DNA of 64,000 bases from an uncultured Candidatus Saccharibacteria bacterium (GCA_946530965.1 CAMNAK010000001.1:372001-436000); one strand, 5' to 3'; positions 1 to 64,000 are shown, counted from the first letter of the stretch. A program made the numbers and translations. Notes: generated by a model from the sequence alone, not told the origin.

Positions 1-492
1 CTGCGCATGCGGAGAAAGATAAACTTTCAAATCTTCTGGTCGGCAGCTCATCTTATCTTTCAAAAAGCTCACAAACCTATATGTGCCATCTTCTTCTAGA
101 TTCTGCCTACCGCAGTGAACTAAACCTAAAACATCTTGTCGAACATCATAAAGCACGACACCCAAACAATCCGCAAGCGGCAAGAGTAGGGCAATGTCTT
201 TGGATTTCGCCACTAAGCCATCTGCCGTCTTTAATTTAGACTCGGGCTTCAAGATACAAAAATCCGCCAAATTATCCTCATTGACTTCGAAATACTCAAG
301 ATACGTTCCGCGATCATAAGTCGTCAAAACTCGCGCCGTTTTGCCTCCAGTCGTCTCGCATTCCTTAGCAACCTTCTTCTGATTAAAAATCACATTTTCA
401 TCTTCATCCTCAGAAAAAGAACGCATATTTCCATCAATGCGCAAAGACTCTAAAAACAATACTTTTCCGTCGCAAATTCGAAGTTTCCTCAT
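1..492 (-). CDS. PgeF/YfiH-family (LACC1-like) protein, 3' end outside window
   Basis: This is the first 164 codons of a minus-strand gene that runs off the left edge. The family (YfiH, also called PgeF or multicopper polyphenol oxidase) contains purine nucleoside phosphorylases and an enzyme that edits wrong peptidoglycan precursors. Visible motifs are TADG at 89-92, LADC at 106-109 (metal-ligand Cys) and HCGRQ at 126-130, in place of the usual HAGWRG with its conserved His. The ATG was chosen because a TACTAT box lies at 499-504, exactly 6 nt upstream, so the mRNA is probably leaderless. The family call is good; the substrate is unknown. Confidence 0.75.
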   Translation of the reverse strand, partial: MRKLRICDGKVLFLESLRIDGNMRSFSEDEDENVIFNQKKVAKECETTGGKTARVLTTYDRGTYLEYFEVNEDNLADFCILKPESKLKTADGLVAKSKDIALLLPLADCLGVVLYDVRQDVLGLVHCGRQNLEEDGTYRFVSFLKDKMSCRPEDLKVYLSPHAQ

Positions 493-498
493 ACATCA

Positions 499-504
499 AT
501 AGTA
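499..504 (-). promoter_or_regulatory. -10 box of the pgeF-like gene
   Basis: TACTAT (minus strand) ends 6 nt before the ATG at 492, placing the transcription start at or next to the start codon. Confidence 0.55.
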
Positions 505-537
505 TCATTCCGCGCCATACTCTTCTGTTTATTAGCC

Positions 538-622
538 ATTAGCTTGCAAAATCTGCAAGTTTTTACAGATAAGCCAATAATGCTCAGATGTATTAGCTTG
601 CAAAAATCGCAAGCTAATACAT
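538..622 (+). repeat. Dispersed structured repeat, copy 1
   Basis: Two short stem-loops with A-rich loops (CTTGCA/TGCAAG and TAGCTTGC/GCAAGCTA) flank a core at 567-591 beginning AGATAAGCC. The core recurs at 13159-13183 and, inverted, at 3430-3454. It lies between the divergent pgeF-like and aldolase genes. No other feature of this 194-nt spacer was seen except the two promoters. Confidence 0.75.
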
Positions 623-674
623 ACAAATAAAAAAACAACCAGAGTATTAGGAAATTTAACCACAAGCAATATGC

Positions 675-680
675 TACAAT
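675..680 (+). promoter_or_regulatory. Extended -10 of the aldolase fusion gene
   Basis: TGCTACAAT gives an extended -10 whose TACAAT ends 6 nt before the ATG at 687, predicting a leaderless transcript. Confidence 0.65.
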
Positions 681-686
681 AATACT

Positions 687-2537
687 ATGGCAACAGTCTT
701 AATAGTGGGCAATATTACTAAAGACATTTATCTTCGAATGGATAACCGTCGCAATCATTTCGAGAAAGACCAGTATGACACAAACTGGTTAGATATCGCA
801 TTTGACGGAAGTTCGCACAAATTCTATTCCCGCGCCTCAATCTATGGCGGCGCAAGCGTTAGCCTAGAGATTCTTGAACGCTTCGGAATTAACGCCCAAA
901 TCGTAAACACGCCAGCCCGCTTTATTGATGGTCAATTCTTGGCCAACGAAGCCCAAACAGATTACCGCTATATTCTTTGCCACGACAGAGATATTTCTTA
1001 TCTAACCCCAAGCGAGATTCGCGAATCCGCCTGGGAAGATCCAGACGCTGCTCCAGATTGGCTATATATCGACCGTAGTGCCAACATCACGCCAATCCTC
1101 GGTGAAAAGATTAGTAGCTACTTAAGCCTAAACAAAAAGACCAGGCTCGCCATCTTTATTAGCAAGCGCAGCAACCAAAATGCCCGCCATATGCAAAAGT
1201 TGCTTCGCCGCGCCAGCATCATTATGACCGACACTGCTCTTAGTTATCCTGCCAAGAACCCAGTCATAATCACGAACACTCACGTCATCTTCCAAGGTCG
1301 CCAGATTTCAGCCCCACTACATGTCGACAGTAAAGATTTGCTCACCAAGCTAAATATTCATCTAACTGTCGCCGCCACTATTCTTGGCGCAATTATTCGC
1401 GGCAAGACTGTCAACGAGTGTCTATTACTCGCTCGCGCTAACGTCGAAGAGTCCAAACTTGGCAATACCGCAAACCTAGCCAAGCTCGAAAAAGCCATCC
1501 TTGGCGATAAGTATCTCGTAGAAAAATTCACTCCGAAAGGACATAAAATGCTAGAAATCGAAGAAAACGCTGAGCTCATGATGACCCCAGGAAAGGGTAT
1601 TCTTGCCGCAGACGAATCTGGTGGCTCCATTCATAAAAAGTTCGAAGCTATGAACATCCCAGATGATGAACAGCATCGTCGCGACTATCGCAATCTCTTC
1701 TTTACGACCCCAGGTCTAGAAAACTATATTAGCGGCGTCATCCTATTCGACGAAACCGCAAGACAAAAAGCCGACAGCGGAGAAGATTTCGTAACCTTCC
1801 TTCGCAAGAAGAAGATTATTGCCGGTATCAAGGTCGACCAAGGTCTAGAAAACTTCGAAAATTCCGACGAGAAATACACTAAAGGTCTCGAAGGCCTCCC
1901 AGAACGCCTTTCCGAATACTACAAGATGGGCGCACGTTTCGCAAAGTGGCGCGCAGCCTTTGAGCTTACAGATCATAGCCCAAGCGACATGGCTATTCAG
2001 AAGAACGCCGAAATCCTTGCTCAATATGCAAAGGATTGCCAGGATGCCAATATCGTTCCTATCGTCGAGCCAGAATTAGTCTACGATGGCTACTATACAA
2101 TCGAACAGAACATCGAAACAACCGGCAAGATTCTAGACAAGCTCTTCGAAGAACTACAAAAGAAGAACGTCAATCTTCACGGCTGCATCCTCAAGTGTAA
2201 CATGGTACTAGCAGGCAAGAAATACGAAACTCAGTCCACCCCAGCAGAAGTCGGTAAAGCGACGGCAGATACGCTTCGCAAGCACGTTCCAGAAGAACTT
2301 GCAGGCGTTGTATTCCTAAGCGGCGGCCAGACTGTTCAGCAGGCCACAGATAACCTACAAGAGGTCACAAACAATGGCCCATTCCCATGGCCGGTCACTT
2401 TCAGCTACGCTCGCGCCTTGCAAGGCCCAGCCCTAGAAGCTTGGAAGGGCGATAACGCAAACTACACCGAAGCAAAGAACGCCTTCCTAGCTCGCCTCGT
2501 AGCAAACTGCGACGCATTGTCTAAGACAAATAGCTAA
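687..2537 (+). CDS. Degenerate PfkB-like domain fused to class I fructose-bisphosphate aldolase
   Basis: The 616-residue product has two parts. Residues 1-280 resemble a PfkB/ribokinase sugar kinase: a YGG motif at 53-55 and a C-terminal helix pattern at 213-262. The place of the catalytic DTxGAGD motif reads VDSKDLLTKLN (213-223), so the catalytic Asp is missing and kinase activity is doubtful. Residues 288-616 are a full class I aldolase (fructose-1,6-bisphosphate to DHAP and G3P, cytosol): GKGILAADES 302-311, KVD 382-384, WRA 421-423, VEPE 460-463 and the Schiff-base Lys503 in LKCNMV. An internal ATG at 1548 with its own ribosome site could yield the aldolase alone. A terminator follows at 2541. 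It heads a single-gene unit with a leaderless start. Confidence 0.88.
   Translation: MATVLIVGNITKDIYLRMDNRRNHFEKDQYDTNWLDIAFDGSSHKFYSRASIYGGASVSLEILERFGINAQIVNTPARFIDGQFLANEAQTDYRYILCHDRDISYLTPSEIRESAWEDPDAAPDWLYIDRSANITPILGEKISSYLSLNKKTRLAIFISKRSNQNARHMQKLLRRASIIMTDTALSYPAKNPVIITNTHVIFQGRQISAPLHVDSKDLLTKLNIHLTVAATILGAIIRGKTVNECLLLARANVEESKLGNTANLAKLEKAILGDKYLVEKFTPKGHKMLEIEENAELMMTPGKGILAADESGGSIHKKFEAMNIPDDEQHRRDYRNLFFTTPGLENYISGVILFDETARQKADSGEDFVTFLRKKKIIAGIKVDQGLENFENSDEKYTKGLEGLPERLSEYYKMGARFAKWRAAFELTDHSPSDMAIQKNAEILAQYAKDCQDANIVPIVEPELVYDGYYTIEQNIETTGKILDKLFEELQKKNVNLHGCILKCNMVLAGKKYETQSTPAEVGKATADTLRKHVPEELAGVVFLSGGQTVQQATDNLQEVTNNGPFPWPVTFSYARALQGPALEAWKGDNANYTEAKNAFLARLVANCDALSKTNS
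1535..1550 (+). promoter_or_regulatory. Internal ribosome binding site and ATG for stand-alone aldolase
   Basis: GAAAGGA at 1535-1541 is followed after 6 nt by an in-frame ATG (1548, codon 288), exactly at the boundary between the kinase-like part and the aldolase. A 329-residue aldolase of normal family length would result. Confidence 0.5.
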
Positions 2538-2540
2538 ACA

Positions 2541-2566
2541 AATACTCCCGAAAGGGAGTATTTTTG
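2541..2566 (+). terminator. Terminator of the aldolase gene
   Basis: The stem ATACTCCC/GGGAGTAT with a GAAA loop runs into a T tract. Confidence 0.85.
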
Positions 2567-2573
2567 TATCCAC

Positions 2574-2605
2574 AAAAAAACACCCCGACCAGCAGGGTGT
2601 TTTCA
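2574..2605 (-). terminator. Terminator of rplY
   Basis: On the minus strand ACACCC pairs with GGGTGT and is followed by seven T. Confidence 0.8.
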
Positions 2606-2616
2606 AAGCTATTAAA

Positions 2617-3291
2617 CTAAGCTTCTTCTTTCTTTTCTTCTTCAGCAGCTTCAGCAGCAGCTTCTTCTGCGCGAGTCTCTTCGGCAGCCTTATCGGCCTC
2701 AGCCTTTGCTTCGCGTTCTGCAGCTTCCTGAGCTGGATCGTAAACGTTTGCAATTACAGCTTCAGTGTCAAGCTCTTTATCTACGAACTCTACGCCTTTT
2801 GGAAGGGTAATATCTGCAATAACTAGGCGATCGCCAGCAGCTGCAAGTTTCGTTGCGTCAACTTCGATTGCTTCTGGAAGATCAGCAGGCTTTGCCTTAA
2901 CGTCGATTTCTTCAAGAACATGTAGGATCTCTAGGTGAGCCTTAGCGGCTTCAGATGCTTCAAAGTTTACAATCTTGATTGGAGCAGTAGCTTCAACGAC
3001 GGCGCTAGCCTTGATTGCCTGGAATTCAACGTTATCGATGGAATGCTTAACTGGGTTGATAGCAACATTCTTGATCATGGCCATCTGCTTCTTGCCATCA
3101 ATCATTAGATCGATTGGAGAATGATAACCGGCAGCACGGACTGCCTTATCTGTTTCTACATACTCAGACTGAGTCAAAATCGGCTCTTTACCACCAAAAA
3201 CGACTGAAGGAACAATGCCTTGCTCGCGGAGGGATTTTGCTTTCTTTCCGGTAAGCTCACGCTTGGTGAGATTCAATGAAGTTTCACTCAT
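2617..3291 (-). CDS. rplY: Large ribosomal subunit protein bL25, CTC form
   Basis: The 224-residue protein binds 5S rRNA in the large subunit. Residues 1-95 carry the L25 domain (GKKAKSLREQGIVPSVVFGG at 16-35); about 100-190 form the second beta domain typical of the longer CTC/TL5 type. The tail (190-224) is an unusual run of Ala, Glu and Lys that is probably disordered. It is a single gene read away from uvrA's end with its own terminator at 2574. The start ATG has a weak purine-rich site upstream. L25 is absent from many reduced genomes, so its presence is worth noting. Confidence 0.93.
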   Translation of the reverse strand: MSETSLNLTKRELTGKKAKSLREQGIVPSVVFGGKEPILTQSEYVETDKAVRAAGYHSPIDLMIDGKKQMAMIKNVAINPVKHSIDNVEFQAIKASAVVEATAPIKIVNFEASEAAKAHLEILHVLEEIDVKAKPADLPEAIEVDATKLAAAGDRLVIADITLPKGVEFVDKELDTEAVIANVYDPAQEAAEREAKAEADKAAEETRAEEAAAEAAEEEKKEEA

Positions 3292-3400
3292 GATTTTCTT
3301 TCCCTAAATTAACCTTTTATATCTAATATGTTACCCCATTTAATTTATCTTAGCAAACAGATAAAGCTTAAAATATTAGCACATAAAAAAACGAATGTGC

Positions 3401-3485
3401 GCATTAGCTTGCCATTTTGGAAAGTTAAAACACCTGAGTGTTATTGGCTTATCTATTTAAACTTTCCATTTTGGCAAGCTAAAGC
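3401..3485 (-). repeat. Dispersed structured repeat, copy 3 (inverted)
   Basis: Read on the minus strand this has the same plan as copies 1 and 2: a mismatched small stem with an AAAAT loop, the conserved core (3430-3454) and a second small stem. The ends AGCTTGCC and GGCAAGCT can also pair over the whole element. It lies about 40 nt downstream of the uvrA stop in the same orientation as uvrA. Confidence 0.75.
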
Positions 3486-3522
3486 CTATATAGCGAAACC
3501 AACAAGCAGGGAAAAGATTCTG

Positions 3523-6381
3523 CTATTTCAATAGTTTCTTTAGATATTCGCCAGTGACAGAATTGGCATTCTTTGCCACCTCTTCAGGCGTACCAACAGC
3601 AACAACCTTACCACCACCTTGGCCGCCTTCTGGACCCATATCGATGATATAATCCGCGCTCTTAATCACATCAAGATTGTGCTCGATAATAATCATCGAA
3701 TTGCCGCCATCTACGAGCTTTTGCAAGATAGAGAGCAAGCGACCAACGTCATCCGTATGAAGACCTGTCGTAGGCTCATCAAGGATATACAAAGTCTTAC
3801 CGGTTGAACGACGCGCAAGCTCGGTTGCAAGCTTAATACGCTGCGCCTCGCCACCAGAGAAGGTTGTTGCTGGCTGACCAAGACGAATATAGCCAAGACC
3901 AACTTCTTGCAAAGTCTTCATCTTGTTAGCGATTACAGGAATATTCTCAAAGAATTCAACTGCCTCATCAACCGTCATCTCAAGCACATCAGAAATCGTC
4001 TTGCCTTTATAGCGAACTTCAAGTGCCTCGCGGTTATATCTCTTACCATGGCAAGCATCACAAGTTACAAAGACATCTGGCAAGAAATGCATCTCGATCT
4101 TAATAACGCCATCACCCTGACAATTCTCGCAGCGGCCACCTTTAACATTGAAAGAGAAGCGGCCAGGACCATAACCGCGCACTTGCGCCTCTGGCTGATT
4201 AGCGAACAAATCACGAATATAGTTAAACACACCAGTATATGTTGCTGGATTCGAACGAGGAGTACGGCCAATCGGCGACTGATCAATCACGATAGCCTTA
4301 TTTAGGTTCTCGATACCATCAATGCGATCATGGGCGCCAGGAACCGTCTGAGCGCGATGCAGGCGCGCTAGGAGCTCATTAGCCACAATACTATTCACGA
4401 GCGTAGACTTACCCGAACCAGACACACCAGAAACGACCGTCATAACACCAAGTGGAAACTTTACGTCAATGTTCTTCAAGTTGTTCTCGCGCGCGCCAAT
4501 CACCTCCAAATACTTGCCGCTTGGTTTGCGGCGCTTCTTTGGCACAGCAATCTTTTTCTTACCAGAAAGATACTGACCCGTAATCGAATCTTTTATCTTT
4601 GCAACTTCGTCAGGCGTGCCAGCAGCAACTACTTCACCGCCTTTAACACCAGCACCAGGACCAATATCTACAAGATAATCTGCCGCACGAATCGTATCTT
4701 CGTCATGCTCGACCACAATAACCGTGTTATGAAGATCGCGAAGATGTTTCAAAGTAGCAATCAAACGGTCGTTATCTCTCTGATGCAAACCAATCGAAGG
4801 CTCATCGAGCACATACAAAACACCCTGAAGACCAGAACCAATCTGCGTCGCCAAACGAATGCGCTGCGCCTCACCGCCAGAAAGGGTGGCCGCCGAGCGA
4901 GAAAGCTCAAGATAGTTAAGACCAACGTCCTTCATGAAACCAACACGAGATTTAATCTCCTTCAAAATCGGACCAGCAATCATCTGCTCGTTTTCAGTTA
5001 GACCAAGGTCACCACTCAATACATCGAGCGTCTGATCGACATCCATCGAGCACATATCCATGATGTTAAGATCATGAACCGTAACCGCCAAAACAACCGG
5101 CTTCAAGCGCGCACCATGACAGCTCTGGCAAACCCTCTCACGCATAAAGCGCTCGATATCTTTGCGAATAAACTCCGACTCGGTTTCTTTGTGCCTTCTT
5201 TCAAGGTTAGGGATCACGCCTTCATAAACCGAATCATATTCATAGCCATTACTTAGCTTAACGTGGTATTTTTCGTCGCCTGTACCATAAAGAATAATAT
5301 GCTTTGCTTCGTCGGAAAGCAGGCCAATCGGCTCACGTACCGAGAAACCATGTCTCTCACCGACCGCAGCAAGGCGCTTTAGCCACCAAGAATCCTGATT
5401 AATACGGTTATATGGGCGAATTCCACCCTCAGCAATCGTCAAGTTAGGATTCAAAACAAGTTCTGGATCAATTTCCATTCTCGTACCAAGGCCAGTACAG
5501 ACCGGACAGGCACCCTGTGGCTGGTTAAACGAGAATAGACGAGGCTCAAGCTCTGGGATCAACTCATCTGGATGATCTGGACAAGCATAACGCTGCGAAT
5601 AAGTTACAACTTCCGCATCCAAAGTATTGATATGATTGCCGCCAAGCGCCGTCGAATTATCCTTAATACAAAGCACCTTCAAAATGCCGTCGCCAAGCGT
5701 CAAAGCCTGCTCGACTGATGACGAAATACGACTCTCCATATCTGGAGCCATCACATAACGATCCACGACGATTTCAATATCGTGGTATAGATTCTTGTCT
5801 AGCTCTGGCCATTCATCAAGAGAATAGATAATACCGTCAACGCGCGCACGCGCAAAACCCTTTGCCTGATATTGCTCACCAATATGCGAGAAAGAACCTT
5901 TCTTATGCGTAACAATTGGCGCCAAAATCATAAGCTTCGAAGAAACTTTCCAAGTCAGAACCTGATCAATCACATCCTGGACACTGCGCTTTGCGACCTC
6001 TTTATGACAAATCGGACAATGTGGCACACCAATACGCGCAAAGAGAAGACGAAGATAATCATAGATTTCCGTTACGGTTGCGACCGTAGAACGAGGGTTA
6101 CGCGAGGTGGATTTCTGATCAATCGAAATGGCTGGAGAAAGACCAGTAATCATATCAACGTCAGGCTTATCCATAACGCCTAGGAACATACGAGCATAAG
6201 ACGAAAGAGACTCAACATAGCGACGCTGACCTTCAGCATAAATCGTGTCAAAAGCAAGGGAAGATTTTCCGGAACCAGAAAGCCCCGTCATGACAACGAG
6301 CTTATCTCGCGGAATGTCAATGTCTATGTTTTTAAGATTGTTCGCGCGCGCACCGCGAATCCTGATTACGTCTCCATCCAT
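3523..6381 (-). CDS. uvrA: Excinuclease ABC subunit A
   Basis: UvrA (952 residues, normal length) is the damage-sensing ATPase dimer of nucleotide excision repair and loads UvrB. Both ABC modules are visible: Walker A GLSGSGKS near residue 33 and GVSGSGKS in the second half, two LSGGE/FSGGE signatures, and the zinc modules CPxC, CQSC and CENC/CDAC. It is not in an operon with uvrB, which lies 4.7 kb away on the other strand. A TATAAT box at 6390-6395 lies 8 nt before the ATG, so the mRNA is leaderless or nearly so. No good terminator with a T tract was seen; the structured repeat at 3401 follows instead. Confidence 0.98.
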
Positions 6382-6389
6382 GGCTAGAA

Positions 6390-6395
6390 ATTATA
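6390..6395 (-). promoter_or_regulatory. -10 box of uvrA
   Basis: A perfect TATAAT on the minus strand lies 8 nt before the uvrA ATG. Confidence 0.65.
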
Positions 6396-6476
6396 CCTTA
6401 AAATCGCCCAAAAATCCAGTAGCCAAGACTTGCGTAGATTATCTTTTTATTTTCTAATCAATACTTTTATAACCAT

Positions 6477-6510
6477 GCAAAAGCGCCCGAACAAGTCGAG
6501 CGCTTAGGAT
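6477..6510 (-). terminator. Terminator of 6512-7192
   Basis: AAGCGC and GCGCTT, with a second inner CG pairing, form a stem followed by TTTT on the minus strand. Confidence 0.7.
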
Positions 6511-6511
6511 T

Positions 6512-7192
6512 TTAGATACCGTCAAATGTGACCATGTCGCCATCGTCATCCGGATCTTCATCGTCGTCCTCGTAATGATCAAGCTCATCGCCAAGATCGT
6601 CGATATCGGCTTCAGTGAAACCTTCGTCGTCATCATCGTCGGCATTTTCTGCCTCGATATCCATCTCTTCAAAGGATTCGTCGAAGTCGCCGCTGATGCT
6701 TTTAATCGAAACAGCAGACCAAATGTCATCATCGCCATCGCCTTCGATAGAAACGACCGTTACGATGTCTTCTTTAGACTCGTGTTTGACTTCATAGGAA
6801 ATGCTATATGTCGAAATAACAATGCAAGTTCCTACGCCTGGAGCAAAGCTTGAAACTTTTCGGCTCGTAAGCTCTACGTAATCCAAAGGAGCAGAGCAAC
6901 GCGCCGCAACCTCAGTCGTGAGCGCAGGATCGTCCTCGATCAGCTCGTCAAGATCATCAATCCAGCTTATTCCATAAGCTGTTGTCAGAACTTCAACGCG
7001 AACATCGATCGAGACCTCTTCGTCGGGAACAAATCTTTGAAAACAAGAATCTTTCAACTTAACATCATTGCATATAATCGCTCTTCCACGCGAAGATGTT
7101 TCGCTATTCGGAAAGAAACGAACAATGATTTCCTCGCCGTTAACTCTTGTTGCAAAGTAGTTCTTACACCCGTCAATATATAGTCTATACAT
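6512..7192 (-). CDS. Acidic unknown protein sharing a module with 7432-8217
   Basis: I do not recognise this 226-residue protein. Residues 1-120 resemble the modules of the upstream gene: AYGISWIDDLDEL at 72-84 aligns with LYGMAWLDSI and a hydrophobic beta-rich N-terminus. The last 60 residues are nearly all Asp and Glu, probably disordered. No signal peptide or membrane segment is seen, so it is likely cytosolic. The start has a strong GGAGGTGA site 6 nt upstream and a consensus promoter (TTGATT-17-TATAAT), leaving a leader of about 140 nt with competing hairpins. Codon use (CCG, AGA) differs from core genes. Confidence 0.8.
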   Translation of the reverse strand: MYRLYIDGCKNYFATRVNGEEIIVRFFPNSETSSRGRAIICNDVKLKDSCFQRFVPDEEVSIDVRVEVLTTAYGISWIDDLDELIEDDPALTTEVAARCSAPLDYVELTSRKVSSFAPGVGTCIVISTYSISYEVKHESKEDIVTVVSIEGDGDDDIWSAVSIKSISGDFDESFEEMDIEAENADDDDDEGFTEADIDDLGDELDHYEDDDEDPDDDGDMVTFDGI

Positions 7193-7194
7193 AA

Positions 7195-7333
7195 TTCACC
7201 TCCACGTAAGCCCGCCGGCAGATTGTTTTGTCTGCCGCGGCTTTTCTGCGGCAGCTTTAACAACCTGATTCCAAGTCGCTAAAGTTGCCGCAAAACGGAG
7301 GTGCGGTATCTAATTCAATCTCTTAAAGTACAT
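7195..7333 (-). promoter_or_regulatory. Structured 5' leader with competing hairpins and anti-SD
   Basis: On the minus strand CTGCCGC can pair with GCGGCAG, but the GGCAGA part can instead pair with TCTGCC just before the ribosome site. Farther 5' lies CCGCACCTCC (about 7290-7305), whose CACCTCC is fully complementary to the GGAGGTG ribosome site. The leader could therefore switch translation on and off. It matches no riboswitch family I know. Confidence 0.45.
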
Positions 7334-7339
7334 ACCCTT

Positions 7340-7368
7340 ATTATACCATAAACGGCATAAAAAATCAA
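7340..7368 (-). promoter_or_regulatory. Promoter of 6512-7192
   Basis: TTGATT (7363-7368), a 17-nt spacer and an extended TATGGTATAAT (TATAAT 7340-7345) on the minus strand. The -35 overlaps the T tract of the upstream gene's terminator. Confidence 0.75.
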
Positions 7369-7412
7369 GCGCCGCACGGAGTTTTACCTCTTTAGCGACG
7401 CTTTGATACGCA
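7362..7412 (-). terminator. Terminator of 7432-8217
   Basis: AAGCGTCGC pairs with GCGGCGCTT across a loop, followed by a T tract on the minus strand. Confidence 0.7.
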
Positions 7413-7431
7413 TTTCGATTTTTGCAAATCA

Positions 7432-8217
7432 TCATTCCGGATCCCAGGGCCAAATCGGCCGCCCCAGCACAAAAGCACGAAGAATCAGCTGACCGTCAGA
7501 GAGTTCGCTGAACCTCCCGGATTTACGGATCTCCTTCAGCCAAGAATCGCCGTGCTCTTCAAGGAAGAGAAGAGAACGTACACTCATCGGCACGTCATAG
7601 GTCGAAATCGACTTAAAGAAGCCAGCCGGCACGCCGCAGGCATCTGCATAGCGTATACCGTTTACGTCACGTACTCTCCAGCAGCACATCTCACCCTCGT
7701 GCTCAGCAGCATAATAAACATCGTTCGGCCCGAAATCGCGACAGATGAACCACTCATTACGAGTCAGCTTATCGCGCGTATAGCTGAGCTTGTTGCAAAT
7801 CAGCTCTCCAGGCTTTCCGTCTACGATATGCTGCTGAATCATCTCGCCATTTGCCTTCCAGCGGCGCTCGACCGTTCCGTCTTCGTATTCAACCTTAGAA
7901 AGCTCGTAAACATCCTTGATTGGCTTACCAAGAATGAAGACGGCGACTTCTACGGTCTTTTCTACAGACAGGACAAGGCGTCCTCTTTCTGCGATCGAAT
8001 CGAGCCAGGCCATACCATACAGGTTCATGAAGGATGCGATGCGAATGTCCTTAGGCGTGATACCGAGCTGAATCTCATGGCTCTCAATCTCGCCGTCAGG
8101 AGCATTACATTTTGTTACGAAGTCCTTGTTAATAACCCTGAAATAGTGAGTCTTGCCCAGCGCGTCAGAAAAAGCGAAATACGAATAGTCTTTATCTCTC
8201 AGAAACCAATATTTCAT
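7432..8217 (-). CDS. Unknown protein built of two copies of a novel module
   Basis: I do not recognise this 261-residue protein. It is an internal duplication: residues 3-101 and 155-256 align. Each starts with W-F-hydrophobic-x-R-D, carries an aromatic strand pattern, then a helix (LYGMAWLDSIAERGR 67-80; EHGDSWLKEIRKSGR 221-235) and ends in FILGKPI (94-100) or FVLGRPI (249-255). A third copy lies in the downstream gene 6512-7192. No signal peptide or membrane segment is seen. It is a single gene with its own promoter (8277-8306) and terminator. The ribosome site GGGGG/AGGGGG lies just upstream of the ATG. Confidence 0.8.
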   Translation of the reverse strand: MKYWFLRDKDYSYFAFSDALGKTHYFRVINKDFVTKCNAPDGEIESHEIQLGITPKDIRIASFMNLYGMAWLDSIAERGRLVLSVEKTVEVAVFILGKPIKDVYELSKVEYEDGTVERRWKANGEMIQQHIVDGKPGELICNKLSYTRDKLTRNEWFICRDFGPNDVYYAAEHEGEMCCWRVRDVNGIRYADACGVPAGFFKSISTYDVPMSVRSLLFLEEHGDSWLKEIRKSGRFSELSDGQLILRAFVLGRPIWPWDPE

Positions 8218-8276
8218 AAAAACACCCCCTTAGGTTTTAGAATCGAAATGCGTTTTAAAGAGCAAAGTATCTTATC

Positions 8277-8306
8277 TTTATATCACATACTATAACCGCA
8301 ATTCAA
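8277..8306 (-). promoter_or_regulatory. Promoter of 7432-8217
   Basis: TTGAAT (8301-8306), 18 nt, TATAAA (8277-8282) on the minus strand. Confidence 0.5.
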
Positions 8307-8339
8307 AGAGACGCCAAGAGTAAAAACCTGCTTTCGTGG

Positions 8340-8345
8340 TATAAT
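8340..8345 (+). promoter_or_regulatory. Extended -10 of the murL operon
   Basis: TGGTATAAT; the TATAAT ends 6 nt before the murL ATG at 8352, predicting a leaderless mRNA. Confidence 0.75.
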
Positions 8346-8351
8346 ATTCTT

Positions 8352-9785
8352 ATGCAAAATCTACGAGAGAAATATCCAGAATTTATCTTTGATTCTTTCG
8401 AAATGCAAGCTCTGCCTACGGGCATCTTTGTTGAATATCTCTACAAGCTTGGCGAGCACGAGTTTCGCCCAACTGTCACTATCCCGATCGAAAGTGTCTC
8501 CAATAAAGAGATAAACAACAGCTTCCTGCACGAGCTTTTCTTTAATTTTGGCATCATTAACGCTATTAGCTACTACAAGCTCACTTGTGCACCAAAATTC
8601 GTTATTCGCGCTGGCCAGCTCGACGATACTCAGAAGTTCTTCTTCCGCAAACTCTTCTATAATGGCCTTGGCGAATTCATGTTTGTAAACAACATCAATA
8701 TTCCATTCGAATCTTTCATGTCTATCGAATGCGAAGAACATCCAGGAAATGAGCCTACCGTAGAGGACGGAGAAGATTCCCCAGAAGAAGACAACAACTC
8801 CGACTTCAACCCAGAAGAATCCGTCAAGAAGCCAGCCGATCGCTTTAATATTGGTCATAATTTCCATGGCAACCTAATCACGGTTGGTGGCGGTAAAGAT
8901 TCCGTCGTTGCTCTTGAAGCGCTTCAGTCCATGCACGCTGATAACCTTTGCTTCCAGTACAATCGCGACCTTTACCCAGAAAACGTCGCCGCGCTTGGTT
9001 GCATTAAACTTGCAGGCTACAGAAGCGAAGATACGATTGACTTCAACCTCACTTTCGATAAACACCTTCTCGAGCTAAACAAAGAAGGCTATCTAAACGG
9101 TCATATTCCATTCTCATCTACGCTTGCTTTCGCAACCCTTATTGGCGCCTATCTAAACAACCGCAAATATATCGTTCTATCCAACGAAGCCAGCGCCAAC
9201 GAAGGCAATATCTTTGGTACAAATATCAATCACCAGTATTCAAAGAGCTACGAATTTGAGCAAGATTTCCAGAAATATGTCGCCTACTATCTAACCGAAG
9301 AGATCTACTACTTCAGTATCTTGCGCTGTCTAAACGAGTTTGAGATTGTTCAGAAATTCCTCAAATTCCCAAGCTACCTCAAGGTCTTCCGTAGCTGTAA
9401 TGTTGGCACAAAAGAGAACAAGTGGTGTGGTCACTGCGCTAAATGTCTCTATGTCTACATCATGCTTTATCCGTTCGTAGACAAAGCCGTACTGCACGAA
9501 ATCTTCGGCCATGACCTACTAGATGACGAGACTTTAACAGACATCTTCAATGGCCTAATCAATCCAGATCTTACTAAGCCATTCGAATGCGTCGGCACGA
9601 AAGCCGAGATTTGCTACAGCCTCGACCTTGCCGTTCAAGAAAAAGAAATCGAGGGCCTACCAAAACTCCTCAAGGCTTATCGTAAAACCGGCTATAATCA
9701 GTTCCGCGAATACAACATTCCGACCTATTACAACCCAGAACATGGCATACCAGAAGATTATCTAAAGCTAATCCTAGACCTATGA
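8352..9785 (+). CDS. murL: UDP-MurNAc-L-Ala-L-Glu epimerase
   Basis: MurL (477 residues) converts the terminal L-Glu of UDP-MurNAc-L-Ala-L-Glu into D-Glu, in place of glutamate racemase MurI; the known enzyme uses ATP. The sequence shows a PP-loop-like GGGKDS at 179-184, SNEASANEGN near 278-286 and a Cys cluster (Cys349, CGHCAKC at 359-365). An acidic insertion (about 128-160) is likely disordered. The strongest support is context: its stop overlaps the start of a MurD homolog by 4 nt, the known murL-murD2 arrangement first described in Xanthomonas. It acts in the cytosol in peptidoglycan precursor synthesis. The start is leaderless. I am fairly sure of the family from memory of its motifs. 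Confidence 0.78.
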   Translation: MQNLREKYPEFIFDSFEMQALPTGIFVEYLYKLGEHEFRPTVTIPIESVSNKEINNSFLHELFFNFGIINAISYYKLTCAPKFVIRAGQLDDTQKFFFRKLFYNGLGEFMFVNNINIPFESFMSIECEEHPGNEPTVEDGEDSPEEDNNSDFNPEESVKKPADRFNIGHNFHGNLITVGGGKDSVVALEALQSMHADNLCFQYNRDLYPENVAALGCIKLAGYRSEDTIDFNLTFDKHLLELNKEGYLNGHIPFSSTLAFATLIGAYLNNRKYIVLSNEASANEGNIFGTNINHQYSKSYEFEQDFQKYVAYYLTEEIYYFSILRCLNEFEIVQKFLKFPSYLKVFRSCNVGTKENKWCGHCAKCLYVYIMLYPFVDKAVLHEIFGHDLLDDETLTDIFNGLINPDLTKPFECVGTKAEICYSLDLAVQEKEIEGLPKLLKAYRKTGYNQFREYNIPTYYNPEHGIPEDYLKLILDL

Positions 9786-11080
9786 AAAACGACATCATTC
9801 AATTCTTAAGAGGAAAAAGCATCCTCATCCTTGGCTACGGACGAGAAGGGCATTCTGCGCTAGAGTTTATTCAGAAAAACCTACCAGACGCCGCCGTAGC
9901 AGTAGCAGACATTAATCGCATCGAAATTGATGGCGTACTTACTTTTTATGGTCCAGATTATCTCAAGCACTGCAAAGATTTTGACGTTATTATCAAATCC
10001 CCAGGCGTAGCCATCAAAAACGATATCAGCGACGAAGACAAAGAAAAAGTCACCTCGCTTACCGATTTGTTCCTATGCTTCTGCCAAAACCCAATCATTG
10101 GTATCACTGGCACAAAGGGTAAAAGCACAACTTCGTCTCTCGTCTACCATATCTTGAATCACTGTGGCAAGAAGGCGCTTTTAACTGGCAATATTGGCCA
10201 GCCGTGCTTTGATATTATCGATCAGCTAGACTACGAAACAATCGTTGTCTTTGAATTATCCTGCCATCAGCTAGAATACGTCCGCACTAGCCCACACGTC
10301 TCAATCTTACTCAACCTTTATGAAGAGCATTTTGATCATTACGCTAAGCCAGAGGATTATTTCCGCGCAAAAAAGAATATCTATCGCTTCCAGAGCAGCG
10401 AAGACCTCCTTATCTATGGCGACATATTCCAACACGCCACACGTGAAGAGATCAATGCGCTCGATTCCGAAACTGTCGAGATTTCAAGCATCAATATCGA
10501 CGATAGTGATATTCATACCAGCCTCCTTGGCGAACACAACAAGAATGACATTCGCGCAGCCGTTCGCGCCTGCGAAGGTTTTGATCTAACTCGCAGCGAA
10601 TGCTTGCAAGCCGTCGAAGATTTTCATGGTTTGCCGCATCGTCTAGAATACGTTGGCGAATACCATAACATTAAGTTCTATAACGACTCTATTGCCACCG
10701 CACAGGAGGCCGTCATCAAGGCCGTCCAAGCTCTTGGCAATGTCGATACTCTAATCCTTGGCGGCATGGACCGCGGCCTAGATTACCACCCGCTCGTAGA
10801 TTTCCTACGCGACAGCAGCGTTCGCAATATTTTACTTTTGCCTAATACTAGCCGTAAATTCATGGGACTATTTAACGAGAAGAATTACCGCCAGTGTCTT
10901 TACGAAGTAAAAGATATGCGCGCCGCAGTAGAGAAAGCTTTCAAAGAAACCACTCCAGGCAAGATCTGCCTCTTGTCTCCAGCTGCTGCCAGCTACGGCT
11001 TTTATAAAAACTTTGCCGAGCGCGGCGAAGATTACATCAACAAGATTAAAGAAATCGCACAAGAAAAAGAAACAAACTAA
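9782..11080 (+). CDS. murD: MurD-family ligase, probably MurD2 (L-glutamate adding)
   Basis: A 432-residue Mur ligase adding glutamate to UDP-MurNAc-L-Ala with ATP. It has an N-terminal nucleotide-binding part (GYGREG at 14-19), the ATP loop GITGTKGKST near 112-121, the central NLYEEHFDHY region, and HRLEYVGEYHNIKFYNDS with DSIATAQEA in the C-terminal half. MurD normally uses D-Glu. Because the gene is translationally coupled to murL (ATGA overlap) it is more likely the L-Glu-using MurD2; the sequence alone does not decide this. uvrB begins 3 nt after its stop, so the three genes form one operon. Confidence 0.88.
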   Translation: MKNDIIQFLRGKSILILGYGREGHSALEFIQKNLPDAAVAVADINRIEIDGVLTFYGPDYLKHCKDFDVIIKSPGVAIKNDISDEDKEKVTSLTDLFLCFCQNPIIGITGTKGKSTTSSLVYHILNHCGKKALLTGNIGQPCFDIIDQLDYETIVVFELSCHQLEYVRTSPHVSILLNLYEEHFDHYAKPEDYFRAKKNIYRFQSSEDLLIYGDIFQHATREEINALDSETVEISSINIDDSDIHTSLLGEHNKNDIRAAVRACEGFDLTRSECLQAVEDFHGLPHRLEYVGEYHNIKFYNDSIATAQEAVIKAVQALGNVDTLILGGMDRGLDYHPLVDFLRDSSVRNILLLPNTSRKFMGLFNEKNYRQCLYEVKDMRAAVEKAFKETTPGKICLLSPAAASYGFYKNFAERGEDYINKIKEIAQEKETN

Positions 11081-11083
11081 CAA

Positions 11084-13054
11084 ATGGATTTTAAGCTACA
11101 TAGCAAATACGAGCCAACTGGCGATCAGCCACAGGCAATTCAGGCCCTTATAAAGGGCATTAATCAAGGCATGCGCGAGCAGACTTTGCTTGGCGTTACG
11201 GGTTCTGGTAAGACTTTCACGATGGCAAATATTATCGAGAAGATTAATAAGCCAACTCTAGTTCTCGCCCATAACAAAACCCTTGCCGCCCAGCTTTATT
11301 CCGAGTTTCGTGATTTCTTCCCAGAAAACGAAGTTCATTATTTTGTTTCTTACTTCGATTACTATCAGCCAGAAGCCTATATCGCCAGCACAGATACATA
11401 TATCGAAAAAGACTCCGCCATTAACGAAGAAATCGACCGTCTGCGCCACGCTGCAACCGAGGCGCTATTAACTAGAAAAGACACTCTTATCGTCGCTTCT
11501 GTTTCTTGCATCTACGGTATTGGTTCGCCAAATAACTACAAACAAATGGCTATCCGTGTCGCAAAGGGCGAGTCAAGAGATTTTAATTCCTTTATACGTA
11601 CTCTCACTGAAATCCAATACCACCGCAACGATATCGCTTTTGAGCGTGGTAATTTCCGCGTCCGTGGCGACGTCGTAGATATTTTCCCAGCTTCTGGCGA
11701 CCGCGCCTACCGTATCGAGTTTGGTTTCGACGGAATCGAAAATATCAAAGTCATCGACCCGCTCACAGCAGAAGTTCTAGCCACTCCAGACGAAATTGGC
11801 ATCTTCCCAAATACTCACTATGCCACACCAAAAGAAGATCTCGATCTTGCCATCGACCGCATCCGCGAAGAATATAAGCTTCGTCTAGATTTCTTTAACC
11901 GTCAGCACAAATATTTGGAAGCACAGCGCCTTAGCCAACGCATCAAATACGACCTAGAAATGCTTGAACAGACGGGTTTCGTGAAGGGCATCGAAAACTA
12001 CTCAAGACACCTAGAAGGACGCAAGCTCGGTCAGCCGCCAGCCACACTTCTGGATTATTTCCCAGAAGATTTCCTCATGCTTATCGACGAGTCGCATATG
12101 ACTCTGCCACAAATCCGCGGCATGTATAATGGCGATCACGCTCGCAAAGAAACTCTCGTAGAATACGGCTTCCGTTTACCAAGCGCACTAGATAACCGCC
12201 CACTCACTTTTGCTGAGTTTGATAGACATATCAGTCACGTCATTTATACTTCCGCAACCCCAGGAGAATACGAAAGACAACATAGCGAAGGCGTCGCCGA
12301 ACAGGTTATCCGCCCAACCGGCCTGCTTGATCCAGAAATCGAAATTCGTCCAAGCGAAAACCAGATTGATGATCTTATCGAAGAAATAGACAAGCGCATC
12401 GCCAAGAATCAGCGCGTCCTTATTACAACCCTCACAAAGCGCATGGCCGAAGATCTAACCGACCATCTTACTGAGCTAAATATTAAAACTGCATACATTC
12501 ACAGCGACGTCGACACGATGGAGCGCGCAGACATCTTACATGATCTCCGCCTCGGCAAATACGATATTCTCGTTGGTATTAACCTCCTTCGTGAGGGTTT
12601 GGATTTGCCAGAAGTGTCTCTCGTCGCAATCCTTGATGCAGATAAGGAAGGCTTCCTCCGTAGCGAATCGGCCCTTATTCAGACTATCGGCCGCGCTGCT
12701 CGTCACGAAGAGGGCAAAGTTATCATGTATGCGGATAACCTAACCGGCAGCATGCATCGCGCCATCGAAGAAACCAACCGCCGCCGCAAAATTCAGGACG
12801 AATACAACAAAAAGCACGGCATTACGCCGCATTCTGTCGCAAAGGAAATATCCGAAGGCCTACGTGCCATCATTCCGCAAAAAGAGAAGAGCAACAAGCT
12901 CAACCTCAAGAAAATCCCACGCGAAGAATATCCAGCAATCATTAAGGAGCTCACATCTCAGATGCAACTTGCTGCCGCCAACCTCGAATTCGAAAAAGCC
13001 GCCGAGCTACGCGACCAAATCGAAGATATCAAGGTTGCACTCAAAAAGAGTTAG
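11084..13054 (+). CDS. uvrB: Excinuclease ABC subunit B
   Basis: UvrB (656 residues, normal length) verifies DNA damage and recruits UvrC. Walker [11 protein letters not shown] lies at about 38-47, the beta-hairpin [11 protein letters not shown] near 92-102, the DEAD-like LMLIDESH in the middle, helicase motif [23 protein letters not shown], and the C-terminal UVR domain ([16 protein letters not shown]). No ribosome site precedes the ATG, which starts 3 nt after murD; initiation by re-starting ribosomes is likely. Linkage of a repair gene to murL-murD is unusual. Confidence 0.98.
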
Positions 13055-13126
13055 TTTCAGCGCGGCTAATAGTTTAGCTTTTTGTTCTATATAGTCGCCC
13101 ACTTTTGCGTTGTTTTTTCTTATATA

Positions 13127-13212
13127 TTAATTAGCTTGCGAAATCCGCAAGTAATGTCAGATAAGCCTATTACGCTCAGGTGTAATTACTTGCAAAAATC
13201 GCAAGTAATTAA
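13127..13212 (+). repeat. Dispersed structured repeat, copy 2
   Basis: CTTGCG/CGCAAG and AATTACTTGC/GCAAGTAATT stem-loops flank the conserved core 13159-13183. Within the core TTACGC and GTGTAA can pair around a TCAG loop; the matching positions of copy 3 read AACAC and GTGTT, so both partners changed. It lies about 70 nt after the uvrB stop, in the uvrB orientation. Confidence 0.75.
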
Positions 13213-13230
13213 CTACATTCCAAAAATCAT

Positions 13231-13264
13231 CAAAAAGCACCGAACGAATCGCTCGGTGCTTTTC
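13231..13264. terminator. Bidirectional terminator between uvrB and 13267
   Basis: AAAAAGCACCGA pairs with TCGGTGCTTTT across a short loop and has T tracts on both strands. Confidence 0.85.
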
Positions 13265-13266
13265 TG

Positions 13267-13707
13267 TTAGAGATAAACTCCAGGGTAACCCTGAACCCAA
13301 TCGCGCACAAATGTTTCTACGTCGCCAAGCGGAGTCAAATTTTTACACTTATCCGCTTCAACTACGGTAAGAACCAAGAAATTACGTCCATCGGGATCGC
13401 AGAAAATCGGATTCAGGGTACATTTTTTGCCACTTTCATGTACTTTGTTAACCTGAGCAAGCACAGCCGATACGATGTAATCCTTGGCCATCTTGCCAGA
13501 TTTTACCTTGAGTCCGCCAACAGCCAGGTCGCCTTTTTCCGATCGGAATACGAAAGGCACCTTATATTTTCCCCTGAAGACATCATTTGCAAGTGAGCCA
13601 ACCGTGCCATACACAATATGAATCCCCTTATCAAGATACATCAGATCAGCAGCTGTCGAATCCTCACTGAAAGCGTCCGTCATAAAGCTACAAGCTTTTC
13701 CCATCAT
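13267..13707 (-). CDS. Unknown protein, second gene of a two-gene unit
   Basis: I do not recognise this 146-residue protein. It looks globular and soluble, with alternating hydrophobic strands and Lys-rich loops; four Cys are scattered (6, about 112, 121 and 132) without a clear metal motif. The start is an ATGATG with AAGGAGGG 8 nt upstream. It lies 14 nt after 13722-14123 and shares its promoter. Base composition and the strong ribosome site place it in the accessory class, unlike neighbouring uvrB and gltX. Confidence 0.7.
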   Translation of the reverse strand: MMGKACSFMTDAFSEDSTAADLMYLDKGIHIVYGTVGSLANDVFRGKYKVPFVFRSEKGDLAVGGLKVKSGKMAKDYIVSAVLAQVNKVHESGKKCTLNPIFCDPDGRNFLVLTVVEADKCKNLTPLGDVETFVRDWVQGYPGVYL

Positions 13708-13721
13708 ACGTCATCCCTCCT

Positions 13722-14123
13722 TCAGGCAAGAATGTTAGGTCCCTGGTAAGCCAGAAAATGGTCCAGCATATCTTCCACGTTCTTATAGCGTTCTCCAAGA
13801 CTCGGATCTTCATCGTCTTCAATATCCGAACATTCGCCGACATTAGCGTCAACCGAATACATGTTCATCGTGCGCCAATCCGGGAACTCAACTCTTACCA
13901 ATCCATCTTCCATAAGGCTTTTCAGGATGGTCAAGATGAATTCACGCAGCGGAACGATAGAATGCTCCGTAATAACACCGTCGTTCAGATAGACGATAAG
14001 CCCTGAGCCAGAGTAGCAGCAAACCGGAAAACGAGCCAGCTCTTCCGAAATACCAATTGACTGTCCGCCTTCGGCAACGATAATCCTACCGTCACTAACA
14101 AAAATCGAATAAACTATCTTCAT
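13722..14123 (-). CDS. Unknown small protein, first gene of a two-gene unit
   Basis: I do not recognise this 133-residue protein. The N-terminal half is beta-rich (MKIVYSIFVSDGRIIVAEGG), the middle has a helix (VPLREFILTILKSLMEDGLV) and the rest is acidic. The ATG at 14123 was preferred over one 15 nt upstream because GGGAGGGG sits 6 nt before it. The promoter is a TATGGTATAGT element at 14222-14227, leaving about 90 nt of leader with pairing AGATT/AATCT segments. The next gene follows after 14 nt. Confidence 0.65.
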   Translation of the reverse strand: MKIVYSIFVSDGRIIVAEGGQSIGISEELARFPVCCYSGSGLIVYLNDGVITEHSIVPLREFILTILKSLMEDGLVRVEFPDWRTMNMYSVDANVGECSDIEDDEDPSLGERYKNVEDMLDHFLAYQGPNILA

Positions 14124-14221
14124 ATTGACCCCTCCCATCCTGAAGATATATGAATAAGATTATTTGCACCGAAAGGTCTAGATTATCTCTAATCAGAATC
14201 TTAAGGTACCAAATTGCCCAT

Positions 14222-14227
14222 ACTATA
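14222..14227 (-). promoter_or_regulatory. Extended -10 of 13722-14123
   Basis: TATGGTATAGT on the minus strand; no clear -35. Confidence 0.5.
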
Positions 14228-14282
14228 CCATAAAAACCCTATTCTTCATAGAGTCACCCCTTAAATTTTGTCGATTTCATGG

Positions 14283-14288
14283 TATAAT
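14283..14288 (+). promoter_or_regulatory. Extended -10 of gltX
   Basis: TGGTATAAT ends 6 nt before the ATG at 14295; because the box lies inside the longer open frame starting at 14268, it also decides the start. Confidence 0.75.
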
Positions 14289-14294
14289 ACTCGC

Positions 14295-15743
14295 ATGACT
14301 ATTACACGTTTCGCCCCGTCTCCTACGGGATATATCCATATCGGCAATGTCCGCAGCGCAATCTACCCATATCTTGTCGCTAAGCAAGAACAGGGAAGCT
14401 TTATTCTTCGTATCGAAGATACTGACCAGGCCAGATATGTCGAAGGCGCAACGGAACTTATTCTTGATACCCTAAAATGGCTCGGCCTAGAATGGGACGA
14501 AGGCCCAGAAAAAGGCGGCGAACATGGCCCATATTACCAGACTCAGCGCAAAGACCTGTATATCGAGTGGGCGAAGAAACTTATCGCCGAAGGTCGTGCT
14601 TATGCCGACACAACCACTCCAGAAGAGATGGCAAAATATCGCGAAGAAGCACAGAAAGCAAAGAAACCATTCTTATTCCGCGAACATCGCCCAGAAAACC
14701 CACCAGAGTGGAAGCTAGGCATGCCACTACGTTTCAAGGCAGAGCCAAAAGATTACACCTACGAAGACGCTGTTTATGGCGAGCTCCACATGGGCCCAGA
14801 AACTCAGGACGATATTATTCTAATCAAGTCTGACGGTTTGCCAACCTACAACTTCGCACACATCGTCGACGATTCTAGCATGGGAATTACTCATATCATG
14901 CGCGGTCAGGAATACCTGCCAAGTATGGGCAATTATCTTGCGCTTTACGAAGCTCTTGGCGTTCCACGCCCAGTATTCGTACATCTTCCACATATTCTTG
15001 GCCCAAGCGGCAACAAGAAGCTCAGTAAGCGCGATGGCGCAAAATCCGTCACAGATTACCGCAACGATGGCATTCTTCCAGAAGCCATGCTAAACTACCT
15101 CGCATGCCTTGGCTGGAACGACGGCACCGAAGATGAGATGTATACCAAAGAAGAGCTTATCGAGAAATTCAAACTAGATCGCATTCAGCGCGCTGGTGCT
15201 CGTTTTGACGAGACAAAACTTCTCTGGCTCAACGGTCAGTGGATCCGCCGCCGCTTTGCCGAAGATCCAAAGAAACTCTTTGCCGAAACTGCAAATTTCT
15301 GGCCAGAAAGCGCCAAGAATGTTTCCGACGAAGAGAAATACAAGATCTTTTGTATTATTTACGACCGCCTCAAGACTCTTTCCGATCTTCGCACTATGAC
15401 TACCTATTTCTTCGAAGATCCAACTATCGACATGAGCATGATTCAGACCAACAAAGCCCTCAAGAAGCTTAGCGAGTCCGAACTCTGCCAGATTCTTAGC
15501 GATGCCGCAAATGGCCTATCCGAACTCAACGAATGGTCTGCAGAAATGCTTCAGAACAAGCTTAACGAACTCATGGCAAAATCCCAGCAAAAGCCAGCCG
15601 TATTCTTTGGCCTTATTCGTCTAAGCGTCAGCTTCGCACCATTTAGCCCGGCTCTGCACGATACCCTAAGCGTCCTAGGTAAAGAAAAAGCCCTAGCCCG
15701 CATGCATGCCGTTGTTACTGCCTTCAAAAACGACCAGCAATAA
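14295..15743 (+). CDS. gltX: Glutamyl-tRNA synthetase
   Basis: A class I synthetase of 482 residues charging tRNA-Glu, and perhaps tRNA-Gln if the organism uses the amidotransferase route. The HIGH-type signature is HIGN in RFAPSPTGYIHIGNVRSA near the N-terminus, the KMSKS-type loop is KLSKR in KKLSKRDGA, and the WDEGP/GPYYQTQR substrate region is intact. The start at 14295 is set by the TATAAT box 6 nt upstream (leaderless). Two tRNA-Glu genes are also in this window. The next gene starts after 30 nt with its own box. Confidence 0.97.
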   Translation: MTITRFAPSPTGYIHIGNVRSAIYPYLVAKQEQGSFILRIEDTDQARYVEGATELILDTLKWLGLEWDEGPEKGGEHGPYYQTQRKDLYIEWAKKLIAEGRAYADTTTPEEMAKYREEAQKAKKPFLFREHRPENPPEWKLGMPLRFKAEPKDYTYEDAVYGELHMGPETQDDIILIKSDGLPTYNFAHIVDDSSMGITHIMRGQEYLPSMGNYLALYEALGVPRPVFVHLPHILGPSGNKKLSKRDGAKSVTDYRNDGILPEAMLNYLACLGWNDGTEDEMYTKEELIEKFKLDRIQRAGARFDETKLLWLNGQWIRRRFAEDPKKLFAETANFWPESAKNVSDEEKYKIFCIIYDRLKTLSDLRTMTTYFFEDPTIDMSMIQTNKALKKLSESELCQILSDAANGLSELNEWSAEMLQNKLNELMAKSQQKPAVFFGLIRLSVSFAPFSPALHDTLSVLGKEKALARMHAVVTAFKNDQQ

Positions 15744-15761
15744 TCACTATCTTTCTTATGC

Positions 15762-15767
15762 TATACT
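15762..15767 (+). promoter_or_regulatory. -10 box of the DUF3048 gene
   Basis: TGCTATACT; TATACT ends 6 nt before the ATG at 15774. Confidence 0.65.
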
Positions 15768-15773
15768 AAAAGT

Positions 15774-17138
15774 ATGGAACATAAGACGAAGCCTCCGAAG
15801 GCCGGTTTTCAGATAAAAAAGAAGCCCGTCCAGGATGACACGCTTATCAAACTTTACGAAGAAAGCGAGCTTTCAAAAGCTGGCACTAAAACTACTGATG
15901 CTCCAAAAGAGAAACCAGTAGAAGACGACGATCTTAGCCGCAATAACGAAGACGTTATTCAAGAGGCAAGCAAGAAAGACAAGAAGCGCCTCGAAAAACA
16001 GGCACAAAAAGACGCCAAAAAACGCGAGAAGTACATCCAGAAAGATCACAAAAAGGCTCAAAAAGCCAAGAAATCTGGTGGTTCAAAAATTAAGACATTC
16101 TTCAAAATTTTTATTCCGCTACTTATCCTAGCAGGTGTTTTTGTTGGCGCGTATTTTATCTTTCTTAGTCCAGAAATTAGCGAGAAATCCAGCGAACAGG
16201 GTCAAGCTCAGACCAAAGCGGACGAAATCTATTATTCCAAGCTTACTGGCCGAACAGTCAATCAGAGCCAAGTTGGCGCCGCAGCTACTTGCGTCATGAT
16301 CGAGAATAGCCCAGACGCTCGTCCGCAATCCGGCCTAGACGAAGCTGGTGTAGTCTATGAAGCCATCGCCGAAGGAGGCATCACAAGGTTTATGGCCATT
16401 TTCCAAGAAGCTAAGCCACAATATATTGGCCCAGTCCGTAGCGTTCGTATGACTTTCGCCCAATTCGCAAAACCATACAACTGTAGCATTGCTCACGTTG
16501 GCGGTTCTGCAAACGCCCTCAATCTTATTCGCAATAACCCTGAGTTCCGCGATATCGATTATGGCTTTAATGAAGATTTCTACTGGCGCGCTAGCCATCG
16601 CTACGCCCCGCACAACGTCTACACGAGCTTCGATAAACTCGACGCTTTAAATCAAGGCCTAGGCTATACAACTTCAAACTTTAATGGCTTCACTCGTGTT
16701 AAACCAGACACAAAGACTCAGTCGGACAATATTACCGCCAGAAAAATCTCTATCACAATGTCTTCAGATATGTTCGATCCTGTCTATACCTACAACGAAG
16801 CTACAAATACTTACGATCGTGGCTATGCAGACGGCGAAACGCATGAAGTCGTCTCAGAAAGTGGAGTCATTTCCCGAATATCGCCAGATACGGTTATTGC
16901 TATGGAGGTTACCGCAATCGCTCGCTCAAGCGAAGAACAATACTCAGATTACGTTACGACTGGCAGCGGCAAAGCCTTTATCTTCCAAAACGGCACCGTT
17001 GTAGCAGGCACCTGGGAAAGAGCTGATGAAAACAGCGAACTAAACTTCCTAGACGAAAACGGCAATACTATAGCACTAAATCGCGGACAAACCTGGATTA
17101 CTGCCTATCCAAACAGCAATACCATTACTTGGGAATAA
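15774..17138 (+). CDS. DUF3048 (YerB-like) membrane-anchored protein
   Basis: The 454-residue protein has a long Lys/Glu-rich cytoplasmic N-terminus (1-106, coiled-coil likely), one membrane segment (about 107-131) and an extracellular DUF3048 domain. Family hallmarks are visible: CVMIENSPDARPQSGLDEAG, VVYEAIAEGGITRFMA, IGPVRSVRM and HVGGS. The family (Bacillus YerB) is a predicted surface lipoprotein of unknown function; here the anchor is a transmembrane helix and not a lipobox. It is leaderless and followed after 14 nt by 17153-18292. Confidence 0.85.
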   Translation: MEHKTKPPKAGFQIKKKPVQDDTLIKLYEESELSKAGTKTTDAPKEKPVEDDDLSRNNEDVIQEASKKDKKRLEKQAQKDAKKREKYIQKDHKKAQKAKKSGGSKIKTFFKIFIPLLILAGVFVGAYFIFLSPEISEKSSEQGQAQTKADEIYYSKLTGRTVNQSQVGAAATCVMIENSPDARPQSGLDEAGVVYEAIAEGGITRFMAIFQEAKPQYIGPVRSVRMTFAQFAKPYNCSIAHVGGSANALNLIRNNPEFRDIDYGFNEDFYWRASHRYAPHNVYTSFDKLDALNQGLGYTTSNFNGFTRVKPDTKTQSDNITARKISITMSSDMFDPVYTYNEATNTYDRGYADGETHEVVSESGVISRISPDTVIAMEVTAIARSSEEQYSDYVTTGSGKAFIFQNGTVVAGTWERADENSELNFLDENGNTIALNRGQTWITAYPNSNTITWE

Positions 17139-17152
17139 AGAAAGGACCCCTC

Positions 17153-18292
17153 ATGTATAATACCGACAACCAAATTCAGAACTTCGAAACCTTGCCAGGC
17201 GAGAGCAAAGCAAACGTCTCGCCAGAGAAAGCCCAAGAACTAGCCGAAAATGCCGCAGCATGGGAAAGCGCCATGGCGAATTACAACGCGGCTTCTGAAA
17301 GCGCGCAAGAAGCCATCGAAACTGGCGACGACGCCATGCTAGCCGAGGCTCAGCAGGCACAAGCCCAAGCTCAAGAAGCCGTCGAGGCAGCCAACGCCGA
17401 GCAAATAGCAGACATTAAGGATATCCAGTCGGTCAGCCCAGACAACAATATGACCCCAAGACTAAATAATCCAAGCAACCCTGTCGCGCATGCTTTTGAC
17501 GAAGCTTGGAGAGATGGTAAGGGCGGGGTAGCCCTAGAAGATGCCTACGACGGAATCCGCGCCCAAAACTCAGCGGAAAGTTTACAGGTTGCCGCAGATC
17601 AAATCGAGCCAGAAGTCGCCGTAATCACTCGCGAGAATAGCAATACTGGCAACGCTACTATTGAAGCAAACGAAGATGGTGTTACAGAAGAAGCTGCCGA
17701 GCAGCAGAATCTAGAAGAAATCGCCGAAGCCGCTACGGCTGTCGCAATTGGTGCTAAAGCCGAAACAGAACAAGCCGTTCGAGATTTGAATCATAACCGC
17801 ACTGAAAGTGCTACATCTGCAGAAGCAAGCCTCGCCGAAGCTCAGGCTCAGTTAAGTCAGCTTCAATCCGAAGCCCACATGAGCCAGAATGAACAACCAG
17901 GCGAAACCCAAGCTCAGAGAACTAGCGAAAACATCATCTCTGAAGCTATAGATATGGTAGATAATGCCGCTAGCGACCTAGAACAGGCCACAGATCGCCA
18001 AGAAGAAAGGCAAGAAGAAGCCGAAGAAAAGAAAGAGGAAATCCGCCGCTTCGAAGAAGAGCAGGCAGAAATCGCCGCCGCCGAACAGCAGCAAGTAGAA
18101 ACCCTACAAGAAGCAGATAATAGCCTTCCCGCAAACGATCAGACCAGTCAAGAAGAAGCTAATGATTATGCTAAAGGAGATATCTTCAATACTCATACCG
18201 ACGATACTGAAAACAATCCAGAATATATCGACGACAACAACGCCGAGCAAGAAGACGAATACGAAACTCCACGTCAGAGCATCTTTGGCTAG
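17153..18292 (+). CDS. Ala/Glu/Gln-rich coiled-coil protein of unknown function
   Basis: I do not recognise this 379-residue protein. It is dominated by Ala, Glu and Gln, with predicted coiled coil at about 215-330 and few aromatic residues. No signal peptide or membrane segment is seen, so it is probably cytosolic, filamentous or disordered. The ATG at 17153 was chosen over an upstream in-frame start because AAAGGA lies 6 nt before it. It follows the DUF3048 gene in an operon, suggesting a joint role at the cell envelope. A strong terminator follows. Confidence 0.8.
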   Translation: MYNTDNQIQNFETLPGESKANVSPEKAQELAENAAAWESAMANYNAASESAQEAIETGDDAMLAEAQQAQAQAQEAVEAANAEQIADIKDIQSVSPDNNMTPRLNNPSNPVAHAFDEAWRDGKGGVALEDAYDGIRAQNSAESLQVAADQIEPEVAVITRENSNTGNATIEANEDGVTEEAAEQQNLEEIAEAATAVAIGAKAETEQAVRDLNHNRTESATSAEASLAEAQAQLSQLQSEAHMSQNEQPGETQAQRTSENIISEAIDMVDNAASDLEQATDRQEERQEEAEEKKEEIRRFEEEQAEIAAAEQQQVETLQEADNSLPANDQTSQEEANDYAKGDIFNTHTDDTENNPEYIDDNNAEQEDEYETPRQSIFG

Positions 18293-18295
18293 ACA

Positions 18296-18331
18296 ACAAA
18301 GAATCCGCCAACTCGGCGGGTTCTTTTTTGC
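18296..18331 (+). terminator. Terminator after the DUF3048 operon
   Basis: AAGAATCCGCC pairs with GGCGGGTTCTT and is followed by a T tract. Confidence 0.9.
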
Positions 18332-18349
18332 GCATTTTTTTTGTCGTGC

Positions 18350-18355
18350 TATAAT
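18350..18355 (+). promoter_or_regulatory. Promoter and possible operator of the ABC exporter
   Basis: TGCTATAAT is an extended -10. GTCGT (18342) and ACGAC (18368) flank it as an inverted repeat, as expected of a repressor site. The ~100-nt leader has AACATCA/TGATGTT arms and AAAGGAG before the ATG. Confidence 0.5.
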
Positions 18356-18461
18356 AAAACACGTCTATACGACACAACATCAACCAAACCATTCCCTTAT
18401 CGTGATGTTGTTCTGAGCTACATGATTTAACTTTTATACTTAAAAACTCAAAGGAGTATTA

Positions 18462-19166
18462 ATGAGTACTAATTTTGTCGAGCTCAGAAACGTGAGCCGC
18501 GAGTATCTTATTGGTGGGCAAGAATATAAAGCCCTAAACAAAATCAACCTAACTATCAAAAGAGGAGAACTAGTTGTAATCCTCGGACCATCAGGCGCCG
18601 GCAAGTCCACGCTTTTGAATATTTTGGGCGGCATGGATTCGCCAACATCTGGCAAAATCGAAGTCGATGGCCACGATATTTCCAAATACAAACCAAAACA
18701 ATTAACTAAATATCGCGCCGAAAAAGTTGGCTTCATTTTCCAGTTCTACAACATCATGCCAACACTAACAACTGAAGAGAACGTAAGACTAGTTGAGGAC
18801 GTCTCCGAAACAGACAAAGACGCCTTAGAAGTCCTAAAAAGCGTCGGTCTAGAAAAGCATGCCCACAAATTTCCAAACGAGCTATCAGGCGGCGAACAAC
18901 AACGCGTTTCTATTGCACGTGCCGTCATGAAAGATCCAGCGCTTTTGCTCTGCGATGAGCCGACCGGTGCACTAGACTCAAAGACGGGCGTAGAGGTCCT
19001 AAAACTCCTCAAGAAGCAATCCGACGAAAATACAACGGTTATTATCGTCACGCACAACGCCCAAATTGCTGAAATCGCCGACCATATCATTCACTTAAAG
19101 AACGGCCAAATCGAACAAGATATTGTCAATAAAAAGCCAAAAGCAATCGACGAAGTGAGCTGGTAA
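18462..19166 (+). CDS. ABC transporter ATP-binding protein, MacB/LolD type
   Basis: A 234-residue ATPase that powers the FtsX-like permease encoded 2 nt downstream. Walker A GPSGAGKST near 43-51, the FQFYNIMPTLTTEENV Q-loop region typical of the MacB/LolD group, signature LSGGEQQRV, Walker B LLLCDEPTG and a switch His in VTHN are intact. Such transporters act as mechanotransmission or export systems for peptides, lipoproteins or drugs. The start is decided by AAAGGAG 5 nt upstream. One operon with 19168. Confidence 0.95.
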   Translation: MSTNFVELRNVSREYLIGGQEYKALNKINLTIKRGELVVILGPSGAGKSTLLNILGGMDSPTSGKIEVDGHDISKYKPKQLTKYRAEKVGFIFQFYNIMPTLTTEENVRLVEDVSETDKDALEVLKSVGLEKHAHKFPNELSGGEQQRVSIARAVMKDPALLLCDEPTGALDSKTGVEVLKLLKKQSDENTTVIIVTHNAQIAEIADHIIHLKNGQIEQDIVNKKPKAIDEVSW

Positions 19167-19167
19167 T

Positions 19168-21459
19168 ATGGCAAAGAAAAATATGCTTAGGCGCAAAATG
19201 CTACGCGACATGCGTAAGAATTTTTCGCAGTTTATTACAATTTTCTTAATGCTTCTCATTGGCATGATGGCCTATTCTGGCATCAAAGCCTATATGACAG
19301 GCATGCAAGATTCGGCAGACAAATACTACGCCGAAAATAACCTCCAGGATCTAGACGCTTTTGGTAAGCTAACCGACAATGACGTAGAGCAAATCAAAAA
19401 GATCGAACATGTCAACAATACTGAAGGCAAACTATCGTTCTTAACAGAAGTAAAAAACCTTAGCGAACGAGATTTGCAGCTCAACTTCATTAAAACTAAC
19501 GAGATTTCTAAGTTCCACGTCATCGAAGGTGAGGCTTTTGACGCAAACAAATCCGGCCTCTGGCTTGATCAATACTTCGCAAAAGAGAATAACCTCAAAC
19601 TTGGCGATGAACTAGAATTCGAACAAAACGACATCAAGCTAAAAGAGAAGATTATTGGTCTAGTCTATGTTCCGGATCATCTTGCCTATGTCAAAGATGA
19701 GACCGGAATCTTCCCAGCCCACGACAAATACGGCTTCGCTTACCTTAGCCAAAACGAACTGCCAGAAGCAATGAGATTCTACTCAAGTATCATGATAGAC
19801 GTTGACGAAGAGAGTAATCATAACGCCACTAAAACCACAATCACGGACGAAGTAGATAATGTTGTTTCCGTTCTAAATACGAAAGACCAATATTCCGCCG
19901 CTAGCTACCAGAGCGAAATCGACGAAGGCAAAACCTATGTCGGTATCTTTTCCGGACTTTTCATCGCAATCGCTTTGCTTTGTGTTGTAACTACCATGGC
20001 GCGCATCGTACGTAAAGATCGCACCCAAATCGGCGTCATGAAAGCTCTTGGCTTCAGCGACAAGCGCATCACTTGGCACTATATTTCCTATGCGCTATTC
20101 CTAGCTGTTTTGGGAGTACTTGCAGGCATACTGCTTGGCAACTTCGCCTTCGGCAAAGTCTTCATAGATATGGAAGCCGCCTTCTTTGAAGTAGCAAACA
20201 TCCATACCAGTACCGATTCTAGTATCTGGTTTATGGGTATTTTTACGGTCGTTATTACGTGCTTCGTTTGCTATCTTACTGTTCGCGGTTACACTCGCCA
20301 ACCAGCCGCAGAAATCTTACGCGTCGAAAGACCAAAGGTCAAAAGCCGCAGCTTGCGCTTTACGACCTCAGGACTATTCAAGAAACTTTCCTTCGCATCT
20401 CGCTGGAACATTCGCGATATTATTCGCAATAAAGCTCGCACGCTCACTGGTATCGTTGGTGTAATCGGCTGCATGATTCTGCTAGTTTGCGGTCTCGGAA
20501 TTCGCGACACGATAGACAACTATCTAGATATCGAACTAACTCAAATTAACCATTATAAAAACCGCCTCTATATCTCCGAAGAAGCAAGTGACAAACAAAT
20601 CAAAAAACTCTTTGACGATTACTCTCATGACAGCTCCCAGACGCTTGGAATCGAGATTAAGCGCGACGGAGAACTAAAAGCCAAAACTATCTTCGTGAGC
20701 GACGCGGGGGATTCAGTTCGAGTCCTAGACGAGAACTGGAACAAAATGGAACTATCCAGCGACGGCATCTATATGACACGCAAACTCGCTGAAACCGAAG
20801 GATATAAAGTCGGTGACGAGATAGAGTGGCACATTATGGGCAGTCATACCTACTACCGCGCAAAGATCGTTGGCCTTAATCGCGACCCGCAAAGCCAAAA
20901 CCTCACCATGACTAGAGCATTCTATGAATCCCTAGATCTTGAATACAAACCAGACTCAATCTATACAGACAAAGCCGTAGAAGGATTACCGGATGGCACA
21001 GATAGCGTTCAAGCAATCGACACGGTGCGCGACGGCATGAATCAGATGCTCGACACCATGATGACCATGGTTGTAATGCTAATTGTCTTTGCGGCCTTGC
21101 TTGGCGCGATTATTATCTACAATATGGGAATCCTGAGCTTCTCGGAAAAGGATTACCAGTTCTCAACACTCAAAGTCCTTGGTTTTTCCGACCGCAAGAT
21201 TGGCCGTATCTTTATTCAGCAAAACCTCTGGATTGCAGTTATTGCTATTATTATCGGCTTGCCAGCTGGCTATGGCGTAGTGAACTATATCTTTACAGAA
21301 GCCATTGGCGAAATGTACGATTTCTCGATTGCTATTACTCTTACAACGAGCATCCTGTCGGCGCTAGGCACCTTCGTCGTCTCGCTAGTCGTCTCAGCAT
21401 GGCTCACACGCCGTGTTGCCAAAATCGATATGGTCAAGAGTCTAAAAGCTAATGAATAG
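19168..21459 (+). CDS. FtsX-like ABC transporter permease
   Basis: A 763-residue membrane protein with two FtsX-type halves: an N-terminal helix (about 17-40), a large extracellular domain, three helices around 260-380, then a second extracellular region and three helices at about 625-755. This ten-helix-like layout with long outer loops is typical of macrolide/bacteriocin exporter permeases of Gram-positive type. It starts 2 nt after the ATPase stop without a clear ribosome site. The substrate is not visible from sequence. Confidence 0.92.
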   Translation: MAKKNMLRRKMLRDMRKNFSQFITIFLMLLIGMMAYSGIKAYMTGMQDSADKYYAENNLQDLDAFGKLTDNDVEQIKKIEHVNNTEGKLSFLTEVKNLSERDLQLNFIKTNEISKFHVIEGEAFDANKSGLWLDQYFAKENNLKLGDELEFEQNDIKLKEKIIGLVYVPDHLAYVKDETGIFPAHDKYGFAYLSQNELPEAMRFYSSIMIDVDEESNHNATKTTITDEVDNVVSVLNTKDQYSAASYQSEIDEGKTYVGIFSGLFIAIALLCVVTTMARIVRKDRTQIGVMKALGFSDKRITWHYISYALFLAVLGVLAGILLGNFAFGKVFIDMEAAFFEVANIHTSTDSSIWFMGIFTVVITCFVCYLTVRGYTRQPAAEILRVERPKVKSRSLRFTTSGLFKKLSFASRWNIRDIIRNKARTLTGIVGVIGCMILLVCGLGIRDTIDNYLDIELTQINHYKNRLYISEEASDKQIKKLFDDYSHDSSQTLGIEIKRDGELKAKTIFVSDAGDSVRVLDENWNKMELSSDGIYMTRKLAETEGYKVGDEIEWHIMGSHTYYRAKIVGLNRDPQSQNLTMTRAFYESLDLEYKPDSIYTDKAVEGLPDGTDSVQAIDTVRDGMNQMLDTMMTMVVMLIVFAALLGAIIIYNMGILSFSEKDYQFSTLKVLGFSDRKIGRIFIQQNLWIAVIAIIIGLPAGYGVVNYIFTEAIGEMYDFSIAITLTTSILSALGTFVVSLVVSAWLTRRVAKIDMVKSLKANE

Positions 21460-21462
21460 CAG

Positions 21463-21500
21463 AGTAAAAAATAACCCCCAAATCTGGGGGTTATTTTTAT
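21463..21500. terminator. Bidirectional terminator
   Basis: AATAACCCCCA pairs with TGGGGGTTATT with T tracts on both sides; it serves the permease and the convergent hydrolase gene. Confidence 0.9.
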
Positions 21501-22255
21501 TCTTTAATCATATCCATGACGTATTGAACGGTAACATCTAATTGCTTGTCGGCCGAAATACTCGCTTTTCCGTCGCCTTTCTGCTCGCCATAGCTACCAA
21601 ACTGCGCATGATTTCCGCCAGGAATCTCATAAACTATTGCGCTGGATGGTAAATATTTTGCGCTCTCGCTTATTTTCTCGCGATTAATTACGCCATCATT
21701 TGAGCCATAAATCTCTAACACTTTCATATCATCCGGCAGCTTAGCAGTCGGATAGGCTGCCAACATAACCAAGCCCTCTATTCCTTCTGGATGCTCGGCC
21801 GCATATTTTGCCGCCATTGCACCACCCATAGAATGACCACCAATATACAAATGCTCATATAGCCGATAGCCTTCACCTAGACGACTTACAACATCTTTAA
21901 AAGCGCCTTGATTCAATATCGCAAAATTAAATGGCATCCTTACGACCACACAGTTAAGACCAGCCTTAGCCAAGCGCGACATTAGCGGAGCATAAGCTTT
22001 ATATTCAACTCGAGCACCAGGGTAGAATACAAGCAAATCGTCAGTCTGATCAAGGTTAGTAAACCAAATCTCATTGTCGTATTGCTCGACACTAACAATA
22101 TCCGTGCTTTTCAGACTATTTAGAGCAACATCATCTGCACGATAATAACTCGCAAGATAAATCCCAATCATCAGCACAACGACAGCAAATGCCCCGCAGA
22201 TACTAGCAATTATTATCTTCTTCTTATTACTCTTAACTTGTTTCTTCTTAGTCAT
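21497..22255 (-). CDS. Membrane-anchored alpha/beta hydrolase
   Basis: The 252-residue protein has a Lys-rich start, one N-terminal membrane segment (about 13-33) and an extracellular alpha/beta hydrolase domain. The nucleophile elbow is GHSMGG (about 142-147), the acid is likely the Asp of SNDGV, and the His is in GGNHAQFG. The catalytic triad looks complete. It belongs to the dienelactone hydrolase/Abhydrolase_5 group; the substrate is unknown. A TATAAT box at 22266-22271 lies 10 nt before the ATG. Single gene, converging with the ABC exporter. Confidence 0.85.
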   Translation of the reverse strand: MTKKKQVKSNKKKIIIASICGAFAVVVLMIGIYLASYYRADDVALNSLKSTDIVSVEQYDNEIWFTNLDQTDDLLVFYPGARVEYKAYAPLMSRLAKAGLNCVVVRMPFNFAILNQGAFKDVVSRLGEGYRLYEHLYIGGHSMGGAMAAKYAAEHPEGIEGLVMLAAYPTAKLPDDMKVLEIYGSNDGVINREKISESAKYLPSSAIVYEIPGGNHAQFGSYGEQKGDGKASISADKQLDVTVQYVMDMIKE

Positions 22256-22265
22256 ACTACTTATG

Positions 22266-22271
22266 ATTATA
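22266..22271 (-). promoter_or_regulatory. -10 box of the hydrolase gene
   Basis: TATAAT on the minus strand, 10 nt before the ATG. Confidence 0.55.
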
Positions 22272-22322
22272 ACTTTTTTACGACATAATTCTTGCCAAAA
22301 AGCAAAAACATCATGCTTTCGC

Positions 22323-22351
22323 TTGTAGCATTTTTAGATATGCAATATGCT
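22323..22351 (+). promoter_or_regulatory. Promoter of structured RNA A
   Basis: TTGTAG (22323-22328), 17 nt, TATGCT (22346-22351). Confidence 0.5.
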
Positions 22352-22357
22352 ACATGC

Positions 22358-22636
22358 ACGGGAGTTATTGGTAAGCTTCCGGGGTGTCGAAAAATATGAA
22401 AGAATGGAACTCTGCTCGCAGGGGCTTCAAACGAGTAATATTAAGTAAACGGCGATTCTAGGTAGCTAGGAGGCTCCTGAGAATAGGCAAAGCATGGCTC
22501 TGAGGTTAACAATCTTAGGTATGAGTGTGGAGTTGAAGGTACGGTTCCGAAAACCTAAAAGAAAAGCTCGCCAATAAGGTGAGCTAATCGAAAAACCTTA
22601 GGCGGAGTTCCTAGAGCTCCGCTCTTGTTTTATATT
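22358..22636 (+). ncRNA. Structured RNA A, unidentified (~275 nt)
   Basis: This stretch has no open frame but is full of stems: CTCTG-CTCG-CAGGG whose loop can pair with CGAG 10 nt downstream (pseudoknot), ATTCT/AGAAT enclosing AGGA-GGC-TCCT, TTAGGT/ACCTAA, and AGCTCGCC/GGTGAGCT. It ends in a hairpin GCGGAG/CTCCGC and a T-rich tract, and a promoter precedes it. I looked for the conserved cores of RNase P RNA, tmRNA, SRP RNA and 6S RNA and found none. It lies between the divergent hydrolase and HAD-like genes. It is likely an independent RNA gene. Confidence 0.6.
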
Positions 22637-22637
22637 T
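22600..22637 (+). terminator. Terminator of structured RNA A
   Basis: GCGGAG and CTCCGC form a stem, followed by TCTTGTTTT. Confidence 0.65.
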
Positions 22638-22688
22638 TAGCATCCTCACGAGTATTGCGCAAAATTGCCACCACCACTCGCGAACCCT

Positions 22689-22694
22689 TATACT
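22689..22694 (+). promoter_or_regulatory. -10 box of the HAD-like gene
   Basis: TATACT ends 6 nt before the ATG at 22701 and so fixes the start. Confidence 0.65.
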
Positions 22695-22700
22695 ATAACT

Positions 22701-23117
22701 ATGCTAAACATCTACCTCGACGTCGATGGCGTCCTACGCGGCTGCGCTTCATCAAAAGAAGATATCGAAGCCTTCTTGCGCTACTGTCTAGATAACTTTT
22801 CAGTTTACTGGCTTACATCACACTGCAAAGGTGGAGTAAATTACGCACCTCGTGCGCTCGAGGGAATCCTTTCCGACGATTTAGTAAAAGAGCTCGCCGA
22901 AAAAGTTCGGCCAACAGATTGGAATACCCTAAAGACCGAGGCTATAGATTTCGATGAGCCTTTCGTCTGGTTCGACGATTACGAAGTATCTTATGAAACC
23001 GAAAGACTCAAAGAGCATAATCTCGAAGACAGTTTCTACTTAGTAGACAGAAACAATCCAAACGCAGCCAAAGAAATGCTTCAATACCTCGAGGAGAGAA
23101 ACCATGAATCTAAGTAG
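22701..23117 (+). CDS. HAD-superfamily-like protein
   Basis: A 138-residue protein starting LNIYLDVDGVL, the DxDxT-like motif I of haloacid dehalogenase phosphohydrolases, followed by a cap-like helix, WLTSHCKGG (motif II region) and WFDDYEVSYE. It is short for a full HAD enzyme. The start at 22701 follows a TATACT box by 6 nt; an upstream in-frame start would contain the promoter. Its last 14 nt overlap the AlkD-like gene, so the two are coupled. The substrate is unknown. Confidence 0.7.
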   Translation: MLNIYLDVDGVLRGCASSKEDIEAFLRYCLDNFSVYWLTSHCKGGVNYAPRALEGILSDDLVKELAEKVRPTDWNTLKTEAIDFDEPFVWFDDYEVSYETERLKEHNLEDSFYLVDRNNPNAAKEMLQYLEERNHESK

Positions 23118-23778
23118 CAAGCTAGCAAAGCTTACAGATACCGCTTATCTAAAGACCAACAAAACAACCATCCCTACAAATTGGCCAATGCTTGGCGTGC
23201 GCATTCCAGAAATTAAGAAACTAGTCCAGAAAATCCCAAAAGAAGAAATCCCAAACTATCTAGAAACAAAGCCAGCAAACCACGAAGAAATACTAGCTCG
23301 CGGCTTCTTAATTGCACGTTTACCCTATGAAGAAATGCTCAAATATTTCGATTCACAAATCACTCTCTTCGATAACTGGTGCACGGTAGATACTTTTTGT
23401 GCCGCTTTGCGCAAAAGCGTCAAGAAAAATGAAGCAGATTTTCTAGAGCGCAAAGTAAAGCCACTCCTAAAATCCCAGAAAGAATTCGAAACCCGCACAG
23501 GCTTAGTTTGCCTACTGGATTTATTCATGAGCGAAGAATACATGCCAACCATCTTCGAGAGTATCGAATCGCTAAAAGATCGCAACGAATACTATGTCAA
23601 AATGGCAATAGCTTGGCTGCTAGCAGAATGCTATATAAAATTCCGATCCAAAACAGAAGTTTTTATGCATAAGACGGAACTCAATGACTGGACCTACAAA
23701 AAGACAATATCCAAAATCTGCGACTCTTACCGCGTAGACGAAATAGATAAACGACTCCTAAAAGAATCAATTAGATAG
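23104..23778 (+). CDS. AlkD-like DNA alkylation repair protein
   Basis: A 224-residue all-helical protein of the AlkC/AlkD HEAT-like repeat family, which excises alkylated bases. The pattern GVRIPEIKKLVQKI (about 36-49), the acidic NHEEILARG, FDNWCTVDTFC (conserved D-W-D/T region) and YYVKMAIAWLLAECYIK are characteristic. Length is normal for the family. It overlaps the HAD-like gene by 14 nt. Together with UvrA and UvrB, this gives the window several repair functions. Confidence 0.85.
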   Translation: MNLSSKLAKLTDTAYLKTNKTTIPTNWPMLGVRIPEIKKLVQKIPKEEIPNYLETKPANHEEILARGFLIARLPYEEMLKYFDSQITLFDNWCTVDTFCAALRKSVKKNEADFLERKVKPLLKSQKEFETRTGLVCLLDLFMSEEYMPTIFESIESLKDRNEYYVKMAIAWLLAECYIKFRSKTEVFMHKTELNDWTYKKTISKICDSYRVDEIDKRLLKESIR

Positions 23779-23848
23779 TAATCCCGAAGGGAGATAAACA
23801 ATTGATTGTTGCTAACAATAATAATACATCTCGTTTTACAAGGCGTGA

Positions 23849-23854
23849 TAGTAT
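23849..23854 (+). promoter_or_regulatory. Extended -10 of the EEP gene
   Basis: TGATAGTAT; TAGTAT ends 6 nt before the ATG at 23861. Confidence 0.6.
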
Positions 23855-23860
23855 ATAGAC

Positions 23861-24601
23861 ATGAAAATTATTTCCATAAATGTTGCCGGGCGTTCCAATT
23901 TTGGCAAAAATTACCAAGAACGTATTGAAAAAATTGCAAAAATGCTCGAAGAAGAACAGGCAGACGTAGTTTGTATGCAAGAAGTAACATTTAATGAGAC
24001 TGAAAGTTTGGCAGAAAAAATTAATAGTCTGCTCAATCATCCATATTCGTTTTGTATAGCTCAAATGTCTGAGAAATACACATTTGATAAATTTTCCAAA
24101 GCCGCTATGGAAAGATTTAAAGCTGGCCTAACTGAACATGTTGGAAATTATTTAACGGACGGAATGGCAATCTTGTCTAAAATTCCAATCGCGAATTCTA
24201 GTACCATCGTCATGAAACCAGCACCAGCTGATGAACGCGGAAAGCCCGATCTCCGTGTTCGAATTGTTCAGAATATTAAACTCGATTCTGGTGTAACAAT
24301 CTCAAATGTCCATCTAGCAACTAATAATAATGCTTATATGCAACTGCAAGAGCTCCTAGATTATAGAAAATCGGATATTATCGTCGGCGATTTTAATATG
24401 TCTACTGATGATATCAAGATACATGCTAATATTTGGAAAGACTTTTATTCAGAATCAACCGATTTTGAAAATTACATTTCCTTCCCGAGTGAAGATGCGA
24501 CTTTTGATCACATGCTTTTGTCTCCGAAATTTCATTTTGAATCAATCCGCACGATTGATGAGCTATCTGATCATTCGGCTATCGTTTTTGAACTGAATTA
24601 A
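23861..24601 (+). CDS. Endonuclease/exonuclease/phosphatase family protein
   Basis: A 246-residue metal-dependent phosphoesterase of the EEP fold (Mg-dependent nucleases and phospholipases). The metal and catalytic residues are in MQEVTF (about 38-43), ISNVHLATNN, VGDFNMSTDD and the C-terminal SDHSA. Length is short, close to the minimal fold. It lacks a signal peptide. It has a leaderless start. The substrate cannot be told. The more AT-rich composition than neighbours is mild and may indicate a different history. Confidence 0.82.
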   Translation: MKIISINVAGRSNFGKNYQERIEKIAKMLEEEQADVVCMQEVTFNETESLAEKINSLLNHPYSFCIAQMSEKYTFDKFSKAAMERFKAGLTEHVGNYLTDGMAILSKIPIANSSTIVMKPAPADERGKPDLRVRIVQNIKLDSGVTISNVHLATNNNAYMQLQELLDYRKSDIIVGDFNMSTDDIKIHANIWKDFYSESTDFENYISFPSEDATFDHMLLSPKFHFESIRTIDELSDHSAIVFELN

Positions 24602-24603
24602 AA

Positions 24604-24625
24604 ACCGCCACAGGATGACGGTTTC
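24604..24625 (+). terminator. Weak hairpin after the EEP gene
   Basis: AAACCG and CGGTTT form a stem without a T tract. Confidence 0.35.
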
Positions 24626-24705
24626 AATTGGTGGGGTTATTCATAACTGATTATTGCATATGACAAACCCTGGCTCGCCTCCCTTCGAAATATTATTTGG
24701 AGAAT

Positions 24706-24792
24706 AAAATCGCTCAGATGGGTATTTTCTTCTTGCCTCGCGCTATTATTGATAGAGCGACGGCAAGAAAAAATGCCCACATGGGCGATTTT
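24706..24792. repeat. Long palindrome beside tRNA-Glu
   Basis: Imperfect arms of about 40 nt pair almost throughout: AAAATCGC with GCGATTTT at the ends, CTTGCC with GGCAAG inside, and CTAT with ATAG at the tip, leaving a 5-nt loop. No open frame. It lies between the EEP gene and the tRNA and could act as a processing or termination structure. Confidence 0.7.
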
Positions 24793-24801
24793 AACTCCAA
24801 A

Positions 24802-24878
24802 TGGTGATCCCGAAGGGAGTCGAACCCTTGATTTTCTGGATGAGAACCAGACGTCCTGGACCACTAGACGACGGGACC
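24802..24878 (-). tRNA. tRNA-Glu (anticodon CTC)
   Basis: The minus strand folds as a cloverleaf: acceptor GGTCCCG with CGGGATC, T arm AAGGG/CCCTT around TTCGACT, anticodon stem TCTGG/CCAGA with loop TTCTCAT. CCA is encoded. The CTC anticodon reads GAG. Confidence 0.95.
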
Positions 24879-24939
24879 ACTTAGATACATAATAACAGAT
24901 TTTATCTTATCTGTAAAATCCAAAATGCAAAAGTTGTGC

Positions 24940-24945
24940 TATCCT
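24940..24945 (+). promoter_or_regulatory. Extended -10 of the VanZ-like gene
   Basis: TGCTATCCT; TATCCT ends 6 nt before a GTG at 24952, which supports that start. Confidence 0.5.
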
Positions 24946-24951
24946 AGAACA

Positions 24952-25383
24952 GTGAAACATATCAAAAAATACTGGCAAATCATTTTCCCAATCCTAGTCA
25001 TGATTCTTATCTGGTCTTTTTCTGCCCAAAACGGAGAAGAATCGGACGGTATCTCGCTTGGCCTCGCCGCAAAACTCGGCCTCCCGAATGGAGTTGTAAG
25101 AAAAATCGCCCACTTTACAATCTATGCCGCCCTTGGCGTAGCATTCATCAATTTCTTCAGGAGTATCAAACACAAAAAGATAATCGGCTTCAAATACACT
25201 ATAATCTCGCTCGTAATCGCTGCGACCTATTCTTGTATCGATGAGTTTCATCAAAGCTTTATTCCCGAACGCGATGGCAATCCCCTAGACATTCTCATAG
25301 ACAGTCTTGGCACCTTGGCCGGCATCAGTATCTTTATTGTGTTCTATTCCATATACCACGCCAGAAAACAGAAAAAAGCCTAG
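24952..25383 (+). CDS. VanZ-like family membrane protein
   Basis: A 143-residue protein with four membrane segments. The VanZ signature is clear: RKIAHFTIYAALG, then DEFHQSFIPERDGNPLDILIDSLG (shown here by its key residues D, E, H, Q, R and the two Asp). VanZ proteins give low-level teicoplanin resistance in enterococci; most homologs have unknown envelope roles. I place the start at GTG 24952 because of the -10 box 6 nt upstream; an in-frame ATG at 24925 would sit before that promoter. Confidence 0.85.
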   Translation: MKHIKKYWQIIFPILVMILIWSFSAQNGEESDGISLGLAAKLGLPNGVVRKIAHFTIYAALGVAFINFFRSIKHKKIIGFKYTIISLVIAATYSCIDEFHQSFIPERDGNPLDILIDSLGTLAGISIFIVFYSIYHARKQKKA

Positions 25384-25384
25384 C

Positions 25385-25420
25385 AAAAAATCAGCCCTCT
25401 CTCAAAGGGGCTGATTTTTC
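25385..25420. terminator. Bidirectional terminator (VanZ-like gene and small RNA)
   Basis: AAAATCAGCCC pairs with GGGCTGATTTT, with T tracts on both strands. Confidence 0.9.
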
Positions 25421-25469
25421 AAATTAACAACATAAAAGAAAGGACTGAATCGCAATAAAACGATTCAGT
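25385..25469 (-). ncRNA. Small RNA with consensus promoter, 5' hairpin and terminator (~85 nt)
   Basis: On the minus strand a perfect TTGACA-17-TATAAT promoter should start transcription at about 25469. The RNA begins with a 9-bp hairpin (ACTGAATCG/CGATTCAGT), continues with a pyrimidine-rich single strand containing TCCTTTC, and ends at a strong terminator. Only a 4-codon open frame fits inside. TCCTTT is complementary to AAAGGA-type ribosome sites, so a role in translation control is possible. It diverges from der. I do not recognise a family. Confidence 0.7.
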
Positions 25470-25475
25470 AATATC

Positions 25476-25504
25476 ATTATACCACACTTTACACATCTTG
25501 TCAA
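25476..25504 (-). promoter_or_regulatory. Consensus promoter of the small RNA
   Basis: TTGACA (25499-25504), 17-nt spacer, TGGTATAAT (TATAAT 25476-25481) on the minus strand: every consensus position is met. Confidence 0.85.
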
Positions 25505-25510
25505 TTTTGG

Positions 25511-25516
25511 TATAAT
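25511..25516 (+). promoter_or_regulatory. Extended -10 of der
   Basis: TGGTATAAT, 10 nt before the ATG at 25527; it lies back to back with the small RNA promoter. Confidence 0.65.
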
Positions 25517-25526
25517 CTAAACAGTT

Positions 25527-26828
25527 ATGAAATTACCAGTTGTTGCCATTATCGGCCAAACCAACGCTGGCAAGTCCAGCCTTTTTAATCGCCTTGTTCG
25601 CCACTCGCAGGCTATCGTCGCTCGCGAAGCTGGTACCACCAGGGACAACGTCATGGGTCGCGTCGATGACCGTTATATTTTGATTGACACAGCTGGCCTT
25701 AAAGATCCTGACGACGAATTCGAAAGCCACATTCAGGAACAGATCGAAGATGCCGTCGACAGCGCAGACCTTATTCTTATTGCGCTAGATAGCACCAAAT
25801 ATCCAAACCAGGACGATAAGCTCATCGCCAAGAAAGCCCTCAAGAGCGGCAAGCCAACCTTGCTACTCCTTAACAAAGCAGACCTTGGCGAAGCTTTGCC
25901 AGTCGACGAATTCTATAGCCTCGGCATCAAGGATCTCATTCGTACTTCCGCAACCACTGGCTTACACATTAACGACCTTCGCGACCGCATCCTATTTGAA
26001 CTAGAAAAAATCGGCTTCAAAACTTCTCAGAAGGTCAAAGAAGAAGACAGTCTCAAACTCGCCCTTATTGGCCGCCCGAACGTCGGCAAGAGCTCTCTAT
26101 TTAACAACCTAGCCAAGAAACAGCAAGCCATTGTCGCTAATCTTTCTGGCACCACTCGCGACGTTAACCGCACCACCATTCACTATAAAGGCAAAGCAAT
26201 CGAGCTTCTAGATACCGCAGGTCTTCGCCGCTCCGGCAAGAGGGAAGTAGGCATCGAAAAGTTCTCCGCACTCCGCACTTTGTCCGCAATCGAAGAATCC
26301 GACGTCTGCTGCCTCCTTATCGATAGCACCGAGCCACATTGCAAGCTCGACCAGACCCTAGCTGGCGAAATCATCAAGGCAGGCAAAGGTATTATTCTCG
26401 TCGTTACAAAGACCGACCTCGAAGGCAAGACTTCCGACGAAATCCTTGATCAAATCACCTACGATTTCAACTTTATCCCATTCGCTCCGGTTGTCATGAC
26501 CAGCTCTCTAACCGGCAAGAACACCACTAAGATCTTCGAGCTCGCAAACAATATCAACGAAGCTCGCCATGCCGAACTAAAGACTGCCGACCTTAATAAA
26601 CTTCTACAAGACGCTATAAACGCCCACCCACCGGCCGGCCTTAAGAATACCCATCCAAAGCTACGCTACATGGTTCAGACCGACACTTGCCCACCTTGGT
26701 TCGTAGTTTACGGTAGCAACCTCAGCCTCCTTCACTGGAGCTACAAGCGTTATCTAGAACGCCGTCTCCGCGAAGCTTACGACTTTGGCGGCACGCCAAT
26801 CTTCTTTAGCTTCCGCAACCGCGACTAA
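25527..26828 (+). CDS. der: Ribosome assembly GTPase Der (EngA)
   Basis: A 433-residue double GTPase that helps assemble the 50S subunit. G domain 1 has GQTNAGKSS (near 10-18), DTAGL and NKAD; G domain 2 has GRPNVGKSS, DTAGLRR and TKTD; a C-terminal KH-like domain ends at 433 (VYGSNLSLLHWSYKRYLERRL). Motif Thr of switch I (GTTRD) is present in both. Length is normal. A terminator follows at 26832. The very short leader is shared with a divergent small RNA promoter. Confidence 0.98.
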   Translation: MKLPVVAIIGQTNAGKSSLFNRLVRHSQAIVAREAGTTRDNVMGRVDDRYILIDTAGLKDPDDEFESHIQEQIEDAVDSADLILIALDSTKYPNQDDKLIAKKALKSGKPTLLLLNKADLGEALPVDEFYSLGIKDLIRTSATTGLHINDLRDRILFELEKIGFKTSQKVKEEDSLKLALIGRPNVGKSSLFNNLAKKQQAIVANLSGTTRDVNRTTIHYKGKAIELLDTAGLRRSGKREVGIEKFSALRTLSAIEESDVCCLLIDSTEPHCKLDQTLAGEIIKAGKGIILVVTKTDLEGKTSDEILDQITYDFNFIPFAPVVMTSSLTGKNTTKIFELANNINEARHAELKTADLNKLLQDAINAHPPAGLKNTHPKLRYMVQTDTCPPWFVVYGSNLSLLHWSYKRYLERRLREAYDFGGTPIFFSFRNRD

Positions 26829-26831
26829 TCT

Positions 26832-26865
26832 AAAAGACCCCCTCAGAGCAGGGGTTCTTTTTTGT
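26832..26865 (+). terminator. Terminator of der
   Basis: AGACCCC pairs with GGGGTTCT, followed by TTTTTT. Confidence 0.85.
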
Positions 26866-26870
26866 GCAAT

Positions 26871-26899
26871 TTGACAACACATCAAAATGATGGTATTCT
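26871..26899 (+). promoter_or_regulatory. Promoter of 26992-27339
   Basis: TTGACA, 17 nt, TATTCT. The predicted 5' end (26906) coincides with a GCTTTC/GAAAGC hairpin at 26906-26922. Confidence 0.75.
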
Positions 26900-26991
26900 A
26901 GAAAAGCTTTCAACTAGAAAGCATCGCACATTTACGAGTGTTTCTACCCCTATTTTCAGTCCATCTCATAGAACAAGGAGGAAACAAAGAC

Positions 26992-27339
26992 ATGAAAGAA
27001 AAGAGAATCGAAAAGTGGACAATCATGATTCCGTACAGTAGCGATCCGGAGACGACAGAAGAATATAAAGATGTCTTCATCTGCAACCTCGGCGGCATGG
27101 TTATAACCCCAAAGTTCCACATGCACATCGTTGCTTACTGCGACGAATGGAAAACTCTCATCGAGACCACCAAAATCGTAAAGTTCCGCTGCAGTAACAC
27201 CCACGCATACTTTACTACCTATTCGGGCAGCCTTTACGTTGGTAGACTCGACGATTTCAAAGGATTCCGTCGCCGCACTCCCGACGACGAACTCGAAGAC
27301 ATCGCACCGCCCGATTGGTGGCCAAAGAGCACTCGATAA
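26992..27339 (+). CDS. Unknown small soluble protein
   Basis: I do not recognise this 115-residue protein. It is beta-rich with many aromatic residues, three or four Cys and His (HMHIVAYCDEW), and ends in a Pro/Trp-rich tail (PPDWWPKSTR). No signal peptide. The ATG at 26992 is preceded by AAGGAGG with a 10-nt gap; upstream in-frame codons would lack a ribosome site. It has its own consensus promoter, 5' hairpin and terminator, the standard layout of the accessory class here. Confidence 0.75.
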   Translation: MKEKRIEKWTIMIPYSSDPETTEEYKDVFICNLGGMVITPKFHMHIVAYCDEWKTLIETTKIVKFRCSNTHAYFTTYSGSLYVGRLDDFKGFRRRTPDDELEDIAPPDWWPKSTR

Positions 27340-27348
27340 TAATTATTT

Positions 27349-27378
27349 TGCCCTGAGCTTCGCGCTCGGGGCTTTTTA
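27349..27378 (+). terminator. Terminator of 26992-27339
   Basis: GCCCTGAGC pairs with GCTCGGGGC, followed by TTTTT. Confidence 0.85.
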
Positions 27379-27410
27379 TGCTAAAGCTTTCTAATCTCTA
27401 TAAATTATGT

Positions 27411-27450
27411 TATAGTAACCCCACGAATAACTCCTCTGGTAGGAGCTATT
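27411..27450 (+). promoter_or_regulatory. -10 and 5' hairpin leader of PIN-PhoH gene
   Basis: TATAGT (27411-27416) is followed at the predicted mRNA start by the hairpin CTCCT/AGGAG extended by AATA/TATT (27426-27450). A second stem TGGAAC/GTTCCA precedes the AGGAGG site. Confidence 0.55.
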
Positions 27451-27515
27451 CTAGTACATTACAAATCCATGGAACGCAGAAGTTCCAGTGTCAACCAAAA
27501 GGAGGTTTTGACATT

Positions 27516-28967
27516 ATGAGCGAAAATGAAAGATTGCATAAGTATATCGTCCCTGGTTTGGACTGCCTTATTGGCGATCCCGACGTTCTCGAGCCTTCCG
27601 CCGAGACCAAGCTTAAGGCCGAGCTCATGATCATCCCGACCCACTACATCGAAAGATGCAGACAGTTCAGGGATGAGCTCTCAAACAGAGGCGAAGCTGC
27701 TAGCAAGCTCATCGATAGCTTTGCACATATGTTGGAGACAATCCGCAAAAACTCTGGCGAAGAATATGTCTGCAAAAACGGCATGCGTGTCGCTTTCCAG
27801 AAACAGCTCGACGAGAGCGAGCGTGAAGCCAAAAGCACCGCCGCCATCACAGTTCTTGCTGCTAAATGGTTTATCAATAACAGCGAATTCGAGGACAGAG
27901 AAGATGTAGCAATCCTCACTGGCGACAATTTCCTCGTAGCAGAAGCCAGTCTCAACGGCATAGATGTAGCCCACGTGAATCCGGAGGTATATACCGGAAG
28001 ACGTAGACTCACACTCACTGCCGAAACAATGGACGCTTGGTGTAAGTACAGCTACATCACTCAGGAAATGTTCGAGAGAAACTTCCCGAACGAAGCACCG
28101 CTCAACGTAAATGAGTTCGTCCATTTCGATCCGTTCGAGGACATGGAGACCGATAGGAAGCATTTCACTTACTATATCGGACGCTTCGAAGAGATCGAAA
28201 AAGAAACCGAAGAAGGCGAGAAGGTTAAGGAATACGTGATTCAGCAGATCCACTACATTCATAATCTTCCTAAGTGCATTCAGCCCAGAACACCCGGTCA
28301 GGCAATGCTCGCAGAAGCAATCATGGCCCCTGCAGAGAAAATCCCGATTGTCATATGTCCTGCACCTTTTGGCACTGGAAAAACCTTCCTTACCACCTCA
28401 ATCGGTGCACAGCTGACAATCTTTGACAAGAATCCGACTTACGAGTCGATCTTTGTCTGCCCGAGAGATGGCGAGCTCGGAAAAGAAATCGGTTTCCTTC
28501 CGGGCGACGAAACGGCAAAAACCCTTGCGAAGGCTCGACCGATTACGGATAACCTCGAGTCTTATCTCAAGCTTCGTGGCGACAAGGAAAAGGACGGAAA
28601 ACCCAAGAGCAGAGCTCAGATCAAAAAAGACATTGAGCGCTATATCCAGGAATACTTCGAGTTTATCCCTATTATCAATATGGGCGGCCGTTCACTCTCG
28701 GACAAGTTTATCATCCTTGACGAGACTCAGGACCTCGAAAGATTCCAGATGAACCAGCTGATGAAGAGAGAGGGCGATCGCTCTAAGCTTATCATTACCG
28801 GCGACCCCGAGCAGGTATTCAACCGCCATCTGAGCAAGCACTCCAATGGTCTGAGCTATGCAGCTACAAAAATGCGTGGTTCAGAATACGCTATTGTAGT
28901 TAGCATGTTCGAAAATGAGATCACCCGCTCGAAGGCAGCGAAGGAAATCGCTAAGCGCCTCGGATAA
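27516..28967 (+). CDS. PIN domain-PhoH ATPase
   Basis: A 483-residue cytosolic protein. Residues 1-175 fit a PIN-type ribonuclease fold with acidic residues (D16, E31, D137 in ILTGDNF). Residues about 250-483 are a PhoH/YlaK-type RNA helicase-like ATPase: Walker A PAPFGTGKT (282-290), Walker B FIILDETQDL (398-407), TGDPEQV (428-434). PIN-PhoH proteins are linked to RNA unwinding and cleavage and are related to toxin-antitoxin modules. The start at 27516 has AAGGAGG 10 nt upstream. Codons lack CTA and prefer CTC, CCG and AGA, unlike der next door. Single gene with terminator. Confidence 0.88.
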   Translation: MSENERLHKYIVPGLDCLIGDPDVLEPSAETKLKAELMIIPTHYIERCRQFRDELSNRGEAASKLIDSFAHMLETIRKNSGEEYVCKNGMRVAFQKQLDESEREAKSTAAITVLAAKWFINNSEFEDREDVAILTGDNFLVAEASLNGIDVAHVNPEVYTGRRRLTLTAETMDAWCKYSYITQEMFERNFPNEAPLNVNEFVHFDPFEDMETDRKHFTYYIGRFEEIEKETEEGEKVKEYVIQQIHYIHNLPKCIQPRTPGQAMLAEAIMAPAEKIPIVICPAPFGTGKTFLTTSIGAQLTIFDKNPTYESIFVCPRDGELGKEIGFLPGDETAKTLAKARPITDNLESYLKLRGDKEKDGKPKSRAQIKKDIERYIQEYFEFIPIINMGGRSLSDKFIILDETQDLERFQMNQLMKREGDRSKLIITGDPEQVFNRHLSKHSNGLSYAATKMRGSEYAIVVSMFENEITRSKAAKEIAKRLG

Positions 28968-29010
28968 AATTGACGGTTTCAATACTTCATTGTTCTATGC
29001 ATTTATTTGT

Positions 29011-29045
29011 TTTAGCCCCCGAGTAGTTTCGGGGGTATTTTTTTC
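29011..29045 (+). terminator. Terminator of PIN-PhoH gene
   Basis: CCCCCGA and TCGGGGG form a stem followed by a T tract. Confidence 0.85.
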
Positions 29046-29100
29046 GCAATATTTATTATTTTTTTGGAAAAAGAACATTCCAAAAAATAATAAATATTGC
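29046..29100. repeat. Long near-perfect inverted repeat
   Basis: Arms 29046-29069 and 29078-29100 (GCAATATTTATTA... and its complement) differ by one extra T and enclose 8 nt. It follows directly after the PhoH terminator. The sequence is unrelated to the other palindromes. Confidence 0.85.
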
Positions 29101-29137
29101 TCTCAAAAAAATAACCCCAATATCTCGAGGTCAAAAC

Positions 29138-29260
29138 AAACCTATTTATTACTTTCATTGTTCAATTTATGGCCTATTTGTTCCTTTTTTCTCAATGTGG
29201 CTTATTGAGAAAAAATGGAACAATAGGCTATTATTAACTCATGAAAGTAATAATAGGTTT
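29138..29260. repeat. Two-step palindrome overlapping the pth start codon
   Basis: Outer arms 29138-29158 and 29241-29260 are complementary apart from one extra T; the right arm is the first 20 nt of the pth coding region. Inner arms 29172-29196 and 29204-29228 pair almost perfectly with a short loop. The left half thus contains an inverted copy of the gene's own start. The pth -10 box (29229-29234) lies inside. Confidence 0.85.
29229..29234 (+). promoter_or_regulatory. -10 box of pth
   Basis: TATTAT ends 6 nt before the ATG at 29241; it lies in the palindrome. Confidence 0.6.
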
Positions 29261-29759
29261 TGGTAACCCTGGCTCTAGATACAACTTCACGCGCCACAAT
29301 ACTGGCTTTTTGGCGCTCGATTTCTACGCTAAAGTTCACAAGCTAGAATGGAAAGACACGCCAAAATTCTTCTGTCAAAGCGCCAAGGATAAAGACAACG
29401 ATCTTCTTTTAATCAAAGCCACAACCTATTACAACGAAGTCGGCCGCGCCGCACGCGCCATTATGAACTTCTATAAGCTAAAACCTAGCGATTTCTTGAT
29501 CGTTTGTGACGATTTTAACCTAGATTTCGGCAAGCTCCGTTTCCGCGAAAAGGGTAGCGCTGGTGGTAATAATGGTCTCAAATCCTGCATCGCAGAACTC
29601 GGAACGGAAGATTTTCCACGCCTTCGCATTGGCACCGCCAATGACGAAGTCCGCAAACAGGTCGGCGACGTAGATTTTGTGCTATCCAAATTCACGCCAG
29701 AAGAGAAAGAAAAATTACCAAATATTCTTAGCGAAGTTTGCAATTTTCTGGCAAAATAG
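29241..29759 (+). CDS. pth: Peptidyl-tRNA hydrolase
   Basis: A 172-residue enzyme that frees peptides from dropped-off peptidyl-tRNAs. It starts IIGFGNPGSRYNFTRHNTGF with the catalytic His in TRHNTGF (about His 20), and has FLIVCDDFNLDFGKLR with the conserved Asp, RFREKGSAGGNNGLKS and RLRIG. Length is slightly short but complete. The start lies inside a palindrome, and a -10 box 6 nt upstream predicts a leaderless mRNA. No terminator was seen; an AT-rich spacer of about 130 nt follows. Confidence 0.96.
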   Translation: MKVIIGFGNPGSRYNFTRHNTGFLALDFYAKVHKLEWKDTPKFFCQSAKDKDNDLLLIKATTYYNEVGRAARAIMNFYKLKPSDFLIVCDDFNLDFGKLRFREKGSAGGNNGLKSCIAELGTEDFPRLRIGTANDEVRKQVGDVDFVLSKFTPEEKEKLPNILSEVCNFLAK

Positions 29760-29891
29760 CGTTTTTTAGCATATTTTATAACACTTTTTTAAGAATTAAC
29801 AATAAGCACTTTCACCTCTGTAAAATTACGACAACAGAGAACAAAAAAGCCGATTTTACTATTGATTTTTTAGAAAATACTAGAAAAAGTA

Positions 29892-29920
29892 TTGACGAAA
29901 AAGCAAATAAGTGCTATTAT
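29892..29920 (+). promoter_or_regulatory. Promoter of structured RNA B
   Basis: TTGACG (29892-29897), 17 nt, TGCTATTAT (TATTAT 29915-29920). Confidence 0.75.
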
Positions 29921-29926
29921 GTAGAT

Positions 29927-30226
29927 AGTTTTGATTCGCAAGGATCAAAAAATGCACCTAAATAACCCATAGACATTGCAAACTTAGTTTGCAAGTGTTG
30001 CGTGCTTTAGAAACCCTTTCGGCCTTTAAGTCTTCTTATATTATAGCTTAAAGAGAAAAGTATTACCTCCACTTAGAAAGACGTTTCTAAGGCTAGCAAT
30101 CCCTTTAACCGGCGGACCCCATGTGTGAGGTGGGTCACGCTCCGGGTCTATCCCGGTTGCCTTAGGAGGTGTGTTAAAGGGTCAAATAGCCCCAGGTGAT
30201 GCCCACCCTTACCTGGGGCTTTTTGA
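29927..30226 (+). ncRNA. Structured RNA B, unidentified (~300 nt)
   Basis: A good promoter and terminator enclose about 300 nt without an open frame. Stems include GCAAACT/AGTTTGC, the perfect CTTAGAAA-GACG-TTTCTAAG (30075-30094), GACCC/GGGTC, CCGGG-TCTAT-CCCGG and a long closing stem CCCTTTAAC/GTTAAAGGG (about 30102-30180). ACCTCC (30065) can also pair with GGAGGT (30165), which would form a pseudoknot with the closing stem. The conserved cores of RNase P RNA, tmRNA, SRP RNA, FMN, TPP, cobalamin and T-box elements are absent. I cannot name it. Confidence 0.68.
30190..30226 (+). terminator. Terminator of structured RNA B
   Basis: AGCCCCAGGT pairs with ACCTGGGGCT, followed by TTTTT. Confidence 0.92.
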
Positions 30227-30249
30227 TGGTTAAAAAACTGGCACCTCCA

Positions 30250-30278
30250 TTGACTTTTAATAGTGTTTATGCTATAAT
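30250..30278 (+). promoter_or_regulatory. Promoter of 30344-30748
   Basis: TTGACT (30250-30255), 17 nt, TATGCTATAAT (TATAAT 30273-30278). The same -35 and the same spacer end occur at 43151. Confidence 0.85.
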
Positions 30279-30290
30279 ATTTAAATCGTT

Positions 30291-30346
30291 CACTACAGAT
30301 CTTCGGCGAAAGCCAAATATAGTCACGAAAGGAGTGATCTATAGTG
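30291..30346 (+). promoter_or_regulatory. Leader stem enclosing the ribosome site and start codon
   Basis: CACTACAGATC (30291-30301) pairs in 10 of 11 positions with GATCTATAGTG (30336-30346), whose last three bases are the GTG start. The AAAGGAG site and a GGC-GAAA-GCC hairpin lie in the loop. Translation should be restrained when the stem forms. Confidence 0.6.
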
Positions 30347-30748
30347 AAAGCAGTTTATAATAACCCCGAGGAAAGATACATCGTCCGCAAGCGCTTGGTC
30401 GAGACCGTGGCATACTTCACTGTCCACGTTGTCTTAATCGCTCTCTCTGTACTCGAGTGCAAAATCGCCATGACAAACAACCTGGCAGCAACCATCATCG
30501 CTACAGTTGTCTTCATCGGCTTGGCAAGCTTCGAGCACATCTACGGCCCTCTGATCGGATACGACCACCAGGGATTCACGTGTGCGACCGTCTCTTGCGC
30601 ATTCGGTCAGTTTGTAAACTGGCTCTGGTACACATGTTGGCCTCAGGACTTCGCAGATCTCTCGACTACTATCCCGTTAGCTATCCTGTTTAGCGTCTTC
30701 GGATTCATAATCCAGTGTTTGATGCTTTGGGAAGACCTCGGAGACTAA
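30344..30748 (+). CDS. Unknown membrane protein with four helices
   Basis: I do not recognise this 134-residue protein. It has about four membrane segments (20-36, 42-62, 74-96, 106-128) with a short charged N-terminus (NNPEERYIVRKR) and an acidic C-terminus (WEDLGD). Conserved-looking His and Cys occur in loops. The GTG start is set by AAAGGAG 9 nt upstream. It is a single gene in the accessory-class layout. The start codon is part of a leader stem, so expression is probably regulated at translation. Confidence 0.75.
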   Translation: MKAVYNNPEERYIVRKRLVETVAYFTVHVVLIALSVLECKIAMTNNLAATIIATVVFIGLASFEHIYGPLIGYDHQGFTCATVSCAFGQFVNWLWYTCWPQDFADLSTTIPLAILFSVFGFIIQCLMLWEDLGD

Positions 30749-30756
30749 ACCACACG

Positions 30757-30779
30757 CCCCGCCTAGCGGGGCTTTTTAT
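30757..30779 (+). terminator. Terminator of 30344-30748
   Basis: GCCCCGC-CTA-GCGGGGC followed by TTTTTAT. Confidence 0.92.
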
Positions 30780-30795
30780 TGCAAAAAACAAAGCA

Positions 30796-30828
30796 TGAGA
30801 AAAGGCCCGCCGAAGCGAGCCTTTTTGT
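30796..30828. terminator. Terminator of 30847-32115
   Basis: AAAAGGCCCGC pairs with GCGAGCCTTTT; it works mainly on the minus strand. Confidence 0.85.
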
Positions 30829-30846
30829 AGGGTAGGAGTTTGCTAA

Positions 30847-32115
30847 TTACTGCAGAGCATAGATGATGCCGATCAGCTCCGGACGGAATGTAACGCACTT
30901 TGCGTGCTTTCCATCGCTGATCGTAGCGAGCACGACAGCCGTATCCTGGCAGGCATTGCCTTCAAGATTGAAGCTGTGAGTTTCGCCAGTCTCGCTGTCG
31001 ACAACATTCACATTGTTGCGAAGCGCGCTAATATCGTACTTGCCGTAATGAAGAATGCTAACGTCGTGGCAGTTAACATAATCAGCAGGAACAATTGCAG
31101 CAGACCAAGTGTGGTTCTCGGTGAAGCCGAGAGGACCATCAACGCTATCGATTTCGATGCTGAACTGATGTCCGTTAAGCTCACCGTCGAGCCAGTAAAC
31201 TGAACCCTCGGCGTTCTGGGCGTCCTCACGAACATACTCAGACCATTCGATAGAGCCCCACTTGGGATCGCTGACGCCCGTCATAGGGGTGATGTTCTTA
31301 GAGATCTTGTCGATAACCGTATAAATCTCCTTGGTTTCAGAAACCTCGGAAGAAGCGGTAGTCTCTTCGACCTCTTCGCCTTCTGCGACAATTGCAGGAG
31401 CGCCATCAGTTGCAATCACCCAGCTGTCATTGCCGTATGCAACAAGTGTATACTTCTCATAGTCAGCAAAGGTGTTCTGATGTGCGGCATACTTCCATTC
31501 GGCATAGTGTCGATAGTCGAGGACAAGTGCCTCCCAACCATCGCCATACACAAATGTAGTACCCGGGCCAGGGCAGTAGGAAACTCGTCCCTCAGCCTTA
31601 AAGGTCCAGCCATCAACAGCAGTCTCGCCCTCGTGAGCCGCGATAGGCATTCCGATAGCAACACCATCATCGTGCCAAGTCAGCGGAGCGAAATCATCAC
31701 CCTTGTAGCAGCGGTTAACCGTATCAAAGGTGAATGTCCAGTCGCCCTCATCAAGAAGGTGGCCGGAAAGGGTAATCGTACTGCCTTCAGTAACCTCAGT
31801 CACAAACTGGAAATCCTTCCAGTCGATAACGAAATTGTCACGGACGGTCTGGTCACCCGGCTTAACGTAGTAACCAGAAATGGCAGAACCAATTGCAGTT
31901 GCAGAGTCTGTATCATCAGTTGCCTCGATCGCATCGGACGCGCCATATGCGAACTCGGTATTTGCTGCGTGCGGAGCCTCAATGATAGCAGTTTCGCTAA
32001 CAGAGGCCGGTGCGGTCACGGAAGCGGGAGTGTTCTCAGAGGGAACAGTACCGAAACCATTGACCAGGGTGATTGCTGCAACAGCAGCGCTTGCGATTTT
32101 TTTGCTCATGTACAT
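30847..32115 (-). CDS. Secreted protein of unknown function
   Basis: A 422-residue protein with an N-terminal signal peptide (Lys-Lys, then IASAAVAAITLVNGFG). A Ser/Thr/Ala-rich stretch (about 25-80) is followed by a beta-rich region. Two parts look alike: about 95-240 and 285-422 each hold an acidic Trp-containing strand pattern (WTFTFDTVNRCYKGD; WSAAIVPADYVNCHD). I do not recognise the fold. AGGAGG lies 9 nt before the ATG at 32115; ATGs at 32121 and 32109 are alternatives. Consensus promoter, 5' hairpin and terminator. It is a candidate surface or host-interaction protein. Confidence 0.75.
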   Translation of the reverse strand: MYMSKKIASAAVAAITLVNGFGTVPSENTPASVTAPASVSETAIIEAPHAANTEFAYGASDAIEATDDTDSATAIGSAISGYYVKPGDQTVRDNFVIDWKDFQFVTEVTEGSTITLSGHLLDEGDWTFTFDTVNRCYKGDDFAPLTWHDDGVAIGMPIAAHEGETAVDGWTFKAEGRVSYCPGPGTTFVYGDGWEALVLDYRHYAEWKYAAHQNTFADYEKYTLVAYGNDSWVIATDGAPAIVAEGEEVEETTASSEVSETKEIYTVIDKISKNITPMTGVSDPKWGSIEWSEYVREDAQNAEGSVYWLDGELNGHQFSIEIDSVDGPLGFTENHTWSAAIVPADYVNCHDVSILHYGKYDISALRNNVNVVDSETGETHSFNLEGNACQDTAVVLATISDGKHAKCVTFRPELIGIIYALQ

Positions 32116-32139
32116 AACCATGTACCTCCTTAATGATCT

Positions 32140-32162
32140 ATGCGTTCGGTTTCCCAACGCAT
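32140..32162 (-). promoter_or_regulatory. 5' mRNA hairpin of the secreted protein gene
   Basis: ATGCGTT pairs with AACGCAT, with two inner GC pairs, 4 nt from the predicted mRNA start. Confidence 0.65.
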
Positions 32163-32172
32163 GATGCTAAGT

Positions 32173-32201
32173 ATTATACCATACATGCCCAAAAAAGTCA
32201 A
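32173..32201 (-). promoter_or_regulatory. Promoter of 30847-32115
   Basis: TTGACT (32196-32201), 17 nt, TATGGTATAAT (TATAAT 32173-32178) on the minus strand. Confidence 0.85.
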
Positions 32202-32234
32202 TAGGCGCTTATGCTTTTTACTCCTTAAAATAAG

Positions 32235-32275
32235 CAAAAAAGAACCCCCGACATTCGTGCCGGGGGACTTTTTAT
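32235..32275 (-). terminator. Terminator of the dCMP deaminase gene
   Basis: AGTCCCCCGGC pairs with the CGGGGGTTCT side and is followed by TTTTT on the minus strand. Confidence 0.85.
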
Positions 32276-32766
32276 TCTTTGGCGGATTTCAAATCTTCGA
32301 TATAGTTCTTGCCATTTGTATAGTTCAAGGTCTCTACATGCGGCATCGCCTCGAGAAGAGCAATAATCGCGGTATCCGTCTCAGCATTCTGCATCGAAGC
32401 CTTTGCTTTCTTGGCATGAGAATTTACATGGAGCTGGCGATAAACAATCCTCGTTACGCCCGCCTGCAAAAGATGGCGAAGGCAATCTACGCAAGGCGCC
32501 ACGCTAGAATAAACCGTGCAATCCTTCAAATCGCAATGCGAGAAAATCATGGCATTCATCTCGCTGTGAATAGAGAAGTAATACTTCATTGGGCGCTCAG
32601 AAAGAGTAAGTTTAGACTCGTCAGCGTGCTGAATTAAACCATTATAGCCAAAAGAAATCGGACGATGATTCTTTGTCGTAATAACTGTACCAACCTTAGT
32701 CGAAGGATCTTTAGACCTCAAAGCCACTGTTTCGGCAATTTTCAAAAAATATTCATCCCATTCCAT
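32272..32766 (-). CDS. Deoxycytidylate (dCMP) deaminase family protein
   Basis: A 164-residue zinc enzyme of the ComEB/dCMP deaminase group, turning dCMP into dUMP for dTTP supply. The zinc motifs are HSEMNAM (His and catalytic Glu; Ser replaces the usual Ala) and APCVDCLRHLLQAG (PCxxC). The N-terminal KDPSTKVGTVI is typical. The start at 32766 was chosen because GAGGAA lies just upstream and a TGTATAAT box at 32797-32802 precedes it; a longer frame would pass through that promoter. Some family members act on other nucleosides. Confidence 0.88.
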   Translation of the reverse strand: MEWDEYFLKIAETVALRSKDPSTKVGTVITTKNHRPISFGYNGLIQHADESKLTLSERPMKYYFSIHSEMNAMIFSHCDLKDCTVYSSVAPCVDCLRHLLQAGVTRIVYRQLHVNSHAKKAKASMQNAETDTAIIALLEAMPHVETLNYTNGKNYIEDLKSAKE

Positions 32767-32796
32767 ATATAATTCCTCACACAAATAATTAAGTTT

Positions 32797-32802
32797 ATTA
32801 TA
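32797..32802 (-). promoter_or_regulatory. Extended -10 of the deaminase gene
   Basis: TGTATAAT on the minus strand, about 30 nt before the ATG. Confidence 0.55.
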
Positions 32803-32852
32803 CACTAGTTCAGGAACAGATAGAGGCTAGACAAAGCCCGCAAAGATTATGT

Positions 32853-32858
32853 TATTAT
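32853..32858 (+). promoter_or_regulatory. Extended -10 of topA
   Basis: TGTTATTAT, with TATTAT ending 8 nt before the ATG at 32867. Confidence 0.5.
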
Positions 32859-32866
32859 AAATTAAT

Positions 32867-35185
32867 ATGAGCAAAAACTTAGTAATCGTAGAGTCTCCAG
32901 CGAAAGCCCACACTATCGAGAAGTATCTCGGTTCAGATTTTCAGGTCCTTGCATCTGTCGGCCACATTCGCAAAGATACTAAGGTAGATAAAAACACTTT
33001 TGACGTCACTTACGAAGTTGACCCGGGTCACAAACAAATCATCTCTGACCTTAAGAAGGCCATGAAAGCTTGCGACAAAGTCTGGCTTGCAACGGATGAA
33101 GACCGCGAAGGAGAGGCTATTTCTTGGCACCTTACACAGGTCCTAAAACTTCCAGAAGATACTGCCCGTATTACTTTCCATGAAATTACCAAATCCGCGC
33201 TCGAAGAGGCTATTAAGCATCCTCGTACCGTAGATATGGCCATGGTTTCCAGCCAGCAAGCTCGCCAAACCCTAGATATGCTCGTAGGTTTCGACCTTTC
33301 TGGTATCGTACGCAAGAAGGTACCTGGCGCTATTTCTGCCGGTCGCGTTCAGAGCCCAGCACTTCGCCTTATCGTAGAGCGCGAACAGCAAATCGAGAAA
33401 TTCTCCAGTAAATATACCTATAAGGTCACTGGTGATTTCGGTTTTCCTGCCACCCTTAACCACACTTTCGAAACTGAAGAAGAAGTTAAAGCCTTCCTCG
33501 AGAAACTTCTTAATGCCGAATATATCGTCAGCGCCGTCGAGCATACTCCTGGCGTTCGTAAACCAGCTCCACCATTCACAACCGCAAGCATGCAGATTGA
33601 GGCCAACACTCGCCTCGGTTATTCTACACGCGTTACCATGAATGCCGCCCAGGCTCTCTATCAGGCTGGTCTTATTACCTATCACCGTACCGACTCTCTA
33701 AACCTTAGCAAACAAGCTATCGCCAGCATGGCAAGCTATATCGAATCCACCTACGGAAAAGAGTATCTAAAGGTCCGCAGCTTCAAAACCAAGGATGCCA
33801 GCGCCCAGGAAGCCCACGAAGCTATCCGCCCAACTAACATCGCAGTCGAGAGCGCAGGCAAAAACACCTACGAACAGCATCTTTATGCTCTTATTCGCGC
33901 TCGCGCTTTGTCTACTCAGATGGCAGACGCAGAACTTGCAAAAACCACAATTACCGTCAGTACGCCTACGGAATACGTTTTTGAAGGCAAGGGCGAAGTT
34001 GTCACTTTTGATGGCTTCCTCAAGGTTTACGGTCGCCTCAAAGAGAGCGAGCTGCCAGATCTTCAGACTGGCGATACCGTAGAAGCAAAAACTATCGTCG
34101 CCCATCAGACCTATAGCAAACCACCGGCCAGATACACCGAAGGTTCGCTTGTTAAAGAGCTCGAAAAGCTCGGCATCGGCCGTCCAAGTACCTACGCCAG
34201 CATCATGACCGCCATCCAATCTCGTGGCTACGTTACCAAGGGCGAAAGCGAAGGTGAAGAGCGCGAAGTAACTGAATTCCGCCTAGAGAATCAGATTATT
34301 ACTCAAGGCACCGTCAAAGAGAAGTTTGGCGCCAACAAGGGCAAGCTCATGCCAACCCCTATTGGTGAGCTTATTTCTGGCTTCCTAACAGATAACTTCA
34401 AGAATATTGTTGATTACAAGTTTACCGCTAATATCGAAAAAGACCTCGACCTTATCGCCGAGAGAAAACTCGAGCGCGTCAAGATGCTCAGAGATTTCTA
34501 TGGTCCATTTAATAACGATGTCTTGGCCGCTGAGGGAATCGAGCGCTACAATAACGCCCGCGTTCTTGGTCACGACCCAAAGACCGGCAAAACCATCTAT
34601 GCCAAGGTTGGCAAAAACGGTGGCTTCATTCAGCTTGGCGAAAACGAGAAAGAATCTGGCGAAAAGCCACGCTTCGCGCCACTGCCAAAGCGCAAATCCG
34701 TTAAGACTGTCACCCTCGAGCAGGCCCTCAAGCAGCTCGAATTACCACAGCTACCACGCAGTCTCGGCAAAGCCGCTGACGGCACTGAAATTATTGCCGC
34801 CGCTGGTCCATTTGGTCCATATCTAAAAGCTGGCAAATATAACGTCCCAATGAAGAGCAAGGATGAGACCTTCGACCCTTATACAATTACACTCGAACAG
34901 GCCGAACCTCTCTATGTCGCCAAGCGCGATAGCTATATTGCCGACTGGGGCGAGATCCAGATCATCAATGGCGCTTATGGCCCATACATCAAAGGCCCAG
35001 GCCGCAGAAACAACGTCAAAGTTCCAAAAGATGTCGACCCAAAGACTATCACAAAGGAACAGGCCGAAGAAATGCTAGCCAACAAGCCAAAGGCTACGCG
35101 TCGCCCAGCTACTAGAAAGAAAGCTTCTACTGCAAAGAAGTCTACAGCCAAGAAAACTACAACCAAAAAAGCTACCAAGAAATAA
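32867..35185 (+). CDS. topA: DNA topoisomerase I
   Basis: A type IA topoisomerase (772 residues) that relaxes negative supercoils. The Toprim domain starts NLVIVESPAKAHTIEKYLG; acidic DEDREGEAISWHL is present; the active-site Tyr is in LITYHRTDS (about 271). The usual C-terminal zinc fingers are replaced by repeated topo-C modules (GPFGPYLKAGKY, GAYGPYIKGPGR). The last 35 residues are a histone-H1-like tail of Lys, Ala and Thr that probably binds DNA. Terminator follows. Short leader. Confidence 0.98.
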   Translation: MSKNLVIVESPAKAHTIEKYLGSDFQVLASVGHIRKDTKVDKNTFDVTYEVDPGHKQIISDLKKAMKACDKVWLATDEDREGEAISWHLTQVLKLPEDTARITFHEITKSALEEAIKHPRTVDMAMVSSQQARQTLDMLVGFDLSGIVRKKVPGAISAGRVQSPALRLIVEREQQIEKFSSKYTYKVTGDFGFPATLNHTFETEEEVKAFLEKLLNAEYIVSAVEHTPGVRKPAPPFTTASMQIEANTRLGYSTRVTMNAAQALYQAGLITYHRTDSLNLSKQAIASMASYIESTYGKEYLKVRSFKTKDASAQEAHEAIRPTNIAVESAGKNTYEQHLYALIRARALSTQMADAELAKTTITVSTPTEYVFEGKGEVVTFDGFLKVYGRLKESELPDLQTGDTVEAKTIVAHQTYSKPPARYTEGSLVKELEKLGIGRPSTYASIMTAIQSRGYVTKGESEGEEREVTEFRLENQIITQGTVKEKFGANKGKLMPTPIGELISGFLTDNFKNIVDYKFTANIEKDLDLIAERKLERVKMLRDFYGPFNNDVLAAEGIERYNNARVLGHDPKTGKTIYAKVGKNGGFIQLGENEKESGEKPRFAPLPKRKSVKTVTLEQALKQLELPQLPRSLGKAADGTEIIAAAGPFGPYLKAGKYNVPMKSKDETFDPYTITLEQAEPLYVAKRDSYIADWGEIQIINGAYGPYIKGPGRRNNVKVPKDVDPKTITKEQAEEMLANKPKATRRPATRKKASTAKKSTAKKTTTKKATKK

Positions 35186-35188
35186 CAA

Positions 35189-35217
35189 AAGCCTCCCGTC
35201 AAAGGGAGGTTTTTAAA
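35189..35217 (+). terminator. Terminator of topA
   Basis: GCCTCCC and GGGAGGT form a stem followed by TTTTT. Confidence 0.88.
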
Positions 35218-35219
35218 AG

Positions 35220-35258
35220 ACAAAAAATAAACCCCCGAAGACAGCTCCGAGGATTAAC
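35220..35258 (-). terminator. Likely terminator of 35286-35912
   Basis: CCTCG and CGGGG pair around a short loop, followed by TTTATTTTTT on the minus strand. Confidence 0.55.
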
Positions 35259-35285
35259 AAAAGAATAGATAGTGTTATGGTAAAA

Positions 35286-35912
35286 TCATGCGTCAATCAG
35301 CACGATCTCAACCGTAGGCACCGAAGGACAATAAGGCTGTCCCGCAGTCTCGAAAAGACATCTCGGAATTAAAGCCTTAGGTCTCATAGGATTTTCGTTG
35401 TACTCATATATTGCTTCCTCGAGAACCCTCACGCCACGCTTTGCCAGCCGTTCATTCAGCTCATCATCTGCGCCGCGAAGCTGAATAGAGACATAATATC
35501 TAGCCCAGTTTTTCTCCTTCTTACGAAACAGCCCACTAGGTTTTGTAATGTCGAAGCCAAGACAACCACGCCTGTTGTCACCCACATCAGCTCCTGCTTT
35601 GGGGTTATAGCTAGACATTACACCGTTAATGTGACCATTCCAAGCACAAGCGAAGATTCTTCCGAAAGCCAGCGATGCACGTCTGGTCTGAATCTCGTTG
35701 CTTGAGGGAAAATCGAACTTAGTCTGGCCGAAGTCAATTTCGTAGCGTTTTGCATTCAGTGCCTTGCAAGCATCACGACAGAGCGGTTCGACGCCAATAA
35801 CTACCCAGCACTCACCCTTGCATTTTGCTCTCAGGTCGTCATGTTTCAGCGCATAGCGCTTAATGCCCTCTGCGGCGATTCTTGCCATTTTTCTTGTTTC
35901 GATCGTATTCAT
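35286..35912 (-). CDS. Unknown Cys-rich soluble protein
   Basis: I do not recognise this 208-residue protein. It has an N-terminal helix, a Cys-rich stretch (CKGECWVV...LCRDAC, about 34-53), an Arg/Asp-rich middle (DVGDNRRGCLGFDITKPSGL) and Cys near the C-terminus. No membrane segment. The ATG at 35912 lies 12 nt after AAGGAG; another ATG in between is out of frame. A TGTTAAAAT box at 35988-35993 is the likely promoter. The Cys pattern does not match a known zinc motif clearly. Confidence 0.7.
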   Translation of the reverse strand: MNTIETRKMARIAAEGIKRYALKHDDLRAKCKGECWVVIGVEPLCRDACKALNAKRYEIDFGQTKFDFPSSNEIQTRRASLAFGRIFACAWNGHINGVMSSYNPKAGADVGDNRRGCLGFDITKPSGLFRKKEKNWARYYVSIQLRGADDELNERLAKRGVRVLEEAIYEYNENPMRPKALIPRCLFETAGQPYCPSVPTVEIVLIDA

Positions 35913-35987
35913 GATCCATAAACACTCCTTGGAAATTTACTTGCCCACCTCCAAAGCCCTATAGACTTTTTAAGCGAACATTTTTCT

Positions 35988-35993
35988 ATTTTA
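35988..35993 (-). promoter_or_regulatory. Extended -10 of 35286-35912
   Basis: TGTTAAAAT on the minus strand; weak -35. Confidence 0.4.
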
Positions 35994-36053
35994 ACATAAC
36001 AAAGCTCATGCTTAAGTGTCTTTTTTACAATGTTTATAGAGATAAAAGCAAGA

Positions 36054-36092
36054 AAAATAGCCCCAGATCCAAAGACCCGGGGCAGAAAATAA
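36054..36092 (-). terminator. Terminator of the pyrophosphatase gene
   Basis: TGCCCC and GGGGCT pair around a loop and are followed by ATTTTTC on the minus strand. Confidence 0.75.
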
Positions 36093-36115
36093 AAAGAGGT
36101 TTTGCATTTGCAAGC

Positions 36116-38218
36116 TCAGAACAGATGGAAGTGTACAAATACCGTCGCCAGCGTATTTGCAACCGTGCTCATCATCTTAATAAAGATGTCCAGAGCGACA
36201 CCAACCACGTCCTTCCTTGTATCTCCGACTGTGTCGCCGACTACGGTAGCCTTGTGAGCATCGGAGCCCTTGCCATAGCCTTCCAGAGCACCACTCTCGA
36301 CATACTTCTTTGCGTTATCGAAGGCACCGCCAGAATTGCCCATGAAGATCGCACGAGTAATTGCTACGAGAGTTGCACCAACCAGGATACCACCGACAAA
36401 TTCCACGCCAAAGATAACGCCACCAATCACCGGCACAAGCATTGCGAGCAGAGAAGGTGTAAGCATCTTTCTCAGAGCTTCCTTCGATGCCATCTCGATG
36501 CACTTGTCGTAATCAGGCTTAACATTGCCCTCAATAACGCCCGGAATCTTCAGCTGGCGAATGCTTTCGTCAGCCATCTTCTTGGCGGAATCGATAGTAT
36601 TCTTGGTAAGCAGTGCAGTAAAGAATTCGATCAGAGCGCCGCCAACCATTGCTCCAGCAATTACAATATACGAAGCAAAGTTGAGCACAGGCTCAGAATC
36701 GTCAGAGTAGTTACCAACATAGGCAAAGATAAGCGAAACGGTCGCAAAAGCCGCAGAACCAATCGCAAATCCCTTACCGATCGCCGCCGTAGTGTTACCT
36801 ACCGCGTCGAGCTTATCGGTAATCTTTCGTACACTCTCGTCCAAATGGCAACTCTCGGCAATACCGCCCGCATTATCTGCAATCGGACCGAAAGCGTCGA
36901 TCGTGACAGTAGTTGCCACAAAAGAAAGCATACCCATTGATGCTACCGCGATACCGTATGCACCACAGATCAAGCCGGAAGCAACCAGCGAAATCGCAAT
37001 TGTCAGAACCGGCAGCAAGCAAGATCTAGAGCCGACTGCATCACCTAAGGTCACTACAAACGCAGAACCCTCAGGTGAAACCTTTGCCAAATCTTTGACA
37101 GGCTTAAAATCAGTCGAGGTATAGTATTCGGTTATCTTGCCAATCGCAACACCTGATACCACACCAAGCAAACTCGAGATTGCAGGCGAAAGCCAACCAA
37201 TCTTAAAACTATCAAAGACATCGATATTTCCGAAGAAATAGTACGACGCTCCAAAGCTGGCCATGATAGCAATTGTCGCCGCAACATAAGTCGCAAGATC
37301 AAGCTGCTTAGACGGATTGTCCTTGCCCTTTGCGTGCTGAGCATAAACAATACCAATAATCGAGCCGAGCAGTCCGCCAGCCGCAGCCAGCACAGGGAAG
37401 TGCATAGCCGCATCAAGCAGCTCGCCGCTTGCGCCCTTTGCGAGAGTAATCGCAATAATAATGCAAGAAACGATTGTTGCTGCCGTAGATTCAAGCAGAT
37501 CAGAACAGTTACCAGCGATATCATTTACAGTATCGCCAATAAAATCTGCGATTGTGGACGGGTTTCTGCTGTCGTCTTCAGGCAAATCAAAATCTACCTT
37601 GCCAACGATATCTGCAGAAATGTCTGCCGCTTTCGTATAGTTACCACCAGCCACACGATTAAACATTGCAACCAGCGAGCAACCCAGCGAATAGGTCGTC
37701 AGACGCAGTCCAAATGCATTAGACTCGATCAGTGGAACGATGCCAGTACTTTTGGTCGTAACATCCATGCCGCTCATAATAAGCAAGATAACAACCAGGC
37801 CAAGCAGACAGAAGCCCTGAACCGACAGACCGCTAATAGAGCCGCCGCGCAGAGCTACCTTTACGGTATCGCCGATGGATTTTGTTGTTCTTGCTGCATT
37901 AGTCGTACGAACGTTTGCGTAAGTAGCACCTTTCATGCCTATCAGACAGGCAGCACTACTCATCAGAGAACCAGTCAGGAACGTTAGGCCGCTAAACGTC
38001 TCGATAAACAGAGAGAAAATTGCTGCTACGATTACAACGACAATAGCAATGATTTTGAACTCCGTCTTCAGGAAAGTGTTAGCGCCCGAGCGAATTGTGC
38101 CTGCGAGTTCCACCATTTCAGGCGTACCCTCATCGAGCTGCTTGATATATTTATAGTTCAAGCAAGCCACGAGAAGAGCAATGCAAGCAATGACGATAAC
38201 GATGACATAACTAAGCAT
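36116..38218 (-). CDS. hppA: Membrane-bound ion-pumping pyrophosphatase
   Basis: A 700-residue, about 16-helix integral membrane enzyme that couples pyrophosphate hydrolysis to H+ or Na+ export. Key segments: the acidic KAADISADIVGKVD loop, DDSRNPSTIAD with GDTVNDIAG, DNAGGIAE and the C-terminal VGDTVGDTRKD. The residue that separates subfamilies is Ala in GNTTAAIGKG (about 473-482), which indicates the K+-dependent group. Whether it pumps H+ or Na+ is open. Several usually fixed residues vary (ADISADIVG for ADVGADLVG). AGGAGG 7 nt before the ATG and an attenuator-like leader mark it as accessory class. Confidence 0.95.
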   Translation of the reverse strand: MLSYVIVIVIACIALLVACLNYKYIKQLDEGTPEMVELAGTIRSGANTFLKTEFKIIAIVVVIVAAIFSLFIETFSGLTFLTGSLMSSAACLIGMKGATYANVRTTNAARTTKSIGDTVKVALRGGSISGLSVQGFCLLGLVVILLIMSGMDVTTKSTGIVPLIESNAFGLRLTTYSLGCSLVAMFNRVAGGNYTKAADISADIVGKVDFDLPEDDSRNPSTIADFIGDTVNDIAGNCSDLLESTAATIVSCIIIAITLAKGASGELLDAAMHFPVLAAAGGLLGSIIGIVYAQHAKGKDNPSKQLDLATYVAATIAIMASFGASYYFFGNIDVFDSFKIGWLSPAISSLLGVVSGVAIGKITEYYTSTDFKPVKDLAKVSPEGSAFVVTLGDAVGSRSCLLPVLTIAISLVASGLICGAYGIAVASMGMLSFVATTVTIDAFGPIADNAGGIAESCHLDESVRKITDKLDAVGNTTAAIGKGFAIGSAAFATVSLIFAYVGNYSDDSEPVLNFASYIVIAGAMVGGALIEFFTALLTKNTIDSAKKMADESIRQLKIPGVIEGNVKPDYDKCIEMASKEALRKMLTPSLLAMLVPVIGGVIFGVEFVGGILVGATLVAITRAIFMGNSGGAFDNAKKYVESGALEGYGKGSDAHKATVVGDTVGDTRKDVVGVALDIFIKMMSTVANTLATVFVHFHLF

Positions 38219-38261
38219 TAAAATTCCTCCTTTTTGTAAAAGATCGTATTAAACTCTGGCG

Positions 38262-38299
38262 AAGCCCAATAAAAATTGATGAGCCAACCCTGGGCTCAT
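38262..38299 (-). promoter_or_regulatory. Attenuator-like leader of hppA
   Basis: On the minus strand TGAGCC and GGCTCA form a hairpin followed by a T tract, a terminator inside the leader. The AGCCCA part can instead pair with TGGGCT 25 nt downstream (38263-38268), breaking the terminator. This is the logic of a riboswitch or attenuator. No known ligand motif was recognised in the remaining leader. Confidence 0.5.
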
Positions 38300-38540
38300 T
38301 AGCTTAAGTAAAACACTAAACCTATGTTTTAGCAAAGATAAGCATTTACAAAATCGTGAAATATTATAAAATTAAGCATAAGCAATATCATAATGATTAG
38401 TATCGTAAAGTCCTATATAATAAACGGCTATTCCATAAAGAATAATGTCATAAAAAGCTAGCGTATAAAGTTTTATATATTTTTTTCGAAGCAACGTCAA
38501 AATTGTGTTAAACTAAAGATAGTAAAGGGGAAAACTGCAT

Positions 38541-38569
38541 TTGACAGCACCCATATATTATGTTACAGT
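38541..38569 (+). promoter_or_regulatory. Promoter of 38626-39654
   Basis: TTGACA, 17 nt, TACAGT; leader of about 50 nt with AAAGGA before the ATG. The remainder of the 38219-38625 spacer is AT-rich and holds nothing else that I could identify beyond the hppA leader. Confidence 0.7.
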
Positions 38570-38625
38570 AATAGTAGTTTCAAATAATAAACCTAACAAA
38601 CGGAGAGACAAAGGACACCCCATCA

Positions 38626-39654
38626 ATGGACTATGCGGAAACGATTCGCGAAGCTATCAATAACAGCCTCGCGATCATTGAACAAGAACGCGAAAAAGAG
38701 ATCATCTCACGCAGATATGGCCTAAATGGTCATAAAGAGACACTCGAACAAATCGGAGAAATGCTTACTATTACACGTGAGCGCGTTCGCCAGTTAGAGA
38801 AAGCAATTTTAATTAGACTCCGCATAGCTGCAGAGGAGAATCGTATTTCAAAATTGGCTCCAGCCGAAAAGATTATGATTCGCAATCTTACAGAAATGGG
38901 TCGAGTCGCTCGCACAAGTGAGCTTGCCAAAAAGATTCTTGGTCGTAATGCCAACGAAACCGAAAAAGCACAGTTCAACTTTATCGCAGAAATCTCTCCA
39001 TCACTTACAGTCGTTAGCGAAAACGACAAATATCACAATTCCATTGGCATCGCCGAATACGGTGACGAAAAAACTATCCGCAACAAAATAGACGAAATTA
39101 CAAACATAATTAAATCTAACAAACAGGCAATGAGCCTCGACGAGCTCGACGCCAAGCTAGATTACGAACATCCAAGCTACATCGAAGCAATCGCAAGCCT
39201 CAGCAAACAGCTATCTTCTTTGAATGGTCAGTGGGGTCTTTCCAAGTGGCCAACCGTTAACCCAAAGAATATCCGCGACAAAATCTATGTCGTTCTTGAA
39301 GAAAATAAAGAGCCAATGCACTTCTCGGCAATCGCAGAAGCCATTAGCAAATCAGATTTCCGCCGCAAGAACGTTACTGTTCAGGCAATTCACAACGAGC
39401 TAATCAAAGATCAGCGCTTCGTACTTATCGGACGCGGTATCTATGCACTAGATAGCTGGGGCTACGAAAAGGGCACAGTTTCAGACATTATTACCCGCAT
39501 TCTTAAAGAAGCCGGTAGCGAAGGTCTATCCCGCAAAGAAATCGTCAAGCAGGTCCTACGTCGCCGCAAGGTCAAAGAAACAACTGTTCTTCTAAACCTA
39601 CAGAACAAACAGCTTTACAAGCGCGTTGGTCGCGACCACTTCACAAACGTCTAA
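38626..39654 (+). CDS. Sigma-70 region 4-like and HARE-HTH regulator
   Basis: A 342-residue protein that joins an N-terminal sigma-70 region 4 helix-turn-helix (18-68, YGLNGHKETLEQIGEMLTIT, RERVRQLE) to a HARE-HTH domain (216-280, as in RNA polymerase delta and chromatin factors) plus a C-terminal winged-helix-like segment. Sigma regions 1-3 are absent, so it is not a full sigma factor. It is probably a general RNA polymerase-associated or DNA-binding regulator. Promoter TTGACA-17-TACAGT. The TraD-like gene follows with its own promoter. Confidence 0.82.
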   Translation: MDYAETIREAINNSLAIIEQEREKEIISRRYGLNGHKETLEQIGEMLTITRERVRQLEKAILIRLRIAAEENRISKLAPAEKIMIRNLTEMGRVARTSELAKKILGRNANETEKAQFNFIAEISPSLTVVSENDKYHNSIGIAEYGDEKTIRNKIDEITNIIKSNKQAMSLDELDAKLDYEHPSYIEAIASLSKQLSSLNGQWGLSKWPTVNPKNIRDKIYVVLEENKEPMHFSAIAEAISKSDFRRKNVTVQAIHNELIKDQRFVLIGRGIYALDSWGYEKGTVSDIITRILKEAGSEGLSRKEIVKQVLRRRKVKETTVLLNLQNKQLYKRVGRDHFTNV

Positions 39655-39660
39655 AACAAA

Positions 39661-39691
39661 AATATCCAGCTGGGAGGCTGGATATTTTTTA
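39661..39691 (+). terminator. Terminator of 38626-39654
   Basis: ATATCCAGC pairs with GCTGGATAT, followed by TTTTTT. Confidence 0.9.
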
Positions 39692-39707
39692 TGCTTGCAT
39701 TTTTTGA

Positions 39708-39713
39708 TATAAT
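39708..39713 (+). promoter_or_regulatory. Extended -10 of the TraD-like gene
   Basis: TGATATAAT; the TATAAT ends 6 nt before the ATG at 39720. Confidence 0.75.
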
Positions 39714-39719
39714 ATTTTC

Positions 39720-42506
39720 ATGAATAATATCTTGCACTTTCTTTTTACACCAATCGTATGGATTCCAATCGTTGTAATCCTAGTGGTGTTAACGGTGCGA
39801 AATTACCGAAAACTTAATCGCATCAAAGTCCTCAATACCGAGAGCGCACTTTTGATGCTTGAAATTCCAAAAGACAACGACAAGAACGAACTTTCCGCAG
39901 AACAGATGTTTATGTCTCTGCATGGTATTTTGCGCGACGCCGAAGAATTAAAGAACTCTGGTGGTGTTCAGGAGCATCTCTCTTTCGAAATTGCTTCTAC
40001 TGGCAATCAGATTCGTTTCTTTGTTTGGGTACCAAAAATCTACCAGTCCTTCGTCGAAGGCCAGATTTATGCCCAGTATCCAAGCGTACAAATCTATCGC
40101 ATGAAGGAAGATTACGTTGATAGACGCGAAAAATATCCCGTCACTTATACTTCCGAGATTACCCTTACAGACAACGAAGCCTTGCCAATCAAGACCTTCG
40201 ATAGCTTCGAGGTAGACCCTCTCGCTGGTATTACTGCAACTCTTGCCAAGCTTAATCCATCCGGCGGAGAAGAGATGTGGATCCAGATTTTGACCCGACC
40301 AATTGCCGATGACTGGCACAAAAAGAGCGACGAATGGATCAAGACCGTCAAGAGCGGCAAAAAGGGTGGTCTTTTTGGTTTCATCGATGCCAAATGGTTT
40401 GCCGAGTTATTTGCTGCACTCTGGAAACCACCAGAGGGCGGAGCTTCCGAAGTCAAGGTCGAGCTTAGCGAACGCGATAAAACTCGTGTCGCCAAGGCCG
40501 AAGAGAAGGGCGACAAACTTGGCTACCAGGTAAAGATCCGCCTCGCTTACGTCGGCTCTAAAGAGGTAGATGCAAAGCTAAACATGCAGGCTCTTGTTGG
40601 TACTTTTAAGCAGTACAACTCTACCGTTCTTAACGGCTTCAAGATGACCAAAGCCAGCTTCGACAAAGATGCCCTAAACGCCTACAAAGAGCGTCGTTTC
40701 GCAGATGATGGCTTCATTTTGAACGTCTCCGAGCTTGCTTCCGTTTACCACTTACCACATACAAGCGTCGAAACGCCAAATATCGTTTGGGCTTCCAGCA
40801 AGACTGCCGAACCACCAGCCAAGCTCCCACTCATGACAGGCGATCCAAATATCGACGAAAACATTTCTGCCTTTGGCTTGACAGATTTCCGCGGCATCAA
40901 GAATCAGTTCGGTATGTATCGCCGCGACCGCTCTCGCCATATCTATATCATTGGTCAGACCGGTTCTGGTAAGTCTGGTCTTTTGACTCTCTTTGGCTTG
41001 TCGGATATTTTCCATAACCAAGGTTATTGTATTATCGACCCACACGGCGACCTCGCAATGGACAACCTTCGCTTCGTGCCAGAATCTCGCATCAAAGACG
41101 TCGTCTACTTTAACCCAGCCGACACTCAATATCCTATGGCATTTAATCCGCTCGAAGTTGACGACCCAAGCCGCAAACCAAATATTTCTTCCGAAGTTAT
41201 CGGCGTATTAAAGCGTATGTTCGGCGACTCTTGGGGTCCTCGTCTTGAGCACATTCTTCGCTATACTTTGCTCGCGCTTCTCGATCGTCCAAATACAACA
41301 CTTCTAGATATTTCCCGCATGCTCACGGATACAGAATTCCGCAAAGAGACGCTTACTTATTGTAAGGACGTTACTGTTTTGCAGTTCTGGAAGAAAGAGT
41401 TCGGTTCCTGGAGCGATAAGCAGGTTACAGAATCTGTAGCACCTGTTCTTAACAAGGTCGGTGCCTTTACGGCAAACCCTATCGTTCGTAATATTATTGG
41501 TCAGCCAAAGTCTAGCTTTAATATCCGCAAGATTATGGACGAAGGCAAGATTCTTGTCGTAAACCTCTCCAAGGGTCTTATCGGCGAAGATAACGCTGGT
41601 CTCCTTGGCTCATTCCTTGTTACGAAAGTTCAGCTTGCTGCTATGTCTCGTTCGGATATCGAGAATGTCGAAGATCGCCGTCCATTCTATCTATACGTAG
41701 ATGAGTTCCAGAACTTTGCCACCGATTCTTTCTCGGTCATTCTTTCTGAGGCTCGCAAATACGGCCTAAACCTTACTGTTGCCAACCAGTATACTAGCCA
41801 GATGACCGAAAGTGTTCGCGACGCCGTCTTTGGTAACGTCGGTACAACGATTTCCTTCCGTGTTTCCGCCGACGACGCACCAGTTCTTGCCAAGCAATTC
41901 GAGCCAGTCTTTGAAGCACAAGATTTGCTCAACCTAAACAACCGCCACTTCGTCATCTCTATGATTATTAATGGCGAAAAAGTCCCTGCGTTCTCCGCAA
42001 CAACCCTAAGCATTCCAAAACCACCTCACGATATCACCCCACAAATTATTGAATACTCTCGCCAAACTTATGCACGCCCACGCGAAGAAGTCGAAAAAGA
42101 TATTTCGGCTAATATTGCTGCTGCAGATAAGTTCAAGAAAGAACTCTCTGATTCTGGCCGCGCCGCTGGTGAACGTGGCAGCCAAAATCAAGGCAACAAT
42201 TCTTCTAAGCCAGTCTTCAAGTTCCAGCCAACCCTGCAGCAAGAATTCCGCAAACAAAAGATCTCACCAAACGCCGCTCAGGGCGAAGACGAGAATGCCG
42301 GTAACGGCCTCCGCAACCTAGGTAAACTTTTTGCAGAGAAAGCCGCAACCATTAGCCCAAATATCAAAACCGAAGCACCAGAAGAACCAAAAGCAGACAC
42401 GAGCGTCTCCGACGAAGCCGCCAAGCGTCCAATTATTAGCTCTGGCAACGGCAATAAAAACAGCAGACATAACAATAACCGAAACCGCAATAAAAATCGC
42501 AAATAG
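39720..42506 (+). CDS. TraD/TraG-like (VirD4/HerA superfamily) ATPase
   Basis: A 928-residue membrane-anchored ATPase. One N-terminal helix (about 8-25) is followed by a domain of unknown role (70-390), then the motor: Walker A GQTGSGKSG (about 411-419), PHGDLAMDN, Walker B YLYVDEFQNF (about 657-666) and ANQYTSQM with an Arg finger region. The tail (780-928) is Gln/Asn/Lys-rich. Relatives are coupling proteins of type IV secretion and conjugation; in CPR genomes similar genes occur alone and may serve DNA uptake or pilus-linked transport. Leaderless start. Confidence 0.88.
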   Translation: MNNILHFLFTPIVWIPIVVILVVLTVRNYRKLNRIKVLNTESALLMLEIPKDNDKNELSAEQMFMSLHGILRDAEELKNSGGVQEHLSFEIASTGNQIRFFVWVPKIYQSFVEGQIYAQYPSVQIYRMKEDYVDRREKYPVTYTSEITLTDNEALPIKTFDSFEVDPLAGITATLAKLNPSGGEEMWIQILTRPIADDWHKKSDEWIKTVKSGKKGGLFGFIDAKWFAELFAALWKPPEGGASEVKVELSERDKTRVAKAEEKGDKLGYQVKIRLAYVGSKEVDAKLNMQALVGTFKQYNSTVLNGFKMTKASFDKDALNAYKERRFADDGFILNVSELASVYHLPHTSVETPNIVWASSKTAEPPAKLPLMTGDPNIDENISAFGLTDFRGIKNQFGMYRRDRSRHIYIIGQTGSGKSGLLTLFGLSDIFHNQGYCIIDPHGDLAMDNLRFVPESRIKDVVYFNPADTQYPMAFNPLEVDDPSRKPNISSEVIGVLKRMFGDSWGPRLEHILRYTLLALLDRPNTTLLDISRMLTDTEFRKETLTYCKDVTVLQFWKKEFGSWSDKQVTESVAPVLNKVGAFTANPIVRNIIGQPKSSFNIRKIMDEGKILVVNLSKGLIGEDNAGLLGSFLVTKVQLAAMSRSDIENVEDRRPFYLYVDEFQNFATDSFSVILSEARKYGLNLTVANQYTSQMTESVRDAVFGNVGTTISFRVSADDAPVLAKQFEPVFEAQDLLNLNNRHFVISMIINGEKVPAFSATTLSIPKPPHDITPQIIEYSRQTYARPREEVEKDISANIAAADKFKKELSDSGRAAGERGSQNQGNNSSKPVFKFQPTLQQEFRKQKISPNAAQGEDENAGNGLRNLGKLFAEKAATISPNIKTEAPEEPKADTSVSDEAAKRPIISSGNGNKNSRHNNNRNRNKNRK

Positions 42507-42530
42507 ACGCATTTAGACCCATTTTCCGCC

Positions 42531-43139
42531 ATGTTATTAAACTGCCTCCAGAAACATAGTTCAGACTTCGAGCCGAAAGACTGCGCCAGATACTTCAAAG
42601 AGCAGGGCATAGATGCCATTATTTCTAGTGACTATACTGACGACCAGTTGGTCATCGAAGTAAAACTAGCCAAGAATCCGCAAGATACATTTGTTTTTCG
42701 TAGCTACAAGATGGATAGGGCAACTAAAAACGAAATCCTTTCCGAGTATCCAGAACAAAAAGAAGCCCTAAAAAACTGCAATTCCATCGCCGAAATCACA
42801 ACCAAAGGCACAAGCGAAGACGCAGCCGCCAGTATTCTTTTGAGCTTCCTTCATCTCCATCATAAAGCCCAAATCATCGATCCGACCGCCCAGAAATTCC
42901 GTGGCCAAAAAGCTCTCAAAAAGCTTCGCGAATCTTGCATCGATATGTACAACGCCACACCAGAAAAGCTAAGCGTAATGGGCATTATTAAAAAATATCA
43001 TCTGATCAAGCTTTTTATTTCTATAGCTCTAATTATCGGATACATAATCTACAGTCTCAAAGCAAACTACAACACAACTCTAATTCTTTTCTTGATCATC
43101 ATCTCACTTGTAATTCTATGGAGCAGTTCTAACGACTGA
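42531..43139 (+). CDS. Unknown protein with two C-terminal membrane helices
   Basis: I do not recognise this 202-residue protein. The cytosolic part (1-155) is mixed alpha/beta with many Lys and Glu; two membrane segments follow (about 158-178 and 183-199) with a short loop. It starts 24 nt after the TraD-like stop without a ribosome site and uses core-type codons, so it is probably cotranscribed with the ATPase and may be its partner. It ends in TGA. Confidence 0.7.
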   Translation: MLLNCLQKHSSDFEPKDCARYFKEQGIDAIISSDYTDDQLVIEVKLAKNPQDTFVFRSYKMDRATKNEILSEYPEQKEALKNCNSIAEITTKGTSEDAAASILLSFLHLHHKAQIIDPTAQKFRGQKALKKLRESCIDMYNATPEKLSVMGIIKKYHLIKLFISIALIIGYIIYSLKANYNTTLILFLIIISLVILWSSSND

Positions 43140-43150
43140 CTTTCGCTTCA

Positions 43151-43179
43151 TTGACTTTTTAACCTGTTTATGCTATAAT
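43151..43179 (+). promoter_or_regulatory. Promoter of 43235-43699
   Basis: TTGACT (43151-43156), 17 nt, TATGCTATAAT (TATAAT 43174-43179), nearly the same as the promoter at 30250. Confidence 0.85.
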
Positions 43180-43186
43180 ATACATA

Positions 43187-43202
43187 TTCAGGGCGACCTG
43201 AA
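43187..43202 (+). promoter_or_regulatory. 5' mRNA hairpin with GCGA tetraloop
   Basis: TTCAGG-GCGA-CCTGAA lies at the predicted mRNA start (about 43186). Confidence 0.75.
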
Positions 43203-43234
43203 AATACTACTTCCGTGAGGAGATGTTCTTTATT

Positions 43235-43699
43235 ATGAGATGTCAAAGAGACGAAAAGTTTTGGAGTGGGTACGTCATTAAAGTTATCGTGCTTACAGCA
43301 ATCACGATAATCCTTGCCGGATGCGCAACCTACAACTTCCGCAACAGAAACGCGGCTACAGCAGAAGCAATGAGCATATACCAGTGCGATGAGGTTGTTT
43401 TCGGCTATAACGAAGATGATGCCGCGTCAGAACCGCTCGGCTACTATGTCGAGTGTCGCAACTACACAGAGCTTGGCGAAATGTCCAAGAGCTATGAGCG
43501 CAACGCAAAGGCAAAAGAGTGGCGCGAAGCTTACAAAGCTGGCGATGGACTCGGTGTAATATTCACCTTTTTCGCAGTTCTTACTGGCTTCCTGGCGTTG
43601 CTGTTTGCATGCTTCGCTATCGACGGCTGGCTCTTCATCCGCAAGCTATACAAAGTTGACGAAGAGCGCGCCAAAGACGCCATTGCAAACTCGAACTAA
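43235..43699 (+). CDS. Small putative lipoprotein with a second membrane segment
   Basis: I do not recognise this 154-residue protein. A signal-type helix (about 13-28) ends in LAGC, a lipobox, so it may be lipidated at Cys. An acidic domain with the pattern YQCDEVVFGYNEDD follows, and a second helix near 106-130 (VIFTFFAVLTGFLALLFACF). The ATG at 43235 is preceded by GAGGAG; an ATG at 43223 overlaps that site and is less likely. Accessory-class layout with promoter, 5' hairpin and terminator. Confidence 0.7.
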   Translation: MRCQRDEKFWSGYVIKVIVLTAITIILAGCATYNFRNRNAATAEAMSIYQCDEVVFGYNEDDAASEPLGYYVECRNYTELGEMSKSYERNAKAKEWREAYKAGDGLGVIFTFFAVLTGFLALLFACFAIDGWLFIRKLYKVDEERAKDAIANSN

Positions 43700-43704
43700 T
43701 CTCT

Positions 43705-43735
43705 CATGCCGGCCAAAGTGCCGGCTTTTTCTTGG
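43705..43735 (+). terminator. Terminator of 43235-43699
   Basis: GCCGGC and GCCGGC pair around a 6-nt loop, followed by TTTTT. Confidence 0.88.
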
Positions 43736-43745
43736 TCTCAAAAAA

Positions 43746-43801
43746 TTGCAGAGAAGGGGAATATATGTTATCATAATTTTATAGTTTGTCAAGCACGACA
43801 A
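43746..43801 (+). promoter_or_regulatory. Promoter and 5' hairpin of 43827-45017
   Basis: TTGCAG (43746-43751), 17 nt, TATCAT (43769-43774); TTGTC/GACAA hairpin at 43786-43801 near the predicted mRNA start. Confidence 0.6.
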
Positions 43802-43826
43802 CAAGTTCTTTAAGGAGGTCAAAAGC

Positions 43827-45017
43827 ATGTATGAAATACCAGCAATCGAGAAGTTTTCCGATCCCTTTGTTTTTGCACAGATTACAGATAACCCCATAGC
43901 AAAGAAAAGTGTCATATTTAGGCGTTTCCACGCTATTGTTATCTGTGATTATCTTATGCATCCCAATCGGTCAAATATCGAAAACTATTACCGCAGTATA
44001 TCCACGCTTCTGAAGCAGCCAGAGAGTACAAGGCTTGTCCTGTATCTCCCGCTCGAAGAATTACGAGACGCACCAGATTATTTTCAGGCTAGTTATATGG
44101 CCGCCTGGAGAAAATGCCTGCGATTCGAAGACGTACGCGAAAATTTCAACCTTGGTGATAGTCTCGAAATATCCGCAAGAGACGAAAATTTCCCCTACGT
44201 CACAAAAGCCGCCCACCTCATACCCTGGCTTCTGAAATACGGCTATCTTGGCGAGGCTTACGTTCTGGAGCTCCTGGAACAGGGAAGCGATTGCCTTGTT
44301 CGGAGCATCTGCGACTGCGAAAAGATGTTCTATAACATCTTTTTTCAGACTAGCCCAGAATTCCAGCTCCGCATCTCGAAGCGCGCTCGCAGTCTACCAA
44401 AGAGAGAAAGCAAACCACTCTATAATAGTCCCGAGCGACAAAGTTGGCTCAAAAAGCTCGCAGAAGAGCGGTGGGGCAAGCTCAAGCCTCGTAATATCAC
44501 TGGACCTTTCTCGAATAACTATCACGTCTGGGATACAATACCGCCAACGGGCGACAAAATTATCCTTCTTGGAGGCTCCTACCTCAAAGGATACAGCGCC
44601 ACGGTTAGCGATATCGACTCGTACGAATATGACGCAGATAAAAAGCAAATTAAAAACTATTGCGATGAGCTAAGCGACCATTTGAATATTCCTGATCAAA
44701 ATATCGCTCACATCTGTCTTAATACTGTCTGGATAAGCGAAAGAAATGATCTGAAGGAAATACAGAATGATTGCATTCGCTGCTATCTTGGGCTAAAGCC
44801 AAATTCCATCGAGCGGAGTCAGAGCCTCGAAAGATTAGAGCAAGACCTGCTCCAATATCGCCTCATACACAAGGGTATCAAGCGTATCTACGAAAATGTT
44901 TCCGAAGCTACGAAACATTTTATAGGCATCGACGGCGCTAGCGCATTTTACGACCGACGCTATCGACGAATCGCCACTCAGCTTTTCGTAAAATACGTCT
45001 TCTTGCCTCAGCTTTAA
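43827..45017 (+). CDS. Protein with nucleotidyltransferase fold, unknown role
   Basis: A 396-residue cytosolic protein. Residues 1-220 are mainly helical and not recognised. Residues about 240-340 carry the Pol-beta superfamily signature LLGGS (247-251) followed by SDIDSYEYD, where Asp262 and Asp264 fit the two metal-binding acids spaced as in GGSx(9-13)DxD. Enzymes with this fold transfer nucleotides to RNA, proteins or small molecules; antibiotic-modifying enzymes and HEPN-MNT modules are relatives. The C-terminal helical part (345-396) may be a substrate domain. Strong GGAGG site; single-gene unit. Confidence 0.75.
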   Translation: MYEIPAIEKFSDPFVFAQITDNPIAKKSVIFRRFHAIVICDYLMHPNRSNIENYYRSISTLLKQPESTRLVLYLPLEELRDAPDYFQASYMAAWRKCLRFEDVRENFNLGDSLEISARDENFPYVTKAAHLIPWLLKYGYLGEAYVLELLEQGSDCLVRSICDCEKMFYNIFFQTSPEFQLRISKRARSLPKRESKPLYNSPERQSWLKKLAEERWGKLKPRNITGPFSNNYHVWDTIPPTGDKIILLGGSYLKGYSATVSDIDSYEYDADKKQIKNYCDELSDHLNIPDQNIAHICLNTVWISERNDLKEIQNDCIRCYLGLKPNSIERSQSLERLEQDLLQYRLIHKGIKRIYENVSEATKHFIGIDGASAFYDRRYRRIATQLFVKYVFLPQL

Positions 45018-45052
45018 CTTTATCAACTTTTACAGTTTTTAAGAAAAAGCAT

Positions 45053-45094
45053 AAAAATAGGGCGCCCCAAATCGGGACGCCCATTTTTTTTATT
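45053..45094. terminator. Bidirectional terminator between 43827 gene and the four-gene operon
   Basis: AATAGGGCGCCCC pairs with GGGACGCCCATT, with a long T tract on the plus strand and TATTTTTATG on the minus strand. Confidence 0.85.
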
Positions 45095-45108
45095 CAGAGA
45101 TGATTAGA

Positions 45109-46281
45109 TCAGAGAACCTCTTTGCCACCCAGACCACGAATGCCACTCGACGCATAGCCGAGCACACTCCAGTCGATAGCACGACTGAGCTGCCAGAGGG
45201 CAGTCAGATAACGAGGCTCCTCGCCAGGCGAAAGTTCGGAGAACTTTGTTGCTGCCAGCACAAAGCGCGTCAGCATCTTCTCCTGGTGTACGAAGCTCGA
45301 AGAAATGTTCAGATTCAGAGCTTTCAGCATCTGATCACGATTAGCGTAACCAGTCATTGCCGGAAGCTGCGGATTCTCGAGAGCCTTCTTGATCTCCATA
45401 GCATCATAAGCCAGAGCCGAAGCTGTTACGCTACCAATTCCGCCGAAGACGGAATTAATTGCATCATTCAGCGTTTCAGTTGCGCTCTGCACTCCAGTAA
45501 ACGGCGGCGCCTGCGGAACCATGCCCATACCGCCACCAGTCAGCAGAGAAGCCAAAGCCATCGGATTATTTGCCGAAGAACAATAAGTTTCGTTCCAAGT
45601 ATTAACTTCGTTGCTTACCGTATAGACTGCCGGCAGCAACTTGTCGTTAACCTTTTTCAGGAACTTCTTGCGCTCTGAATCGGTTACAAAACTACCATCC
45701 AGCCCTTCGATTGCAGAAAACAGGTCCGCATAAGAACGACGAGTCAGCAGCTTGCGCAGCTTGAAGAATTCAGGACCAACCGGTTCGTCGGCATTCTCTG
45801 CATAGCTTCTCATAGCCTCTTCCAGACGCTTGGGAGCATCATAGAGACCACAGCGCTCAGCATATACCGCACGAACGACTGCAATATAGCTATCCTGATT
45901 CACCTTCAGAACACCGCCAGCCTTGAGAGCCGTCAGCCAACTTTCATCACTCGGCAGTTCCGGCAGAATTGCCAGATCAGGAGCGATTACAGTCGGTGTA
46001 GCGGCAGGCGCAGACTCAGCCTTTTTGGTCTTATCTGCAACGTGAGCCAGAAGCTTTCTTGCCTGGATAGTCTTCATGCCGCAAGAAACCAAATCTTCCT
46101 CACTAACATAAGCCAGATCCTCCATGCTTTCAACGCCCTTCATAGCAAGTCCGTTAAACACGTCATTTGAGGCGCCAAAGCCTTCGAGGAAACCTCTGAG
46201 TTCGAGCTTGGCGTCATCCATTACCGGATTAGTCTCGCTCTCTTTCTTAACAGCTGCCTTTGCTTCATCGATAATTGCCAT
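45109..46281 (-). CDS. Unknown helical protein with N-terminal SAM-like domain (operon gene 4)
   Basis: A 390-residue soluble protein. Residues 28-81 look like a SAM-type or related helical interaction domain: FLEGFGASNDVFNGLAMKGV, ESMEDLAYVSEEDLVSCGM, then KTIQARKLLAHV. A Pro/Ala linker (85-105) leads to a long helical region (110-390) that I do not recognise. Its ATG overlaps the stop of the PurA-like gene (TAATG) and AGGAGG sits inside that gene, so translation is coupled. The operon context suggests an adaptor or scaffold for the VWA, PurA-like and kinase-like partners. Confidence 0.75.
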   Translation of the reverse strand: MAIIDEAKAAVKKESETNPVMDDAKLELRGFLEGFGASNDVFNGLAMKGVESMEDLAYVSEEDLVSCGMKTIQARKLLAHVADKTKKAESAPAATPTVIAPDLAILPELPSDESWLTALKAGGVLKVNQDSYIAVVRAVYAERCGLYDAPKRLEEAMRSYAENADEPVGPEFFKLRKLLTRRSYADLFSAIEGLDGSFVTDSERKKFLKKVNDKLLPAVYTVSNEVNTWNETYCSSANNPMALASLLTGGGMGMVPQAPPFTGVQSATETLNDAINSVFGGIGSVTASALAYDAMEIKKALENPQLPAMTGYANRDQMLKALNLNISSSFVHQEKMLTRFVLAATKFSELSPGEEPRYLTALWQLSRAIDWSVLGYASSGIRGLGGKEVL

Positions 46282-47639
46282 TACTTTTTCCTCCTTGGAA
46301 TATAGTATTTGTCACGCTCGCTGCTGCCGAAGCTAAGCATACAGAGCGGAACATCCAGGTAATTCGACAGTATATCCGCACACCGCAAAGCGATGGCCTT
46401 TTTACTGTCGGCGTATTCTTCATCGAAAGAATATGCATCGGTCGCAATTTCAACCCTATCGATCTTATTGAACAGATTGTAATTGCCCAAATCTTTCAAA
46501 TCCAAATACTCTTCGTCGTCAAGTTTGTAGGCTTTACAAATTGGCCAGTTTCCGTGATCCAGGACCTGGTCCATACAAGTCAACGCAATTCCGTCAAATT
46601 TTACCGGCCTCGAAACATCAAGAGCATAACGCATCAGTACCGTGTCTATATAGCCATAGCGCGACGCACCCTGCCAACGATTGTTGTCTCTAGGCAAATC
46701 GCTCATATAGTTACTATCGGCGCTAGGCATAGGCCCAGCCCCATGACGATACTCATAGGCACGATGAACGCCGATGTTTATAATCTCGCCTTCAAAGCCA
46801 GAACCACGAAACATCTCCTCTGAAAAACAGGGAAGAGTTCTCAGGGCACTAACGTGCGGCTTGAGACCATACTCAGCATCCGTCAAAACTCCGTGCGAAC
46901 GTTCAACGACAGCTATTTTGCCGCGTTTACGTTTCATCAGAGTTTCAAGCGACTCGAGACCCAGTTTCTTGCCAACCTCACGAAATTCATCGACAATCTC
47001 GTTATAGACATTACTATCATCGATTGCTCGACAAATATTCGCAAAGTGTATCTGATCATTTTCGTCTAAATCATTAATGTCTACTCTTCTTGCTACCTCA
47101 CGAGCACGCTCGCGCGCAGCATTAATCTTCTTGGGTAAATCCGCACTAAGCAAATCTCTCGCAAAAATCAAACGATTCACCGAAGCTAAGCTTTCCTGCA
47201 AGGCAGTAGCATACTCCCTATAAGCCACGCCTACTCCACTTCCAACGGTGCCACGCGGGTTTTGACCGCGTGACATCTCGTTAATCTGCGAAATATGCAT
47301 GTGATAAGGAGTACTGCAAAGACATTCCGGACTAGCCGAAATCGTCTTAAAAGCATCGTAAATACCGTAACGCCTGAGCGCTTCAGCTTCACGAAGCAGC
47401 ATCGATGGAGCAATAACCATTCGCTTAGACAGATAGGTCTGAACCGCATTAAAAGTTCCACAACCCCACTGCGAAAAGCTAAAAGTTTCACCGCAAGCAT
47501 CAATACCATGCGAGCCCTGCGCTCCGCCTTCTTTAATAACCACTGCGGGATGAAAACGAGCACAGAGCGACTGAATAACAGAGCCTTTGCCTCCATCTCC
47601 TGGTCCCAGATCGGTAACCGTATATATCTTTTCTATCAT
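46281..47639 (-). CDS. Divergent adenylosuccinate synthetase (PurA) homolog (operon gene 3)
   Basis: A 452-residue member of the PurA family, which joins aspartate to IMP using GTP. Recognisable parts: GDGGKG (14-19, with catalytic Asp), GGAQGSHG (38-45, catalytic His), GTVGSGVGVAYRE (130-142), SHGVLTDAEYG, RAYEYRHGAGPMPS, RYGYIDTVLMRY and LTCMDQVLD. The GAQG-type loop reads RSHG and the Arg-rich aspartate loop is altered, so the substrate may differ. The ATG at 47639 has AAGGAGG 5 nt upstream. Placement in a VWA/kinase-like operon and not with pur genes points to a non-housekeeping role. Confidence 0.85.
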   Translation of the reverse strand: MIEKIYTVTDLGPGDGGKGSVIQSLCARFHPAVVIKEGGAQGSHGIDACGETFSFSQWGCGTFNAVQTYLSKRMVIAPSMLLREAEALRRYGIYDAFKTISASPECLCSTPYHMHISQINEMSRGQNPRGTVGSGVGVAYREYATALQESLASVNRLIFARDLLSADLPKKINAARERAREVARRVDINDLDENDQIHFANICRAIDDSNVYNEIVDEFREVGKKLGLESLETLMKRKRGKIAVVERSHGVLTDAEYGLKPHVSALRTLPCFSEEMFRGSGFEGEIINIGVHRAYEYRHGAGPMPSADSNYMSDLPRDNNRWQGASRYGYIDTVLMRYALDVSRPVKFDGIALTCMDQVLDHGNWPICKAYKLDDEEYLDLKDLGNYNLFNKIDRVEIATDAYSFDEEYADSKKAIALRCADILSNYLDVPLCMLSFGSSERDKYYIPRRKK

Positions 47640-47649
47640 CGAGACCTCC

Positions 47650-48747
47650 TTAGAGCCATGCCGAGCTTTCACTCTTAGGCTCTACGCCAGCGTCATCCTC
47701 ACGCTTAATAGCGGGAACAAGATCCGTCTTGTTTTCAAAGATATCTCCAGCCTTAGGAATGTAAACCTTATTCTGCTGCTCAAGCTCACGCTGAGCACCA
47801 AAGGGAAGAGCAAGCAGTGCATGGATAGCGTGTTCAATGTCGAACGACGGCACCCCTTTACTCTCCAGGTATTTCTCTACCTCTTCGGGCTCAAGAATAC
47901 CTTCGGTTATGCCAATGATTGCCGATTCAAACTCCGGCAGGTAATCTGTCGAGAGCAGAGGAATAATTCTACCCTCGAAATAACGCTGGTAGAACTTCTC
48001 TGCATCAATAGACAAGACAAAAGCATGTTTGTTCTTCTTTAAATCCTCTATCGTTTCCCTCAAATCGGGGCGACACAGCGGATTAAAGTCATAGCCGTTA
48101 TCCTTCAGGGCTTCCCAAACTTTCTCGCCAAAGATTCTCTCCAGAATATCCTTCGAAAGGTTACCATGCATCGGAGCATCAGTACACAAGAAGTAATAAC
48201 CCTTGAGTCCAATCTTATTCGTATAGGCCGAGGTAAGATAAGCCGAGGCAAACATCGAATACTGCGGATCCTCAGGCGTGTCTCCACCATTACGTTCAGG
48301 ATTCATCTCAGAGAGATAGCCAACAATCTTGTCAGCCTCCATCTCGAACTGAGGGCGATTCAGTACGAATTTATCACATACATCACCAAAGAATCCCAAA
48401 GCCAGCTGAGGATCATATCCTGGCAGCATGGCAGAGCAAAGCTCATAGGTCCTGGGTAACGCAGACATTGCACTGTCAACATTGTCCCCCATTGATCCAG
48501 TAGAATCTACCGAGGTTTCAATATCCATCGGGCAGCCAACAGTTACTTCCCACTTGCCGTCTTCGGTCGGATCGAGGCGCAGCATCGAACGACGCAACGT
48601 ATCAACCGACGGATCTACGGATGGCGGAAGCTTTCCAGTTTCTCTTACGTGCTGCTCTCCCTTACGGGTAACACCTTTGTCAGAGGTAACCCCTCTCGAC
48701 TTACGAGATGTTTCATACGCAGCCTTGGAAAATACCAATCTTCCCAC
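47650..48747 (-). CDS. Von Willebrand factor A domain protein (operon gene 2)
   Basis: A 365-residue soluble protein with a VWA domain at about 70-280. The metal-binding MIDAS site is intact: DSTGS (81-85, DxTxS), then the T/D of GGDTPED (about 143-149) and CTDAPMHG. This VWA type resembles those of kinase-linked and stress-linked VWA proteins. A basic N-terminus and an acidic C-terminal tail flank it. It begins with GTG, with AAAGGA about 12 nt upstream; the stop lies 10 nt before the PurA-like start. No signal peptide. Confidence 0.85.
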   Translation of the reverse strand: MGRLVFSKAAYETSRKSRGVTSDKGVTRKGEQHVRETGKLPPSVDPSVDTLRRSMLRLDPTEDGKWEVTVGCPMDIETSVDSTGSMGDNVDSAMSALPRTYELCSAMLPGYDPQLALGFFGDVCDKFVLNRPQFEMEADKIVGYLSEMNPERNGGDTPEDPQYSMFASAYLTSAYTNKIGLKGYYFLCTDAPMHGNLSKDILERIFGEKVWEALKDNGYDFNPLCRPDLRETIEDLKKNKHAFVLSIDAEKFYQRYFEGRIIPLLSTDYLPEFESAIIGITEGILEPEEVEKYLESKGVPSFDIEHAIHALLALPFGAQRELEQQNKVYIPKAGDIFENKTDLVPAIKREDDAGVEPKSESSAWL

Positions 48748-48766
48748 TTAACATCACTATCCTTTC

Positions 48767-49615
48767 TTAAACAAAGTTGTCGACGTTTTTCCAAACGCCG
48801 CCTTTATTGAAGGTGAACGGATGATATCCTTTCCCCCACAAAGCATCAAGAAACTCATAGTAGGCCACGTGAGCTTCCAGACCATTGTTAAAATAGCCCG
48901 TAAACCGCTTCAGCCAACTCATGAATTCGTCTTCGCCCTCAGTATCATTCTTCTCAACCCAAGAAAGAGTCGCATCAAACATACGGTCAATATTGAGTTT
49001 AGAGATCAAATCACAGTGCGAATAGGAACGGTCGCCGCCATGCAGGAGTTCATCAAACCAGCCTACATATACAACGCGGTGCTGTTTCGGCGCAATCAGA
49101 ACCATGTCAGGGTTAAAATCCAAGCTACGACAGTTTTCACTCTCGTCAAGGAAGGCCTGGAGCTTCAAGAAGCGCCCTAGCACCCATGCGACACTTTTTG
49201 CATCAACTTTCATGCCATTCTTCAGTTTCAAAAACGGAACAAACTTGTCCCACGAAGCATCCAAAACCGAAAAAGTATTTATACGTCTATTGTCTGTAGC
49301 GTCACAAGAAAAACTTTGTTCGCAAACAGGGAAGAGCCAGTCGTAGTGAATCTTGCGACCGTCATCACCCTGCTTCGAAATACGCTCCTGTTCGAGATTC
49401 TGAGACAATTCGCTCAGCTCGTCCAAAAGCTTCTTTTCGGCATACATGATGCCATTCTGGGCCTTGCTTTTCACGATTCGGCAAAGCAATGCATCGGCAG
49501 AGTTTTCACCTCTTCCAAGATACAGCTTATAGTTATCTGTTTCTGCCAGTAAATCTCTCGGCGAGATACAGATACCTTCGTTGCCATTTGGATCATTAAT
49601 GACCAAATAAATCAT
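48767..49615 (-). CDS. Protein-kinase-like protein, probably degenerate (operon gene 1)
   Basis: A 282-residue soluble protein with weak protein-kinase-like features: glycine-rich LGRGENS (33-39), a Lys in CRIVKS (Lys49), a helix Glu in AEKKLL (Glu60), and DFNPDMVLI (166-174), which resembles the HxDxxxxN catalytic loop with Met in place of the metal-binding Asn. No DFG is seen. It may be a pseudokinase or another ATP-binding protein. The start is uncertain: ATG 49615 touches the AAGGAG site, and a TTG at 49606 would have better spacing. First gene of the operon; promoter at 49668-49696. Confidence 0.6.
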   Translation of the reverse strand: MIYLVINDPNGNEGICISPRDLLAETDNYKLYLGRGENSADALLCRIVKSKAQNGIMYAEKKLLDELSELSQNLEQERISKQGDDGRKIHYDWLFPVCEQSFSCDATDNRRINTFSVLDASWDKFVPFLKLKNGMKVDAKSVAWVLGRFLKLQAFLDESENCRSLDFNPDMVLIAPKQHRVVYVGWFDELLHGGDRSYSHCDLISKLNIDRMFDATLSWVEKNDTEGEDEFMSWLKRFTGYFNNGLEAHVAYYEFLDALWGKGYHPFTFNKGGVWKNVDNFV

Positions 49616-49667
49616 CTCCTTTTCAAAATACAAAAAACGAGACTAAGCTCGCCTTTATGAGTCATAT

Positions 49668-49696
49668 CATAAACTAATTTACAGAGAAGGGCAAGG
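49668..49696 (-). promoter_or_regulatory. Promoter of the four-gene operon
   Basis: TTGCCC (49691-49696), 17 nt, TATGAT (49668-49673) on the minus strand; a CGAG/CTCG hairpin followed by TTTTTT lies in the leader and might attenuate. Confidence 0.55.
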
Positions 49697-50587
49697 ATAA
49701 GCGCTAAATGCTAAGCACTTGCACTCACCTTGATAGACCGAACATGAACCGAACAGAGAAGTGGTACTTCCCCGATCCTAATCTGTTTTTATATACCCCC
49801 TACCCCTGTTATTTTGATATTTTACCCCTGTTCTACCTCTGTTACGACCCCCTGTAAGCATCAGAATAGCTCCAGAAGCGCAAATCCTTCAAAGCCACAG
49901 AATCGCGTGTGTGACACGATAATTAGCATAAGTAGTATAAATACTCGAAACAAAATAGAAAATCGCACACACACGAAAATAGGGCGGAAATACAGACAAA
50001 TACCAGCCAGGGTCCAAAAAGCTGGTTGAAATAGACGCATGGACAATCGTCTTTTGTCTATATTTTTAATGTCGCACAATGTATATTTTACGACATAGGG
50101 CTATTATACATCTCGACGTATAAGCAATCGTCTATGTCGGAAGAATATATCTGTTAAATGGACTACATATATACATATACTCACCCGTCTACATCTATAA
50201 ATATATAAACGTACGTCTAATCATCAATAATATACCTATGCTGATCCTAATGAGCCGCAATATCACCTTAGAAGCAGTCGAAAACAGCTACCCCTATCGC
50301 AAAAAGCGCTGGGGGAAGTCCTAAAACTTGACTTTTGTTTCGCCAAAATACGCACGCCACCCCTGTAAAATCACATATTATGACATAATGTAAACCCTAC
50401 AACACACTCAATTTCCGTGAAATTTGCCCATTTTTGGCCATTTTTCAATTTTTCACGCCCCTCTACCCGACCCCTTGTCCGAGACGATTTTTACCTATTT
50501 TGCACCACACCCACCGCAAACCTTCCCTAAAAGCGTACGGAATCGTCTCAAAACGAACCGAACAAAAACCGAACACGAGAGTAGTAA
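49697..50587. other. Gene-free region of about 0.9 kb
   Basis: No convincing open frame is seen on either strand. The region holds a dif-like palindrome (50069-50096), several CGTCTA/TAGACG hexamers between 50030 and 50220, a CCAGC/GCTGG stem (50005-50025) and two similar motifs at its ends (49737-49771 and 50557-50602). I found no DnaA-box cluster, tRNA or CRISPR. Confidence 0.6.
50069..50096. other. dif-like 28-bp palindrome (tentative)
   Basis: ATGTCG and CGACAT end a 28-bp site whose centre AATGTATATT matches the centre of the E. coli dif site. The outer arms agree only partly with XerC/XerD arm consensus. Confidence 0.25.
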
Positions 50588-50611
50588 AAGAAGTGGTCTT
50601 CCAACCACTCC
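50588..50611 (-). terminator. Terminator of the FtsQ-like gene
   Basis: AGTGGT and ACCACT pair, followed by TCTTTT on the minus strand. Confidence 0.7.
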
Positions 50612-50622
50612 TTAAACACTGC

Positions 50623-51285
50623 CTATTTGTAATATGCCTTACCCTCTACGCGCAGATCAACATATTCTGGCGTTATCCCATTCTCGTCGAGGTATTTTAC
50701 CATGCGTTCCATGTCCTCGGCTTGGACTGCACTACCCCGGTCGATAGACATTTTATAGAACTCTGTCCTGCCAGATAGATATATCCTTAACTCCCTGGCC
50801 ATATTAGCTGGCAAGATAACTCTATCTATCTTTAATGAAGTATTAATCACATCACTTTCAAGATTAGCCACGAAATCTTTCACGCGAGAGCTAACGTTAT
50901 TGCCGGCATTCTCGTCAATAATCGGAACCGTCGGCTCTAGCTTTACGGCCTGAGCCGCTAAGCGCTCAGCTTCGCGTTTAGCTTGCTGTTTTACAATAAT
51001 ATTCATCACGATAACCAGCACAACTAGGACAGCAAGCGCAAAGAAACTAATTACAGTCGCACGCTTTACAATACGCCTCTTACGATCGCTTTGGCGCTGC
51101 AATCTAGCTTCACGCGCTTTCTTGGCATCGCCGGCCATCGTACTACCAACGCGAAAAGTTGTATATGGGCGGCTAGTTTGCTGCGAAGGATTATTCCTAG
51201 TTTTTCGCGCAGCCAAACGCGCGGCCGAACTTTTGTCGCGACCTTTTTCTTGCTTATCTCGTTTGTAGCCACCCATTATTTTCAT
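50623..51285 (-). CDS. FtsQ/DivIB-like division protein
   Basis: A 220-residue bitopic protein: basic cytoplasmic part (1-75, rich in Arg and Lys), one membrane helix (about 76-98) and a short extracellular domain. The end (IYLSGRTEFYKMSIDRGS, MVKYLDENGITPEYVDLRVEG, KAYYK) matches the C-terminal FtsQ pattern in which a short strand ends in VDLRxxGxxYxK. The POTRA part is shorter than usual. FtsQ links FtsL/FtsB with septal wall enzymes. It lies outside the division cluster, 18 nt after pgk, in the pyk-pgk transcription direction. Confidence 0.65.
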   Translation of the reverse strand: MKIMGGYKRDKQEKGRDKSSAARLAARKTRNNPSQQTSRPYTTFRVGSTMAGDAKKAREARLQRQSDRKRRIVKRATVISFFALAVLVVLVIVMNIIVKQQAKREAERLAAQAVKLEPTVPIIDENAGNNVSSRVKDFVANLESDVINTSLKIDRVILPANMARELRIYLSGRTEFYKMSIDRGSAVQAEDMERMVKYLDENGITPEYVDLRVEGKAYYK

Positions 51286-51303
51286 CGTAAAACCCTAATA
51301 GCC

Positions 51304-52380
51304 TTAAGCGTTTCTTAGAACCTCAAGTCCAGGCAACTTCTTGCCAGACAAAAGCTCAAGGCTAGCACCACCGCCAGTCGAAATCAAAGAATACTTGAGC
51401 TCTGGATTTTCTTTAATTAAACCCTCAACGAAGCCAGCCGTATCGCCGCCACCAACAATCGTCGTACCGTTCTTATTTGTGCCCATAGCGACAGCTACAA
51501 CATTTGAACCCTTAGCAAAGCGTTCATCTTCGACATAGCCCATCGTGCCATTCCAGACAACCGTCTTAGCAGTATGAATATCCTGAAGCATCTTCATGCA
51601 GCTTTCGCCGCCAATATCCATCTTGTTACCATTTTCGTCTTCGACGAAATCTTCGGCAACATAAATCTTCGGATCTGTAGCCTCATAACCGTCAGCAGCA
51701 ATCTTACCACCAACAAAGATCTTATCTGCGATCGGCAAGAACTGCTCAATCATCGGAGCCTTATCTTCAACCTTAGCACCACCAATCACAACAACAAGTG
51801 GATGCTCTGGATTTGTAATTGCACCTTCTAGCTCGGTAACTTCTTTTTCTACCAAGAAGCCTGCGACAGCTGGAACAACACGAGCAATCGCATCGGTCGA
51901 AGCATGCGCACGATGAATTACCGCAAAACCATCCTGAACAAATAGCTCTGCGCCAGTAGCATCAAGAATTGCCTGCGCAAATTCAGCCGAGTTTTCTTCT
52001 TCAGCTGGCGAGAAACGCAAATTTTCAAGCAAAATCACGCCGCCACTTGGCAAGTTAGAAACAGCCGTCTTAACAGTATCACCAGTCGTTTCACTGCAAA
52101 ATTCTACCGTCTTTCCCGGCATCAATTCGCCAAGACGAGCCGCAATCGGTGCAAGGGTAAACTCAAGGTTCTTTTCGCCCTTTGGACGACCCATATGAGA
52201 AATAAGAACTACCTTCTCAGCGCCCTGCTCTAGCAAATAATTTATAGTCGGAAGACTTGCCCTAATGCGCATATCCTCCACAATCGCGCCGTCTTTCATT
52301 GGCACGTTATAATCTACGCGTACTAGTACAATTTTCCCTGTTATTTCGACATCGCGAACTGTCTTTTTCCTAAAACCCAT
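51304..52380 (-). CDS. pgk: Phosphoglycerate kinase
   Basis: Makes ATP from 1,3-bisphosphoglycerate in glycolysis. The N-terminal VRVDYNVP, ISHMGRPKG, LLENLRF and HRAHAS and the C-terminal GTMGYVEDERF, GGGDTAGFVE and STGGGASLELLSGKKLPGL are present. At 358 residues it is about 30-40 shorter than usual; the loss lies around residues 215-240, where the common GGGMAYTFL segment reads VGGKIAADGYE. The active-site motifs are kept, so it should work. Start 52380 has GGAGA upstream. It lies 55 nt after pyk, behind a terminator-like palindrome. Confidence 0.96.
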   Translation of the reverse strand: MGFRKKTVRDVEITGKIVLVRVDYNVPMKDGAIVEDMRIRASLPTINYLLEQGAEKVVLISHMGRPKGEKNLEFTLAPIAARLGELMPGKTVEFCSETTGDTVKTAVSNLPSGGVILLENLRFSPAEEENSAEFAQAILDATGAELFVQDGFAVIHRAHASTDAIARVVPAVAGFLVEKEVTELEGAITNPEHPLVVVIGGAKVEDKAPMIEQFLPIADKIFVGGKIAADGYEATDPKIYVAEDFVEDENGNKMDIGGESCMKMLQDIHTAKTVVWNGTMGYVEDERFAKGSNVVAVAMGTNKNGTTIVGGGDTAGFVEGLIKENPELKYSLISTGGGASLELLSGKKLPGLEVLRNA

Positions 52381-52395
52381 CACTTTTCTCCAAAG

Positions 52396-52422
52396 AAGGG
52401 GCACTACCTCCAGTACCCCTTC
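52396..52422 (-). terminator. Palindrome between pyk and pgk, possible attenuator
   Basis: AAGGGG-ACT pairs with AGT-CCCCTT on the minus strand, followed by TCTTTGG; a partial terminator between the two genes. Confidence 0.5.
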
Positions 52423-52434
52423 AAATTGATTTTA

Positions 52435-53871
52435 CTAAACTTTGCGAATCTGAATAGAGTTCGTGCCACCTTCAACATCGCGGAAGCCAGAAACTAGAAC
52501 TACGGTAAGTTCAGTCTTACCTTCTGGAAGCTTTAGGTAACCACTGTTCTTCAAATCCTGAACTGCATCGAATGCATAGTTCTCATCGAATTCGCGGACA
52601 TATGCAGTGTTTGCAAAGCGAAGCGCTAGCTGACCAGCAACACGCTTGTCGCTTGTAACGCTAACGATTGGCATGTTTGGACGCTGTGCTGCGATTGCGT
52701 TTGCAGTTTCACCACTGCGGGTAGCAACTGCGATAACGTCAGCATCAAGATCGTTTGCCATCTTTACGGCTGCAGCTGCGAGAACATCGTAATTCTTGTA
52801 GTTACCAACTGGTTCTGCTTCTAGCGGGCAAATTTCGCTATGGTCCTGAGTATAAAGAATGATCTTCTTCATAGTCTTGATAGCTTCGATTGGATACTTA
52901 CCGTTTGCAGATTCATCGGAAAGCATTGTTGCGTCTGCGCCAAGAAGAACGGCTGTAGCAACGTCGTTAACCTCTGCACGAGTTGGTTCTGGGTTATCTA
53001 CCATACTACCAAGCATCTGAGTTGCAACGATGCAAAGCTTAGAATACTGGCGAGATAGAGCCAAGAGCTTGCGCTCAACGATAGGAACGATTTCTGCGCC
53101 TGCCTCGATAGCAAGGTCACCACGAGCAACCATGATACCATCGGAAGCCTTAACGATTTCTTCAAGATTTTCGTCAGTTTCGACAGCTTTCTTGGTTTCA
53201 ATCTTTGCTACGATCTTTGCGCGGCTACCAAAACCAACAAGAAGCTGGCGGATGCGCTCAATATCTGCAGCGGTCTGAATGAAGCTTACAGCAACATAGT
53301 CGAAGTCGCGGCTTGCACCAAACTCTAGGTCAGCCTTATCCTTATCGGTCAAGATGTTGCCACCAAGATCGGTTTCTGGAAGGTTGATACCCTTGCGGCT
53401 CTGAATATGGCCATCGTTAAGAATACGGACCTTAATAGCAGTATCGGAAACAATTTCGATAACTTCGGTCTTAATCTTACCATCGAAGATGTATAGAGGT
53501 TCACCAACCTTACAATACTCAGCAAGGTTCCACTGAACTGGAAGGCGATTGCTGCCATCATGCTCTTCAACAGCGTGGTCAAGAATAATCTCGTCGCCTT
53601 CATGAAGGTCCATGTTGTCGTCCTTGATTGCGCCTAGGCGAATCTTTGGACCCTGGATGTCCTGCAAAATAGCAACAGCCTTACCGCGCTCTGCAGAATA
53701 TTTACGAATAATACGAATCTGTTCGTCACGTTCGTCATAAGTACCGTGACTAAAGTTTAGGCGGAAACCGTTAACGCCAGCGTAGACCATTTCCTTGAGC
53801 TTTTCTTCGGAAAATGTTGCTGGACCAACAGTAGCCAAAATTTTGGTTCTTTTAAAAAGTTTTTTACTCAT
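52435..53871 (-). CDS. pyk: Pyruvate kinase
   Basis: A 478-residue enzyme making pyruvate and ATP from phosphoenolpyruvate. Clear parts: TKILATVGPAT, NFSHG, DIQGPKIRLG, the active-site VAKIETKKAVE, MVARGDLAIE, ATQMLGSM and the C-terminal regulatory domain (TRSGETANAIAAQRP). Length is normal. TAAAAT lies 8 nt before the ATG (leaderless or nearly so). pyk, pgk and the FtsQ-like gene read in one direction. Confidence 0.98.
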   Translation of the reverse strand: MSKKLFKRTKILATVGPATFSEEKLKEMVYAGVNGFRLNFSHGTYDERDEQIRIIRKYSAERGKAVAILQDIQGPKIRLGAIKDDNMDLHEGDEIILDHAVEEHDGSNRLPVQWNLAEYCKVGEPLYIFDGKIKTEVIEIVSDTAIKVRILNDGHIQSRKGINLPETDLGGNILTDKDKADLEFGASRDFDYVAVSFIQTAADIERIRQLLVGFGSRAKIVAKIETKKAVETDENLEEIVKASDGIMVARGDLAIEAGAEIVPIVERKLLALSRQYSKLCIVATQMLGSMVDNPEPTRAEVNDVATAVLLGADATMLSDESANGKYPIEAIKTMKKIILYTQDHSEICPLEAEPVGNYKNYDVLAAAAVKMANDLDADVIAVATRSGETANAIAAQRPNMPIVSVTSDKRVAGQLALRFANTAYVREFDENYAFDAVQDLKNSGYLKLPEGKTELTVVLVSGFRDVEGGTNSIQIRKV

Positions 53872-53883
53872 ACCCTAATATTT

Positions 53884-53938
53884 TAACATAAAAATACCCC
53901 TTTAGATAGCACAAGCGCCATTTCTAAAGGGGTCATTT
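53884..53938. terminator. Bidirectional terminator between pyk and the ABC-2 exporter
   Basis: ACCCCTTTAGAT pairs with ATTTCTAAAGGGGT around a 12-nt loop, with T tracts on both strands. Confidence 0.85.
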
Positions 53939-53939
53939 T

Positions 53940-55091
53940 TTAGGCCACGCGTTGCTTCTTTTTCGCAATAATATTTGCCAAAATTACAAACAAAATCGCA
54001 AAGCCAAGCATAATTCCCATATTGATAAGCACCGGAGCTATTTCGTCTAGACTAAAGCCCTCAAGCGCCTGAATCTTGTAGTTTGAATCAATATAGTAAA
54101 AGCTCGGTAATGCGTGCGCTATAAACTTCACCGATTCCGGCAAGAACTCTAGTGGCACGAATGAGCCACACAAGAAGCTTGAACCCAAAGCCACAACATT
54201 CATGATGCCATTTACGGCATTCCTGCCCTGCACCAACTGACTAATCAGATAAGCAATCGTCGTCGCGACGATACAGAAGATAAAGGAGTTTACTGCAAAT
54301 AAGATTCCGTAGTTGCTAAATAGTATGTCTCCGCCAGCCATGAAGTAGCCAAAGATCATATACATCAGCCAAACGCCAAAGGCATAGAGACAGCTATTCC
54401 TCAGTAAGATACGATTCATCTTAGAAATCGCAACGCTGCTTACAAGATTTCGCTTACGAATCTCCATCCTGTTAAACGAGCTCATGATCAAGCAAATAAT
54501 CGTAATTACGCAGGCCAGAATTGCATAGTTCGCAAAGCTAAAATAGGCCGAAGCTTTTGCATATTTCGAGCTATCCACCTTGCTGAGCACCTCTACCTTG
54601 GCGCTAGATTCAAGCGCAGCATTAATCTTCTCTGTCGTTTCGCTAGCATCTAGACCAAGAGTCGAATAACTTTGAGCGACAGACAAATATCTGCGTAACA
54701 TCACTTTTGCAAGCTCCGCCCGATACCCCGCCGATGAACGCGTCAAAATCTCTGGATTCTTCCCTGCTAGATAGTCCTTGCTGTAGTTCTCTGGGATATC
54801 TACCACCAAGACCACTTCTTCATAAAACAAAGCGTCTTTTAGCTTATCGTCATCAGAAAAGCCCGTCTTGATTTCTGCGTTCTTATCTAGATATTCAATT
54901 AGATTCTTTGTAATTCCCTCTTCCCCATCATGATTAAACACGACGATACTCGGCTCGACTGCCTCAAACTCTACTGTCGTAGTACTACTCTGAGCGCTCA
55001 CAGTTCCGAAAGAAACCAAGATAACGGTATACATAATAATCGTACTAATGTTCTTTAGCACAATCTTCCAGAAAGCCTTAGATACTGTCAT
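53940..55091 (-). CDS. ABC-2 type transporter permease (second)
   Basis: A 383-residue permease with one N-terminal helix (about 15-35), a large extracellular domain (40-185) and five helices from about 190 to 377 (NYAILACVITIICLIMSSF; YAFGVWLMYMIFGYFMAG; and others). This is the ABC2_membrane_3 layout of drug, lipid or protein exporters. It overlaps the first permease gene by 14 nt. No ribosome site is visible. It forms an exporter with 55078-56271 and 56271-57209. Confidence 0.9.
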   Translation of the reverse strand: MTVSKAFWKIVLKNISTIIMYTVILVSFGTVSAQSSTTTVEFEAVEPSIVVFNHDGEEGITKNLIEYLDKNAEIKTGFSDDDKLKDALFYEEVVLVVDIPENYSKDYLAGKNPEILTRSSAGYRAELAKVMLRRYLSVAQSYSTLGLDASETTEKINAALESSAKVEVLSKVDSSKYAKASAYFSFANYAILACVITIICLIMSSFNRMEIRKRNLVSSVAISKMNRILLRNSCLYAFGVWLMYMIFGYFMAGGDILFSNYGILFAVNSFIFCIVATTIAYLISQLVQGRNAVNGIMNVVALGSSFLCGSFVPLEFLPESVKFIAHALPSFYYIDSNYKIQALEGFSLDEIAPVLINMGIMLGFAILFVILANIIAKKKQRVA

Positions 55092-56271
55092 AGCGCTGCC
55101 TCCTTAGCCCACGAATCGAAAGAATCATAAATATCGCTGCCACGATTAACAGGCCATAAACATTCGAAAAATACCTTGCCGAATCAGCATAATAATAAAG
55201 CGAATAGAAACCGTCTGTAATCATACCAACTGGACTAATCTTGTTAATAATCGGGCTAAGATTATCGAAGAATCCCTTATTGCCACCAAACATACCAGCA
55301 AACAAACAGCCAACCATGGTAATAATCAAGATAATCACGTTCTTTGCCGCGTTATTGGTTTTTAGAACAATCGAAAGCATCATGCCCATAACCGTCGAAG
55401 CAAGGCCACCAACGGCCGCTAGTAGGATTATGAAGCCAAGATTCGAGCCAAACTCAACTCCGAGCACAAAGCGCATGAAAGCAATCAAAGCAATCAGCGA
55501 CAATAGTAGTATCGAGTAGCTAGCGAGCAAATTGCTTACAATCACGATACCCTTACGCGTTGGCGCAATCGCCACACGCTTGCCACGACTCGTAATATTC
55601 GGCAAACAACGATCCATCATCTCCGAGCTAAGCATCGAACCCTGCATACAAGCCATCGCGATAAGTGTATAGAACTCAATTACTACAATATTCATTACAC
55701 GAGAATCGTCTTTAACGTTCGGCTCCACCTCACTAACGGTAGCGACTGCATCTTTGTAAATCTTCTCAACATCAGGCATTTCGCCACGCATTAGTTGCTC
55801 TGGAGACATTTCGGAAACCGCTTCATTTATCTTCGTATCCGCTATATCTTCAATCATCTTGGAACTCTGGTAAATCTGCTCTACTGCCGTAGTTAGAACC
55901 GTCTGATTCGTACCGTTCTTTTTGATTTTTACATGTGGCTCACCATCAACAATGTAGACAATTCCATCAACTTTCTCGTCAGCAAGAAGCTGGTCCGCTT
56001 TCTCGGAATCAACATACTGGGTTACAAATAGTTGCTCTTCCCCTTCTTCGCTTAGCGTCTTAAAAGCCTCCTTAAAAATCTCCGAATCACGGAAATTTTC
56101 ATCATCAACTACAGCGACGTCAAAAGCTTCAAAAACATCAAAATCGTGCAAGCGAGCAAAAGCCATATTAAAGAGAATTGCCAAGATGAATGGAAAAATT
56201 AGAGTCCAAAACATCATCGCCCTGCTCTTTAACAAGGTGCGAAATGCATATTTAAAACTATGCCAAAACAT
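55078..56271 (-). CDS. ABC-2 type transporter permease (first)
   Basis: A 397-residue homolog of the neighbouring permease with the same plan: N-terminal helix (about 20-37), extracellular domain with a Glu/Asp-rich surface (40-205), and helices at about 215-390 (ILLLSLIALIAFMRFVLG; IILLAAVGGLASTVMGMMLSIVL). Its ATG overlaps the ATPase stop (TAATG). Two different permeases suggest a heterodimeric exporter. The substrate is unknown. Confidence 0.9.
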   Translation of the reverse strand: MFWHSFKYAFRTLLKSRAMMFWTLIFPFILAILFNMAFARLHDFDVFEAFDVAVVDDENFRDSEIFKEAFKTLSEEGEEQLFVTQYVDSEKADQLLADEKVDGIVYIVDGEPHVKIKKNGTNQTVLTTAVEQIYQSSKMIEDIADTKINEAVSEMSPEQLMRGEMPDVEKIYKDAVATVSEVEPNVKDDSRVMNIVVIEFYTLIAMACMQGSMLSSEMMDRCLPNITSRGKRVAIAPTRKGIVIVSNLLASYSILLLSLIALIAFMRFVLGVEFGSNLGFIILLAAVGGLASTVMGMMLSIVLKTNNAAKNVIILIITMVGCLFAGMFGGNKGFFDNLSPIINKISPVGMITDGFYSLYYYADSARYFSNVYGLLIVAAIFMILSIRGLRRQRYDSI

Positions 56272-57209
56272 TAGTCGCGAAGCTCCTTGCCAGTCAGTTC
56301 TAGGAACACATCATTCAAAGTTGGGCGTTCTGCAAAAATCTTACTGTACTGAATCTTGTTATCTTTAAGATAATCCACCATATCTGCCAAGTTGTTCTTA
56401 CCTTTATTAAAAACAACTTTCATAACACCATTATCGTAAGAAACTTCGCTGACATTCTTGATCGATTCAAAACCGCTTAGCTGGCTTGGAGATAGTTCAG
56501 AAACTTCAATCGTGACCTTCTCTTCTATCTTTGCAAGAGCCTTAAGCTCATCATTTGTGCCGCTCGCAATAATCTTGCCCTTGTCCAAGATAATTACGCG
56601 ATCACAAAGAATCTCGACTTCTTCCATATAGTGAGTCGTATAAATAATCGTTGCACCACCATCGCGAAGCTTCTTGATACCCTCAAGGATATTGTTACGG
56701 CTCTGCGGATCAACGGCCACAGTTGGCTCATCAAGGAAGATTAGCTTTGGCTTATGTGCGATACCGCAGGCAATATTAAGACGCCTGAGCAAACCGCCAG
56801 ATAGCTGCTTCGGATACTGATTCTTATTCTCCGTAAGACCAACCAATTTCAAGGCATCTTCGACATATTCAGCGCGAACCGTTTTGTCCTGGATATAAAG
56901 GCCACAGAAATAATCAATATTTCCATAGACTGTCAGCTCGTCAAATACAGCCACATCCTGAAAGACGACGCCAATCTTAGACTTAATATCATATGCGGAC
57001 GGAGACATTTCTTTACCAAATATTTTAATCTCGCCCTCATTGTATTTTAGAAGCGCCAAAATACAATTCATTGTAGTAGTCTTACCGGAGCCATTTGGCC
57101 CAAGGAGACCCAAAATTTCACCCTCTTTCACTTCAAAGCTCAAGTCATCGACCGCTTTATGAGACTTATAGCTCTTGGAAAGATGCTTTACTTCAATCAC
57201 ATTTTTCAT
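56271..57209 (-). CDS. ABC transporter ATP-binding protein
   Basis: A 312-residue ATPase of the CcmA/DrrA type. Walker A GPNGSGKTTT (about 36-45), signature LSGGLLRRL, Walker B LIFLDEPTVAVD and switch His in YTTHYMEE are intact. The C-terminal 90 residues form the extra DrrA-type domain. It is the first gene of the three-gene exporter; AAAAGATG-like sequence precedes the ATG. Confidence 0.95.
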   Translation of the reverse strand: MKNVIEVKHLSKSYKSHKAVDDLSFEVKEGEILGLLGPNGSGKTTTMNCILALLKYNEGEIKIFGKEMSPSAYDIKSKIGVVFQDVAVFDELTVYGNIDYFCGLYIQDKTVRAEYVEDALKLVGLTENKNQYPKQLSGGLLRRLNIACGIAHKPKLIFLDEPTVAVDPQSRNNILEGIKKLRDGGATIIYTTHYMEEVEILCDRVIILDKGKIIASGTNDELKALAKIEEKVTIEVSELSPSQLSGFESIKNVSEVSYDNGVMKVVFNKGKNNLADMVDYLKDNKIQYSKIFAERPTLNDVFLELTGKELRD

Positions 57210-57248
57210 CTTTTTTAATTATACCGCACTAAAACAAAGCAAAGAAAA

Positions 57249-57275
57249 AGCCCCCGCATCAAAGCAGGGACCGAA
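57249..57275 (-). terminator. Terminator of 57280-57564
   Basis: CCCTGC pairs with GCGGGG around a short loop and is followed by GCTTTTTC on the minus strand. Confidence 0.6.
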
Positions 57276-57279
57276 AAAA

Positions 57280-57564
57280 TCATTGCTGATCGAGAATTAA
57301 AGCCTGAATATGAACGATAGCAGCAGAAGAGGAAGCACCACCAAGAGCTTTCATACTTCCAAAAAGCCGATAGCCTTCTTCGAGTTTTTCGTTTACTTCT
57401 CTTGCAAACTCAACTACGCTACTACACTCAACGACCACATAACGAGGCTTAGAAGACTCATACTCGTTCTCGAGTTCTTCGTCATCATCATTAGCTGCAT
57501 TGACTTCATCGGCTAAGCCAGACAGACTAACACCCTCAAAATCATCTCTTAAATATTCACACAT
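57280..57564 (-). CDS. DUF1737-like small protein
   Basis: A 94-residue protein. An acidic N-terminal half (DDDEELENE) precedes YVVVECSSVVEFAREVNEKL, EEGYRLFGSM and IVHIQALIL, which follow the DUF1737 pattern (VxxLxxxVNxxIxxGWxxxGG...QAxV). The family is of unknown function. The ATG at 57564 has AGGAGGG 8 nt upstream; a longer frame would run through the promoter. Promoter TTGACA-17-TATTAT. Confidence 0.75.
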   Translation of the reverse strand: MCEYLRDDFEGVSLSGLADEVNAANDDDEELENEYESSKPRYVVVECSSVVEFAREVNEKLEEGYRLFGSMKALGGASSSAAIVHIQALILDQQ

Positions 57565-57598
57565 ATCTCTACCCTCCTCTCGATATATGATTAAATAT

Positions 57599-57627
57599 AT
57601 AATACAATATTTCCACGATGATGTCAA
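57599..57627 (-). promoter_or_regulatory. Promoter of 57280-57564
   Basis: TTGACA (57622-57627), 17 nt, TATTAT (57599-57604) on the minus strand. Confidence 0.75.
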
Positions 57628-57648
57628 ATAAAATCAAGGCACAAAAAA

Positions 57649-57724
57649 TGGTGATCACGGTGGGAATCGAACCCACGATTGCCAGGATGAAAACCTGGAG
57701 TCCTAACCACTAGACGACGTGACC
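57649..57724 (-). tRNA. tRNA-Glu (anticodon TTC)
   Basis: Cloverleaf on the minus strand: acceptor GGTCACG/CGTGATC, T arm GTGGG/CCCAC around TTCGATT, anticodon stem CCAGG/CCTGG with loop TTTTCAT. CCA is encoded. It reads GAA and GAG. Confidence 0.95.
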
Positions 57725-57792
57725 ACTTAGGTATGCGTTTATTATAACACAGCTATCACCCTCAGGCAAGCCTATTTTGAAAACGCTTTTCC

Positions 57793-58947
57793 CTACTTTG
57801 CTTCGGCTAAAACAATCGCAGCTAGCTGCTTTGCAGCATCATTCTTAGCAAACTTACCAAGATTCTTACTATACTCCGCCCTCTTCTTCTCATCACCAAG
57901 AAGCGAATTGATCGCGGCAAGCAACTTCTTCTCATCAACGCCTTCTTCCGCATCGGAAACAAGCATAGCCGCCCTACTCTTTTCGTAGTTCTCAGCATTC
58001 TTTACCTGATGGAAACCCGGCAACTTATGGTTTGGCACCAAAACAACTGCCTTTTCCATGCTAGCAAGCTCACTCAAAGTCGAAGCACCAGCCCTACTTA
58101 CAACAACATCTGCTGCGCCAAAGAACTTCACAATCTCGTTCGTAAAGCTAAGTAGCTGAAAATTCTTATTCGTGAGAAACTCACTATTTTCTTTCTTCAA
58201 AGCCTCATAATCCGTCTGACCAGAAATAAGCGCCACGCATGATTCTTTCAAAAGCTCCGGCAAAATCTTTACCACAGCTTCATTAATATGCCTTGCACCC
58301 AAACTGCCGCCAGTCACAACAACAAGCTTCTTGCTAGAATCAAAACCAAGCTCTTCTTTTAGTTTCTTTTGCTCTGTCTTAGAAACGGGCACAAAATCGC
58401 TAGAAATCGGAATACCAGTCCAAACTGCCCTGCCCTCTGGATATTTGTAAAAATCTAGCGGCATACCAGTCGCAATCTTTACGGCATGCCCCGCCAAGAT
58501 CCTATTCGTAAGGCCTGGCGCTGCATCACTATCATGAATTACATAAGGAATTTTTAGCCATTTTGCCGCGATGCCTACCGGCAAGCAAACATAGCCGCCC
58601 TTCAAAAAAATCACATTCGGCCTAGAAAATAGCAAGCGGAAGAAACTTTGCAAAACACCAATGATTAACTTAAAGCCATCAAAAATATTGCTTAGAACCA
58701 TTCCAAAATGCTGTATATAGTCCCAAAAACCAAAATTCGTATATCTACGCAATTTTCCAGAACACAAGCGTTTTACAGGCATTTGGAGGCCTTTAGAAGC
58801 AACTGCTTCTTTGGCATTCTTGTAGTATTTTGAATCAGTCCAAAAAACAAGCTTCGCATCAGCCTGCTTTTTTAGTATTTCACTAGCGACGGCTACGACT
58901 GGCGTTACGTGGCCGCCACTGCCCCCGCCTACTACTAGAATTTTCAT
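57793..58947 (-). CDS. murG: UDP-GlcNAc:lipid I GlcNAc-transferase
   Basis: A 384-residue peripheral membrane enzyme making lipid II from lipid I. The N-terminal GGGSGGHVTPVVAVA, the FLKGGYVCLP loop, the C-terminal VTGGSLGARHIN, VVSRAGASTLSE and PNHKLPGFHQVKNA motifs are present. The ATG at 58947 lies within the end of ftsW (65-nt overlap); an upstream TTG is less likely. Last gene of the division cluster. tRNA-Glu follows. Confidence 0.96.
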   Translation of the reverse strand: MKILVVGGGSGGHVTPVVAVASEILKKQADAKLVFWTDSKYYKNAKEAVASKGLQMPVKRLCSGKLRRYTNFGFWDYIQHFGMVLSNIFDGFKLIIGVLQSFFRLLFSRPNVIFLKGGYVCLPVGIAAKWLKIPYVIHDSDAAPGLTNRILAGHAVKIATGMPLDFYKYPEGRAVWTGIPISSDFVPVSKTEQKKLKEELGFDSSKKLVVVTGGSLGARHINEAVVKILPELLKESCVALISGQTDYEALKKENSEFLTNKNFQLLSFTNEIVKFFGAADVVVSRAGASTLSELASMEKAVVLVPNHKLPGFHQVKNAENYEKSRAAMLVSDAEEGVDEKKLLAAINSLLGDEKKRAEYSKNLGKFAKNDAAKQLAAIVLAEAK

Positions 58948-60073
58948 CAACTATTTCCCTTTTAGTCCAACTTGAAATTTGCAGTACAATGCCGAGGACG
59001 AAAGCTACGAAAAGCATACTTGTGCCGCCATAGCTAAGGAATGGCAATGTAATACCTTTGACTGGAATTAGCCCAATCATACCCCCTACGTTAATTATAA
59101 CATGAGCAAAAATCCAAGCTATCACCCCTATTACAAAGAGCGCCCTTTCCGCCTGTTCGGTATGGCGCGAAACGCTCACCATCTTGATTAACATGCCTAG
59201 GAACAGCAAAAGCACACCAATCGTTCCAACAAAGCCCATAACCTCACCGATAATCGAGAAGATTGAGTCACTCAAAGCTTCTGGCAAATAACCCGTCGAC
59301 TGAATACTGTTACCCATACCAACACCAAGAAAACCACCAGTACCGAGCGAAATCAAAGAGTTCTCTACATGATAGCTATCACCAAAGCTTGCAAGACGCG
59401 CAACACGATGCGGAGAAAAAACAATAAGAAGTAGCGCCAAAACACCAACGCCAGCCAAAGCAATCCCCATAGATTTGAGATTTGCACCACCGCAAAAGAT
59501 CATTAGTGCAACCATAAAGAAAATCACAACCGTGCTACCAAAATCCTTCAAACCCACAGCAACCAAGAGCGCCGTCAATCCAACAATCGTCGCGACCGGA
59601 ATCCAGAAGTTCCTTGTATCAAGTTCGCCTTCCGCCTTCCTTGCCTTTACTAGCCATGCAACATAAAACAGTACGCCAACTTTTACAATCTCTACCGGCT
59701 GCATGCCAACACCTAGCCCAGGAATATGAAAAGATCTACAAGCACCTTCATCGCAAGTAACAATACCTGAAGCACCAATCTTGCCAAGTACCCAAACCAA
59801 AGCACACAAAGCAAAGCCAACGCCTAGAATCTTGAAGCTAATCTTCTCTAGCTTTGCGTACGGCAAGAAATAGCCAATAACCATTGCAGCTACGGCAAGA
59901 ACTACTGCAAAAGCATGATGTACAAAGAAATAGCTCTCAGAGAAGTTGCTACCACTCTGGCTATTTTCGAACTGCGCGACGCGAGGTCCAACCGAAAAAA
60001 TCACCAAAAGGCCAAGCACCATCAAAACGATGGCAAAAATCGCAATTAGATAATCCACCCTATGCTTGCGCAT
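58883..60073 (-). CDS. ftsW: SEDS-family glycosyltransferase FtsW
   Basis: A 396-residue, ten-helix membrane protein polymerising lipid II at the septum with FtsI. Family marks: GMQPVEIVKVGVLFYVAWL, KDFGSTVVIF, the conserved Asp-containing loop and NVGGMIGLIPVKGITLPFLSYGGTS. A Ser/Arg-rich tail (about 375-396) is cytoplasmic. It overlaps mraY's stop by one nt (TAATG-type) and murG by 65 nt. Between FtsW and RodA the position in the cluster favours FtsW. Confidence 0.95.
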   Translation of the reverse strand: MRKHRVDYLIAIFAIVLMVLGLLVIFSVGPRVAQFENSQSGSNFSESYFFVHHAFAVVLAVAAMVIGYFLPYAKLEKISFKILGVGFALCALVWVLGKIGASGIVTCDEGACRSFHIPGLGVGMQPVEIVKVGVLFYVAWLVKARKAEGELDTRNFWIPVATIVGLTALLVAVGLKDFGSTVVIFFMVALMIFCGGANLKSMGIALAGVGVLALLLIVFSPHRVARLASFGDSYHVENSLISLGTGGFLGVGMGNSIQSTGYLPEALSDSIFSIIGEVMGFVGTIGVLLLFLGMLIKMVSVSRHTEQAERALFVIGVIAWIFAHVIINVGGMIGLIPVKGITLPFLSYGGTSMLFVAFVLGIVLQISSWTKREIVDENSSSRRGQWRPRNASRSRR

Positions 60074-61104
60074 TAGCCGATCATCCCGCCGCTCATTGCC
60101 AAGAAGACGCCAAGCATTGCAAGAACACCGCCAATAATCCAGAAGCGCATAACTACCTTACTCTCTTCCCAACCCTTAGCCTGAAGATGATGATGGAATG
60201 GCGCGGAAATAAATATCTTGCGATGGAAGAATTTCTTTGAAAGAATCTGAATCAAAGAGCTACCAGCCTCGGCCACAAAAATGCCACCAATAACTGGAAG
60301 TAACAAGAAACAGTTCGTCATCATTGATACTGCGCCTAAACCTGCGCCAAGCGCAAAGGAGCCAGTATCGCCCATCATAAAGCGAGCTGGATGAATATTA
60401 AACCAGGTATAAGCTAAGAGCGAACCCATAACTACAAAACAGAAACCAGCCAAATACCACTGTTCCTGAGCAAGCGCAATTACGCCATAGGCACCATAAG
60501 CCATCATTGAAAGACCGCCGGCAAGACCATCAAGACCATCGGAAATATTTACCGCGTTGCCCGTTGCAACCACTGCAAAGGCAAACAAAATAATCATTGG
60601 AATTGTGCCAATTTCTAGCGCGCCAACAAACGGAATCTCAATCGAAGTCCAGCCAAGCTTTACGGCAAAGAACCAACCAAGCGCAGCGCCAAGCACAGAA
60701 ATCATAGCAAACTTTACTGGTGCACGAAGACCAGCTACGGCGCTCTGCCCTGTTAGATTCAAGACATCATCAATAAAGCCAATCAAACCACCGCCAATAA
60801 ATGCAGCGAGCGGAAGCCAAGTCTGGCCACGAACTAGACAACGACAAACAAGAACCGTAACAGGAACAGCAACAAGCATAATTACGCCAGCCATCGTTGG
60901 GAAATGTCTCTTAATCTTGTCAGCATGGAGCTTGTTCATGACGGACAATTTTTCGCCAGTCACAGCAACAGATTTTTGCTTCTTCCAAAGTTTGTGCTTA
61001 TAAGCAAAATTCGTATAGATTGGCGTTAAGAAAATCGAAAGTAAAAAGGCGCCGAGCGAAAGCATCAATTCATAGCCTAAACTCTGATTAATTTCGTTTA
61101 ACAT
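60073..61104 (-). CDS. mraY: Phospho-MurNAc-pentapeptide transferase
   Basis: A 343-residue, ten-helix enzyme forming lipid I. Visible marks: GGLIGFIDDVLNL (Asp-Asp motif), NAVNISDGLDGLAGG, the Mg-binding MGDTGSFALG and the HHHLQ motif (FHHHLQAKGWEE). All catalytic residues are kept. The ftsW start overlaps the stop. Confidence 0.97.
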   Translation of the reverse strand: MLNEINQSLGYELMLSLGAFLLSIFLTPIYTNFAYKHKLWKKQKSVAVTGEKLSVMNKLHADKIKRHFPTMAGVIMLVAVPVTVLVCRCLVRGQTWLPLAAFIGGGLIGFIDDVLNLTGQSAVAGLRAPVKFAMISVLGAALGWFFAVKLGWTSIEIPFVGALEIGTIPMIILFAFAVVATGNAVNISDGLDGLAGGLSMMAYGAYGVIALAQEQWYLAGFCFVVMGSLLAYTWFNIHPARFMMGDTGSFALGAGLGAVSMMTNCFLLLPVIGGIFVAEAGSSLIQILSKKFFHRKIFISAPFHHHLQAKGWEESKVVMRFWIIGGVLAMLGVFLAMSGGMIG

Positions 61105-61114
61105 AATCCCTTTC

Positions 61115-62854
61115 CTAAGCGCCTGGCGCTATTCTTAAATATTCTATCATATAATTACTGAGCTGCGTGAAGACATCTGCCGCCTCATAACCCCATAGAA
61201 ATGTCTCGCCATCAAGCCTTACAAGAATCGTATACTCCGGCAAAGAACCTTCCTTGGAAGACATACCAAAGCCCGCAATACCTACGATAGTTTTATCCGA
61301 AGTATAAGTACCATCTTCGTTTAAAGTTTCACCCGTACCAGTCTTTGCGCCAATAATATAACCGGCCGGATCATTGTCGCCACCATTGAAACTTCGAACT
61401 TCCTGAAGCATCCTACGCATCGTTGCGCTCGTCTCTGCGCTTACCGCCTGATGATCTGCGCCCTTTAGCTCGTCCGGCACATATTGACCATTCTGCATCG
61501 TACCTGCAATGATCGTCGGCTTATAATAAGTACCACCATTAACTACCGAGGAGAAACCTGCGAGCACCTGAATCATCGTAATATTCATGCCCTGACCAAA
61601 GCTCATATTCGAATAACGCACCGCGTTACCTTCTGCATCATCTGGACTAATAATTACACCGTCAGCCTCGTAAAGACCCGAACCGGTATTCTTGCCTAGC
61701 GAATAGTGATTAGTTAAATAGTCATAAATTGTCGAGCGTGCCTGGTAAGAAATCGTGCCGTCACTACCTAGCCTACGTACCACTTCAACTGTACCAGTAT
61801 TCAAAGAATAATCTAGCGCCGTTTGGAAGGTAATCGTGCCAAGATGTGCCATACTACCAAGAGCGTTCTGGATTGTAATATCATCAACATCTGTATGGCC
61901 AGTATTTACATAAGTATCCTCTGGACTAATAACACCTTCGTTGATTGCTGTCGCATAAGTAAACGTCTTACAAATCGAAGCTGGCTCATAAGGTGAATCA
62001 GCCGGAATATTTCTAAAGACGTTACCATCGGTAACCTTGTAATAGTATTCAGGATTAAAGCTAGGATAAGTTGCCATCGAATAAATCTGGCCATTTTGCG
62101 GGTTCATTATGACAACGCTTGCGTTCTTAATCTTGCCTTCGTAAGTATCATAGATACGCTTCAGAGCTTTCTCGCTCTCGCGCTGAACATTTTCGTCAAG
62201 CGTCAATACTAGCGTTTCGCCGTCCTGTGCAGGAATTTCGACATTCTCATCGCCAAGAGACAATGGAATTTCATTAACATCTGTAACCGTCTTAAGAAGC
62301 CCGTTTTTACCGGATAGACGATCATTTTGTGCACCTTCGAGACCAGAGCCTACGCCCTCAGCATTCACGAAACCAAGCACCTGCGCTGCCATCTCGCCAC
62401 GCGGATAGACACGCTTGGAAGTTTCCTTCTGTCCTACACCCTGAATATTTGCTTTCTTTACCGCTGCGACGGTATCGTAATCTACGCCCTTTGCAACCTC
62501 GACATACATATTAGTAAGGTCTTTCCAGACGTCATCCCAACTTACAATAAGCTTATCGCCGAGAATCTCAGTAAGCTTTGCTTGGGCTTTATCACGGTTT
62601 ATAACATAACTTGGATCTACGAAAATCGTCCAAGTTCTTTCATTAAGAACAGCAGGCACGACTTCATTTTCGCCACTCTTCATATAGATCTCGCCACGCT
62701 TCGCAAGTAGCTCATATTGCTTTACGCGTACGCTATTAGCAGCCGAAACATATTCATCGTGTTTAACTAGTTGCACATAAAAAAGTCTTGCACCAAAAAC
62801 AACAAAAACAAGACTTAAAAGAATATAAACAAAACGGTAGCGCTTGCCAACCAT
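61115..62854 (-). CDS. ftsI: Septal penicillin-binding protein (FtsI/PBP2-like transpeptidase)
   Basis: A 579-residue bitopic class B PBP. One N-terminal helix (about 8-27), the dimerisation domain, and the transpeptidase domain with SxxK in EPASICKTF, SxN in YSLNTGT and KTGTGE. It cross-links peptidoglycan at the septum with FtsW. It lies 19 nt after ftsL. Within its family it resembles FtsI of Gram-positives without PASTA repeats. Confidence 0.94.
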   Translation of the reverse strand: MVGKRYRFVYILLSLVFVVFGARLFYVQLVKHDEYVSAANSVRVKQYELLAKRGEIYMKSGENEVVPAVLNERTWTIFVDPSYVINRDKAQAKLTEILGDKLIVSWDDVWKDLTNMYVEVAKGVDYDTVAAVKKANIQGVGQKETSKRVYPRGEMAAQVLGFVNAEGVGSGLEGAQNDRLSGKNGLLKTVTDVNEIPLSLGDENVEIPAQDGETLVLTLDENVQRESEKALKRIYDTYEGKIKNASVVIMNPQNGQIYSMATYPSFNPEYYYKVTDGNVFRNIPADSPYEPASICKTFTYATAINEGVISPEDTYVNTGHTDVDDITIQNALGSMAHLGTITFQTALDYSLNTGTVEVVRRLGSDGTISYQARSTIYDYLTNHYSLGKNTGSGLYEADGVIISPDDAEGNAVRYSNMSFGQGMNITMIQVLAGFSSVVNGGTYYKPTIIAGTMQNGQYVPDELKGADHQAVSAETSATMRRMLQEVRSFNGGDNDPAGYIIGAKTGTGETLNEDGTYTSDKTIVGIAGFGMSSKEGSLPEYTILVRLDGETFLWGYEAADVFTQLSNYMIEYLRIAPGA

Positions 62855-62872
62855 AAGAATATTATACGATAT

Positions 62873-63229
62873 TTATCGCTCAACAAAAGCCGCACTATTT
62901 GCATCGACCATTGTTGATGCAACACTATTAGAATCCGCATCTGATGCCGCTGCAGTAATTTTCGCATTTTCTACTGCAAGTGCATCTCTTTGAGCTTCTA
63001 GCTCAGTTATTTCACTATTTACTTTAGCAACTTCCAAGTCATAATCTGTGACTTTGGAACTTTGCGAAACAAACATCAAGCCGATTAGTAATACAACCGC
63101 AGTCGTAAAAATTATATGACTAACTGGCCCCAGCGATAACTTAGAATTATGGCGCACAGAATTTCTGTTACGCATCCAAGGCGCTGAATTTGTCATTGTC
63201 ATACTTCTACTCGCATTATAAGCTGACAT
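62873..63229 (-). CDS. ftsL: FtsL-like bitopic division protein
   Basis: A 118-residue protein with a basic N-terminus, one membrane helix (about 36-54, HIIFTTAVVLLIGLMFV) and an extracellular coiled coil (about 60-98). Sequence identity to FtsL is weak, as usual; position between rsmH and ftsI decides. FtsL recruits FtsQ and activates FtsWI. Start at 63229 is the first ATG; one at residue 10 is possible. Confidence 0.8.
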   Translation of the reverse strand: MSAYNASRSMTMTNSAPWMRNRNSVRHNSKLSLGPVSHIIFTTAVVLLIGLMFVSQSSKVTDYDLEVAKVNSEITELEAQRDALAVENAKITAAASDADSNSVASTMVDANSAAFVER

Positions 63230-63574
63230 TAAAATCCAATTTTTCCTATTTTTGTTTTTGTTTTAAGAGATAATTTGATAATCTACTAAAGACACAAAAG
63301 GCTTTGGCTTATGCCGAGATTGAGAGAGATAGTTCTCGGCATAGCGGCCAAAGAAGGTCAAAAATAAATTGTGTTTTATACACACCCACAAATTATCTCG
63401 AGTGTTTGTTGCCCCGGTCAAAAGGCATAAAAAAGTTTTAAATTTATCGGTCAAAATAAATTTAGAGAGAGATTTTTTGTTCTAAAAAGATATCGGTCAA
63501 AATAAATTTTTAGAGGTTACCAAGTTTATCGGTCAAAATAAAATGGTATTAAAAGGCTGTGCTCTTACGAGCGA
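63230..63574 (-). other. Structured spacer with five GGTCAAAA repeats before ftsL
   Basis: GGTCA followed by A-rich sequence occurs at 63356, 63416, 63449, 63495 and 63531; three copies extend to ATCGGTCAAAATAAA. On the transcribed minus strand these read TTTATTTTGACC. A long hairpin (63302-63352, GCCGAGA/TCTCGGC with GGC/GCC arms) lies nearest ftsL. No open frame. Probable regulatory leader of the division genes. Confidence 0.6.
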
Positions 63575-63637
63575 TTAGCGAAAGTTTACTTTAACTTTCT
63601 CTGCGCGGGACCTGTTGGTCACCATGATCTTTGCCAT
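63575..63637 (-). CDS. Possible 20-residue leader peptide between rsmH and ftsL
   Basis: The minus strand has AAAGGAG 4-5 nt before an ATG that opens MAKIMVTNRSRAEKVKVNFR and stops with TAA. The peptide is strongly basic (Lys and Arg make 7 of 20). A stem (GAAAGTT/AACTTTC) lies at the end of the frame, and GCTC/GAGC follows the stop. It lies between rsmH and the repeat-rich leader, so it may be a regulatory peptide or a small protein. Too short to call with certainty. Confidence 0.45.
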   Translation of the reverse strand: MAKIMVTNRSRAEKVKVNFR

Positions 63638-63708
63638 ATGGCTCCTTTGTTTTTGTTTTTGTTATTACGATAGCGCCTTATTTACGAGCCACAGGCAACT
63701 ATCAAGAC

Positions 63709-64000
63709 CTAAATCTTCTCAGCCACCCTTAGCTTCGCACTTCTAGCGCGTGGATTGTAAACTAATTCATCATCCGCAGCAACAACCGGCTTCTTAGTCA
63801 AAATCTTTAGCTCTGATTCAAGACCAAAGCTACTTTCTTCCTTAAAGAAGTCTTTTACTAGACGATCTTCTAAGCTATGAAAAGATATAATACCTACTCT
63901 TCCGCCCTTATTTAAAAGCTTAGGAAGCAGAGGTAAAGTCCTTTCAATTTCACCAAGTTCGTCATTTACGGCAATTCTAATGGCTTGAAAAACCCTAGTT
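63709..64000 (-). CDS. rsmH: 16S rRNA m4C1402 methyltransferase, 5' end outside window
   Basis: The last 96 codons of RsmH (MraW), which methylates 16S rRNA C1402. Visible parts are TRVFQAIRIAVNDELGEIE, GIISFHSLEDRLVKDFF and NPRARSAKLRVAEKI before TAG. It opens the division cluster, as in most bacteria. mraZ cannot be judged because the gene's start is outside. Confidence 0.95.
   Translation of the reverse strand, partial: TRVFQAIRIAVNDELGEIERTLPLLPKLLNKGGRVGIISFHSLEDRLVKDFFKEESSFGLESELKILTKKPVVAADDELVYNPRARSAKLRVAEKI

Follow-up and report, generated by a model that had tools for sequence, protein, structure and literature searches.

The window, the whole stretch of 64,000 nucleotides analysed here, comes from an uncultured Candidatus Saccharibacteria bacterium and carries four adjacent minus-strand open reading frames, separated by 19, 10 and -1 nt. 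A first reading, made from the sequence alone, had taken them for a four-gene operon with one promoter at its head and a terminator at its end. The genes and their spacing are as that sequence-only reading described them, and the set proved to be a conserved unit in dozens of genomes. The count of four, however, was incomplete, a fifth gene on the plus strand (NTASE) having been missed. The locus comprises the following features, with the main evidence for each in brackets:

43827 to 45017, plus strand: NTASE, N-terminal helical repeats followed by a putative C-terminal pol-beta-type nucleotidyltransferase, convergent with the operon (near-constant adjacency; Polbeta match in a homolog)
45060 to 45082, minus strand: intrinsic terminator, lying between SAM and NTASE where the two genes converge (10-pair stem, 8 of the pairs G-C, T tail)
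45109 to 46281, minus strand: SAM, an N-terminal SAM/HhH-like domain followed by an all-helical C-terminal part (borderline SAM_TNK match)
46281 to 47639, minus strand: PurA-like ligase (PF00709; residue table; tree)
47650 to 48747, minus strand: VWA protein with a MIDAS, D81-x-T83-x-S85-M and D190 (invariant residues in homologs; hhalign to phage VWA)
48767 to 49633, minus strand: KIN, a kinase-fold protein best called a pseudokinase, first gene of the operon (phage-kinase profile match; TTG start)
49666 to 49694, minus strand: possible operon promoter, TTGCCC-17-TATGAT (9 of 12 consensus positions; weak)

The terminator is convincing. The promoter match does exist as proposed, but it is weak, because the region holds 17 such sites where 8.3 are expected. 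No Rfam family was found in the 1-kb gap upstream of the operon. The true start of KIN may lie a few codons downstream of the TTG.

A recurrent and mobile five-gene cassette

Loci were collected through the VWA protein, which gave 49 in total, 47 from a genome scan with one genome per species and two from viral contigs. The genes adjoin elsewhere in Patescibacteria, where the sequence-only reading had proposed to look for them, and in 37 of the 49 loci the order KIN+ VWA+ PURA+ SAM+ NTASE- is exact; the other 12 are mostly cut at a contig end or hold an extra copy. An NTASE homolog stands convergent beside the same four-gene block around nearly all relatives of the VWA protein. All loci with a named group belong to the Patescibacteria, mostly to the Saccharibacteria, with Paceibacterota, Wildermuthbacteria, Sungiibacteriota, Daviesbacteria and Falkowbacteria as further hosts; for a few, the title says no more than "bacterium". 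The hosts are thus tiny, parasitic bacteria. Within the genus, 13 further genomes hold a relative of the VWA protein, against none of 24 genomes from other families in a first sample, and the VWA profile matches 8 of 380 genomes in a phylum-wide sample; the distribution of the cassette is rare and patchy.

Identity to the window proteins, with near-identical copies left out, is 23-36% for KIN, 36-54% for VWA and 36-46% for the PurA-like protein, and such low values among cassette loci indicate that the linkage is old. All five genes have a dN/dS of about 0.1, which corresponds to purifying selection. As dozens of genomes carry the block at low identity and it is under purifying selection, it is not a chance arrangement. 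That these five genes form a gene system is well supported; its chemistry and its role are what we infer.

The cassette is mobile: the 229 proteins encoded in its flanks form 177 clusters, so the flanks are mostly unrelated and the insertion sites vary. An empty site for the window cassette is present in one genome (G014), in which homologs of the flanking genes lie about 1 kb apart with no cassette gene detected between them, and which carries its own, diverged cassette on a different contig. The VWA protein of the cassette had no match on PLSDB plasmids. Between the window and another genome (G011), dS is 0.13-0.21 for the four operon genes and 2.3 for NTASE, and therefore NTASE alone has been exchanged. 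Conservation, too, is lowest in this protein among the five (mean column identity 26%), and its length varies between about 380 and 640 aa. That a single component is exchanged would be typical of output or specificity parts.

Housekeeping genes are numerous in the flanks, where NUDIX is the commonest Pfam family (4 of 112) and NadA and NAD_synthase are also found. Some flanking proteins match PADLOC defence models (AbiEi, AriA, mad3 and others), which, as the flanks have no control set, speaks weakly for a role in defence. These uncontrolled hints, towards NAD and nucleotides on the one side and defence on the other, do not decide between the explanations weighed below.

The PurA-like protein and its partners

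The PurA-like protein matches PF00709 with 127.7 bits, but it scores far below the cut-offs of the NCBIfam purA equivalogs (88.6 against 395.6 for TIGR00184 and 102 against 402 for NF002223), and its best PHROG match is phrog_1211, a family with a PurZ-type name. The genome, which is 99.4% complete, contains no other PF00709 protein and no match to PurB (TIGR00928), which is matched in 14 of 14 control genomes. Among 45 genomes of the genus, PF00709 is found in 19 and PurB in two, never both together. Because the pairing is absent from both the genome and the genus, the protein does not serve as a functioning step in the usual route from IMP to AMP. The sequence-only reading had allowed that it might simply be the sole housekeeping PurA of the genome; sole it is, but the missing PurB and the lost aspartate residues speak against housekeeping.

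In an alignment with E. coli PurA, whose fold it shares, the equivalents of D13, K16 and H41 are kept in the window protein and in 16/16 cassette members of the tree set, as is the guanine-site D333 in cassette members. The aspartate loop is altered in all 16: T301 is replaced by Q, R303 falls in a gap and R305 becomes V, I or S, whereas each of the set's 14 housekeeping proteins has both R303 and R305. R143, which contacts the IMP phosphate, is lost as well, and K331 is changed to W or C, so the proposal of a divergent PurA with altered substrate loops is borne out. The alignment indicates that the residues phosphorylating the 6-oxo group of the purine are retained and those binding aspartate are not. 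Cassette, phage and plasmid members share N38 to Q and V273 to H (with one phage exception at N38), and E14G, G40S, T42G, Q224H, L228T and T239S mark the cassette members.

In a maximum-likelihood tree (quick search, SH-aLRT support only), cassette, phage and plasmid proteins lie on one side of a 100* split and housekeeping PurA and PurZ on the other, which, together with the residues, characterises the PurA-like proteins as a subfamily separate from both. PurZ, the 2-aminoadenylosuccinate synthetase of Z-genome phages, is likewise a divergent PurA relative carried by phages, but it is defined by the change of Asp13 to Ser (PMC12884076; see also PMC8342488), and Ser occupies this position in both references checked, phiVC8 and SH-Ab 15497. 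The enzyme of the cassette has Asp at position 13 in all members, falls outside the PurZ side of the tree and is accompanied by a VWA protein, and an assignment to PurZ was rejected.

KIN matches no Pfam family, but its profile aligns with that of a Bixzunavirus phage kinase (hhalign 98.8%, E 5.6e-17), which itself matches Pfam Pkinase above the cut-off. Across 36 homologs the HxD Asp, the catalytic-loop Asn and the DFG Asp are not conserved. KIN lacks the catalytic Asp; divergent homologs, the only ones to keep the catalytic-loop Asn and the DFG Asp, have N-[VI]-L-[IV] and the metal Asp, while the group of the window lacks the Asn, the window protein reading F-N-P-D-M-V-L with Asp where the divergent homologs show N-V-L-I. 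An active protein kinase was rejected because the catalytic residues are not conserved, and KIN is, on its alignment, best called a pseudokinase, in keeping with the earlier description of a kinase-like protein without the metal Asn. The MIDAS of the VWA protein is intact, as had also been claimed: D81, T83, S85 and D190 are invariant in 39 homologs, although the Thr of GGDTPED varies. As there is no match to Pfam VWA, the assignment rests on this motif and on a match to the phage VWA protein (hhalign 92.7%, E 4e-7).

The protein described earlier as helical and SAM-like is indeed all-helical in its predicted structure (mean pLDDT 79, pTM 0.65), but the SAM domain is borderline, as SAM_TNK scores 24.6 bits against a cut-off of 25 (E 2.7e-5). 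A fold search gave no PDB match with E <= 0.001, and the C-terminal part has no recognised fold. NTASE carries the motif GGSxLKGYxxxxSDxDxY, nearly invariant among homologs, and one homolog (L060) matches Pfam Polbeta above the cut-off (28.9 against 26.9); by this GS...DxD motif and this match it is classed as a pol-beta-type nucleotidyltransferase, in which a third acidic residue was not identified. Its structure is predicted with pLDDT 89.6 and pTM 0.91, and in fold searches (Foldseek, VIA) the lists are taken up by helical repeats that match its N-terminal region. That region resembles HEAT/ARM-type repeats only with middling Z values (best 6.4, for one repeat protein among many) and was not assigned to a family on this basis. 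No useful match came from searching PDB sequences with the profiles of NTASE, KIN, VWA and SAM.

Relatives in phages and plasmids, and described systems

Among phages, the PurA-like protein finds its best matches in Bixzunavirus mycobacteriophages, where genes for a kinase, a VWA protein and a protein of 90 aa lie upstream of the matching one. The PurA proteins of phage and cassette align with hhalign 100% and E 4e-48, and the phage kinase, VWA protein and PurA are, by profile comparison, homologs of KIN, VWA and the PurA-like protein. They stand in the same order and share the xQGxxRxGxLD loop; the phage VWA protein can hold an intein, and the genes are annotated as kinase or hypothetical, hypothetical and "PurA-like adenylosuccinate synthetase". 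VWA-PurA pairs also occur in Vibrio phages, Rhizobium phages and one gut phage. Among 80 IMG/VR contigs carrying a related VWA, which are the best 80 of 237 and not a random sample, 76 have a PurA-like gene and 33 encode a protein of about 340 aa with a J-domain-like region and a pseudokinase, whose family aligns with the profile of the window KIN (98.8%, E 9e-17). Neighbours of the phage core include NMNAT/NUDIX in 11 and NAMPT-like genes in 10 of these 80 loci, with NADAR, TROVE and ligase-like genes near some.

The same three genes lie on the four plasmids examined, of Acetobacter, Allorhizobium, Tsukamurella and Rhodococcus, annotated as hypothetical, hypothetical and adenylosuccinate synthetase, with a NUDIX gene close by in the last three. 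The profile alignments show a KIN-VWA-PurA core common to the Patescibacteria cassette, large phages and plasmids. The phage and plasmid core differs in the J-like domain of its kinase, and no SAM or NTASE of the cassette type was found beside the phage copies.

VWA proteins with a kinase-like partner are also known from TerY triads and from MoxR/VWA ternary systems, and kinases with disrupted catalytic residues have been reported in ternary conflict systems (PMC7159879). Both were rejected, as the five genes include neither a PP2C nor a MoxR AAA ATPase and have a PurA-like enzyme and NTASE instead. The sequence-only reading had drawn its comparison with the TerY triads, but the nearest relatives are the J-pseudokinase/VWA/PurA cores of phages and plasmids. 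CBASS and other defence systems centred on a nucleotidyltransferase likewise have a pol-beta-type enzyme as a partner gene, but that of the cassette is fused to helical repeats and lacks a PADLOC match, and the PurA-like enzyme has no counterpart there. PADLOC 2.0.0 returned no model match for ten cassette proteins of two genomes, and a known defence system was rejected on this ground. In open-licence papers, which leave room for an earlier description, none was found on the five-gene cassette or the three-gene core, so the statement that no described system has this set holds for that literature and for PADLOC.

A possible role in nucleotide chemistry

The reading that we favour, while placing it a little short of an even chance, is that the cassette is a mobile, nucleotide-centred module of conflict or stress. 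The VWA/pseudokinase pair would sense a signal through binding of the MIDAS metal and a ligand, and would assemble or gate the PurA-like ligase. With an NTP, the ligase might activate a purine nucleotide at O6 and join to it some amine that is not aspartate, and the modified nucleotide so formed would not be passed on to PurB. SAM would serve as a scaffold, and NTASE, as the exchangeable output arm, would use the modified nucleotide or be switched on by it, although it may be an effector, a target selector or unrelated to the product of the ligase. Resistance to phages or other genetic parasites would be the likely purpose. The reading is limited by the core being common in phages, for which defence is a less obvious role, and by its neighbours there, which suggest NAD or nucleotide metabolism. 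Of the earlier proposal, a signal-sensing system that makes or uses a modified nucleotide, the conserved set stands, while the nucleotide role is conjecture.

Instead of making a diffusible nucleotide, the PurA fold could act as an NTP-driven switch, or as a subunit that modifies a macromolecule (a protein, or a purine in RNA or DNA), within a chaperone-like assembly of VWA, J-domain/pseudokinase, SAM and helical-repeat partners devoted to repair or quality control. VWA, SAM and helical repeats are all assembly domains, and the J-like domain of the phage and plasmid kinases and the TROVE and ligase-like genes that accompany some phage copies would fit, but no J-domain was seen in the cassette KIN and the invariant D13, K16 and H41 argue for retained purine-nucleotide chemistry; we regard this as rather unlikely. 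Somewhat less probable again is an auxiliary metabolic set, in which the core would make or salvage a purine or pyridine nucleotide intermediate. The NMNAT/NUDIX and NAMPT-like genes near the phage core, the NUDIX genes beside three plasmid operons and the NUDIX, NadA and NAD_synthase genes in the cassette flanks point this way, whereas metabolic sets do not typically contain a VWA protein, a pseudokinase, SAM or an NTase, the distribution is patchy with components swapped, and NAD-related genes are few in the bacterial flanks (NUDIX apart, singletons).

Saccharibacteria live on host bacteria, and with this lifestyle and a divergent, exchanged NTASE the cassette might serve an epibiont for offence or for interaction with its host. 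Its proteins match no family for secretion or toxin delivery, however, and the core is common to phages and plasmids of free-living bacteria, which makes such a use improbable. Least credible of all is an ordinary adenylosuccinate synthetase in a chance operon: its standing as the only PF00709 protein of the genome is outweighed by the absence of PurB, the loss of the aspartate-binding and IMP-phosphate residues, the absence of PF00709 from over half of the genus and the scores far under the equivalog cut-offs, and housekeeping PurA was rejected on these grounds.

In its fuller form, the conflict-module reading is somewhat more doubtful than in the form favoured above: a third functional PurA branch, neither PurA nor PurZ and common to large phages, plasmids and Patescibacteria, would make a novel modified purine nucleotide under VWA/pseudokinase control, and in Patescibacteria would be coupled to an exchangeable NTASE in an undescribed conflict system. 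Every part of the cassette belongs to a known superfamily, but the combination and the PurA branch match no described system tested. As the subfamily goes together with VWA proteins and pseudokinases in phages, plasmids and Patescibacteria alike, its annotation as "adenylosuccinate synthetase" is probably wrong. Repurposing of a purine ligase is known once before, in PurZ, where it yielded a new DNA base. If the proposal is true, a second such repurposing, this time beside a nucleotidyltransferase in a mobile module, would give access to new nucleotide chemistry.

Surroundings and extra copies of cassette genes

No conserved gene lies in the roughly 1 kb upstream of the cassette operon (window 49634-50622), a stretch in which no Rfam match was found and which contains a 30-nt direct repeat (77%; window 49737-49766 and 50557-50586). 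A few genes to the left of the cassette, a gene for a protein with sigma-70 region 4 and HARE-HTH is followed by one for a VirD4/TraG-like coupling ATPase (window 38626-42506). Elsewhere, one cassette carries a second NTase copy in tandem (L061:4312-6989), and an additional KIN gene is located a few kb away from another cassette (L037:14836-15234).

PurA-family proteins in the genus and phylum

Within the genus of the window, PurB matches are confined to two genomes, neither of which has a PurA-family protein:

G003:C4:16448-17785, PurB match
G017:C15:9907-11040, PurB match

In three genomes of this genus, a solitary PurA-like gene adjoins an ABC-F ATPase gene:

L082:7775-9220, minus strand
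L083:7564-9039, plus strand
L086:1-753, plus strand

The encoded proteins fall within the cassette PurA clade, and in both full-length copies the P-loop Asp and Lys are replaced by S or V; this looks like a non-catalytic descendant. A further Patescibacteria genome encodes a core-type VWA-PurA pair (L207, G168:C3:22249-25033); the PurA of this pair does not group with the cassette clade, which suggests that the core entered the phylum separately.

Intein and neighbours of the phage core

The Bixzunavirus VWA gene harbors an intein (L088:4945-6726), which is present in some C1 phages and seemingly absent from others; the intein-bearing protein is matched in one place over at least 80% of its length by 60 of the 229 matching phage records. 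Among the best 80 of 237 viral loci (L095-L174), genes near phage VWA-PurA encode Met/Gly-rich proteins (15 loci), NMNAT/NUDIX (11), NAMPT-like proteins (10), NADAR (4), and TROVE (4). These recurring neighbours hint at a tie between the phage VWA-PurA genes and NAD reconstitution.
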